NCBI GenBank assembly: GCA_000767215.1
Contig: AXCX01000013.1
Coordinates: 1-38,367 of the forward strand
Direction: 5' to 3'
Source: Actinotalea fermentans ATCC 43279 = JCM 9966 = DSM 3133
GTDB lineage: Bacteria > Actinomycetota > Actinomycetes > Actinomycetales > Cellulomonadaceae
DNA length: 38,367 bases
Shown piece by piece: positions 1-38,367 of this stretch. The translations under genes and the position numbers were made by a program. The notes under the pieces are model-generated. The model saw only the letters and a list, made by a program, of their open reading frames with translations. It made no database searches and was not told the origin of the DNA. Within the stretch, counting starts at the first letter, position 1, and each line of letters opens with the position of its first letter.

Positions 1-23
1 AGGTTCAAATCCTGCCCCCGCTA
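1..23 (+). tRNA. 3' end of initiator tRNA-fMet, cut by the window edge
   Basis: The first bases contain a T-loop of the form TTCAAAT followed by an acceptor 3' strand CCCCGCT and discriminator A. A TTCAAAT T-loop, rather than TTCGAAT, is typical of bacterial initiator tRNA. No CCA is encoded. The rest of the tRNA lies outside the window, so identity rests on the T-arm, the acceptor and comparison with the longer copy near 28.2 kb, which still carries a CTCATA anticodon-loop sequence. Confidence 0.72.
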
Positions 24-29
24 CACAGT

Positions 30-65
30 GACAGAGGCCCGGACCGTATGGTCCGGGCCTCTGTC
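30..65 (+). terminator. Hairpin terminator after the tRNA
   Basis: Two perfect 16-bp arms, beginning GACAGAGGCC, flank a GTAT loop. The hairpin lies six bases after the tRNA end. The central AGGCCCGGACC part recurs in the hairpin beside the second tRNA copy near 28.28 kb. There is no clear U-tract, as is common in high-GC actinobacteria. Confidence 0.75.
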
Positions 66-175
66 GTTCGCGCAACCGGATCCGCGAGTTGGTAGACGGT
101 GGGCGAGTGACTGCTCGGGCACGCCGGGAAGGGGCGACCGTGACCGGGCGCCATCCGAGATGGCGCACGGCTGTG

Positions 176-200
176 TTGCTACGCTCCTGCCACGTAGCAA
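176..200. promoter_or_regulatory. Probable LacI autoregulatory operator
   Basis: The inverted repeat TTGCTACG-N9-CGTAGCAA ends just before the ribosome binding site of the LacI gene. Its right half, CACGTAGCAA, shares the CACGTAGCA core of the palindrome at 1284-1309. This suggests the same repressor binds both and limits its own synthesis. Confidence 0.6.
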
Positions 201-215
201 GTGAGGAGGTGTGCC

Positions 216-1244
216 GTGCCCGTGACCCAGGCCGACGTCGCGCGGCGAGCCGGTGTGTCGCAGCGCACTGTCTCGAATGTCGTGAACAAGTTCCCTCACG
301 TCAGCGCGGACGTCGTCGCTCGCGTGACTGAGGCGATCGAGGCGCTCGGGTACACCCCGAGCCACGCGGCGCGCAGCTTGCGCCTCGGGCGCTCCGGCCT
401 GCTCCAGCTCGTCGTCCCCGAGCTCGACGTGCCCTACTTCGCCGAGCTGGCGCGCGGGGTGGTCAAGTGTGCAGAGGAGCGTGGCTTTGGCGTCATGGTG
501 CGCCAGACGCTGGGCGACCGTGAGCGGGAACGGGATGCACTCGAGGGTCCGGCCGCTGAGCATGCCGAGGGCACGATCCTCTCGGCTGTGGGCTCCATCG
601 AGGACATCCTTGCCACGGGCCGAGGGCGTTCCCCGGTGGTGCTCATCGGTGAGCGGACGGGGATGGGTCTCGTCGACCACATCGGCATCGATGACACGGC
701 GGCGGCCGCAGAAGCGACCAGGCACCTGGTCGAGACGGGCCGGCGGCGGGTGGCATTCATCGGCGCCGACCCGGCCGACTCCCTGCGCATGGCGGAGCTC
801 CGCCTTCGGGGCTACGAGCAGGCGTTGACTTCGGCCGGTCTGCCCTTCGACGAGACGCTCGTCGTGCGCACGCGCTCGTACCACCGCAAGGACGGCGAGG
901 AAGCGATGGCGGCGCTGCTCGCGCTCGGCCCTGACCGCCGTCCCGACGGCGTGTTCTGTGCGACCGACCTTCTCGCCCTCGGCGCGCTCCGTACGGCCCG
1001 CACCAGCGGCGTCGCCGTGCCGACCGAGCTTGCGCTGGTCGGCTTCGACGGTCTGGAGGAGGGGGAGTACTCCGCCCCGACGCTCTCGACGGTCGCCCCG
1101 GACAAGGCGGAGATCGCGCGCGTCGCCGTCGAGACCCTCCTGGCGCGTATCGCCGCGCGCGCCGGCGTGGAGGACGAGCCGCCGGCGCAGGACCTGCTCA
1201 TCGCGTTCGACCTTGTCGTGCGGGAGTCGAGCCGGGCGGTTTGA
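216..1244 (+). CDS. LacI-family transcriptional repressor of the left sugar operon
   Basis: This 342-residue protein has the normal length and layout of LacI/GalR regulators. An N-terminal helix-turn-helix (QADVARRAGVSQRTVSN) is followed by the hinge segment (HAARSLRLGRSG) and a periplasmic-binding-like effector domain ending in the usual VGFDG and STV segments. I chose GTG 216 because AGGAGGT at 204-210 is well spaced for it; the GTG at 201 is part of that ribosome binding site. The gene precedes a sugar ABC transporter and two glycosidases. Related inverted repeats lie before this gene and before the next one. The likely role is substrate-responsive repression of the operon and of itself. 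The inducer is unknown, presumably a sugar released by the operon's hydrolases. Confidence 0.93.
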   Translation: MPVTQADVARRAGVSQRTVSNVVNKFPHVSADVVARVTEAIEALGYTPSHAARSLRLGRSGLLQLVVPELDVPYFAELARGVVKCAEERGFGVMVRQTLGDRERERDALEGPAAEHAEGTILSAVGSIEDILATGRGRSPVVLIGERTGMGLVDHIGIDDTAAAAEATRHLVETGRRRVAFIGADPADSLRMAELRLRGYEQALTSAGLPFDETLVVRTRSYHRKDGEEAMAALLALGPDRRPDGVFCATDLLALGALRTARTSGVAVPTELALVGFDGLEEGEYSAPTLSTVAPDKAEIARVAVETLLARIAARAGVEDEPPAQDLLIAFDLVVRESSRAV

Positions 1245-1283
1245 CCAGCGGATGGCCGTGGGATCTCGGTTGGGTAACGGTGC

Positions 1284-1309
1284 TTGCCACGTAGCATGCT
1301 ACGTGGCAA
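1284..1309. promoter_or_regulatory. 26-bp perfect palindromic operator
   Basis: The half-site TTGCCACGTAGCA is followed immediately by its exact reverse complement, with no spacer and no mismatch. It lies 38 bp before the binding-protein start and after the LacI stop, a typical operator position. Its core also occurs in the repeat at 176-200. Binding by the LacI protein at 216-1244 is inferred. Confidence 0.85.
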
Positions 1310-1347
1310 CACTGTACCGGGGCACCCACGAACCAAAGGAGATTCAG

Positions 1348-2736
1348 ATGGGACTGCGGAAGAAGGCCTTCGGCATCACCGCTGCGGCGGCGTGCCTGGC
1401 CCTGCTCGTGGCCGGCTGCACCGGCGATTCGAGCACTGAGGACGAGGGCGACGACGATGGTGCTGCCACCGGCGACGTGGAGCCGGCGACGGTGCGCGTC
1501 ATGCTGTGGGGCAACGACGCCGACATCTCCTCCATCAAGGACGCGGCGGCAGGCTTCTCGACGGCTCGCCCCGAGATCACGATCGAGTGGGAGAGCGGGG
1601 ACTGCGGCGTGGACTACGCCGCGTGCAAGACCCTCGTGGCAGGTGGCAACACTCCCGACGTCTTCGTGATGGGCAGCTGGAACTACTTCGAGGCCGCGCG
1701 CGACGGTGTCACGGCGGACCTGACGCCCTACCTGGAGGAGTCCGGGACCACGACCGACGACTTCACGCCGGCGATCATCGACGCCCTCACGTCGCCGTCC
1801 GACGGCAAGCTCTACGGCCTTCCGATGGGCTACAACATCCAGTCGCTCTTCTACAACAAGGACATGTTCGACGCGGCGGGCCTGGACTACCCGCCGGCCG
1901 ATGGCTCCTACACCTACGACGACCTGCGCGAGTGGGCCGCCAAGCTGACCCTCGACGGCTCCGGCAACGACGCGACCGCGGCCGGCTTCGACCCGAACGC
2001 CATCCAGCAGTACGGGTACTTCAACTTCGCCGCCGCGCCCATCGAGCCCGGCTACGCGCCCGTCCTCGCCGCCTTCGGTGGAGGGATCCTCGGCGGTGAC
2101 GCCCGCAACGAGTGCACCGCGGACTCCGAGGGCACGATCGAGGGCTTCCAGTGGCTGCAGGACCTGATGTGGACCGACCACTCGGCCATCACCCCGCAGC
2201 TGCAGCAGGAGGAACCCGGCTACGCACGCTGGGTCCGCGGCCAGGTCGCCATGCAGCAGGGTTCTCACGAGCAGGTGCTCGCCGTCCAGCAGCAGAACCC
2301 CGAGCTCAACTACGGCATCGCCGCCCTGCCCGAGGGTCCGGCCGGCAACGCGACGCTGGCGCAGATCCACGTCTGGGTGATGTCCGAGGCGTCGGAGCAC
2401 AAGGACGCGGCGTGGGAGTTCCTGCACTACATGGCCACCGAGGGCGCCGGCAAGCAGATGGGTCTGATCCCCGCGTACCAGGACGTCGCGCAGGGCCCGG
2501 CGTTCGCGCAGGCCGAGGGTGAGCCCGAGGGCCTCGTCGAGGCGCAGATCGACCCGGCGGGCTGGGACCTGACGTTCACCAACGTCGACCCGTCGGTCGT
2601 GTGGAGCGCCGTGTCCAGCCAGGACGGCATCGCCCCGGCGATCGAGGACATCATCATGAACCGCGCGACCGCAGCCGAGGCTCTGGACGGGATCTGCGCC
2701 TCGCGGATCGACGCCCTCCTCGACGCCGCCAAGTAG
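1348..2736 (+). CDS. Sugar ABC transporter substrate-binding lipoprotein (family 1)
   Basis: The 462-residue protein starts with a lipoprotein signal: basic MGLRKK, a hydrophobic stretch, and lipobox LVAGC with Cys24 as the predicted lipid anchor. An acidic Asp/Glu/Gly linker follows. The mature part resembles family 1 extracellular solute-binding proteins (CUT1 sugar uptake), for example VMLWGNDADISS near the start and GLPMGYNIQSLFYNKDMFD in the ligand-binding region. ATG 1348 is supported by AAAGGAG at 1335-1341. The gene follows the palindromic operator and precedes two permease genes. It probably captures oligosaccharides at the outer face of the membrane. The substrate is not readable from sequence; the downstream GH39-like and GH2 enzymes suggest hemicellulose fragments. 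Confidence 0.93.
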   Translation: MGLRKKAFGITAAAACLALLVAGCTGDSSTEDEGDDDGAATGDVEPATVRVMLWGNDADISSIKDAAAGFSTARPEITIEWESGDCGVDYAACKTLVAGGNTPDVFVMGSWNYFEAARDGVTADLTPYLEESGTTTDDFTPAIIDALTSPSDGKLYGLPMGYNIQSLFYNKDMFDAAGLDYPPADGSYTYDDLREWAAKLTLDGSGNDATAAGFDPNAIQQYGYFNFAAAPIEPGYAPVLAAFGGGILGGDARNECTADSEGTIEGFQWLQDLMWTDHSAITPQLQQEEPGYARWVRGQVAMQQGSHEQVLAVQQQNPELNYGIAALPEGPAGNATLAQIHVWVMSEASEHKDAAWEFLHYMATEGAGKQMGLIPAYQDVAQGPAFAQAEGEPEGLVEAQIDPAGWDLTFTNVDPSVVWSAVSSQDGIAPAIEDIIMNRATAAEALDGICASRIDALLDAAK

Positions 2737-2762
2737 CCGGGACGAGGACGAGGAGTCGAGCG

Positions 2763-3767
2763 GTGCCACCACGCACGCAGCGCGGCGCAGCGACGCCACG
2801 CCGACGGACCAGCCTGGCTCGCAGGCGCTCACGCACAGCTCTGCTGTTCGTGCTGCCGCAGGTCATCGGGCTGCTGGCCTTCACCGCCGTGCCTCTGGTG
2901 GCATCGCTCGGCTACTCCTTCACCAACTGGGACCTGGTCGCACCGTCGCCCACGTTCGTGGGCCTGGACAACTGGCAGCACCTGCTGGGCGATGACCGGA
3001 TCCCCGCGGTGCTGTGGAACACGGTCCGCTTCATCCTGGTCGGCACGAGCACCCTGCTCGTCTTCTCGCTCGTGGCCGCGTTGCTGACCTTCACCCCGCG
3101 CCGTTTCGTCGGCGTCTACCGGGCGGCTCTGTTCCTGCCGTACGTGCTCTCGCAGATCGCCGTGGGCGTCGTCTGGCGGTGGATGTTCAACAGCCAGTCC
3201 GGGCCGATCTCGGGTATCTGGGAGCTCTTCGGAGGCACCAGCCCCGACTGGCTGCTCGACCCGGCGACGGCGATGCCCTCGATCGCCATGGTCACCACGT
3301 GGCAGACCATCGGCTACGGCATGACGCTCTACGTCGCAGCGCTGCAGGGGGTGCCCGTCTCGCTGCTGGAGGCGGCGACCATCGACGGGGCGAACCGTTG
3401 GCAGCGGTTCCGGAACGTGACGGTCCCGATGATCTCCCCGACGGTCTTCTTCCTCACGGTGACGTCCCTGATCGGGGCGTTCCAGCTGTTCGACCCCGTC
3501 GTCGCCATGACGTCGGCCAGCGCCGGCCCGGCCACCGCGGGCGGTCCCTCCAACTCGACTCGGACGATCGTGCTCTACATGTACAACCAGATGTTCAACT
3601 ACAACGAGCAGGTCTCCGGCCTCGGGTACGCCGCGGCGATCGCCTGGATGCTGGCGCTGCTGATCTTCCTGGTCACCGCGGTGCAGTTTCTGGTCAGCGG
3701 CCGCTGGGTCCACTACGAGGACCCGACCGCGTCCGGTGGCCGGCGCCGACGTCGGGCGCGTCGATGA
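2763..3767 (+). CDS. Carbohydrate ABC transporter permease, MalF type
   Basis: This 334-residue membrane protein has a basic N-terminus and about six hydrophobic helices. The cytoplasmic EAA loop (EAATIDGANRWQRFRNVTVP) is the docking site for the ABC ATPase in this family. GTG 2763 fits AGGAG at 2751-2755, starts 26 bases after the binding-protein stop, and gives a basic leader before the first helix. The stop overlaps the next gene's start as ATGA, so translation is probably coupled. It forms a heterodimeric channel with the next protein. No ATPase gene is present in the operon. Confidence 0.93.
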   Translation: MPPRTQRGAATPRRRTSLARRRSRTALLFVLPQVIGLLAFTAVPLVASLGYSFTNWDLVAPSPTFVGLDNWQHLLGDDRIPAVLWNTVRFILVGTSTLLVFSLVAALLTFTPRRFVGVYRAALFLPYVLSQIAVGVVWRWMFNSQSGPISGIWELFGGTSPDWLLDPATAMPSIAMVTTWQTIGYGMTLYVAALQGVPVSLLEAATIDGANRWQRFRNVTVPMISPTVFFLTVTSLIGAFQLFDPVVAMTSASAGPATAGGPSNSTRTIVLYMYNQMFNYNEQVSGLGYAAAIAWMLALLIFLVTAVQFLVSGRWVHYEDPTASGGRRRRRARR

Positions 3768-4630
3768 GCGCCGTGACCGCCCCGCGCGCCTGGGCGCGGG
3801 CCACCACCAAGGAGCGGGGCCAGACGGTCCTCTACCACGGCTTCATGATCGTCATGGTCTTCGCGTACATCTTCCCGGCCCTGTGGGCGCTGTCGATGTC
3901 GCTGCGGACCGACGAGAACATGTACGCCGCCGACCAGCTGATCCCGCACCCGATCACGTTCGAGCACTACCACCGGCTCTTCGAGGCCCTGCCCGAGCTC
4001 GGCCGATACTTCGGCAACACGTTGCTCATCGCGGTGATCGGTACGGCCGGCACTTTGCTGTCGAGCTCGATGGCCGGGTACGCGCTCGCCCGGTTCCGGT
4101 TCCCCGGCCGCGGCACCCTGCTCGCCACCATGCTGCTGACGCTCATGGTGCCGGTGCACGCCACGCTGATCCCGCAGTACGTCATCTTCCGCGAGCTCGG
4201 CTGGCTCAACTCGCCGCTGCCGATCATCGTCCCGATGCTGTTCGGCACGCCGTTCGCCTCGTTCTTCTTCCGGCAGTACTTCATCACCCTGCCCGGCGAG
4301 CTGGAGGACGCGGCCGCGATCGACGGGGCGGGCCCGTGGCGTTGCTTCTTCCGCATCATCGTGCCGCTGTCCGGGCCGGCCTACCTGGCCCTGGGCCTGC
4401 TGACCTTCGTGTCGCTGTGGAACAGCTTCTACGTCAACTCGATCTACCTGACCAGGCAGGACAGCTGGGTCCTGACCCAGGCGCTGCAGTCCCTCATCGG
4501 CCGGTACACCGCGCAGTACGGGGCGATCATGGCCGGCGTCACGCTCGTCTCCCTGCCGATCCTGGTCGCCTACCTCTTCTTCCAGCGCTGGATCGTGCGC
4601 GGCATCTCCATGACCGGCCTGGCCAACTGA
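3764..4630 (+). CDS. Carbohydrate ABC transporter permease, MalG type
   Basis: The 288-residue protein has six predicted membrane helices and an EAA-type loop (EDAAAIDGAGPWRCFFRIIVP). The start overlaps the preceding stop by four bases. The C-terminus (RWIVRGISMTGLAN) resembles the common RGxxxGAxK ending of MalG proteins but lacks the final Lys. It is the second channel subunit of the importer. The glycosidase gene at 4650 follows after 19 bases, within the same operon. Confidence 0.93.
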   Translation: MSAVTAPRAWARATTKERGQTVLYHGFMIVMVFAYIFPALWALSMSLRTDENMYAADQLIPHPITFEHYHRLFEALPELGRYFGNTLLIAVIGTAGTLLSSSMAGYALARFRFPGRGTLLATMLLTLMVPVHATLIPQYVIFRELGWLNSPLPIIVPMLFGTPFASFFFRQYFITLPGELEDAAAIDGAGPWRCFFRIIVPLSGPAYLALGLLTFVSLWNSFYVNSIYLTRQDSWVLTQALQSLIGRYTAQYGAIMAGVTLVSLPILVAYLFFQRWIVRGISMTGLAN

Positions 4631-4649
4631 CCACCGAAGGAAACCCCCT

Positions 4650-6329
4650 GTGCGTGCACCCCTGACGAGCGCCACCGTGCGCATCGACCCGACCGCCCTG
4701 GTCGACCACCCGCTGTCCAAGGAACGGATCGCGATCTACAACTCCGGGCTCGTGCCGATCGAGCGGTACCGGCGCGACGCTGCGCACATCGCGGCGGTGC
4801 GAGCGGAGTCTCTGCGGATCGACCTCGGCTGGGGTGCGGAGTGGATGCCCTGGACCCGCGAGGTCGTCACCCGCGACGAGCGCGGCGAGCTGGCCTTCGA
4901 CTTCGAGGAGACCGACCACATCGCGCGGGTCCTCGCCGAGACCGGCACCCGCCCCTACTGGTCCTACTGCTACGTCCCGGCGGCGGCGCGGGAGCCGGGC
5001 GACGACTGGCGGACGATGGCCCGCGACGACTCGGCTTGGGTGCGCACGGTGGCGTCCTACGTGTCCGGGCTGCGCCAGCGCGGCACCGCCGTCGGCTATC
5101 ACGAGGTCTACAACGAGCCGGACCTGCGCGACGAGCGCACCGCGGAGCCCACGTTCTACACGGGTGACCTCGAGGACTACCTGGAGCTCTACCGCGCGAC
5201 TGCGGCCGCCATCCGTGCCGCGGATCCCGCGGCCCGCGTGGGCGGACCGGCACTGGCCGTCGCGGCCGTCCACGCCGACTGGCTGGACGCCTTCTGCCGG
5301 GTGGTCACGGACGAGGGGCTGCCGCTGGACTTCCTGTCCTTCCACCACTACGGCCACTTCGGGCTGGAGGCCACGCTGCGCACCGTCGGCGACGTGCTGG
5401 CCGCGTATCCGACGCTGCGCGACGTGGAGTGGCACCTGAACGAGTACAACGCGTTCAGCATCGACTACCCGCGCGGCGGCCTCCAGGACACGCACCTGCT
5501 CGCCTCGGCCTTCGCCGCGGACATCCCGCGGCTGCTCGCCCACCGCGAGTTGACCCGGACACACTGGGCCCAGTTCCTCGACAGCGGCCAGGGCAACTTC
5601 TCCGGCATGGTCGACATCGACGGGGCCCCGAAGCCCATCTACGCCGTCTACCGCTTCTACCAGCACATGCCCGTCGACCGTGTCGCCGTCGGCATCGACG
5701 GCCCGCGCGGCGTCGGCGCAGTCGCCTCGGCGTCCGGGTCGGCCGTCTGCGCCATCGTGTGGAACCGGCACTTCACCGACGTCGACGTCCACCTCGCGCT
5801 CGGCAGCGCGCCGGGCGCGGGGACCGTCTGCGTCATCGGCGCCGACGGCGTCGCCCCGGAGCGATCCTTGGCCCTCGCGTCCGGCCGCGCGTCCGTGATG
5901 GTGCCCGCCGGAGGCGTCGCGCTCATCCGCATCGGCGACCCTGAGGACGAGCCGGGTGGCAGGCGTGCGTGGGGGATCGCGCTCCGCAGCGACGGCACGG
6001 GATGGGCGGATCTCGACGAGGCGACCCTCACCTTTCGCTTCGGTGGCGGGACCGCCTGGTCGGCCCACGCCGCCGACGTGCCCGACGACGCCGTGCCCGA
6101 CGGCTGGGACGTCCACGCCAGGACGGCAGACGGAGCGCCGGCCGACGCGACGGTCGTCCTGGAGATCGACGGCGTGCAGCACGTCGTCTCCGGTTCGCCG
6201 CAGGCTCGTTGGACCGGCGGACGCGTCAGCCGCCCGGCCCCCGCAGGCCACCGCCGGATCGTGATGGCGGCCACCGCTCCCGCCGGCACGTTCGTCACCG
6301 TCTCGCCGGTCACCGGGGCGGGACGATGA
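4650..6329 (+). CDS. GH39-like intracellular glycoside hydrolase
   Basis: The 559-residue protein resembles clan GH-A family 39 enzymes (beta-xylosidases and related). The (beta/alpha)8 catalytic region spans roughly residues 25-345. VYNEPD supplies the predicted acid/base Glu156, and WHLNEYN supplies the predicted nucleophile Glu265. A beta-rich C-terminal part follows (about 345-559). There is no signal peptide, so it should act in the cytoplasm on imported sugars. GTG 4650 is preceded by AAGGA at 4637-4641. The last bases overlap the GH2 gene as ATGA, suggesting linked activities. Family assignment is by motif and fold pattern only. GH39 covers several specificities, and the relation looks distant, so beta-xylosidase activity is a guess. 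Confidence 0.8.
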   Translation: MRAPLTSATVRIDPTALVDHPLSKERIAIYNSGLVPIERYRRDAAHIAAVRAESLRIDLGWGAEWMPWTREVVTRDERGELAFDFEETDHIARVLAETGTRPYWSYCYVPAAAREPGDDWRTMARDDSAWVRTVASYVSGLRQRGTAVGYHEVYNEPDLRDERTAEPTFYTGDLEDYLELYRATAAAIRAADPAARVGGPALAVAAVHADWLDAFCRVVTDEGLPLDFLSFHHYGHFGLEATLRTVGDVLAAYPTLRDVEWHLNEYNAFSIDYPRGGLQDTHLLASAFAADIPRLLAHRELTRTHWAQFLDSGQGNFSGMVDIDGAPKPIYAVYRFYQHMPVDRVAVGIDGPRGVGAVASASGSAVCAIVWNRHFTDVDVHLALGSAPGAGTVCVIGADGVAPERSLALASGRASVMVPAGGVALIRIGDPEDEPGGRRAWGIALRSDGTGWADLDEATLTFRFGGGTAWSAHAADVPDDAVPDGWDVHARTADGAPADATVVLEIDGVQHVVSGSPQARWTGGRVSRPAPAGHRRIVMAATAPAGTFVTVSPVTGAGR

Positions 6330-8095
6330 CGCCCGACCACCCCCGTCCGACCCTGGTACGACGCGAGTACACCCTGCTCGACGGGCCATGGGGCTTCGCC
6401 GCCGACACCGCCGACAGGGGCCTCCCCGACCGGTGGTTCAACAGCGCCGAGCCGTTCGACCGGACCATCCAGGTGCCGTACCCGCCGGAGGCTCCCGCGT
6501 CCGGCATCGGACAGGACATCGACGCACCGCTCTGGTACCGGCGCGACTTCGAGCACCGGCCCACGCCGGGACAGCGGCTCCTGCTCCACTTCGAGGGCGT
6601 CGACCACCGCACATCCGTGTGGGTCAACGGCACCCACGTCGGAGACCACGAGGGCAGCCAGGCCCGGTTCAGCTTCGACGTGACCGACGCCGTCCGGCCG
6701 GGCGCCAACGTCCTGGTGGTGCGCGCCGTCGACGACGCGCGCGACCTCGAGCAGCCACGCGGCAAGCAGGACTGGTCCGACGAGCCGCACGTCATCTGGT
6801 ACCGGCGCACGTCCGGCATCTGGCGCACCGTCTGGCTCGAGCCAGTCCCGGCCGCACGCATCGACCGCCTCGCTCTGCGGCCCGGGGACGACCTCGCGTC
6901 TGTAACCGTGGAGGCCAGACTCGTCGGCGTCCACGGCCCGGCGGCGAGCCTGGGTCTCCGGTTCGCTGTCGGCGGCCGGCTCCTGGCCGACGTCACTGTC
7001 GCGTGCCTGTCCTCAACCGCCCGGGTCGTCGTCCCTCTGGACCACGAGTGCCTGGACGTCGAACCGGGGGAGCTCCTGTGGAGCCCGGAGTCGCCCACCC
7101 TCATCGACGTCGACGCCACACTGCGACTGAACGGCGAGGTCGTCGACCAGGCCGAGTCGTACCTGGGGTTGCGCACGGTCGGCACGGACGAGGAGAACGT
7201 GCTCCTCAACGGCCACCCGTACTTCCTGCGTCTTGTCCTCGAGCAGGGGTACTGGCCGCAGACCCACCTCGCGGCGCCGTCATTCGAGGCCCTCGAGCGC
7301 GAAGCCGGCCTCATCAAGGAACTTGGCTTCAACGGGCTGCGGATGCACCAGACGAGCGCAGATCCCCGGTTCCTCGCGTGTTGCGACCGGCTCGGCCTGC
7401 TCGTGTGGGCCGACACCGCGGCCGCCTACCGGTTCTCCGACGTCGCGCTGACCCGGACGGTCGCGGAGGCGGTGAGCCTCGTCGAACGCGACGCAGGCCA
7501 CCCGAGCGTCGTCGCTTGGGTGCCCTTCAACGAGAGCTGGGGCGTCCCGCGACTTGCCGACGACCCCGCCCAGCAGCACGCCGTCACCGCACTGCACGCG
7601 CTGCTCAAGGCGCTCGACCCGACCCGCATCGTCATGGGTAACGACGGCTGGCAGTACACCGCCGGCGACGTCTTGGGAGTACACGACTACGCCCAGCAAC
7701 CCGGCACGCTTGAGGACCGCTACGGCTCGCGCGAGCGCGTGCGGTCCACCGTCGCCCGCGGTCACACCGGAGGTCGCCGCATCGCGCTCGAGCGCTCGGT
7801 CAGCCGTGCAGCGACCGTTCCGGTGCTTCTTTCGGAGTTCGGCGGGCTCAGTGTCCACGAGGACGCCGAAGCGTGGGCGGCGTACGGGGACGTCATCGAC
7901 CCTGAGGCGCTCGGGGAGGCGATTGCCGGCCTGGTTGCCACCATCGGCCCGGGCCGCGGCCTCGCCGGCTACTGCTACACGCAACTCACCGACACGGCGC
8001 AGGAGAAGAACGGCCTGTTCACCGAGGATCGGGTCCCGAAGAGCTCCCCGTCCCGCATCAGGGCAGCGCTGCTCGGGATCCCGGTGACGGCCTGA
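6326..8095 (+). CDS. Glycoside hydrolase family 2 enzyme
   Basis: The 589-residue protein has the GH2 plan: an N-terminal jelly-roll sugar-binding domain (to about residue 175), an immunoglobulin-like domain (about 180-285) and a C-terminal TIM barrel. WVPFNESWG gives the predicted acid/base Glu403, and LLSEFGG gives the predicted nucleophile Glu504. There is no signal peptide. The ATG start overlaps the GH39-like stop by four bases. GH2 includes beta-galactosidases, glucuronidases, mannosidases and arabinosidases; the sequence does not settle which. With the GH39-like enzyme it probably removes different linkages from one imported oligosaccharide. It is the last gene of the left operon. Confidence 0.9.
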   Translation: MTPDHPRPTLVRREYTLLDGPWGFAADTADRGLPDRWFNSAEPFDRTIQVPYPPEAPASGIGQDIDAPLWYRRDFEHRPTPGQRLLLHFEGVDHRTSVWVNGTHVGDHEGSQARFSFDVTDAVRPGANVLVVRAVDDARDLEQPRGKQDWSDEPHVIWYRRTSGIWRTVWLEPVPAARIDRLALRPGDDLASVTVEARLVGVHGPAASLGLRFAVGGRLLADVTVACLSSTARVVVPLDHECLDVEPGELLWSPESPTLIDVDATLRLNGEVVDQAESYLGLRTVGTDEENVLLNGHPYFLRLVLEQGYWPQTHLAAPSFEALEREAGLIKELGFNGLRMHQTSADPRFLACCDRLGLLVWADTAAAYRFSDVALTRTVAEAVSLVERDAGHPSVVAWVPFNESWGVPRLADDPAQQHAVTALHALLKALDPTRIVMGNDGWQYTAGDVLGVHDYAQQPGTLEDRYGSRERVRSTVARGHTGGRRIALERSVSRAATVPVLLSEFGGLSVHEDAEAWAAYGDVIDPEALGEAIAGLVATIGPGRGLAGYCYTQLTDTAQEKNGLFTEDRVPKSSPSRIRAALLGIPVTA

Positions 8096-8109
8096 CGTCC
8101 GCCATCGCG

Positions 8110-8349
8110 ATGGATCGGGTAGCGGACGACTGCCGTCCGACCTTCTCGGACGCCGTGCTCGGCGTCCCGGAGCGACGTCGAGCCATGGAGGTGCTGATTC
8201 GCGTGCGAGGTGTGCTCACCGTCGCCGACCTCGCGGCGGAGTTCCGAGTGTCGAGAGTGACGGTTCGCAAAGATCTCCGCGCACTCGTCGAGGCCGGCTC
8301 AGTCCATCGGTTCCATGGCGGAGCGGCTCGTCGGCGCAGGCCGGGGTGA
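8110..8349 (+). CDS. Short DeoR-type HTH protein, probably truncated
   Basis: The 79-residue product contains a complete DeoR-like winged helix-turn-helix (RRRAMEVLIRVRGVLTVADL, then FRVSRVTVRKDLRALVEAG and HRFHGGA). It stops just after the HGGA motif that normally joins this domain to the roughly 170-residue sugar-phosphate sensor domain. No sensor domain follows in any frame. It starts 14 bases after the GH2 stop. It is either a remnant of a regulator that once closed the operon or a free DNA-binding domain. Truncation seems more likely because the next kilobase holds other gene fragments. Confidence 0.55.
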   Translation: MDRVADDCRPTFSDAVLGVPERRRAMEVLIRVRGVLTVADLAAEFRVSRVTVRKDLRALVEAGSVHRFHGGAARRRRPG

Positions 8350-8390
8350 GGCGCACCGGTCCGGACGGGACGGCGAAGGCAGGGGTCGGC

Positions 8391-8424
8391 GACACCCCTG
8401 ACTCACGCACCGATCAGGGGTGTC
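8391..8424. terminator. Hairpin after the left operon
   Basis: Perfect 11-bp arms (GACACCCCTGA and its complement) enclose a 12-base loop about 40 bp after the HTH gene. There is no U-tract. It is a plausible terminator for the left operon but not proven. Confidence 0.45.
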
Positions 8425-8540
8425 CCAGGCGCGTGGTTGGATCGCACCGGGAAGAGAGGGGTGTGCAGATTGCCATGCACGAGCTGCTGACCTGCGAAGA
8501 CGCCAGGCGCGCGAGACGCAGAACGCCCGTCTCGGTGATC

Positions 8541-8604
8541 CCCCCGCTACAAGTGAAGTACCAGGTCAGAGGCCCTTCCGATCGAGAGATCGGGAGGGCC
8601 TCTG
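8541..8604 (+). terminator. Hairpin preceded by an 11-base tRNA-end match
   Basis: CCCCCGCTACA at 8541-8551 equals the last bases of the tRNA at the window start plus its first flanking bases. Sixteen bases later a 17-bp stem (8567-8583 with 8588-8604, one G-T pair, GAGA loop) resembles the hairpin at 18758-18794. The order of tRNA end then hairpin copies the layout at 1-65 and 28255-28326, but no T-arm is present here. The hairpin is clear. The tRNA relation is weak. Confidence 0.5.
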
Positions 8605-8607
8605 GCG

Positions 8608-8979
8608 TTGGTGTCAACGAGATGTCAACGGACGCTGCCCCGTGGACGGGCACGCACAGCCGCGAAAGTGCTGCTCCATCCGGCGGCATCACCGATCGTG
8701 GTCCGCTCGCGGAACGAGGTGGTGAGCGCCGTCGCGGATCTCCACGCGCATCTCGGCATCGGACGTGACTCCCAGGCCGTGGAGGCCCGGCGCTGGATAA
8801 AGGCGGCGACGGACGTCAGGGACAAGGTGTTCGAGACAGGTGAGGACGGCGTCGACGCCGCGCGAAGGTTGGGCAGTGAAGCGGTCGATCAGGCCAGGGC
8901 GGTGTCTGACCGAGTCGCCAAGGAGGTCGTGCAGCGCGCCCGGCGGCAACGCGGTGATCGAGAATCTCCCGAGAACTAG
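8608..8979 (+). pseudogene. Coding remnant of unknown function, alpha-helical
   Basis: From about 8697 the reading frame shows strong third-position GC bias and encodes a charged, apparently all-helical segment (SRNEVVSAVADLHAHLG to VVQRARRQRGDRESPEN). Upstream of this the reading looks random and there is no convincing ribosome binding site. I do not recognise the family. It looks like the 3' part of a gene whose start was lost at a recombination point. Its stop shares the bases CTAG with the stop of a convergent fragment on the other strand. Confidence 0.35.
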
Positions 8980-9140
8980 ACCACCGAGATCGACTCGACC
9001 GGCACCTCGACGAACGGATGGCCGGTGGCCTGCGGCGGGGGGCTGCTGATCGGGTGCGCCGCGACCCCGGTGTACATCGCGGCTACCGCCCGGAGGATCT
9101 CCGTGGGGGCAGGCACCGTCCGGCCGCTGAGCCGGGCCGC
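8976..9140 (-). pseudogene. 3' fragment of an unidentified gene
   Basis: On the minus strand, about 54 codons with very strong third-position GC bias encode a segment such as SGRTVPAPTEILRAVAAMY and HPFVEVPVESISVV, ending at TAG. Upstream of about 9140 the reading loses coding character. A C-terminus from a Gfo/Idh/MocA-type oxidoreductase is one possibility, but I cannot confirm it. It lies tail to tail with the + strand remnant and just downstream of the HxlR gene, in a region rich in scars. Confidence 0.35.
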
Positions 9141-9195
9141 CACGACATCGGGGCATGGCGGCCGAGCGCGGGCTCGCGGGGGACTGAGCCCGCCG

Positions 9196-9564
9196 TCAGC
9201 GCGCCGGACGTGCGGCGGCCGCGGGCCGGGCGCTGCGCCGGGCCACGATGTCGTGCATGTGCTGCTCGCCCCAGTCCCCGAGGGGGCCCAGCGCCCGGTC
9301 GAGCTGCACACCCACCTCCGTGAGGTGGTAGACGACCTTCGGCGGGACCTGCGCGAAGACCTCCCGCCGGACGACGCCGTCCTCCTCGAGCTCGCGCAGC
9401 TGGGCGATGAGCACCTTCTCCGAGACGCCGTCCAGCTCGCGCCGCAGCTCCCCCGTGCGGCGCGGGCGCTCGCTCAGCGCCCAGAGGATGAGCGGCTTCC
9501 ACTTGCCGCCGACGACGGCGACAGCGGCGTCGAGCCCGCACAGGAAGGTGCCCGTCCCGGCCAT
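9196..9564 (-). CDS. HxlR-family transcriptional regulator
   Basis: The 122-residue protein has the HxlR winged-helix layout: a short N-terminus with a conserved Cys (TFLCGLDAAVAVVGGKWKPL), the recognition region (LDGVSEKVLIAQLRELEEDG) and the wing (VPPKVVYHLTEVG). ATG 9564 is chosen because GGAGG lies five bases upstream; GTG 9576 is an alternative. It is divergent from the imine-reductase-like gene, with tandem repeats between them, so it probably controls that gene and itself. Some HxlR proteins sense electrophiles or redox state through such a Cys; here that is inference. Confidence 0.88.
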   Translation of the reverse strand: MAGTGTFLCGLDAAVAVVGGKWKPLILWALSERPRRTGELRRELDGVSEKVLIAQLRELEEDGVVRREVFAQVPPKVVYHLTEVGVQLDRALGPLGDWGEQHMHDIVARRSARPAAAARPAR

Positions 9565-9588
9565 TCCGGCCTCCACACTCACCTCGGG

Positions 9589-9615
9589 GTAGGTACCGCA
9601 CACGGAAGTAGGTAC
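9589..9615. promoter_or_regulatory. Tandem GTAGGTAC sites, probable HxlR operator
   Basis: GTAGGTAC occurs at 9589-9596 and again at 9608-9615, a 19-bp offset that puts the copies on nearly the same helix face. They sit between the divergent HxlR and oxidoreductase genes. HxlR-type regulators are known to use repeated GTAC-containing sites. Confidence 0.5.
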
Positions 9616-9684
9616 TTGTCGGGACGACGGTACCGGTCGGAGGGTGTGCGGGTCGAGACCGTGCCCGAGACCGAGGAGGACCCC

Positions 9685-10641
9685 ATGTCCCGTCAGCACA
9701 CGCCCCCCACCGTCGCCGTCCTGGGCCTGGGTCCCATGGGCTCGGCCGTCGCCTCCGCCCTCGCCCGTGCGGGTCTGGCGACGGTCGCCTGGAACCGCAC
9801 ACCGTCCCGGGCCGAACCCTTGCGCGACCTGGGGGTCGTCGTGGCCGCGACGCCGGACGACGCCGTCCGGGCGGCCGACGTGACGTTCGCCGTGCTCCGC
9901 GACCACGCCACCACCCGGGCGCTCCTGGCCTCGATCGACCCGTCCGCACTCGCCGGCTCGGTCGTCGTCAACGCCGCGTCGGCGACCCCGATGCAGGCGA
10001 GGGAGACCACGCGGTGGGCGACCGACCGCGGGATCCGCCTGCTCGCTGCGGCGATCATGGTCCCGACCCCGCTGGTCGGCACCGAGGACGCGCTCGTCCT
10101 GTACTCCGGCGACCCCGACCTCTTCAGCGCGTCGCACGACGCGCGGGCGGCCCTCGGCGGCGAGGGCAGGTACGTGGGTGACGACCCCGGCGCGGCATCC
10201 CTGCTCGACGTCGCCATGCTCGAGGTGTTCTTCACCGGGATGACCGGCTTCCTGCACGCGGCGGCGATGGTCGGGGCGTCCGGCGTGAGCGCGGCGCGGT
10301 TCCTGCCGCTCGCCCGGTCGATGGTCGAGATCCTGCCGGCGACCCTCACCGAGCTGGCGCGCGACGTCGACGCCGGGGAGCACCCGGGCGCGCAGGACCG
10401 GATCGCGATGGAGCTCGCCGCGCTGGAGCACGTCCACGCGACCGCCAGCGACGCCGGGCTCGACCTCCGGCTGCCGTCCCTGCTGCGTGACCTCGCCGCC
10501 AGTGCGGTCGAGGCCGGTCACGGGGACGACGGCTGGTCGCGTGTCGTGGACCTGCTGCGCGACCCCCGGGCTCGGGACGACCGGGCCCGGGGCCGCGCGA
10601 CCGACGGTCAGCTGACCGTGCCGCCCTCGTCCGTGCAGTAG
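9685..10641 (+). CDS. NAD(P)-binding oxidoreductase, imine reductase-like
   Basis: The 318-residue protein belongs to the 6-phosphogluconate dehydrogenase / beta-hydroxyacid dehydrogenase superfamily. VAVLGLGPMGSAVASALARA is the dinucleotide-binding turn (Gly14, Gly16, Gly19), and WNRTPSR after beta-2 is the pattern linked to NADPH preference. A helical C-terminal dimerisation domain starts near residue 175. ATG 9685 follows GAGGAGGA at 9673-9680. Residues typical of sugar-acid dehydrogenases are not obvious, so an imine reductase-like enzyme is more likely. It is divergent from an HxlR regulator that probably controls it. Its 3' end overlaps the remnant on the opposite strand by 34 bases. 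Confidence 0.82.
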   Translation: MSRQHTPPTVAVLGLGPMGSAVASALARAGLATVAWNRTPSRAEPLRDLGVVVAATPDDAVRAADVTFAVLRDHATTRALLASIDPSALAGSVVVNAASATPMQARETTRWATDRGIRLLAAAIMVPTPLVGTEDALVLYSGDPDLFSASHDARAALGGEGRYVGDDPGAASLLDVAMLEVFFTGMTGFLHAAAMVGASGVSAARFLPLARSMVEILPATLTELARDVDAGEHPGAQDRIAMELAALEHVHATASDAGLDLRLPSLLRDLAASAVEAGHGDDGWSRVVDLLRDPRARDDRARGRATDGQLTVPPSSVQ

Positions 10642-10853
10642 ATGACGTGGCTGAGGTTCTTGCCGGGGTGGTGGGAGACGGTGGGGGCGGTGACGTCCGT
10701 CATCGCAGCGAGCTCGCCGGCCGACACCTCCCCGGACGGTGCGGTGGCCAGCGCCGAGAGAACGCGCACCCGGATGGGGTCGGAAGCCGCCGTGAGCGCC
10801 TCGGCGACCGGCCGCGCCACGTCATCGGCCATCGCTCGCTGCCGCGCTTCCAT
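10608..10853 (-). pseudogene. ArsR-family regulator fragment
   Basis: The frame encodes an N-terminal ArsR-like winged helix (ALTAASDPIRVRVLSALATA, then SAGELAAMTDVTAPTVSHH). It leaves the family pattern right after the recognition helix, where HHLxxLRxAGLV is expected, and ends with an unrelated tail. At its 5' side the frame continues without a stop into integrase sequence, making a chimeric reading frame of 126 codons from 10988. The wing is missing, so normal function is unlikely. Confidence 0.6.
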
Positions 10854-11152
10854 CAGACCACTTCCGAGTTCGCCCCATCGCAGGCCCGTCTCGATCGCGG
10901 TCATGACGAGCGGCTTGAAGCGGTCCGGGATCTCGGCCAGCACGCCCGCGAACTCTTCGGGGGTGAGCGTCCTGGCCCTCCTCGTCACGACCTTCGGCGG
11001 CTCGGTGTGCTTGCAGGGGTTGGAGGCGACGAGCCGGTCAGGAACCGCCCGGGCGAACCACCGAGTGCAGCATCACGTGGTACTTGGCGATGGAGCGTGG
11101 CGACAAGCCCTTGGCCACGGCTGAGGCCCACGGCGCTTCCGTACCGCCCGCA
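10854..11152 (-). pseudogene. Tyrosine recombinase (integrase) remnant with a frameshift
   Basis: Reading right to left, the minus strand encodes KGLSPRSIAKYHVMLHSV, then, after a shift of one base, ARAVPDRLVASNPCKHTEPP and LTPEEFAGVLAEIPDRFKPL, ending at ETGLRWGELG. This is the core-binding domain and the start of the catalytic domain of a phage-type integrase, up to the first catalytic Arg region. An extra base near 11058-11060 breaks the frame; removing it restores HSVFARAV. The catalytic C-terminus (HxxR, Tyr) is absent, replaced by the ArsR fragment. It is a dead integrase and evidence of past integration. Confidence 0.75.
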
Positions 11153-11227
11153 CGGGTCCAACGGGAGCATCGAGTCATCGAGTCCGCGTCCCAGACCGCT
11201 CGCGCTTCGAACCATGGACGGGCCGCC

Positions 11228-12076
11228 TCACCCCTCCGCTTCTACGTCGGTCAGCCGGCCGTCCTCGGTGAGAGTCGCCGTCAGGCGCTGGCTCGTGATC
11301 CAGGTCGTCGTCGCGGGGTCGTAGGTGTCGGGCGAGACGCGCAAGTACAGGACGAGCTCGTAGTCACCGGCTGGAAGGTCGGTGGTGTAGGTCCCGTCGC
11401 TGTTGGGGACGCAGTAGTCCGTGCGGGTGGCCGAGGCGTGGACCGCGCGTGGCTGGTCGGGCGGGAGGGCGGCGATGGAGGCGCTCTCGGCGTTGTTCGG
11501 TCCCAGCCCGACGATGCGGCCGTCCTGCACCCAGGCGACGGCGGCCAGGTCGGGTGCCCACAGGTCCACGGTGGACGTCGCGGCGGATGTCAGGGTGGCG
11601 TCGAAGGTGTAGAGCCACGTCCCGTCGGGCGTCTGCTCGGAAGTCGCCGTGCCGGCGGCCCGGAGGGCGACGACGGTGCCGGCCGGTTGCGGGGCGACCG
11701 CGTCCGCGCCGCAGGCCAGGCCGGAACCCTCGAGCCAGGCCGGCACATGCCCGTCGACGAAGCCTGCGGGCAGTGCACCCGTGGGGCCCGGGGACTCAGC
11801 ACCTGGACTGGTGGCTGCGGGCGACGGGGCTTGGGTGCTCGAGGTAGTGGGTGCGCCGGTGCTGGCTGGTGGCACCGAGCGGGTCGGGAGCAGTGAGGGT
11901 GCGAGCAGGACTGCGCCGGCCGTCAGGGCAAGGCTTACCGTTCCAGTCGCCACTCGCCCGGTGGTGCGTCGGCGGCGACTGCGGGTCACGACCTGGTCGG
12001 TGTCCAGGGCTGAGGTGAGTTCGTCGAGGTGTGCGCCGGCGCGCAGCCGCGCGGCGAAGTCGTCGGGGGCGCTCAT
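11228..12076 (-). CDS. Single-pass membrane protein, probable ECF anti-sigma partner
   Basis: The 282-residue product has a cytoplasmic N-terminus (MSAPDDFAARLRAGAHLDEL) ending in basic SRRRR, one membrane helix at about residues 42-63, a Thr/Ser/Pro-rich linker, and a beta-rich outer domain with Cys in GLACGAD and DYCVPN. Its start overlaps the sigma factor stop as ATGA, the usual arrangement for an ECF sigma and its anti-sigma. No zinc-binding anti-sigma motif (HxxxCxxC) is visible, so the binding mode would differ. The outer domain could be a sensor. The anti-sigma role rests on gene position and topology. Confidence 0.7.
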   Translation of the reverse strand: MSAPDDFAARLRAGAHLDELTSALDTDQVVTRSRRRRTTGRVATGTVSLALTAGAVLLAPSLLPTRSVPPASTGAPTTSSTQAPSPAATSPGAESPGPTGALPAGFVDGHVPAWLEGSGLACGADAVAPQPAGTVVALRAAGTATSEQTPDGTWLYTFDATLTSAATSTVDLWAPDLAAVAWVQDGRIVGLGPNNAESASIAALPPDQPRAVHASATRTDYCVPNSDGTYTTDLPAGDYELVLYLRVSPDTYDPATTTWITSQRLTATLTEDGRLTDVEAEG

Positions 12077-12639
12077 GAGGATGCCTCTTCTCCTGGGTCG
12101 GTCATGATGGTGCGCAGCTGGGCCAGGGCGCGCGAGGAGGTGGACTTCACGGTGCCGATCGGCAGGCCGAGCTCGGCGGCGACGTCGGCCTCGGACATGT
12201 CCAGCAGGTGACGCAGCACGACGATGCGGCGCTGCTTGACCGGGAGCAGCAGCAGGGCGCGGACGACGGCGTCGCGTTCTGCCACGGCGACCGCGGGGTC
12301 GCCGACATGTGCCCGATCGTGGTGGTCCAGGCCGGTGAGGACCTCGCGGCGAGTGCGTCGCCAAGTGTCGATGCGCAGGTTCGCCAGGATGCGGCGGGCG
12401 TAGGCCAATGGGTCGCCGTCCCGGGCCGAGCTCCACGCCCGCCACGTGCGCTCGAACGTGGCCTGGGTCAGCTCGTCAGCACGCACGGCATCCCCGCACA
12501 GCAGGAACGCCATCCGGTACAGGGGGTCCTTCGCGGCCTCGACGAACGCACGGAACTCCTCCACGCGTGTCGCACCCGTGACGACCCTGACCGCCTCGCC
12601 AACACCCGGCCCGCTCGCGCGTCTCGTTCTCGTGCCCAT
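12073..12639 (-). CDS. ECF RNA polymerase sigma factor (SigE-like family)
   Basis: The 188-residue protein has region 2 at about residues 30-100 (YRMAFLLCGDAVRADELTQA, RRILANLRIDTWRR) and region 4 at about 125-175 (LPVKQRRIVVLRHLLDMSEA, LGLPIGTVKSTSSRALAQLR). Both are typical of the small actinobacterial ECF family often encoded beside a membrane protein. ATG 12639 is the only ATG near the expected length; its ribosome binding site is weak, and a shorter form from GTG 12564 is possible. The stop overlaps the membrane partner gene by four bases. A putative ECF promoter lies 54 bp upstream, suggesting autoregulation. Confidence 0.9.
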   Translation of the reverse strand: MGTRTRRASGPGVGEAVRVVTGATRVEEFRAFVEAAKDPLYRMAFLLCGDAVRADELTQATFERTWRAWSSARDGDPLAYARRILANLRIDTWRRTRREVLTGLDHHDRAHVGDPAVAVAERDAVVRALLLLPVKQRRIVVLRHLLDMSEADVAAELGLPIGTVKSTSSRALAQLRTIMTDPGEEASS

Positions 12640-12692
12640 GGCGGCCGCCCAGCTCCCCGCATCGGGTGGGTTCTCGATCCTTCTCACGCCCC

Positions 12693-12721
12693 TACACGCA
12701 ACACAAGGCATCCAGGGTTCC
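12693..12721 (-). promoter_or_regulatory. Putative ECF-type promoter of the sigma operon
   Basis: On the minus strand GGAACC is followed after 17 bases by CGTGTA, 54 bp before the sigma start. The AAC-rich -35 and CGT-containing -10 elements fit known ECF promoter patterns. Recognition by this sigma factor is inferred. Confidence 0.4.
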
Positions 12722-13117
12722 ATCGATGCCCAGCCCCTGACGGCGATGAGTCGGACATCCGGGCAGGTCGAGCATGTAAGGCTGCGCGAGCTCGCTGCGC
12801 CTCGAATTCGCCCCGGCTCGCTGACCCGGCACGTCGCGCGGTCCTCGCCAGGTCGGCCGAGGCTCGGCCATGGTGGCTGCCTGCGCAGTCCGAGTCGCTC
12901 GATGAGGGCTCGGTCCGGGGGGAGGAGGAGTGCCGCGAGCGAAACCCGTATCGCCCCCGTGCTCCCGACGCTCGCGTGCGGACCATGAGGCCGGACCTTC
13001 AGGGACGAGCACTCAGGAGGTGCGGCGGTGCACCTGGCGCATTCGCGGCGGGCAAGACCGACCGGAACGGTGCACGGCGATGCCCTCGGTCGACGCGGTC
13101 TGCCGCCCAGTGAGCCG
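12722..13117. other. Interval without a recognisable gene
   Basis: Apart from the probable sigma promoter at its left edge, I see no gene here. Open frames exist on both strands but lack family motifs, ribosome binding sites and consistent third-position bias. One frame only extends the sigma gene backward without a start. Confidence 0.6.
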
Positions 13118-14152
13118 CTACACCGGGGCCGGGTTGCGCCGGGCGAAGCCTTCCTGTCGCTGGTACGGGAAGTGGGGGTATGGGTGCTCCACCTGGCTGA
13201 CCGCGTCGAGGCGAGCCATCTGGTCGGCCGTGAGGTCCCACCCCACAGCGCCCAGGTTGTCGAGCAGCTGCTCCTCGGTGCGCGCCCCGAGGATGACACT
13301 GGTGACGGTGGGTCGGTTGAGGAGCCAGCGGATTGCGACCTGCGGGACCGACCGGCCGACCTCGGCTGCGGTCTCGAGGAGAACGTCGACGACGTCGTAC
13401 ATCAGCTCGTCGTCGACCGGGGGGCCGTACGCGGCCGTCGTGTGCAGGCGGCTGTCGGGCGGGGCGGGTCGGTCGCGGCGGATGCGCCCGGTGAGCCGCC
13501 CCCACCCCAGCGGGCTCCAGACGAGGGCCCCGAGTCCCTGGTCGAGCCCGAGGGGCAGGAGCTCGGCCTCGTAGTCGCGGCCGACGAGGGAGTAGTACAC
13601 CTGGTTGGCGACGTACCGGGGGTAGCCGTAGCGGTCGGCGACGGCCAGGGACTTCATGATCTGCCAGCCCGCGAAGTTCGAGACCCCGATGTACCGCACC
13701 TTTCCCGAGCGGACCAGGGCGTCGAGGGTCCAGAGCACCTCCTCGACCGGGGTGAACGCGTCGAAGGCGTGCAGCTGCAGGAGGTCGATGTGCTCCGTGC
13801 GGAGCCGTCGGAGTGCGGCGTCGACGGAGTCGACGAGACGGGCTCGTGAGGTGCCCGCGTCGTTGGGGCCGTCCCCCGTCGGCAGGCCGACCTTCGTCGA
13901 CAGCAGGACGTGATCGCGCCGCCCCCGCAGGGCTTCGCCGAGGATCTCCTCGGACCGGCCGTCGGAGTACACGTCTGCGGTGTCGAAGAGGGTGACGCCT
14001 GCGTCGAGGCACAGGTCGACGAGGCGCCGGGCGCCGGCAACGTCGGTGTTCCCCCAGTTCGAGAACAACGGTCCCGAGCCGCCGAAGGTGCCAGCCCCGA
14101 AGCTGAGCACGGGGATCTGCAGGCCTGACCGTCCGAGTCGTCGCGTCTCCAT
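13118..14152 (-). CDS. Aldo/keto reductase
   Basis: The 344-residue protein is a TIM-barrel, NADPH-dependent carbonyl reductase of the AKR superfamily. The catalytic tetrad is visible as Asp57 (LFDTADVYSDG), Tyr62, Lys87 (LLSTKVG) and His128 (LLQLHAFDAF). The C-terminal NADPH-binding segment VTSVILGARTEEQLLDNLGA is also present. Start ATG 14152 gives the standard METRRLGRSGLQIP beginning; its ribosome binding site is weak, and longer starts would run into the divergent regulator's promoter. It is divergent from an HxlR regulator with a repeat between them. The substrate is unknown; relatives reduce aldehydes and quinone-like compounds. Confidence 0.93.
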   Translation of the reverse strand: METRRLGRSGLQIPVLSFGAGTFGGSGPLFSNWGNTDVAGARRLVDLCLDAGVTLFDTADVYSDGRSEEILGEALRGRRDHVLLSTKVGLPTGDGPNDAGTSRARLVDSVDAALRRLRTEHIDLLQLHAFDAFTPVEEVLWTLDALVRSGKVRYIGVSNFAGWQIMKSLAVADRYGYPRYVANQVYYSLVGRDYEAELLPLGLDQGLGALVWSPLGWGRLTGRIRRDRPAPPDSRLHTTAAYGPPVDDELMYDVVDVLLETAAEVGRSVPQVAIRWLLNRPTVTSVILGARTEEQLLDNLGAVGWDLTADQMARLDAVSQVEHPYPHFPYQRQEGFARRNPAPV

Positions 14153-14177
14153 GCCGGCGATGATGCGACGACGGTTT

Positions 14178-14203
14178 CCAGAAGACAAGTAGTCACCTTC
14201 TGG
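14178..14203. promoter_or_regulatory. Probable HxlR operator between divergent genes
   Basis: CCAGAAG at 14178-14184 and CTTCTGG at 14197-14203 form a 7-bp inverted repeat in the 64-bp gap between the aldo/keto reductase and HxlR starts. The site would cover both promoters. Which protein binds is inferred from position. Confidence 0.5.
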
Positions 14204-14216
14204 TAACCTCAACGCC

Positions 14217-14579
14217 ATGGCCGACCAGGACGTCGCTCCCTACGGGCCGAGGTACCCCGCTCGGCGGCTGCTCGAGCTCGTCGGTGACAAGTGGACGCCC
14301 ATCGTGCTCTTCAGCCTGTCCGACTCGACGAGGCGCTTCAGCGAGATCCAGCGAGCCATCCCCGACGTGTCGAAGAAGATGCTCATCCAGGTCCTGCGGG
14401 CGCTCGAGCAGGCTGGGCTGGTCGAGCGGACCGTGTACCCGGTGGTGCCGCCAAAGACGGAGTACCGGCTCACGCCCGACGGACGTCGGCTGCACGAGCC
14501 GGTCGCCGCGTTGTGCACCTGGGCCACCGAGCACGAAGCGTTCCTGGACGAGCTGCACAGGCGCCGAGCCGACGGGTGA
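14217..14579 (+). CDS. HxlR-family transcriptional regulator
   Basis: The 120-residue winged-helix protein shows the HxlR signature LLELVGDKWTPIVLFSLSD, the recognition region PDVSKKMLIQVLRALEQAG and the wing VPPKTEYRLTPDG. It lacks the N-terminal Cys seen in the other HxlR protein of this window, so thiol sensing at that position is unlikely. It starts 64 bp from the divergent aldo/keto reductase and most likely regulates it. Confidence 0.9.
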   Translation: MADQDVAPYGPRYPARRLLELVGDKWTPIVLFSLSDSTRRFSEIQRAIPDVSKKMLIQVLRALEQAGLVERTVYPVVPPKTEYRLTPDGRRLHEPVAALCTWATEHEAFLDELHRRRADG

Positions 14580-14701
14580 CGACGGGCGCGTGCGGCGGTG
14601 GCGTCCCGCGAGCAGCGCGATCAGCCCTCAGGGTGCGACGCGGCCGCCGTGCGGCGAATAACTCGATGCACCCGTGTCCCGCCCGGGCATACGTTCGTCA
14701 G

Positions 14702-15391
14702 GTGACCGATCCTCACGAGCCCTTGGATCCGGTGCTGCTCGAGGACGTCCGGGTGGCCGTCTATGCGGCCCTGGCGTCGACCGGTCGGCTGCCGGCCGAC
14801 TCGGAGCTGGCCCGACTCGCAGGAAGCCCCGCCCGCGCAAGGGCCGCGATCGAGCAGCTGGCCGAGCAGCGCGCGTGGGCGCTCGGCGCGGACGGGGAGA
14901 TCGTGCTGGCGCACCCGTTCGCGACCCGGTCGTTCGGCTACAGCGTGATGAGCGACACGACGCTGTGGTGGGGTGGCTGCGCCTGGGACTCCTTCGCGAT
15001 CCCCCATCTCGTGCCCGACTGCGGGCCGGTGGTCGTCGCGGGGGCGTGTCCCGCGTGTGATCGGCCGCTCGCCTGGCGCGTCGACACCACGTCGCCGCCC
15101 GAGGGCCGGGAGCGCGCGCACTTCCTCGTCCCCGCGGCTCGGATGTGGGACGACGTCGTCCACACGTGCAGCAACCAGCTGCTCTTCTGCGACGACGCCT
15201 GCATCGACCGCTGGCTCGCTCGCACGGGCCATCCGGAGGGCTACCGGATGGACCTCGATACGCTGTGGCGCTTCGCCGCGGGGTGGTACGAGGGCCGGCT
15301 CGAGCGGGGCTATCGCCGGCGAGAGCCTGCTGACGCCCGCGCCTACTTCCGACAGGTGGGGCTGCAGGGCCCGTTCTGGGGCCTCAGCTGA
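14702..15391 (+). CDS. merB: Alkylmercury lyase (MerB)-like protein
   Basis: The 229-residue protein matches the MerB layout: an N-terminal helical winged-helix-like part (to about residue 70), then the catalytic core. WGGCAWDSFAIP carries Cys93 and Asp96, and VVHTCSNQLLF carries Cys156. Their spacing (3 and 60) equals that of the catalytic triad Cys96, Asp99 and Cys159 of plasmid MerB, which cleaves carbon-mercury bonds. An extra CPAC motif (residues 116-119) lies between. GTG 14702 has no clear ribosome binding site and may be leaderless; ATG 14666 is an alternative. No merA, merR or mercury transporter is nearby. The activity is inferred, and another role in this family is possible. Confidence 0.78.
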   Translation: MTDPHEPLDPVLLEDVRVAVYAALASTGRLPADSELARLAGSPARARAAIEQLAEQRAWALGADGEIVLAHPFATRSFGYSVMSDTTLWWGGCAWDSFAIPHLVPDCGPVVVAGACPACDRPLAWRVDTTSPPEGRERAHFLVPAARMWDDVVHTCSNQLLFCDDACIDRWLARTGHPEGYRMDLDTLWRFAAGWYEGRLERGYRRREPADARAYFRQVGLQGPFWGLS

Positions 15392-15851
15392 CGACGCTCC
15401 CGCCGGCGAGGTGCGCATCGAAGGCCGCTGCTCGTTCGGTGTCCTCGTAGTCCTCCTGCCGCTGGATCCTCCCCCATCGGGTATCGATCATGAGGACGAC
15501 GCGGTTGCTGTAGACGTCACGGCCGACCTCAGGGCCCGGTACCCAGACGTGGGCCCGCACGGCGGCGCGCAGGGCCCACGGCGGTCCGTTCACGAGGATG
15601 TCCTCCACGGCCATCTGGATGCCGTGCCGCACGTAGCGACGTAGGAACGCCTCGATCTCGTCGCGTCCCTGGTGCGACCGGTGGGCGGAGCGCCCCAGGG
15701 TCGGTTCCCGGAACTGCCCGCTCCACGCGTTCCGTCCGGGGAAGCACAAGGTGGCGCTGCCGGCGAACATGGCCAGCGCCGGCTCGTGGCGCCCGGCGTT
15801 GAGGGCTGCGATGTTGCGTCGAATCATCCAGCGCACGGCGGCCTTGATCAC
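15384..15851 (-). CDS. SnoaL-like (NTF2-fold) protein
   Basis: The 155-residue protein fits the SnoaL/NTF2-like fold: an N-terminal helix (RRNIAALNAGRHEPALAMFA), a middle segment GRDEIEAFLRRYV, and a C-terminal sheet ending with a DTRWGRIQRQEDYED strand. Such proteins can be small isomerases, hydrolases or ligand binders; nothing here identifies the ligand. ATG 15851 overlaps the esterase stop by four bases, so the two are translationally coupled. Its stop overlaps the convergent MerB-like gene by 8 bp. It is the last gene of the TetR-esterase-SnoaL operon. Confidence 0.78.
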   Translation of the reverse strand: MIKAAVRWMIRRNIAALNAGRHEPALAMFAGSATLCFPGRNAWSGQFREPTLGRSAHRSHQGRDEIEAFLRRYVRHGIQMAVEDILVNGPPWALRAAVRAHVWVPGPEVGRDVYSNRVVLMIDTRWGRIQRQEDYEDTERAAAFDAHLAGGSVVS

Positions 15852-16666
15852 GGCGCGACCTCCGCGAGGTCGGACTCGGCCGCCGGCTGCAGCAGCGCCC
15901 GGCCGATGAACGTGAGCGCAGTCCGCTGGAGCTCCGCCATGCCGGCATCCATGTGACCGCCACCTGCGACGACGAGGTACTGGTGGGACACGTCGGCCGC
16001 CAGGAGCTGGGCGTGGAGGTGCTCGCTCCCGTCGCGCAGCCCGAACTCGTCTCGTTCGCCCACGCCGAGGAAGAGCGCCATCCTCCGCTGTCGGATCGCG
16101 TCGAGGTTCGCGAACAGCCGCTCGTGCACACGCTCCCCGGGGAGCTGGTCGAGGGCTGCGAGGAGTTGGCCGAGCACCGCCTGGCGGTTGCGTTCCGGCA
16201 CCTCCGCGGTGGTGCTCCCCGGGAACACGGCAGGCGCCAGTGCCGCGGCCGCGACGTATCGATCCGGGGTTCCGAAGGCCAGCTTCAGCGCACCGAAACC
16301 GCCCATCGAGGCACCTACCACCGCGAGTCGCGAGCGGTCGATGGGGTGGATCTGGCTGACGAAGTCCGGCAGCTCGTCACCGACCACCGATCCCCACCGG
16401 GGCCCCTGCGGCCAGTCGAGGTAGAAGCCGCCCTCGGTGGGGGTGCTCGCGCACGCGACGACGCACGGAGGCAGTGCGCCGGTGGCCCACAGCCGGTGGA
16501 TGAGGGGAGCGTGCAGGTCGAGCGACTGCGCAGACGACATCGCTCCGTGCAGGAGCAGGATCAGCGGGAGCGGCTCGTCCGCCGGGCCGGCGGCGAGGAC
16601 CCGGACCTCGACCCCGGCCGAGGCGCTGGTCGACGGCATGCGGTGTTGCTCGATCTTCGGTGACAT
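15848..16666 (-). CDS. Alpha/beta-hydrolase, putative esterase family
   Basis: The 272-residue cytoplasmic protein has the esterase (PF00756-like) pattern: oxyanion region ILLLHGAMSSAQSLD and nucleophile elbow GASMGG with Ser120. A late VVAGGGHMDAG segment probably holds the catalytic His. GAGGAGG seven bases before ATG 16666 is a strong ribosome binding site. It follows a TetR gene by 52 bases and overlaps a SnoaL-like gene. A paralogue with the same plan lies at 18878-19708; both share a GGFYxDWPxGPxW segment, so they probably arose by duplication. The substrate is unknown. Confidence 0.88.
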   Translation of the reverse strand: MSPKIEQHRMPSTSASAGVEVRVLAAGPADEPLPLILLLHGAMSSAQSLDLHAPLIHRLWATGALPPCVVACASTPTEGGFYLDWPQGPRWGSVVGDELPDFVSQIHPIDRSRLAVVGASMGGFGALKLAFGTPDRYVAAAALAPAVFPGSTTAEVPERNRQAVLGQLLAALDQLPGERVHERLFANLDAIRQRRMALFLGVGERDEFGLRDGSEHLHAQLLAADVSHQYLVVAGGGHMDAGMAELQRTALTFIGRALLQPAAESDLAEVAP

Positions 16667-16718
16667 GAGGGAACCTCCTCGTGACGCGGCACGACCGGCC
16701 GTCCTCCGGGGGAGGGCC

Positions 16719-17309
16719 CTAGGGGTTGGCGGAGAAGGGGGCGAGCGCGGCGTCGACGGCCGCCCGGAGGTGGGCTGGTTCGGGCGTGACGCGCGCCAGC
16801 ACATGGAGGCCTTGCATGAGCGCCACGAACATGCGGGCGGCGCCCTCGGGCTCGACGGCGGGGGCGACTTCGCCCTCCCGCTGCGCCCGTGCCAGCGCCT
16901 CGGCGATGCTGCGCTCCAGCTCGAGCAGCGCGTCACGCACGATGGCTGTGGCGGCGGGGTCGTCGGACAGCTCGGTGGCCGTGTTGCCGAGCATGCAGCC
17001 CCGTGGATGGTCGCTGGAGGCTGCGGCAGCGATCTGTTGCAGCACGCTCCGGAGGCGGGGTAGCACCGGACCGGGATCCTGCAGCGATGTACCAAAGGCG
17101 CGCTGGCGCTGGGCGTAGTGCTCCAAGGAGCGGAGGAAGAGGCTGCGCTTGTCGCCGAAGGCGGCCTGCAGGCTGCCGGGCAGGAGCCCGACGCGCTCAC
17201 CGACGCGCCGCATGCTCGCAGCGCCATAGCCGTGCTGCCAGAAGACCTCGGTCGCGGCGTCTACGACCTCGGACTCGTCGAAGCTGCGCGGCCGTCCCGT
17301 GCGGACCAT
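16719..17309 (-). CDS. TetR-family transcriptional repressor
   Basis: The 196-residue protein has an N-terminal TetR helix-turn-helix (VVDAATEVFWQHGYGAASMR, VGLLPGSLQAAFGDKRSLFL) and a helical ligand-binding C-terminus with a CMLGNTATEL segment, as in the NemR/AcuR-like branch. It starts 91 bp from the divergent RibD-like gene, across a set of inverted repeats that overlap that gene's promoter. It likely represses the divergent operon and its own operon with the esterase. The ligand is unknown; relatives respond to electrophiles or quinones. Confidence 0.92.
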   Translation of the reverse strand: MVRTGRPRSFDESEVVDAATEVFWQHGYGAASMRRVGERVGLLPGSLQAAFGDKRSLFLRSLEHYAQRQRAFGTSLQDPGPVLPRLRSVLQQIAAAASSDHPRGCMLGNTATELSDDPAATAIVRDALLELERSIAEALARAQREGEVAPAVEPEGAARMFVALMQGLHVLARVTPEPAHLRAAVDAALAPFSANP

Positions 17310-17325
17310 GCGTCGAGGCTACGAC

Positions 17326-17384
17326 TTCTTGACTGGTCGTACAAGAATTTGTACGATTGGATTTCTTGTTCGGCTGACCAAGAA
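17326..17384 (+). promoter_or_regulatory. Promoter overlaid by three inverted repeats
   Basis: A strong promoter, TTGACT (17329-17334) and TACGAT (17352-17357) with a 17-bp spacer, faces the RibD-like gene. TCGTACAA-N4-TTGTACGA at 17337-17356 fills the spacer. Two identical TTCTTG-N10-CAAGAA repeats lie at 17326-17347 and 17363-17384, offset by 37 bp. TetR binding between the promoter elements would block transcription. Confidence 0.75.
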
Positions 17385-17400
17385 TTCGAGGAGAAGGTCC

Positions 17401-18006
17401 ATGGGATCCGTGTTCGCGCACATCAGCGTCTCGGTCGACGGCTACGTCGCCGACGCCGCCCGCGGGCTCGGCTGGTGGTCGGCGGACGATGAGTTCGACC
17501 GCTACATCGACGGCATGCTCGAGTCGATCAGCGGCATGGTCTTCGGCCGCGTCGCCTTCGACGCGCTCGCCCAGTTCTGGCCTACCGCCGGGCCGGAGGT
17601 CTCCCTGATCCAGCGGCACCGGATGCACGAGCTGCCCAAGTACGTCCTCAGCCACGCGCCGCTCGACACCACCTGGCACAACAGCCACCGGCTCGCGGGC
17701 GACCCGCGGCGGGCAATCGAGCGCGCGGCCCAGGATGCAGCCGGCGACATCGCCGTGTTCGCCGGTGCGGGGGCCGTCAGGGCGACCCTCTCGTCCGGTG
17801 TGCTCGACGAGCTGCGCCTCGTCGTCCATCCCGTGCTGCTCGGATCGGGCCTGCCGCTGTTCGACGGCACACACCCGGCACAGTCGCTGCGGGTGCGTGA
17901 GACGACCTCGTTCGGCTCGGGAGCGCACGTCGTCCGCTATTCGTTGCCCGCACCGGCGCAACGGCTCCCTGCCGCGACCCCTGCCACGGTGGGCTCGCCA
18001 TGGTGA
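17401..18006 (+). CDS. Dihydrofolate reductase-family (RibD C-terminal-like) protein
   Basis: The 201-residue protein resembles the RibD C-terminal / YyaP group, an NADPH-binding Rossmann-like fold. It starts with HISVSVDGYVADAARG, has SGMVFGRVAFDALAQFW in the middle, and shows VFAGAGAVRATLSSGVLDEL with VHPVLLGSGLPLF near the end, all family hallmarks. Its substrate is not known; most relatives are uncharacterised reductases. ATG 17401 follows a GAGGAGAAGG ribosome binding site. It is the first gene of a three-gene operon divergent from TetR and overlaps the ABM gene by 7 bases. Confidence 0.88.
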   Translation: MGSVFAHISVSVDGYVADAARGLGWWSADDEFDRYIDGMLESISGMVFGRVAFDALAQFWPTAGPEVSLIQRHRMHELPKYVLSHAPLDTTWHNSHRLAGDPRRAIERAAQDAAGDIAVFAGAGAVRATLSSGVLDELRLVVHPVLLGSGLPLFDGTHPAQSLRVRETTSFGSGAHVVRYSLPAPAQRLPAATPATVGSPW

Positions 18007-18308
18007 TCGTGGCCGGACACCTCATCGTCGACCCCGGAGCACGCGCCGCGTACCTCGAGGGGTGCGTTCCGATCGTAGAGCAGGCACGGCGCACCGCCGG
18101 CTGCCTCGAGTTCACTCTGGCTCCCGACCCCCTCGACCCCTCCCGGGTCAACGTCCTCGAGCGCTGGGAGTCGCGCATCGCGCTGGACCGGTTCCGTGGC
18201 GAAGGGCCCGACGACGACCAGCGGGCCGCCCTCAGATCCGTAGACGTCGCGGACTACGAGGTCGACGGGCCGGTTGCCGACCCCGGTGGAAGGGGCGCGG
18301 CGCGGTGA
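18000..18308 (+). CDS. Antibiotic biosynthesis monooxygenase (ABM) domain protein
   Basis: This 102-residue ferredoxin-like protein shows the ABM pattern: MVIVAGHLIVDPGARAAYLE, then TAGCLEFTLAPDPLDPSRVN and LERWESRIALDRFR. Members are cofactor-free monooxygenases acting on quinols and polycyclic phenols, or heme-handling proteins; no heme-ligand pattern stands out here. Its ATG lies inside the last codons of the RibD-like gene, so it is coupled. It is followed directly by the Ddn-like gene. With two probable reductases it suggests a small quinone or xenobiotic-response operon. Confidence 0.82.
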   Translation: MVIVAGHLIVDPGARAAYLEGCVPIVEQARRTAGCLEFTLAPDPLDPSRVNVLERWESRIALDRFRGEGPDDDQRAALRSVDVADYEVDGPVADPGGRGAAR

Positions 18309-18331
18309 TGCCGACATGGAGAGGGAGACCG

Positions 18332-18736
18332 ATGGACGACGTCAATGCTGAGGTGATCGACGAGTTCCGGGCCAACGGTGGCTCCGTCGGCGGCGCGCTC
18401 GCCGGGGTTTCACTGCTCCTCCTCACCCATCGTGGGGCCCGCTCGGGGGTTTCCCGGACGACTCCGCTCGGATACTACGAGGATGGCGAACGTCTGATTC
18501 TGTTCGCGTCGAACCGGGGCGCGGCACGCGCTCCTGACTGGTACCACAACATCGTGGCGGACCCGCGGGTGACGGTCGAGCTCGGCGAGGAAACGTTCGA
18601 AGCCGAGGCGAGCGAGCTGGTGGGTCCAGATCGAGAGGCTACGTGGGAGCGGGCCGTCGCCGTTCGACCATTCCTGGCGGAGCACCAGGAGAAGGCCGGG
18701 CGCCAGATCCCCCTCATCGCTGTGCGACTCGTGTGA
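18332..18736 (+). CDS. Deazaflavin-dependent nitroreductase-family (Ddn-like) protein
   Basis: The 134-residue protein matches the F420-dependent Ddn family in length and motifs: EVIDEFRANGGSVGG at the start, LLLTHRGARSG, and DWYHNIVADPRVTVELG. Members reduce quinones and nitroaromatics using F420H2 in actinobacteria. ATG 18332 has a GAGGGAG ribosome binding site and the typical N-terminus; ATG 18308, overlapping the previous stop, is possible. A strong hairpin follows, so it ends the TetR-controlled operon. Confidence 0.88.
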   Translation: MDDVNAEVIDEFRANGGSVGGALAGVSLLLLTHRGARSGVSRTTPLGYYEDGERLILFASNRGAARAPDWYHNIVADPRVTVELGEETFEAEASELVGPDREATWERAVAVRPFLAEHQEKAGRQIPLIAVRLV

Positions 18737-18757
18737 CGGACGAGTGACGTACCCGGT

Positions 18758-18794
18758 CAGAGGCCCTCCCGAGCGAAGATCGGGAGGGCCTCTG
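18758..18794. terminator. Hairpin terminator after the Ddn-like gene
   Basis: A perfect 15-bp stem (CAGAGGCCCTCCCGA and its complement) lies 22 bases after the stop. It closely resembles the hairpin at 8567-8604, differing in the loop and one base of the arm, so the two are probably related copies. Confidence 0.75.
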
Positions 18795-18877
18795 GGGCGG
18801 ACGATGCGCCATCTCGCACGCGACGTCCGTGATCCGGCGGCTCCGCATCGCTCGCGGCGCGGTGGCCTGCAGCGGCG

Positions 18878-19708
18878 CTACGCCGTGGTGGCGTGGGCGT
18901 GCTGCAGGGCCTCGCCGACGAACCGGATCGCCTCGCGGGTCCTCGTCTCGGCAGCGGGACCGAGGTGCCCGGCCCCCTCGACGAGACGGAACGTGTGCGG
19001 GACTGCCAGCGCCGTGAGGACGCCGTGCAGGTGCTCCGCGCCCTCGTGGAGCAGGTACTCGTCGGCAGCGCCGCAGTCGAGGAGCAGAGGGGTCTGCGCT
19101 GCCCGGAGTGCTGCCGCGTTCGACCGGGCGCGCCCGTGGACGCTGTTGGCCGTGTACGACCCGGCATCGCCGGTCCCGCCGCCCATGGCGGCGTGGAGCT
19201 GCCCGAGGACGGAGGGGATGTTGCGGTCAGGGACCTCCTCCGGCGCCTCTCCGGGGAACACGGCAGGCGAGAGCGCGGCGACGACGGCGAACCGGTGGGG
19301 TGCCGCGAAGGCGATCTTCAGGACCGCGTAGCCGCCCATCGAGGCGCCGACCAGTCCGGTGGCGGAGAACGGACCGTACTGCGCGGCGAGGTGCTCCGGC
19401 AGCTCCCGGGCGGTGAAGGTCTCCCACGCCGGGCCGCCGGGCCAGTCGATGTAGAAGCCGCCCGTGGTCGGCACGCTCGGGCAGGCGACCACGGCGCGCG
19501 GCAGGGCGCCCTCGGCCCACAGCTCGTCGTACAGGGGTCGTGCGAGCTCGAGAGACGTCGAAGACGACAGCGCTCCGTGCAGATGCAGCACGAGGGGGAG
19601 GGTCTCGCCGGGCGTCCAGTCGGCCGGGCGCAGGACCCGGTACTCGACGCGTTGCTCGACCGTGCTGGCATCGAGGTGACTGACGGACATGACGGAGGTG
19701 GGGGTCAT
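18878..19708 (-). CDS. Alpha/beta-hydrolase, putative esterase family (second copy)
   Basis: The 276-residue protein is a paralogue of the esterase at 15848-16666. It has LVLHLHGALSSSTSLELARP, the nucleophile elbow GASMGG with Ser123, and LLDCGAADEYLLHEG, which probably carries the acid residue, with a late GAGHLG His. There is no signal peptide. ATG 19708 has a GAAGGAAG ribosome binding site. It is 128 bp downstream of the MMPL gene on the same strand and may be expressed with it or alone. The substrate is unknown. Confidence 0.88.
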   Translation of the reverse strand: MTPTSVMSVSHLDASTVEQRVEYRVLRPADWTPGETLPLVLHLHGALSSSTSLELARPLYDELWAEGALPRAVVACPSVPTTGGFYIDWPGGPAWETFTARELPEHLAAQYGPFSATGLVGASMGGYAVLKIAFAAPHRFAVVAALSPAVFPGEAPEEVPDRNIPSVLGQLHAAMGGGTGDAGSYTANSVHGRARSNAAALRAAQTPLLLDCGAADEYLLHEGAEHLHGVLTALAVPHTFRLVEGAGHLGPAAETRTREAIRFVGEALQHAHATTA

Positions 19709-19836
19709 CGTGACGCTTCCTTCGACTCGGGTGGTGCGGGGTTGATGGTGGGGTGGGTGCGCCCGGCTGCCGTGTGCCGCCCTGCAGGCCGGGCTTGCGC
19801 ACGGTGCGTGGTCGCCCCGGCGCTACGCGGCGGCGT

Positions 19837-21960
19837 TCACGCCTGCGCGGCCATCACGGGGCGATCCGTCCTCGGCGACTCGAGTGCCGGGTCTTCCAGG
19901 TGGACGGGGGGGAGCGCGCGGTCCAGCCACGGCGGGAGCCACCACGCCCGGTCGCCGAGGAGGTGCATCACTGCCGGCACGACGAGGCAGCGGACGACGA
20001 CGGCGTCGAGCAGGACGGCGACGGCGAGCCCGAGCCCCATCTGCCCGAGCATCCGGGTGGGGCTGAGCAGGAACGAGCCGAAGACCACCACCATGATCGC
20101 CGCCGCGGCGGTGATGACGGCCCCGGTTCCCGCGAGGCCCTCGCGCACGGCCGTTCGGGCGTCACCGCCGCGCCGCCACTCCTCGTGCATCCGGGAGACG
20201 AGGAAGACCTCGTAGTCCATCGACAGGCCGAACACCACCGCGAACACGATCACGGGGAGGAAGGCCTCGATCGGTCCGGGTGACTGGCCGAGGGTGCCGT
20301 TGCCGTAGACGAGCTGCATGGCTCCCAGTGCGGCCCCGATGGAGAGCAGGTTCGCGATCGCCGCCTTGAGCGGCACGAGGACCGAGCGGAACACCGCCAT
20401 GAGGAGCAGCGCGGAGATCCCGACCACGACGAGGACGAACCACGGCATGCGGTCGCGGACGCCTTCGGCGAAGTCGATCGCCGCTGCGGTCGCGCCACCC
20501 ACCGAGAACTGTCCTTCCGTGGCGGGGGGCAGGACGTCGTCCCGGAGGCGGTGGACGAGCTCGATCGTGGCGCGGTCCGACGGCCCGGTCTCCGGGACCA
20601 CGACAAGGGTGGACGCGCCGTCGGCAGTCAGGGGCCCGACGACGTCCGCGACGCCCGGGGTCCGCCGGACGGCCTCCGTCACCCGAGCCACCTCGTCGGC
20701 GGGGGCCTCGGCGAGCACAACGAGCGGGCCGTTCACCCCATCGCCGAAGCCCGCAGCGAGGAGGTCGTACGCCTCGCGGGTCGTCGAGCCGGCCGGGTCG
20801 GTGCCGGCGTCCGCGAAGCCGAGCCGGATCGAGAGCGCCGGCGCCGCGAGCACGAGCAGGACGAGAACGCCACCGACGAGGGCCGGCCAGGGGTGCCGGG
20901 CGACGGTGTCGGAGAGGGCGCGCCACGACGAGCCTTCGGCCCGGCCCCGTTGCCGCGCGCGGCCCGCGCGTCGGCGGACCGAGCGCTCGATGCGCCCGCC
21001 CAGGAGCGTGAGGAGGGCCGGGAGGAGCGTCGCCGAGGCCAGGAGCGTCATCAGCACGGTGACGGCGACGGCGACGGCGAGCCCACGCAAGGAACCCAGG
21101 CCCAGGACGACGAGGCCCAGCAGAGCGACGACGACCGTCACGCCGGCGAAGACAACCGAGCGCCCGGCGGTGCGCTGGGCGACGACCGCCGCCTCGGCGC
21201 GGGGTCGGCCGGCCAGCAGCTCGCCGCGGTAGCGGGTGAAGATGAGGAGGGCGTAGTCGATCCCCACGCCGAGGCCGACGAGCATCATCATCGGCGCGGC
21301 GTAGGACGGCACGGACGTCACGTGCGAGACCAGGGCGGCCGCCGCGATGCTCGCCCCGACGGCCAGGACCGCGCTCAGCACGGGGAGGGCCGCCGCGACG
21401 AGGCTGCCGAAGAGGAAGACCAGGATCACCAGCGCAGCCAAGATGCCGACGCCCTCGGCGGCGCCGCCCGTCTCCTGCGCACCGCGGACGGACGCGCCGC
21501 CGACCTCGACCTGCAGGTCGCCCGTGGCGTGGGACTCGGCTGCCTCGATGATGCGTCGCACGTCGGCGGCGTCCGTCGCCAGGGGCTCGGTGTCGAGGGT
21601 CACGGTCGCGTACCCGATGCGGCCGTCGGTGCTGATCGAGTGCCCGTCGGTCGTCGGGGCCTCGACCGAGGCGACGCCCGGGAGCGTGGCGATCTCGTCG
21701 ACCACGGCGCGCAACGAACGCGCCACGGGTTCCTCTGTGAGGCCGGCCGCTGCGTAGAAGACGACCTGGACGGTGTCCAGGCCCTGGTCGCCCGACTGCT
21801 GCAGCCGGTCGGCGACGCGCTGCGACTCGGTCCCGGGCAGCGTGTGGTCGTCGAAGTAGGCGGACCCGGCCGCCGCGGCGGCCGCGTTCAGGCCGGCCAC
21901 CGCGAGCACCCAGAGGGCGATCGCCCACCACGGTCGTCGCATCGCCCACGTCGTCCTCAT
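19837..21960 (-). CDS. MMPL-family (RND-type) membrane transporter
   Basis: This 707-residue protein has the MMPL plan in duplicate. One helix near residues 12-32 precedes an outer loop and a cluster of helices (about 170-320). A second helix at about 370 precedes another outer loop and the second cluster (about 540-680). LVGLGVGIDYALLIFTRYR and FGLSMDYEVFLVSRMHEE are the paired GxxxDY-type motifs that carry the proton-relay Asp/Tyr. MMPL proteins export lipids, siderophores or toxic compounds using proton motive force. GGAGG precedes ATG 21960. It lies 183 bp after the multicopper oxidase gene on the same strand. Confidence 0.92.
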   Translation of the reverse strand: MRTTWAMRRPWWAIALWVLAVAGLNAAAAAAGSAYFDDHTLPGTESQRVADRLQQSGDQGLDTVQVVFYAAAGLTEEPVARSLRAVVDEIATLPGVASVEAPTTDGHSISTDGRIGYATVTLDTEPLATDAADVRRIIEAAESHATGDLQVEVGGASVRGAQETGGAAEGVGILAALVILVFLFGSLVAAALPVLSAVLAVGASIAAAALVSHVTSVPSYAAPMMMLVGLGVGIDYALLIFTRYRGELLAGRPRAEAAVVAQRTAGRSVVFAGVTVVVALLGLVVLGLGSLRGLAVAVAVTVLMTLLASATLLPALLTLLGGRIERSVRRRAGRARQRGRAEGSSWRALSDTVARHPWPALVGGVLVLLVLAAPALSIRLGFADAGTDPAGSTTREAYDLLAAGFGDGVNGPLVVLAEAPADEVARVTEAVRRTPGVADVVGPLTADGASTLVVVPETGPSDRATIELVHRLRDDVLPPATEGQFSVGGATAAAIDFAEGVRDRMPWFVLVVVGISALLLMAVFRSVLVPLKAAIANLLSIGAALGAMQLVYGNGTLGQSPGPIEAFLPVIVFAVVFGLSMDYEVFLVSRMHEEWRRGGDARTAVREGLAGTGAVITAAAAIMVVVFGSFLLSPTRMLGQMGLGLAVAVLLDAVVVRCLVVPAVMHLLGDRAWWLPPWLDRALPPVHLEDPALESPRTDRPVMAAQA

Positions 21961-22143
21961 CTTGCCTCCAGTCCTCGTCGTCGCGGCCGGGCAGCCCAGC
22001 CGTCGCCCGGACGGTACGGACGAGGGCGGGCCCGGCCCATCCGTCAGGGAGCGGCGTCTGGGGCCGGTCGCGTACGTCAGCGTGCGACCGGCGTTGTCGC
22101 CCGCGGGCGTACCGGGCCGCTGCGGCGTCGGGGAGGGCCGCGC

Positions 22144-23706
22144 TCAGTGGCCGGCGGCGTGGGACCGGGCCGGCTCCTCGCCGTCGGTCACGACGAACTG
22201 CGCCATGAGGCCCTGGTCCTCGTGCAGGAGGAGGTGGCAGTGGACCATGTACGGGGAGTCGGGGTCCGCGTAGTCCTCGAACCGCATGAGCAGGCGGTAG
22301 GTGCGGCGTGGTTCGAGGTAGACGGTGTCCTTGCGGCCGGCGAGCTCCGGGGATGGGGGCGCGCCGTCCACGTCGAGCACGTGGAACTGCACGTCGTGGA
22401 CGTGCCAGTTGTGCGGGAACCGGTCGAGGTTCGTGACCTCCCAGATCTCCGTGTCACCCACGTGCACGGTCTCGTCGATGCGGTCCATGTCCATGGTCCG
22501 GCCGTTGATGCTGCGGTCCTGGACCTCGAACCTCCGCGTGACCGCCGCGTCGTCCGGATCGACCGCGTCGCCCGGCTCGACCGCCTGGCGCTGGGGGACC
22601 GGCGCGGACTGGCGCAGCGAGGCACCGGCTGCGAGGCGCAGCACCGGGAAGGTGTCGTTGCCGCCGAAGGCGAACGGGGCGGCGACGTCCCCGAGGTCGG
22701 GCGCTCGGGAGACGAGCGTGGTCTCCGAGCTTGGCGCCATGGCGACGACGATCTCCGCGCGTTCGCCGGGTGAGAGACGGACGTGGTCCGTCTCGTGGGG
22801 CTCGGGCAGCAGCCCGCCGTCGGTGGCCACGTGCCAGAAGCTCCGGCCGTCCTCGAGCGCGAAGTCGTACACACGAGCCGTCGAGCCGTTGAGCAGGCGG
22901 AGGCGCACCAGCTCGGTGGTCACGTCGAGCATCGCGCCGGCGACGCCGTTGGTGAGCACCGTGGAGCCGAGGAGGCCGACCTCGTTCCCGTCGGAGTCGA
23001 GCTCGAGCCGCCCGTCGGCGTCGAGCCGCTTGTCCTGGACGACGACGGGGACGTCGTCCACGCCGTACTCGGCGGGCAGCCCCGAGGGAACGCCGTCCTC
23101 CACGAGGAAGAAGCCCGCCAGTCCGCGGTAGACGTGCTCCTCGGTGCTGCCGTGCGGGTGGGGGTGGTACCAGAGGGTCGCCGCCGGCTGGTCGATGGTC
23201 CACTCGGGGCGCCATGTCCCGCCGGGCTCGATCATCTGGTGGGGGCCGCCGTCCATGGCGGCCGGGAGGTGCATCCCGTGCCAGTGCACGGTGGTGGGCT
23301 CCGGCAGGGCGTTGGCGACCTTGACCGCCACGCGCTCCCCACGCGACGCCCGGAGCGTGGGACCGAGCATGTCGCCGTTGAAGCCCCAGGTGGGCGTCCG
23401 GACGCCGGGGAGGAGCTCGGAGGTGCCCTCCTGCGCGGTGAGCTCGAAGACCCGGATCCCGTCGACGACGGTCGAGGGGGCGAGCGGCGGGATGGGGAGT
23501 GGGACGTCGAAGGCCGCGGGCGCCTCCACCGGCGACAAGGACGACGGCCCGACGACGTCCTGGGCGGAGCACGCCGCGGCACCGGCCAGCATGCTCGCCG
23601 CCACCAGCGCCGCCGGGAGGGCTCGGCGGAGATGGGTGCGGCGACGGTCGGACGGGTGTCCGCCCGGCGAGCCGCTGGCATCGATCCGCGCGGGCGCGCC
23701 GGTCAC
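22144..23706 (-). CDS. Multicopper oxidase, exported
   Basis: The 520-residue protein has all copper sites: HWHG at 141-144, HPHPHG at 181-186, a late NWHVHDVQFHVL segment, and HCHLLLHEDQGLM at 489-501 with Cys490 and axial Met501 of type 1 copper. The N-terminus has RRRTHLRRALPAALVAASML, which fits a twin-arginine or Sec signal; AAAC46 is a weak lipobox. GTG 23706 overlaps the previous stop by four bases. This CueO/bilirubin-oxidase-like group oxidises Cu(I), metals or phenolics outside the membrane. It lies downstream of a two-component system and an FAD monooxygenase. The substrate is not determined. Confidence 0.92.
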   Translation of the reverse strand: MTGAPARIDASGSPGGHPSDRRRTHLRRALPAALVAASMLAGAAACSAQDVVGPSSLSPVEAPAAFDVPLPIPPLAPSTVVDGIRVFELTAQEGTSELLPGVRTPTWGFNGDMLGPTLRASRGERVAVKVANALPEPTTVHWHGMHLPAAMDGGPHQMIEPGGTWRPEWTIDQPAATLWYHPHPHGSTEEHVYRGLAGFFLVEDGVPSGLPAEYGVDDVPVVVQDKRLDADGRLELDSDGNEVGLLGSTVLTNGVAGAMLDVTTELVRLRLLNGSTARVYDFALEDGRSFWHVATDGGLLPEPHETDHVRLSPGERAEIVVAMAPSSETTLVSRAPDLGDVAAPFAFGGNDTFPVLRLAAGASLRQSAPVPQRQAVEPGDAVDPDDAAVTRRFEVQDRSINGRTMDMDRIDETVHVGDTEIWEVTNLDRFPHNWHVHDVQFHVLDVDGAPPSPELAGRKDTVYLEPRRTYRLLMRFEDYADPDSPYMVHCHLLLHEDQGLMAQFVVTDGEEPARSHAAGH

Positions 23707-24131
23707 CGGCGCGCCCGCGAGTTCTGGAGCTGTCGGGCCAGGACCCCGGCCAGCGCCCCCAGGCCGGCCGAGCGGGCGATCTCCACGATAGCGACGACGG
23801 CGGCGATGCGGCCGTCGACGGACGGCCGGACGTCGAGCGCGAGGGACAGGCCCAGGAGGAGCACCCCGTAGACGACGCCGGCGAGGGTCAGCGTCGCGAC
23901 AGGTCGGGGGACGCGCCCGAGCCCGGCACCGAGCACCCATGCGAGCCCGACTAGCCCCAGGACGAGCAGGGCGGTGGCCGGTTGGCCCAGTGCCTCGTCC
24001 AGGCCGACGACGTCGACCAGTGGCCAGAGCAGCGCGAGCGAGCCGAAGCCGACGATGAGCGGCCAGCTCAACAGCGGCTGCGGGCCCCGCGGATCGAGGA
24101 CGGGATCTGGGGTGGAGGACTCGTGTGACAT
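23703..24131 (-). CDS. Small integral membrane protein of unknown function
   Basis: The 142-residue product has a polar N-terminus of about 20 residues and four predicted membrane helices (about 22-40, 52-72, 78-100 and 108-130), with a basic C-terminus. I recognise no family motif. Its stop overlaps the multicopper oxidase start as GTGA, which suggests a linked role, for instance supporting oxidase export or electron transfer; that is inference. It starts 49 bases after the FAD monooxygenase stop. Confidence 0.78.
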   Translation of the reverse strand: MSHESSTPDPVLDPRGPQPLLSWPLIVGFGSLALLWPLVDVVGLDEALGQPATALLVLGLVGLAWVLGAGLGRVPRPVATLTLAGVVYGVLLLGLSLALDVRPSVDGRIAAVVAIVEIARSAGLGALAGVLARQLQNSRARR

Positions 24132-24180
24132 GCCGGGACGGTACGGAGCGGCTGCGCCGACCCGCGTCGTGCTCGTGTCG

Positions 24181-25248
24181 TCACCTGGTGTCGCCCGTCG
24201 GCGACGTCGAGGTCGCCTGTCGGCGAGCGCCGTCGGCGGCCCGGACGAGCGCGTCGCGAAGCGGGATGCCGCGCTCGAGGGTGGACGCCCGGTTCGCGAG
24301 GCGGGCGAGCCGCACCAGGCGCCGGGTGGCCGGCCTGCGCTCGCGGTCGTAGCGGCGCAGCGCCGTCTCGACCCGGTGCTCCTCGCGCACCGCGCGTGCG
24401 AGCGCCACGGCGTCGAGGATCGTCTCGCACGCCCCGCGGCCCAGGTTCGGTGCCATGGCGTGTGCGGCGTCGCCGAGAAGTGCGACGTTCCCGCGCACGT
24501 AGGGCCCCAACGCTGGGACGTCCGAGAGTCGGCGCCTGTCGACGGTGCCGGGTTCCACGGCCGCGAGCACGGCCGAGACGTCCTCGTGCCAGCCGGCGAA
24601 GAGGGCGTGGAGGTCGTCCGTCATCCGTACGGGGTCATCTCCGGCGGGCGCCGACCCGGCGCGCACGCAGGCGAACCAGTTCGTCGTGCCGTCCCCGTTC
24701 GGGGTGATCCCGAAGAGCCGGCCGGGTCCCCACGTCTCGGTGATGCGGTCGACGGCACCTGGCACCGTGCCGCGGAAGGCCACCGTGCGCAGGACCCGTG
24801 GGCCTACCGCCCAGTGGGCGGAGCGGACGCTCGAGTGGATGCCGTCGGCGGCCACCACCAGGTCGGCCGCAGGTAGCATCCGGGGGTCCGTGACCTGTAC
24901 GCCCCACTGCACGGTGCCCGCGGGCAGGCTGCGGGCGAGGACGTCCAGCAGGTCACCGCGCGACACGAGCTGCACGCCACCGGGGACGCCGACGCCGGTG
25001 AGGGTGCGGCCGTCCGGCCGGAGGATCTCCGCACGCGTGCACATGACGGAGCGCCGTCGCACGTCGTCGCCCAGCCCGAGCGCGTCGAGCGCTCCCATCG
25101 CCGCGGGCCACATGCCGAGGGCGGTGCCCCGGCGGGGCGGCGCGGGGGAGCGTTCGAGGACGACCGCCTCCCATCCGGCGAGGTGGAGCGCCCGCGCGAC
25201 AGCCAGGCCTCCGATGCCCCCGCCGACGACGACGGCAGAACCGCGCAC
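24181..25248 (-). CDS. FAD-dependent monooxygenase (group A aromatic hydroxylase type)
   Basis: The 355-residue protein has the three fingerprints of flavoprotein hydroxylases: VVVGGGIGGLAVARAL (FAD dinucleotide fold), ADLVVAADGIHSSVR (DG motif) and GNVALLGDAAHAMAPNLGRG (GD motif). It uses NAD(P)H and oxygen to hydroxylate aromatic or polyketide-like substrates. GTG 25248 has an AGGAGGTG ribosome binding site. It begins 29 bases after the response regulator stop, so kinase, regulator and monooxygenase probably share a transcript. The substrate is unknown. Confidence 0.9.
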   Translation of the reverse strand: MRGSAVVVGGGIGGLAVARALHLAGWEAVVLERSPAPPRRGTALGMWPAAMGALDALGLGDDVRRRSVMCTRAEILRPDGRTLTGVGVPGGVQLVSRGDLLDVLARSLPAGTVQWGVQVTDPRMLPAADLVVAADGIHSSVRSAHWAVGPRVLRTVAFRGTVPGAVDRITETWGPGRLFGITPNGDGTTNWFACVRAGSAPAGDDPVRMTDDLHALFAGWHEDVSAVLAAVEPGTVDRRRLSDVPALGPYVRGNVALLGDAAHAMAPNLGRGACETILDAVALARAVREEHRVETALRRYDRERRPATRRLVRLARLANRASTLERGIPLRDALVRAADGARRQATSTSPTGDTR

Positions 25249-25277
25249 AGCACCTCCTCTGGTCGGGCCGCCGACGG

Positions 25278-25925
25278 TCAGGCCAGCCCGGACCGGTGGG
25301 CGATGATGGCGAGCTCGGTCCGGTCCCGCGCGTCGAGCTTGGCCAGGATCCGGCTGACGTAGGTGCGGGCCGTCGCCGGGCTGATGTACAGGACCGCGGC
25401 GATCTCGTCGTTGGTGTCGCCGTGACCGACCCGCTGGAGCACCTCGAGCTCGCGCTCGCTGAGCGTGTCGAGCCGGGGATGGGGCTGCGGCTGCGGCGGG
25501 CTCGCGGCAACGAAGTCCATGAGGCGACGCGTGATCGCCGGTGAGAGCAGGTTGCCTCCGGAAGCGGCGGTGTGAACCGCCTGCCGCAGGTCGGGTCCGG
25601 GGGTGTCCTTGAGGAGGTACCCCGCCGCGCCGACACGCACCGCCTCGATGACGTCGGCGTCGTCATCGAACGTCGTGAGGATGAGGACGCGGGTCGCCTC
25701 GAGGCGCACGTCGGCCCGGATCCGCCGCGTGGCCTCGATCCCGTCCGTGCCCGGCATCCGGATGTCCATGAGCACGACATCGGGCCGGTGCCGCACCGCC
25801 AGCTCCACGGCACGGGCACCGTCCGTCGCCTCGGCGACGACGGTGATCGTCGGGTCGCTCGTGAGCAGGGCGCGCAGGCCGGCGCGCACGAGGTCCTGGT
25901 CGTCGACCATCAGAACTGTCGTCAT
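25278..25925 (-). CDS. NarL/FixJ-type response regulator
   Basis: The 215-residue protein has a receiver domain with acidic Asp8 and Asp9, phosphoacceptor Asp54 (VLMDIRMPGTDG) and Lys106 (LLKDTPG). A LuxR-type helix-turn-helix is at the C-terminus (LSERELEVLQRVGHG, DEIAAVLYISPATARTYVSR). Its ATG overlaps the kinase stop by four bases, so the pair is coupled. Likely targets are the downstream monooxygenase, oxidase and exporter genes, or the divergent membrane genes at 27.2 kb; this is inferred from position. Confidence 0.94.
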   Translation of the reverse strand: MTTVLMVDDQDLVRAGLRALLTSDPTITVVAEATDGARAVELAVRHRPDVVLMDIRMPGTDGIEATRRIRADVRLEATRVLILTTFDDDADVIEAVRVGAAGYLLKDTPGPDLRQAVHTAASGGNLLSPAITRRLMDFVAASPPQPQPHPRLDTLSERELEVLQRVGHGDTNDEIAAVLYISPATARTYVSRILAKLDARDRTELAIIAHRSGLA

Positions 25926-27091
25926 CGCTCCTCCCCGAGGGGCATCGTCGCCGCGACGACGAAACCGGTGGCTGTCCAGCCGGCATCGAGCGTCCCGCCG
26001 AGCGCCTCGGCCCGCTCACGCATCCCGGCGATCCCGTGGCCCGCCGACGGTTCCCCGTGCTCGGTGGGCGGGCGGCTGCCGTCGTCCTCGACGCGGACGT
26101 GCAGCATCCCGGCCGCCGTGTGCACGGCCACGCGGATCCGACGGGCGTGGGCGTGGCGGACGACGTTGGTCACCGACTCCTGGACGATCCGGTAGGCCGC
26201 CGCCTCGACGGCCGCCGGGATCGGCTCGCCGAGGGTGACCTCGTCGACGACCTCGAGCCCGGCGACGCGCGCCGGCCGGACCGCCGAGGCGAGGGCACTC
26301 AGGCCTGGCACCTCGCGCGACGTCTGGCCCGGCCGCCGCAGGAGGGCGACCGTGCGCCGGAGGTCCGCGAGCGTGCTGGTCGTCGTCTCCTGGATGACGG
26401 CGACCGCCTGCGCCACCGCGGCGTCGTCGCGCCCGACGGACTCGGCGGCCACCTGCGCGTGCAGGGCGACGACGGTCATCGCGTGGCCGACGGAGTCGTG
26501 CACGTCCCGCGCCATGGTCAGGCGTTCGGCGGTGAGGCGTTCCTCGGCCTCGCGGCGGTAGCGCTCGGCCACGAGGTCCGCGATCTCCCGTGCGCGCGCT
26601 TGGAGCGCCCGACGGGAACGGACGCCGTCCCCCAGCGCGACGGCGGCGGCGAGCATGAGGGCGTTCCAGACGAGCTCGTACCCGAGGACGAAGTCGGCCG
26701 CCTGGCCGACGGCGAGCCGGTACCCCGTCGAGATCGCCAGGACAGCCACGGATCCGAGGACCGCGACGGCGGTGCGGCCCACCTCGGCCGCGGAGAAGAC
26801 GGCGGCGGCGACGGGCACGGCAACCCCGACGGGCGGGTAGCCGGCGGCGTAGTAGGCGAGCAGGCCGCCGACGGTGAGCGCCACGACGAGGGCCGGATAG
26901 CGTCGGCGCACGAGCATGAGCGCCCCGAGCCCCGCGGCCCAGAGGTAGGGCATGGCCCCGGGCCGCGACCCGTCGACGTCCGCGGTGATCACCAAGGACA
27001 GCGTCAGGGCGACGGACGCCGCCAGGATCGCGTCGGCGACCCAGGGGGCGGTCTCTGCGACGGCGTCCTGGGCAGCGGTGTCGGCAGGCAT
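25922..27091 (-). CDS. Sensor histidine kinase (HisKA_3 type)
   Basis: The 389-residue protein has an N-terminal region of about five membrane helices (residues 18-155) with no large outer domain. A linker helix leads to the H-box MARDVHDSVGHAMTV with His198. A C-terminal ATPase domain follows, with an N-box (RIVQESVTNVVRHAHARRI) and G-box (HGIAGMRERAEALGG). This is the NarL-partner kinase type with intramembrane sensing. The stop overlaps the response regulator start. It diverges from two small membrane protein genes 132 bp away. The signal is unknown; membrane or envelope stress is typical for this topology. Confidence 0.93.
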   Translation of the reverse strand: MPADTAAQDAVAETAPWVADAILAASVALTLSLVITADVDGSRPGAMPYLWAAGLGALMLVRRRYPALVVALTVGGLLAYYAAGYPPVGVAVPVAAAVFSAAEVGRTAVAVLGSVAVLAISTGYRLAVGQAADFVLGYELVWNALMLAAAVALGDGVRSRRALQARAREIADLVAERYRREAEERLTAERLTMARDVHDSVGHAMTVVALHAQVAAESVGRDDAAVAQAVAVIQETTTSTLADLRRTVALLRRPGQTSREVPGLSALASAVRPARVAGLEVVDEVTLGEPIPAAVEAAAYRIVQESVTNVVRHAHARRIRVAVHTAAGMLHVRVEDDGSRPPTEHGEPSAGHGIAGMRERAEALGGTLDAGWTATGFVVAATMPLGEER

Positions 27092-27223
27092 GCCGCCAGG
27101 GTAGGCAGCGTCCGTCGGCGCCGGGAGTCGCCACGGGGCGACTCCCGGCGTCGCCCTGGACCGTATGGAGGTCCTGATCCCGGACCGACGCGGCGCAGTA
27201 CGAGAATTTCTACGGTCGGCGCC

Positions 27224-27757
27224 ATGACTACTTCGACTCCTCCCGTTTCCCGTCAGCTCGGCCCGTCAGCCGTCGACCACACGCCCCGACGGGCTGGCCC
27301 CGTGCGGCGGTTCCTCGGGCTCCCCACGACCGCCGTCGTCGGTCTCGCCGCCCTCGGGCTGCCGCGGGTCGTCCTGCACGACTTCGGTGTTCTGACCGGT
27401 AGCTCGGTCACGTCCTTCCTCCTCGCCGTGCTCCCGCTCGTCGCGTGGGTCGTCGTCGCGACGCGGCCCGTCGTGCGGGCGCCCTTCCTCGCCCTCGTCG
27501 CGACCGGCGCGGTCCACGGCGTCCTCCTCGCGGCGACCCACCAGCTGCTCTGGACGCGCGCGTTCGACGGCGCGCCCCCTCGGCTCGGCGACAACCTCGC
27601 GGGCATCGACCCGGAGCTGCAGGACGTGGTGCTCCGCGGCGCCGCCGTGTTCTCCGGGATGCACACCGGGCTCGCGCTCGGCGTGCTGACGGGCGCCGTC
27701 GCCTGGGCGATCGTGCGCCGGCAGCGCCGGGCGGCAGTCCAGTCGTCCTCCCGATGA
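27224..27757 (+). CDS. Membrane protein of unknown function
   Basis: The 177-residue product has a soluble N-terminus of about 30 residues and four predicted membrane helices. It contains conserved-looking polar residues at helix ends (RVVLHDFG, THQLLWTRAFDG). I do not recognise a family. Its stop overlaps the next start as ATGA. It is divergent from the histidine kinase with a 132-bp shared promoter region, so control by that two-component system is plausible. Confidence 0.78.
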   Translation: MTTSTPPVSRQLGPSAVDHTPRRAGPVRRFLGLPTTAVVGLAALGLPRVVLHDFGVLTGSSVTSFLLAVLPLVAWVVVATRPVVRAPFLALVATGAVHGVLLAATHQLLWTRAFDGAPPRLGDNLAGIDPELQDVVLRGAAVFSGMHTGLALGVLTGAVAWAIVRRQRRAAVQSSSR

Positions 27758-28164
27758 CACGGGGGCCGGGCACCCGGGCTGCCACCCACCGCCCGACGGT
27801 GGCCTGGCTGACCGGGAGCGCGCTCCTGGTACCCGTCCTCAGCGGCGCGACGCCGGCCGCCAGCCCAGGTGAGGGGCCGGTCGTGCCCCGGGGGTCGGCG
27901 CACCTGCTCGTCCTGGGGGTCTGGGTGGCGGTCGTCGTCTTCGGACGGCGACCGTCACCCCTGCGCACACTAGCCCTGTGCGGCGTCCTGGCCGGGCCGC
28001 TCGTCGTGATCGCCGATGCGGCCCTGGCGACGTACACCGGTGTCGCGTCACACGTGGCGGGGCGCGACGCCTTCGCCGTCATCGCGGAACTGTTGCGGTG
28101 GGCCGGGGCCGGTCTGGCGGCCGGTGTCGTCGCGCTGGTGATCCTTCGGCTCGGGCGATCTTGA
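27754..28164 (+). CDS. Membrane protein of unknown function
   Basis: The 136-residue product has four predicted membrane helices and short polar ends. The start overlaps the previous membrane gene by four bases, so the two proteins probably work together, perhaps as a complex. A YTGVASHVAGRDAFA loop lies before the last helix. I recognise no family. It is the last gene before the tRNA fragment that marks the right end of the possible island. Confidence 0.72.
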   Translation: MTRGPGTRAATHRPTVAWLTGSALLVPVLSGATPAASPGEGPVVPRGSAHLLVLGVWVAVVVFGRRPSPLRTLALCGVLAGPLVVIADAALATYTGVASHVAGRDAFAVIAELLRWAGAGLAAGVVALVILRLGRS

Positions 28165-28226
28165 GCGGGTCAGGCCTGCGGCTCGTCTGGGCGAGGTTCG
28201 GTTCGTGCACCACAAGGGGAGGTGCA

Positions 28227-28267
28227 CTCATACCCAGAGGTCGCAGGTTCAAATCCTGCCCCCGCTA
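28227..28267 (+). pseudogene. 3' fragment of tRNA-fMet, probable attachment-site remnant
   Basis: From the anticodon-loop sequence CTCATA onward the bases match an initiator tRNA: half of the anticodon stem (CCCAG), variable loop, T-arm with TTCAAAT loop, and acceptor 3' strand. The D-arm and 5' half are replaced by unrelated sequence, so it cannot fold as a tRNA. Positions 28245-28268 are identical to 1-24. A break at the anticodon loop is typical of tyrosine-integrase crossover in tRNA genes. Confidence 0.75.
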
Positions 28268-28326
28268 CTCATCACGAAGGCCCGGACCATGAGGTCCGGG
28301 CCTTCGTGATGAGTAGCGGGGGCAGG
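28255..28326. terminator. Perfect 34-bp hairpin that includes the tRNA end
   Basis: Two perfect 34-bp arms (28255-28288 and 28293-28326) flank an ATGA loop. The inner part matches the terminator at 30-65. The outer 14 bp of the left arm are the tRNA 3' end, so the right arm carries an inverted copy of it. It could act as a terminator on both strands or be a product of recombination or inverted duplication. Confidence 0.8.
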
Positions 28327-28466
28327 CAGGGCCGCCCGGGTACCGACCCGTGACCGCAGGGACTCGTGGCGCGCGTGCACAACGTGACGGCCACGGCTCC
28401 GCCAGACTGCTGCTCACGAAGCAGTTCTCGTACGTCCAGTGCCGGTGCAGCACGGGAGGCGCCCAG

Positions 28467-30023
28467 ATGTCCGTCGCACCTGACGACAGAGACGTCGCGT
28501 GGCGGTCGGCGGCGGATCACGTGGTGCAGGACGAGGACGGCACCGCGATCGCGCAGTCCCAGGCGTTGTGGGCTGCGGCGGTCGCTGCGTCCTTCCCCCT
28601 GGGAGGGGACATCCGGTGCGACGGCGCCGCGTTCGGTCCCGCGCGGCTTCCAGATGGCCGGGTTGTGCATCGACCCGTGGTTGCCGTCGTCGCGGAGGAC
28701 CCCGTCCGCGCTCTGAAGGCCTGCCGTGCGGCATGGGGTCGCTTCCAGCGCGTGGACGTCGATGGCATCGAGGATCCCGACGACGGCGAGGGTGAGGCGC
28801 CCGACCCGTTCGGTGACCCAGCGCTGGTGGGCGGACAGGTCCTGGTCGGCCTCGACACCCGTAGGGACCTGGAGCCGCTGCCGCACCGAGCGTGGGCGTG
28901 CCTGTTGATCCTTGCCGAGGAGCTCCGGGCGTACGGGTGCGCGCCCTGCTCGATCAGCTCGGTGGTGATGTTGCCCGGGGACGAGCCCGAGGCCGTCGGC
29001 AGGGACGGCCGCGGGACGCCGGCGTCTCACCGGCGTCCTGAGCCTGGCGAGGAGGTGCAGGAGAGCATGGACCCGCCGTCATGGCTGCCGGCCTTCCACC
29101 GGGTGGAGCGACCCCGCGTGGGGCTTCCGGCCGGTCCGGTGCCGTTCGTGATGGTGGTTCGCGGCTGGGTGTTCGCCTGGGACCCGCAGGAAGGGCTGCT
29201 CACGCTGCCGGGACGCGAGGAGGAGGTCTTCGGACGCGTCACGATCACCTGGGAGTGCCTGTCGGCCGACGGGACCGTGCTGCACTACGAGCGGGCTGCC
29301 CGACCGGACCACGGCGACCCGCCGGCGGGATGCGTCAGGTACGACCTGGCCACCGGCCAGAAGCGGCTGGTCTCCTCCGGCCCGGATGTCGCGGTGGCGG
29401 TCGGCGGATGGCCGCGGCTGCGGCATGACTGGCGCTCGGAGCCCCAGCGCCTGGTCATCGTGCGGTCGGCCGATGAGGACCCGAACGCCGCGCGTGCCCT
29501 GCCCCTCACAGATCAGCTGATGGGGGACCTGAGCGGGCCGGGGGCGCAGTTCTCACCGGACGGGACGGCGTTGCTCACGAGCCATGCTGGAGCAGAGGGC
29601 CACCATGTCGCGGTCACCGACGCGGCGAGCGGCACGACCCATCGCTTCGAGGGCGTCCAGGCGAGCGGGTCCGCCTCCTGGAGCCCGGACGGGACCAGGT
29701 GTCTGGTCTCGTGGGGTCCGCAGCAGGTGCTCGACGTCCGAACAGGGCAGCGGACGTCGCTGAACGGGCACAGGTTCCGATCCGACGACGTCCCCGGTCG
29801 GGGGGAGGCACGGGCACTGGGGTGGCTGGACGACGACGGCGTCCTCGTGCGGCAGAGCTACGGCAGGCGCGTCCGGCTGTCCTACCAACCCCTGCACGCC
29901 GGGGTCCGGTTTCCGATCCTCGACCTTCCCACGCCCGGCGCTGCGGCGTACGACGCGCCCGTCTACCTGGCATCCCAGATCGTGCGGAGCACCCCGGAGT
30001 CCGTGGGGTTCCTCGGGCCCTGA
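28467..30023 (+). CDS. Unknown protein with C-terminal beta-propeller-like repeats, possibly two fused genes
   Basis: The frame encodes 518 residues with no signal peptide. The first 200 residues match no family I know and include long acidic and Arg/Pro-rich stretches near the end. The rest has TolB/WD40-like repeats, seen as FSPDGTALLTSH and WSPDGTRCLVSW. ATG 28467 has a CGGGAGG ribosome binding site. Inside the frame GAGGAGGTGCAGGAGAGC directly precedes ATG 29067 (start MDPPSWLPAFHRVE), a near-ideal internal start. So this could be one fusion protein, two overlapping products, or two genes joined in frame. It sits just outside the right tRNA fragment. Confidence 0.6.
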   Translation: MSVAPDDRDVAWRSAADHVVQDEDGTAIAQSQALWAAAVAASFPLGGDIRCDGAAFGPARLPDGRVVHRPVVAVVAEDPVRALKACRAAWGRFQRVDVDGIEDPDDGEGEAPDPFGDPALVGGQVLVGLDTRRDLEPLPHRAWACLLILAEELRAYGCAPCSISSVVMLPGDEPEAVGRDGRGTPASHRRPEPGEEVQESMDPPSWLPAFHRVERPRVGLPAGPVPFVMVVRGWVFAWDPQEGLLTLPGREEEVFGRVTITWECLSADGTVLHYERAARPDHGDPPAGCVRYDLATGQKRLVSSGPDVAVAVGGWPRLRHDWRSEPQRLVIVRSADEDPNAARALPLTDQLMGDLSGPGAQFSPDGTALLTSHAGAEGHHVAVTDAASGTTHRFEGVQASGSASWSPDGTRCLVSWGPQQVLDVRTGQRTSLNGHRFRSDDVPGRGEARALGWLDDDGVLVRQSYGRRVRLSYQPLHAGVRFPILDLPTPGAAAYDAPVYLASQIVRSTPESVGFLGP

Positions 30024-30104
30024 CCGCCGGGGCTGATCGGACCGGCACCGGTCTGGCAGATGACGGCGCCCGACGGGTGGGTCAGAGATGATCAACGACG
30101 AGGG

Positions 30105-32171
30105 TCACGCCTCACCGTTCGCCGCCGACCTGCCGGGCCCCGGCGCCGGTGCGGGTGCGGCAAGCACCCGTGTCGCAGGCCCCGTCACGGCGAACGGCCC
30201 GGGCACGAGCTGGTCTCGTGGCGCCCCGAACACGTCTGTGGTCAGGTCCAGATCGGACCCGTCGGGATTGGTGTAGGGCATCTCGGCCTGGTAGCTCCGA
30301 CCGAGCCGCGCCGTCGTCACCGCAGCGACGACGGCGAGCTCACCCGCGTCGCTCACGTCCACACGGACGGTTCCGGCCTCGGCGTCGACCACCTCGACGC
30401 GCACCGGTGACGTACCGATCACGACGGCCCCGGGCTCCGCGCGGAACGGCTCGGCGCCGGCCGCGTAGAGGTTGCCCTCGATCCAGACCGGGAGCCGTGG
30501 CCCGGCCAGGTCGCTGCCACGCTCGCTGGGGTACTCCTGCGCCGTCGGGTACGCGTCGTACTGTGACGTGCCCACGGGCGTCGGCACGAAGGTCGCCCGG
30601 CCGGGCACGCCGTCCATGTCGATCGCGCCGGACCAGAAGCTGGCGAGCGCAGGCTCCGCCTGCGCGTCTGCTCCGGCGGGTTCGCCGGTCGCGCGTTCGC
30701 CGACGAAGAGGTTGTTGTAGAACCGGTTGTCGCCGCCGAGGATGTTCGAGACGCCGTAGACGGCCGTCGAGTGCGGGACGTGGTACGGGGTGTACCGCTG
30801 GTGCTCCGTGCAGTTCGCGATGCGACCCGCGACGTAGTTGTGCACGTAGGCGCCGCCGGAGGACATGTCCTTGACCGCCCACGGCGACAGGAAGAGGTTG
30901 GAGTCCACGAGGTACGGGCCGTGGCAGACCTCGACCATGAAGTCCTCGGCGGTCGAGGCGTAGAACACGTTGCGCCGCACGAGGGTGCCCTGCGCCTGCC
31001 AGTCGAGCCACAGCGCGCGGTGCGTGTGGTGGATCGTGTTCCCGCTGATCACGGTGTCGATGGCGGCGTGCAGCTTGATCCCGGCCACCTCGGCGCCGTG
31101 CCACTGTCGCTTCACGTGGATGCGTGAGATGTGGTTGTCGGCGATGGTCGAGAACGCCGCCCCCAGGTGCCCGACGACGCCGGCCTGCTCGCAGTCCCGG
31201 ATCGTGTTGCGGCGCACGGTGTGCGAGCCGACGTGGTCCCGGTGCCACGGGTGCGGCTCGCCCGCGTCCGGTCCGCCCAGGACGAGCGCGCGCTGGATCA
31301 CCTCGCGCTCGCGCTGCGTGCCGCCCTTGTCGCCGGCGGACCCCGCGGTCCACTCGTTCTGCCCGGTGCTGGCTTCCTTGCCGAGCGAGATGCCGACGTT
31401 CTTGGAGTCGGTGATCGTGTTGTCCTCGATCACCCAGCCCTTCGACCAGTGCGGGCCGATCAGGCCCTCCTGCAGCGCGGTGGGCGGGGCCCACTGCGTG
31501 GCGGCCTTCGTCAGGGTGAACCCGCGCACCGTGACGTGGTCGACGCCCGTCGTCGCCGGCCAGAAGACGAAGGTGCGGACGTTGATCTCGATCTCGTGCT
31601 CGGCCGGGTGCGCGCCCCCGAAGTTCGCCCAGATCGTCGTGACGTCGTCGCCCACCTCGCAGTACCAGGTCAGCAGCGAGCCCTCCGGGTCGAACGAGTC
31701 CGGGGTGACCTGGGGGTGCTCGACGCCGCCGAGCGTCTGGGACTCGTACATCGACGTGCCGTCGAGATACACCTCGCCCGTGTGCCAGGTGTTGACCTGG
31801 TCGAAGAACCAGTCCCCGCCGATGCGCTCCGCGTACGGGTTGCGCTCCCCGAACAGGGTGTTCGGCACCTGCGTGAACCAGACGCGGCCCTCGGCACCGG
31901 GGTGGGGGTGCCAGTCGGTGATCACCTCGGCACCGGAGATCGTGACGGGCTCGAAGCGCCCGTCCGGGCCCACCGCGGCCTGGTAGGTGATCGGCGCGTC
32001 GACCGTGCCGCCGCGCGGTGGGTTCACCCACTCCCGGTACACGCCTTCATGCACGACGACGGTGTCGCCCGGCACGGCCGCCTGAGCGGCCCGGTTGATG
32101 CTCCGGAACGGGGCGTCGGCCGACCCGTCCCCGCGGTCGGAGCCGGTGGTGGTGACGTGCAGGACGGTCAC
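30105..32171 (-). CDS. GH120-type beta-xylosidase, right-handed beta-helix
   Basis: The 688-residue protein has the DUF1565-like opening (SADAPFRSINRAAQAAVPGD, HEGVYREWVNP) and a long parallel beta-helix. It closely follows Thermoanaerobacterium XylC, the founding GH120 beta-xylosidase, as I recall that sequence. ALWLDWQAQGT gives Asp390 (nucleophile equivalent) and FMVEVCHGPYL gives Glu414 (acid/base equivalent); their spacing is 24 against 23 in XylC. There is no signal peptide, so it is cytoplasmic and cleaves imported xylo-oligosaccharides. GTG 32171 overlaps the DUF624 gene stop as GTGA. It is the last gene of the right operon. Confidence 0.88.
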   Translation of the reverse strand: MTVLHVTTTGSDRGDGSADAPFRSINRAAQAAVPGDTVVVHEGVYREWVNPPRGGTVDAPITYQAAVGPDGRFEPVTISGAEVITDWHPHPGAEGRVWFTQVPNTLFGERNPYAERIGGDWFFDQVNTWHTGEVYLDGTSMYESQTLGGVEHPQVTPDSFDPEGSLLTWYCEVGDDVTTIWANFGGAHPAEHEIEINVRTFVFWPATTGVDHVTVRGFTLTKAATQWAPPTALQEGLIGPHWSKGWVIEDNTITDSKNVGISLGKEASTGQNEWTAGSAGDKGGTQREREVIQRALVLGGPDAGEPHPWHRDHVGSHTVRRNTIRDCEQAGVVGHLGAAFSTIADNHISRIHVKRQWHGAEVAGIKLHAAIDTVISGNTIHHTHRALWLDWQAQGTLVRRNVFYASTAEDFMVEVCHGPYLVDSNLFLSPWAVKDMSSGGAYVHNYVAGRIANCTEHQRYTPYHVPHSTAVYGVSNILGGDNRFYNNLFVGERATGEPAGADAQAEPALASFWSGAIDMDGVPGRATFVPTPVGTSQYDAYPTAQEYPSERGSDLAGPRLPVWIEGNLYAAGAEPFRAEPGAVVIGTSPVRVEVVDAEAGTVRVDVSDAGELAVVAAVTTARLGRSYQAEMPYTNPDGSDLDLTTDVFGAPRDQLVPGPFAVTGPATRVLAAPAPAPGPGRSAANGEA

Positions 32172-32761
32172 GGCAGTGCCTCCTCCGGCTGCGGGTTCAC
32201 GTATCCCCGGGCGACGAAGAACCGCTCGAGCAGGTAGCACCACCACACGAGGATCAGGCCGGGGACCACGAACACCGCCGGCATGGCGTTCCAGATGGCG
32301 GTACCCCCGACGAGCACGGCGATCCCGAGCAGGAACGTCAGGCTGGGCGTCGTCAGCCCCAGGGTGAACCCGTTGCGCACATGGCGCCAGGTGGGGTTGG
32401 TGAAGCGGGCCACGAGGGGGAGGCACCAGAAGACCAGGAGCAGGAGGAAGAGTCCGATGACGAGGAGCGGCACCAGGACCTCGGCCAGCCCGAGCGTGGG
32501 CAGGTAGGAGAGCGTGAGGATGCCGACGGCGGCGACCCCGACGGCCAGCAGACCGACGACGGTCGCCTGCTTCCAGCTCTGTCGCCAGGCTTTCGTGGCG
32601 ACGCCCCACGGCCCAGCGTCCTTACCCAGGACGTACCGCCGGCAGAGCTCGTAGGAGATGACCGTGCCCACTCCCGCGGTCACGACGAGGCCGACGCTCA
32701 CGAGCCAGAACAGGCTGATCAGGATGACGGAGCCCAGCGCGTCGAGAATGCGCCACAGCAT
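32168..32761 (-). CDS. DUF624 (YesL-type) membrane protein
   Basis: The 197-residue form has five to six membrane helices and the DUF624 features: an N-terminal LDALGSVILISLFWLVSVG helix, a GVGTVISYELCRRYVLGKD loop and a late conserved polar end. Such proteins often lie beside LplABC-type sugar uptake genes and are thought to assist or regulate the transporter; the mechanism is unknown. The family usually starts with a short FNPxS segment, and here the in-frame codons just before ATG 32761 encode IFRFNPAS with no ATG, GTG or TTG upstream. The true start is therefore uncertain. Confidence 0.82.
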   Translation of the reverse strand: MLWRILDALGSVILISLFWLVSVGLVVTAGVGTVISYELCRRYVLGKDAGPWGVATKAWRQSWKQATVVGLLAVGVAAVGILTLSYLPTLGLAEVLVPLLVIGLFLLLLVFWCLPLVARFTNPTWRHVRNGFTLGLTTPSLTFLLGIAVLVGGTAIWNAMPAVFVVPGLILVWWCYLLERFFVARGYVNPQPEEALP

Positions 32762-32821
32762 CGACGCGGGGTTGAAGCGGAAGATGGCCGGGACCTCTCG
32801 ATATGCGACGCGGGGCGCCGT

Positions 32822-32848
32822 CGGCCTCCCGCGGAGCGCGGGAGGCCG
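32822..32848 (-). terminator. Hairpin between LplC-type permease and DUF624 gene
   Basis: A perfect 12-bp stem (CGGCCTCCCGCG and its complement) has a GAG loop, ten bases after the permease stop. It could end part of the transcript and lower DUF624 and GH120 expression, or protect the upstream mRNA. Confidence 0.7.
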
Positions 32849-32857
32849 AACGCGCCA

Positions 32858-33826
32858 TCAGCCCTTCACGGAGCCGATCATGAGACCGGACACGAAGTGC
32901 TTCTGCAGGAAAGGGTAGACGAGCAGGATCGGGACGGCCGCCACCATGGTGATCGCCGAACGCAGGGCGATCGGTGTGGTGAGCTGCCCACCGGCTCCCA
33001 CCGCGGCCTGGTTGGCCGCGGAGTTCGCGGAGTTCGCGCCGGCGTTCATCGAGCTCGCGAGAAGCTTCTGCAGCTCGTACTGCAGGGTGGTCAGCGCCGG
33101 GTCGCCCGAGTTGTACAGCAGCGTGTCCAGCCAGGCGTTCCAGCTGCCGACCGCCACGAACAGGCCGATCACGGCCAGCACGGGCTTGCACAGCGGCATG
33201 ATGATCTGCCACCACGTACGGAAGTCGCCCGCGCCGTCCATGCGTGCCGACTCGGTGATCTCCTCGGGGATCGACTTCATGTACGTGCGCAGGATGATCA
33301 GGTTGAACGCGCTGATCATCACCGGCACCCAGTAGGCCTGGAAGCTGTTCAGCATGCCCAGGTCCTTGATGAGCAGGTAGTTCGGGATCAGGCCGGCGTC
33401 GAAGTAGAGCGTCAGGACGAAGATCAGGGTGATCGGACGCCGGAAGATGAACTCCTTGCGGCTGAGCGCGAAGGCGAGCATCGAGGTGAAGAAGAGGTTC
33501 GTCGCCACCACGACCACGGTCTTCAGGGTGCTCATGATGAACGCCTGGTAGATCGTGTCCATGTTGAGGACGATCTCGTAGTTCCTCAGTGAGAAGACCC
33601 GGGGCCAGATGCCGATCCCGCCGCGGACGGCGTCCATGCCGTCGTTCAGGGAGATGGCGAGCGTGTTCAGCAGCGGGTAGACCATGATCACGGCGAGGGC
33701 CACGAGGAAGGTCGTGTTGAGCGACGTGAAGACGACCCGCTCGGTCGTCCACCGCCGTCGGCGGCGGGCGGGCCTGCCCTGTGCGGCGCTCGGCGCCAGA
33801 GGCTTCGCGACAGACGTGCTTGACAT
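32858..33826 (-). CDS. Carbohydrate ABC transporter permease, LplC/YtcP type
   Basis: The 322-residue protein has six membrane helices and the EAA-type loop ITESARMDGAGDFRTWWQII typical of the LplC/YtcP branch of CUT1 permeases. It also has the branch's ending, YPFLQKHFVSGLMIGSVKG. An insert rich in Ala/Asn/Gly (SSMNAGANSANSAANQAAVG) lies in the segment after LQYELQKLL, where relatives also carry a variable stretch. AGGAGGA precedes ATG 33826. It starts nine bases after the LplB-type stop and forms the channel with it. Confidence 0.93.
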   Translation of the reverse strand: MSSTSVAKPLAPSAAQGRPARRRRRWTTERVVFTSLNTTFLVALAVIMVYPLLNTLAISLNDGMDAVRGGIGIWPRVFSLRNYEIVLNMDTIYQAFIMSTLKTVVVVATNLFFTSMLAFALSRKEFIFRRPITLIFVLTLYFDAGLIPNYLLIKDLGMLNSFQAYWVPVMISAFNLIILRTYMKSIPEEITESARMDGAGDFRTWWQIIMPLCKPVLAVIGLFVAVGSWNAWLDTLLYNSGDPALTTLQYELQKLLASSMNAGANSANSAANQAAVGAGGQLTTPIALRSAITMVAAVPILLVYPFLQKHFVSGLMIGSVKG

Positions 33827-33835
33827 GAAGTCCTC

Positions 33836-34888
33836 CTAGACCAGCGTCTCTTGGTTGAGGCGCTTGGCAGCCGCGTTCGCCGAGCCGACCAAGATGATGG
33901 CGACGATCGTCTTGAAGATGCCCGCGACGACGGCGAGGCTGTAGTTGCCGAGCTGGTAGCCGTAGCGCAGCACGAAGACGTCGATGGTCTCGGCCTTCTC
34001 GGCGATCAGGCCGTTGCCGAGGAAGTACGGCAGCTCGAAGTTCGTGGACAGGATCCAGCCGCTGTTGATGATGAGCAGCACGACGATCGTGGGCCTGATC
34101 CCTGGGAGCGTGATGTTCCACATCTTGCGGTAGCGCCCGGCCCCGTCGACCTCGGCGGCCTCGTACTGGCTCGGGTCGATCGCGGTGATCGCAGCCAGGT
34201 AGAGGATCGTGTTCCAGCCCAGCTCCTTCCACAGGTTCGTCCCGGCGACGATCCCCCAGAAGTAGTTCGGCTCGGTCAGGAACAGGACCGGTTCGTCGAC
34301 GAGGCCCACGTTCATGAGGACCTGGTTGATGAACCCGCCGGAGGAGGGCATCGAGAGCGCCACCGAGGCCAGGCTCGCCACGATCACCCAGCTGAGGAAG
34401 TGGGGCATGTAGGTGATGTTCTGCAGGACTCGCTTGAACGGCAGGTTCTTGACCTCGTTCAGCAGCAGCGCGAGGACGATGGCCCCGACCGTCCCGACGA
34501 GCAGGGACAGGACAGACTGCCCCACCGTGTTGACCACGACCCGGCGGAACCGTTCACCGTTGACACCGGTGAACAGGTCGACGAAGTTCTCGAAGCCGAC
34601 CCACTCCTGGTTCCAGATGCTGCCGCGACCCGGCTTGTAGTCCTGGAAGGCGATCGACCAGCCGTAGACCGGGACGTACTTGAACAGGATCTGGTACATC
34701 AGCAGCGGGACGGCCATCAGGAGAAGGACCCGCTGCGCCTTGATCCTGTCCCACGTGATCTTGGGCTTCGGGTCCTTCGTCTTCTTCTTCCGGGCCTTGC
34801 CGCCTGGAGCACGCGAGCTGATCGCGGGCACCAGGGCCGGTTCGACATCGGAGGCGGTCACAACGGTGCTGACCGGGGCTTGCGTCAT
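33836..34888 (-). CDS. Carbohydrate ABC transporter permease, LplB/YteP type
   Basis: The 350-residue protein has a charged cytoplasmic N-terminus (GGKARKKKTKDPKPK), six helices and the EAA loop YEAAEVDGAGRYRKMWNITL of LplB-type permeases. VPVYGWSIAFQDYKPGRG is a family hallmark. I prefer ATG 34888, preceded by GAGG, over GTG 34924, which lies only nine bases from the base of a strong hairpin and lacks a ribosome binding site. It pairs with the LplC-type protein. No ATPase gene is in the operon, so a shared ATPase is assumed. Confidence 0.92.
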   Translation of the reverse strand: MTQAPVSTVVTASDVEPALVPAISSRAPGGKARKKKTKDPKPKITWDRIKAQRVLLLMAVPLLMYQILFKYVPVYGWSIAFQDYKPGRGSIWNQEWVGFENFVDLFTGVNGERFRRVVVNTVGQSVLSLLVGTVGAIVLALLLNEVKNLPFKRVLQNITYMPHFLSWVIVASLASVALSMPSSGGFINQVLMNVGLVDEPVLFLTEPNYFWGIVAGTNLWKELGWNTILYLAAITAIDPSQYEAAEVDGAGRYRKMWNITLPGIRPTIVVLLIINSGWILSTNFELPYFLGNGLIAEKAETIDVFVLRYGYQLGNYSLAVVAGIFKTIVAIILVGSANAAAKRLNQETLV

Positions 34889-34932
34889 CTGTCCAACCTC
34901 GCCGTCAGGAGCAGTGGTGGTCACCGGGAGCG

Positions 34933-34971
34933 GGTCGTGGTGGGGGGCGGTGTGCGCCCCCCACCACGACC
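34933..34971 (-). terminator. Strong hairpin between binding protein and permease genes
   Basis: A perfect 17-bp stem (GGTCGTGGTGGGGGGCG and its complement) has a GTGTG loop, 17 bases after the binding-protein stop. Such hairpins in sugar operons protect the binding-protein message from decay or partly terminate it, giving more binding protein than permease. Confidence 0.8.
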
Positions 34972-34987
34972 GGTCGCTCGCGGGCTG

Positions 34988-36703
34988 TTACCAGTTGGCG
35001 ATGCGGTCCTGGATACCGGCGTTGATCGCGTCCTCGTAGACCTGGACGTCGATCCGGCTGATGGCGTCGACGAAGGCTTCCCAGTTCGCGTCGAACTCAC
35101 CAGGGTCACCGGCGATGATCTTCGGCAGGTTCTGCACGCTGGCGTCGGTGATCTGCTGGTTGACCTGGTTGGCGTCGTCGGAGAGCGTGATGTTCCACGC
35201 CGGGTAGTACACGGGGTTCTCCGGCTGCGGGTTCATGAACTCGAGCCAGGTCTGCTTGCCGTACTGCTCCATGAAGCCGCGGTCGTACTCGGTCAGCGTC
35301 GCGAAGAACTCGGTGGGCTGGTCGTCGGGGCTGTAGGCGTTGCCGTCGGAGAACTGACCGTTGTGCTTGGGCAGCACGTCGAGCAGCGCGTCGAGACGGT
35401 TGGAGGCACGCCAGGTGAGGTCGCGGTAGTTGGCGCGCTGCTCCTCGGTGCGGGTGAACATGCCGTCGTCGCCGACCTCGTAGTCCTCGCCCGCGATGCC
35501 CCAGGAGAGCACCTTCTGCCAGGGCTCGCTGAGCATCAGGTCGAGGAACTTCAGCGCCGCCTCAGGCTGGTCGCTGGAGACGGAGACGCCGAATCCCTGG
35601 TTGGTGTTCATGACGGGGCGGTCGGCGTACCAGGGCTCGACGCCGTCGTAGACGGGCATCAGGGGCACGTAGGTGTACTCGTCCATGCCGGCGCTCTGCA
35701 GCGACTGGGTGGCGGTCTGGAAGTCCCAGCCCTGGTCGTGCATGCCGAGGACGGCGCCGGTGGCCAGCTTCGCGACGTACTGGTCGAACGTCAGGGTGAA
35801 GGACTCGGGGTCGACGAGACCTGCGGCGTACTGCTCGTTGAGGACCTCGTAGTAGTCCCGAGCGATGTCCTTGTCGGCGTAGATCTCCGCGTTGCCGTCC
35901 TCGTCGACGATCACGCCACCGTTGTTCGGCGAGCCTGCCAGCAGCGCCGGCGGGTTGGTCATGCCCCACTCACGGCCGGTCGACGCCAGGACCTCGAAGC
36001 CGACGGTCGGGATGCCGTTCGTCTCGGGGTTCGCCGCCGCGTAGTCCGCGATGAGCTCGAAGTAGCGGTCGAGCGTCATGTCGCTGAGGTCCGGGTAGCC
36101 GGCGTCCTCGAGCACACGCTTCTGGATCCAGAACGCGGGGCCGAAGTAGGTGCCGCCCGTGGGCTCGCCGTAGAAGCGGTTGTAGTTCGGGAAGATGTAC
36201 AGGCCGTCGTCGACCTCTCCGCCCGTGTAGCTCATCTTCTTGATGTCGTCCTCGACGTGCGTCGCGAGGTTCGGGTAGTCCCCGGTGGCCAGCATGTCGT
36301 CCAGGCGCAGCAGGGCGCCGCCCTCGAGGAGACGCATCTTCAGGTCGGTGGTGCCGATGAGGTCGGGGTAGTCGCCGCCCGCGAGCATGACGCCGATCTT
36401 CTGGTCGACGTTGTCCGGCGTGACGATCTCGTACTCGAGGGTGACGCCGAGCTGCTCCTTGAGCAGCTCGGTGATCTTGTTGTCGGCGGCCGGCGCCTGC
36501 TGCGCCGTCGTGATCCAGACCGAGAGCGTCGTCGGGTTGCTGGGGGTCAGCGTGCCCGACGCGTCCGCGAGATCGCCCTCGGGGATGACGGGCGCCGACG
36601 ACGGGCCGTCTTCGGCTTCGCCCGAGTCGCAGGCGGCGAGGCCCGCGGACATGACTGCTGCCACGAGGACAAGAGCGGACAACTTCCTTCTTGCGGTACG
36701 CAC
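34988..36703 (-). CDS. LplA-type extracellular sugar-binding lipoprotein
   Basis: The 571-residue protein starts with a lipoprotein signal: VRTARRKLSALVLVAAVMSA and lipobox LAAC, with Cys25 as the lipid anchor. An acidic linker follows. Its large size and segments such as TTLSVWITTAQQAPAADN, YDGVEPWYADRPVMNTNQGF and LTWRASNRLDALLDVL place it in the long LplA/YtcQ-like group of family 1 binding proteins. GTG 36703 fits a GGGAGAG ribosome binding site. It heads the right operon and probably captures xylo-oligosaccharides, judging from the GH120 enzyme. Its promoter carries a LacI-type operator. Confidence 0.92.
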   Translation of the reverse strand: MRTARRKLSALVLVAAVMSAGLAACDSGEAEDGPSSAPVIPEGDLADASGTLTPSNPTTLSVWITTAQQAPAADNKITELLKEQLGVTLEYEIVTPDNVDQKIGVMLAGGDYPDLIGTTDLKMRLLEGGALLRLDDMLATGDYPNLATHVEDDIKKMSYTGGEVDDGLYIFPNYNRFYGEPTGGTYFGPAFWIQKRVLEDAGYPDLSDMTLDRYFELIADYAAANPETNGIPTVGFEVLASTGREWGMTNPPALLAGSPNNGGVIVDEDGNAEIYADKDIARDYYEVLNEQYAAGLVDPESFTLTFDQYVAKLATGAVLGMHDQGWDFQTATQSLQSAGMDEYTYVPLMPVYDGVEPWYADRPVMNTNQGFGVSVSSDQPEAALKFLDLMLSEPWQKVLSWGIAGEDYEVGDDGMFTRTEEQRANYRDLTWRASNRLDALLDVLPKHNGQFSDGNAYSPDDQPTEFFATLTEYDRGFMEQYGKQTWLEFMNPQPENPVYYPAWNITLSDDANQVNQQITDASVQNLPKIIAGDPGEFDANWEAFVDAISRIDVQVYEDAINAGIQDRIANW

Positions 36704-36801
36704 CGAGGTCTCTCCCTTGAGATCAGTTCCGGTCGGCCTTGACTGGAACCTGTGCAAAGCGGACGCACGTTGGAGACCGGGCGTCCTCATCCCGGCGGGA
36801 T

Positions 36802-36840
36802 TTTAGCGTTAAAGTAGAGACGCCCTCGCGACGACGTCAA
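36802..36840 (-). promoter_or_regulatory. Promoter and LacI-type operator of the right sugar operon
   Basis: On the minus strand TTGACG (36835-36840) and TACTTT (36811-36816) are separated by 18 bp, about 100 bp before the binding-protein start. TTTAACGCTAAA (36802-36813), a CG-centred near-palindrome matching 10 of 12 positions, overlaps the -10 element. This is the usual form and place of a LacI-family operator. Binding by the regulator at 37160 is inferred. Confidence 0.65.
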
Positions 36841-37062
36841 GGCCTCGCGCATCTCGAAAAGGTCACGGCCGCGTCCGGGTGCGACCGTTCGGGTGCCGGA
36901 GGTACGGAGCGCCTGCACCTGCACCTCGACAGGCGGTGGTCCGGCGGACCCGCGAACCGGGGGTCGCCTCCGGGGGTGGGGTTCGCCCACCGGCTGGTTC
37001 GCGATCCGGCCGGCCCCGCCCACCTCTGCCCGGACGGAGATCGGGGTCTGGCGCTTCCGCGT
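36841..37062. other. Intergenic spacer between divergent right-operon promoters
   Basis: Together with the operators on either side this makes a 456-bp gap between the binding-protein and LacI starts. I see no gene here; both strands read as low-quality frames without motifs. Neither a riboswitch nor a small RNA could be supported. Confidence 0.55.
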
Positions 37063-37076
37063 TTTATCGATATATT
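37063..37076 (+). promoter_or_regulatory. Probable LacI autoregulatory operator
   Basis: TTTATCGATATA (37063-37074) contains the palindrome TATCGATA with a central CG, like the site at 36802. TATATT (37071-37076) is a likely -10 element facing the LacI gene, so the repressor would cover its own promoter. It is a rare AT-rich patch in very GC-rich DNA. Confidence 0.55.
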
Positions 37077-37159
37077 GAGCGCGCTCCGGCAGCGTGGCCG
37101 AGGCGCGTGGGTCGGCGGACTACGCTGGACCGGCGCGATGAGCGAGGAGAAGGACGCGC

Positions 37160-38161
37160 ATGGTGAGGATGGCGGACGTGGCCCGCGCGGCCGGCGTCTC
37201 GGTGATGACCGTGTCGAACGTCCTCAACGAGCGGCTTCCCGTCGGCGAGTCGACGCGCGCCCGCGTCATGGAGGCCGTCGAGGCCCTCGGGTACGAGGTC
37301 AACCTGACCGCGCGGCACCTGCGGGCCGGACGGACCGACACCGTCGCCTTCGTCGTTCCGAGCTTCCACGACTACTTCGGCGAGCTCGCCGACCAGGTCG
37401 CCCCGCTGGTCGAGGCGGAGGGCCGTCACCTCGTCCTCGAACGCACGAGCGCCAACGCGGAGCAGGAGATGGAGGCGCTGAGCGTCGCGCGGCTCCGGAT
37501 CTACGACGGCGTCCTGCTCTCCGTCGCCGGGCTCGACCTGGAGACGCTCGCACGGGTCCGCACCGCCAAGCCGATCGTGCTGCTGGGCGAGCGCGACGTT
37601 CCCGAGCACTTCAACCACGTGCGCCTGGCGAACGAGTCGGGCGCCCACCTCGCCACGGCACACATGATCGAGCGCGGATCGCGCCGCATCCTCGCGCTCG
37701 GGTGCTCGCCCGACGCCACGCACATGATGACGGACCGCCGCGTCGGGTGGGAGAACGCGTGCCACGAGGCCGGCCTCGCGGCCGATCCGGCCTACGTCGT
37801 GCCCGTCAGCGACTACACGTCCCTCGGTGGTCGCGAGGCGATGCTCAAGGTGATCGCCTCGGGGCTGCCCTTCGACGGGGTCTTCGCCGTCACCGACATC
37901 GTCGCGCTCGGGGCGCTGTCCGCCCTGGCGGACAGTGGGCTGCGCGTCCCCGGCGACGTCCAGCTCGCCGGCTTCGACAACCTCGACATGTCACGCTTCA
38001 TCCCTCCGGGCATCACGTCGGTCGACGTCAACCGCGAGGGCGTGGCCGAGGCGGCGGTCGGACTGCTGCACCGCCAGATGTCGGGCTGGACCGGTCCCGC
38101 CGAGCACGTCGTCGCACCCGTCCGCCTCGTGGTGCGTGGATCCACCCGGGGCGGCGCCTAG
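37160..38161 (+). CDS. LacI-family transcriptional repressor of the right sugar operon
   Basis: The 333-residue protein has the LacI helix-turn-helix (MADVARAAGVSVMTVSNVLN), hinge region (LTARHLRAGRTDTVAFVVP) and sugar-binding effector domain (FAVTDIVALGALSALADSG, QLAGFDNLDMSRFIPPGITS). ATG 37160 has a GAGGAGAAGGA ribosome binding site. It is divergent from the LplA-type binding-protein gene, with CG-centred operators next to both promoters. It likely represses both directions until a xylo-oligosaccharide or xylose binds. It is clearly distinct from the left LacI in both recognition helix and operator. Confidence 0.94.
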   Translation: MVRMADVARAAGVSVMTVSNVLNERLPVGESTRARVMEAVEALGYEVNLTARHLRAGRTDTVAFVVPSFHDYFGELADQVAPLVEAEGRHLVLERTSANAEQEMEALSVARLRIYDGVLLSVAGLDLETLARVRTAKPIVLLGERDVPEHFNHVRLANESGAHLATAHMIERGSRRILALGCSPDATHMMTDRRVGWENACHEAGLAADPAYVVPVSDYTSLGGREAMLKVIASGLPFDGVFAVTDIVALGALSALADSGLRVPGDVQLAGFDNLDMSRFIPPGITSVDVNREGVAEAAVGLLHRQMSGWTGPAEHVVAPVRLVVRGSTRGGA

Positions 38162-38178
38162 CCCGATCGGGAGCCGCG

Positions 38179-38223
38179 CGCTCGACGGCCGCACGCTCGA
38201 CGGCCGCCCGCTCGACGGCCGCA
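38179..38223. repeat. Three tandem 15-bp repeats
   Basis: The unit CGCTCGACGGCCGCA occurs three times in a row (38179, 38194, 38209) with one changed base in the middle copy. It lies between two convergent genes. Each unit contains a CGGCCG palindrome. Its role is unknown; slippage-prone DNA is the simple view. Confidence 0.75.
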
Positions 38224-38267
38224 CCCAGGCGACCGTCCACCGGCCCTGCACCCCTGCGCGACGCGCG

Positions 38268-38367
38268 TCACGCCTCGGGGTCCCGGGCCGGCGCGTGCAG
38301 GTCGAACCGCACGCCGAGCATCCTGATCGCGAAGCACAGGACGGCGCCGACGACCGCCGCGGGCGCG
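38268..38367 (-). CDS. Partial gene: C-terminus of a TRIC-type (UPF0126) channel
   Basis: The last 32 codons are visible on the minus strand; the gene runs off the right edge. They encode a final helix and tail (VVGAVLCFAIRMLGVRFDLH) like the end of the prokaryotic trimeric intracellular cation channel family (UPF0126, YicG-like). It is convergent with the LacI gene. Assignment rests on this short segment. Confidence 0.5.
   Translation of the reverse strand, partial: APAAVVGAVLCFAIRMLGVRFDLHAPARDPEA

Follow-up and report, generated by a model that had tools for sequence, protein, structure and literature searches.

A probably self-regulated NarL-type two-component system with a candidate operator, related small membrane proteins and a CueO-like multicopper oxidase in Actinotalea fermentans

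We consider it rather probable that a gene block of Actinotalea fermentans encodes a locally acting, probably self-regulated two-component system with operator-controlled small membrane proteins and a multicopper oxidase (MCO). The block lies in a stretch of 38,367 nucleotides (the window), which makes up the entire contig C34 of a genome of 3.6 Mb, assembled into 841 contigs. In the proposed mechanism, the histidine kinase (HK) would sense a condition at or in the membrane and phosphorylate a NarL-type response regulator (RR), which would bind the palindrome GTCGCY-N4-RGCGAC. One copy of this putative operator in the window would serve HK and RR, together with an FAD-dependent monooxygenase (FMO), as well as a divergent pair of small membrane proteins (TMa177 and TMb136), and a second copy would serve the small membrane protein TM142 and the MCO. 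The outputs would be small membrane proteins, all from one family, together with a CueO-like oxidase that is tethered as a lipoprotein outside the membrane; in the window the cytoplasmic FMO has been added, and perhaps an MMPL exporter. The MCO would oxidise a redox-active toxicant, be it a phenol, a quinone or copper, and defence of the cell envelope against it would be the likeliest job of the system. This model unites a membrane-protein family without a name, a family of kinases and regulators and a copper oxidase of actinobacteria in one testable regulon, which has a defined candidate operator and whose signal and function are approachable in laboratory actinobacteria with one reporter and a few gene deletions.

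Six genes of the block are encoded on the minus strand. HK (389 aa, 25922..27091) contains the Pfam domains HisKA_3 and HATPase_c and five membrane segments, predicted by hydropathy on a 27-row alignment. Together with the overlapping gene for RR (215 aa, 25278..25925; Response_reg and GerE), it forms by its domains a NarL-type two-component system. Next come FMO (355 aa, 24181..25248; FAD_binding_3), TM142, a small membrane protein of 142 aa with four helices (23703..24131), the MCO, a predicted lipoprotein with a GTG start (22144..23706; Cu-oxidase_3 and Cu-oxidase_2), and an MMPL-family transporter (707 aa, 19837..21960; MMPL). TMa177 (27224..27757) and TMb136 (27754..28164) are encoded divergently on the plus strand. 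Gene calls and Pfam domains bore out all eight genes named in the first-pass annotation, and the three overlapping gene pairs reported there (HK/RR, TM142/MCO and TMa177/TMb136) share 4 bases each. The intergenic gaps measure 29 bases between RR and FMO, 49 between FMO and TM142 and 183 between MCO and MMPL; the MMPL gene does follow the MCO gene as had been stated, but it is not tightly packed against it. A search for sigma-70 consensus promoters in 19600-28400 found none.

Part of the evidence for a linked system comes from conservation. The MCO was searched in 99 genomes, its own one included, and was found with 53-66% identity in 13 other genomes. None of the 18 genomes of the same genus is among these 13; their best match reached 36% identity (E 9.4e-50). 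In the seven loci with an MCO of 61-66% identity, HK-RR is divergent from TM142-MCO. TM142 had no match in the other six loci (53-56% identity); L049 and L051, which belong to these six, gave weaker matches to the kinase and the regulator at other places of the stretch. FMO was matched in none of the 13 loci. Named genomes were queried with eight aligned MCOs, and the best 80 of 569 confirmed loci were analysed. Among these best 80 of 569, TM142 is located directly upstream of the MCO in 14 loci from the genera Georgenia, Promicromonospora, Myceligenerans, Cellulomonas, Brevibacterium, Isoptericola, Microbacterium, Cellulosimicrobium and Arthrobacter. HK is present and divergent in all 14, and RR adjoins it in 13; in L070 RR is found beyond the MCO. 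A further locus among these best 80 of 569, L053, gave a strong HK match but no TM142, and this exact kinase was not found in the remaining ones, several of which (Rhodococcus, Prescottella, Speluncibacter, Mycolicibacterium and Nocardia loci) have a kinase and a regulator of more distant kinship next to the MCO. When neighbours were compared across 23 loci and shadows of the core on the opposite strand were set aside, no further gene group recurred in more than five of them. Across the order, 38 of 396 genomes, its own one included, have a TM142-family match at E 1e-6.

Judged from sequence, the conserved core is HK, RR, TM142 and MCO. The search for the same gene order, which had been proposed as a check, has thus given a divided answer: the four-gene core is conserved and FMO joins it in a minority of loci, but MMPL does not. 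The earlier view of one linked system holds for the genes that stay together across genera, namely HK, RR, a TM142-type protein and MCO, and it is strengthened by the putative operators at the HK/divergent-pair region and at the TM142-MCO promoter of the window. For the core, pure chance neighbourhood was rejected on the conserved order together with the motif.

The motif GTCGCY-N4-RGCGAC, which was first noticed by eye in the window and in loci L040-L044, is likely the operator of RR. One putative copy in the window (GTCGCC-N4-GGCGAC, 27127..27142) lies between HK and TMa177, another (24190..24205) is contained in the 3' end of FMO and precedes TM142 by 58 bases, and a second copy with one mismatch follows 22 bases further upstream (24212..24227). 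The site at 24190 is kept before TM142-MCO although FMO now stands between TM142 and HK. The 112 loci searched, together 2,138,068 bases, contain 22 exact matches. Of these, 18 precede an HK, and the ten other spacings from 0 to 10 gave no exact match at such a place. An exact site precedes HK in 18 of the 28 discovery loci with a strong HK (16 of 26 without duplicates, as L040/L055 and L044/L064 are the same records). Among the ten loci without one, L039, L058, L109 and L188 have a single-mismatch site, the motif match of L187 falls inside the HK stretch, and L065, L068, L070, L190 and L191 have no site upstream of HK, in the Brevibacterium loci L065, L068 and L070 even allowing one mismatch.

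A held-out set comprised 25 TM142 loci, of which 23 were counted, since L231 and L233 (both without a site) are identical to the discovery loci L070 and L065; L238 and L240 are near relatives of L068. Fourteen exact sites were found in 13 of the 23 loci, all between HK and TM142, and each of these 13 loci shares at most 2.4% of its 40-mers with any discovery locus. Four further loci (L238, L241, L250, L253) have a one-mismatch site at the same place and six have none. Exact matches with other spacings in the 25 loci amounted to two for N0, one for N5, four for N8 and otherwise zero. The MCO is encoded beside TM142 in 19 of the 23 loci, and further on in L254.

Beyond the locus, the 18-base form TGTCGCY-N4-RGCGACA occurs at nine places in seven relative genomes, five in this locus and four inside predicted frames. 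By a rough frame test, the locus site of G049 is in an upstream extension of the HK frame; G033 and G072 have no 18-base site in the locus. The own genome contains 14 exact 16-base sites, and the backward control gave 3. Two of the 14 are in the window, seven fall into predicted frames, one spans the end of a frame and four stayed unassigned. A 20-base form with one mismatch was detected in 78 of 101 family genomes, and the backward control also gave scattered matches, so that such matches alone say little and are not specific. Since the relatives examined have the full motif almost exclusively at this locus, a small regulon is to be expected.

Turning to the outputs, the MCO has both the CueO-type cupredoxin domains and four His-rich copper-ligand motifs, and these motifs (HWHG, YHPHPHG, PHxxHVH and HCHxxxH) are invariant in all eight aligned MCOs. 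The Cys at the end of the signal segment is invariant and the His clusters are intact in the same eight proteins; these motifs predict that the MCO is active as an oxidase and anchored as a lipoprotein on the outer side of the membrane. Among solved structures, CueO and other copper efflux oxidases come closest to the MCO, and it reaches 390 bits with the NCBIfam CueO model, below the cut-off of 525. In the alignment to solved CueO-type chains, the Met-rich insert of CueO was not found in the window MCO, and a Leu stands at the place of CueO's axial Met beside the type 1 copper. A Leu at this place is seen in 13 of the 93 MCOs that the pattern could score, including those of the window, L053 and L261. 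The Leu and the missing Met-rich insert favour a laccase-like chemistry, although not decisively. MmcO of mycobacteria is likewise a lipoprotein oxidase, with an anchor like the one predicted here. The window MCO shares the sequence family and the copper-ligand clusters with CueO-type oxidases, and, unlike CueO and MmcO, it combines the lack of a Met-rich insert and an axial Leu with probable control by an adjacent NarL-type pair.

Regarding the signal, we lean towards a membrane-borne, redox-active toxicant, with copper as a close rival. This leaning is based on the presumably laccase-like features of the MCO and on the sensor regions of 27 kinases, in which no column has His or Cys in at least 40% of the sequences. 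A copper-excess response, with copper as activator of the kinase and Cu(I) outside the membrane as substrate of the MCO, is possible, but we would not call it likely. The CueO-type relatives and the predicted lipoprotein anchor of the MCO fit such a role, and so does the CopRS system of Corynebacterium glutamicum, an actinobacterial two-component system with a divergent multicopper oxidase gene that is reported to answer to copper (PMC3353115). Besides the sensor regions and the MCO features, the gene neighbourhood speaks against copper: in the 23 loci compared, with gene groups read by eye, there is no shared copper pump, chaperone or copper repressor.

CopRS (PMC3353115) is the nearest described system that we found. 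CopR is of the OmpR type, and CopS is a HisKA kinase with a HAMP domain and two membrane helices. Both systems consist of a two-component system with a divergent cluster including a multicopper oxidase and have a local, self-activating regulon, which for the window is a proposal. The window pair differs from CopRS in its NarL-type RR, its HisKA_3 kinase with about five helices and its operator; it also has no shared copper pump and possesses small membrane proteins of one family. With GerE and HisKA_3 domains, the pair falls outside the CopRS type, when this type is defined by an OmpR-type regulator and a HisKA/HAMP kinase.

The first-pass annotation had read the block as handling an aromatic compound, which FMO would hydroxylate inside the cell, the MCO would oxidise outside it and MMPL would export; we regard this as a tentative reading. 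One part of it finds support: in six of the best 80 of 569 named loci (L053, L108, L112, L118, L123 and L131), no more than 4 kb separate an FMO-like gene from the MCO. The L118 gene is just a fragment at the end of a contig, and the loci L118 and L131 are closely related. L053, a Microbacterium MAG, carries FMO, HK, RR, MCO and a TMa177 relative; one operator precedes its HK, and another, with one mismatch, is located between FMO and MCO. L261 (genome G499) has FMO, a TM142 relative, HK, RR, a second TM142-family gene and MCO on one strand; its core contains no exact operator. A tree of 35 FMOs placed the six MCO-linked ones that it contained in two groups, which implies at least two origins of FMO beside this MCO; the group of the window, L053 and L261 has a support of 95/69, below the program's mark. 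FMO is a minority partner that, by this tree, was recruited beside this MCO at least twice, and its recurrence from two separate lineages makes the earlier pairing of two oxidations look meaningful. The axial-position Leu in the MCOs of the window, L053 and L261 also agrees with an aromatic substrate. In contrast, FMO stayed below the cut-off of every NCBIfam model that it matched, including the named FAD-monooxygenase models (urate, salicylate, 3-hydroxybenzoate, tetracycline): its best score was 152.8 bits versus a cut-off of 365, and HpxO gave 148.3 versus 500. A plasmid-borne FMO was considered and rejected, with 17 Streptomyces records at no more than 79% query coverage and less than 60% identity.

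The export step of the aromatic reading fared less well. MMPL is absent as a neighbour from the 13 relative loci and from L261, and the single MMPL match in the best 80 of 569 named loci is in L132, a locus without an HK match, at a distance of 6.9 kb from the MCO. The protein meets the Pfam MMPL model, scores 248 bits with the NCBIfam MmpL3 model (cut-off 1400) and exceeds the cut-off of no named NCBIfam model. What ties it to the block is a 16-base promoter element on the minus strand, present directly before TM142 (TCCGTACCGTCCCGGC, 24132..24147) and 44 bases before MMPL (TCCGTACCGTCCGGGC, 22005..22020). In the form TCCGTACCGTNCNGGC, it occurs just twice in the genome, at these two places, and in 261 loci, window copies aside, once, before the MCO of L053. 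As TCCGTACCGTNCNGGC was defined by eye from the TM142, MMPL and L053 promoters, its two window matches are no independent test and the finding is that the genome holds no third. This distribution hints that MMPL may have joined the regulon here, so that the claim of MMPL as part of the block survives through the shared promoter element only, and not through conserved adjacency. An operator before MMPL was discarded: the best N4 match has two mismatches, as has a half-site pair spaced by N10, which was not counted. Most core loci lack both FMO and MMPL, so that neither can be needed for the basic function.

Among the small membrane proteins, TMb136 scored 36.8 bits with the TM142-family HMM versus 5.9 for the best of 402 shuffled or reversed controls. 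TMa177 alone reached 5.3 bits, not above its own shuffles, and a profile of its family (18 rows) matched the TM142 profile (10 rows) over 127 columns with 98.7% probability (E 4.2e-16). On these alignments, TM142, TMa177 and TMb136 form one family of common ancestry; the two divergent small membrane proteins noted earlier are indeed present and divergent, and are now recognised as relatives of the third. Pfam returned nothing at E 0.01 for the three proteins of the window, and a Pfam name for the family was rejected, as the matches of its 18 and 10 members were weak and inconsistent (best: DUF5690, E 0.0021, in 2 of 10 members). The predicted structure of TM142 has four long helices at moderate confidence only (mean pLDDT 72.4, pTM 0.51), and a Foldseek search with this moderate-confidence model gave a best PDB match of E 0.39 and none at 0.001.

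Relatives of TMa177 were found in 18 further genomes of the 396. A strong HK is encoded nearby in five of these 18 loci (L187, L188, L190, L191, L197), three of which (L188, L190, L197) have a separate TM142-family gene too. The other 13 gave no strong HK match within the stretch examined; the RR match of L199 reached 226 bits. These counts make the small-protein family a frequent but not constant companion of this kinase.

LiaFSR is a three-part sensing system with a small membrane partner, and it resembles the window system in its NarL-type pair, short membrane sensor and co-encoded small membrane protein. Unlike in LiaFSR, the small proteins of the window have no convincing Pfam family, and their contact with the kinase is only a proposal. 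It is a speculative and on balance improbable extension of our model that they represent a new family of signalling partners, which sit in the membrane with the kinase, bind the actual signal (an oxidised lipid or a hydrophobic compound with redox activity) and turn the pair into a three-part sensor. Under this extension, the same operator module would be reused across actinobacteria with different outputs: MCO, FMO and MCO, or the small proteins alone.

Very unlikely, finally, is a mobile island in which only the core belongs together and FMO, TMa177-TMb136 and MMPL adjoin by accident of insertion: the block ends beside a duplicated tRNA-Met 3' end, the stretch has an integrase remnant, the MCO has only a distant best match within the genus and MMPL is no conserved neighbour, but FMO recurs with HK, RR, MCO and small membrane proteins in L053 and L261, TMa177 relatives stand beside HK-RR in five of 18 loci, and putative operators flank FMO and TMa177-TMb136 in the window.

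In an open-access literature search, we recognised no paper on this module, motif or membrane-protein family; the types of parts are known, and the combination, the operator and the membrane-protein family were not found in the literature searched. Two minor observations concern the promoter regions. Across 32 sites, the score for a second operator copy peaked at offsets of +23 and -23 bases, with 6.1 and 5.6 of 12, respectively; the mean of all offsets was 4.2 (sd 0.5). Inspection by eye shows that the region just before the start codon contains, in many relatives, a GGGCCGATGTG stretch together with a TAGCGT-like hexamer.

The 28.2 kb that lie between two copies of a tRNA-Met repeat, and that include the whole block from MMPL to the divergent TMa177-TMb136 pair (19837-28164), look like a tRNA-borne island on the basis of the sequence. 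The direct repeat is 27 bases long with 26 identical bases (window positions 1-27 and 28245-28271) and corresponds to the 3' end of a tRNA-Met gene that is intact on another contig of the source genome (G000:C266:16062-16136). Its right copy extends into the anticodon arm of the tRNA, and the window contig starts within the repeat. Directly after the tRNA-Met fragment, we observed a long near-perfect inverted repeat (28255-28326), which matches its own reverse complement by 94% over 72 bases and is possibly a terminator derived from the attachment site.

Within the presumed island, a tyrosine integrase remnant on the minus strand (10860-11072; PHROG integrase, E 3.5e-11) runs into an ArsR-type HTH fragment, and judging from their sequences both together would represent a decayed mobile element. 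On contig C266, an IS3-like transposase OrfA was recognized by eye close to the intact tRNA-Met gene, on its 3' side (minus strand, 773-1090 of the stretch L003). The presumed island also carries a plus-strand gene (14291-15391) whose product has a MerB (alkylmercury lyase) domain at its C-terminus (E 2.3e-18). Two related putative esterase genes on the minus strand (15848-16669 and 18878-19708; 205 bits to each other) flank a TetR-type regulator together with small genes, and MMPL adjoins the end of the second one.

In the Microbacterium MAG locus L053, the putative RR operator (GTCGCY-N4-RGCGAC) occurs twice at 12586-12623, with one mismatch each and 22 bases apart, in front of another gene pair, which, as far as the sequence suggests, the regulator may control as well. 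One member of this pair appeared ArsR-like by eye. In L112 and L123, two loci with an FMO-like gene at most 4 kb from MCO, no exact or one-mismatch operator was found near HK. Upstream of FMO, both contain a GCCGATGG...TTCCTAGCGTCG stretch, which by eye resembles the stretch preceding TM142 in other genera.
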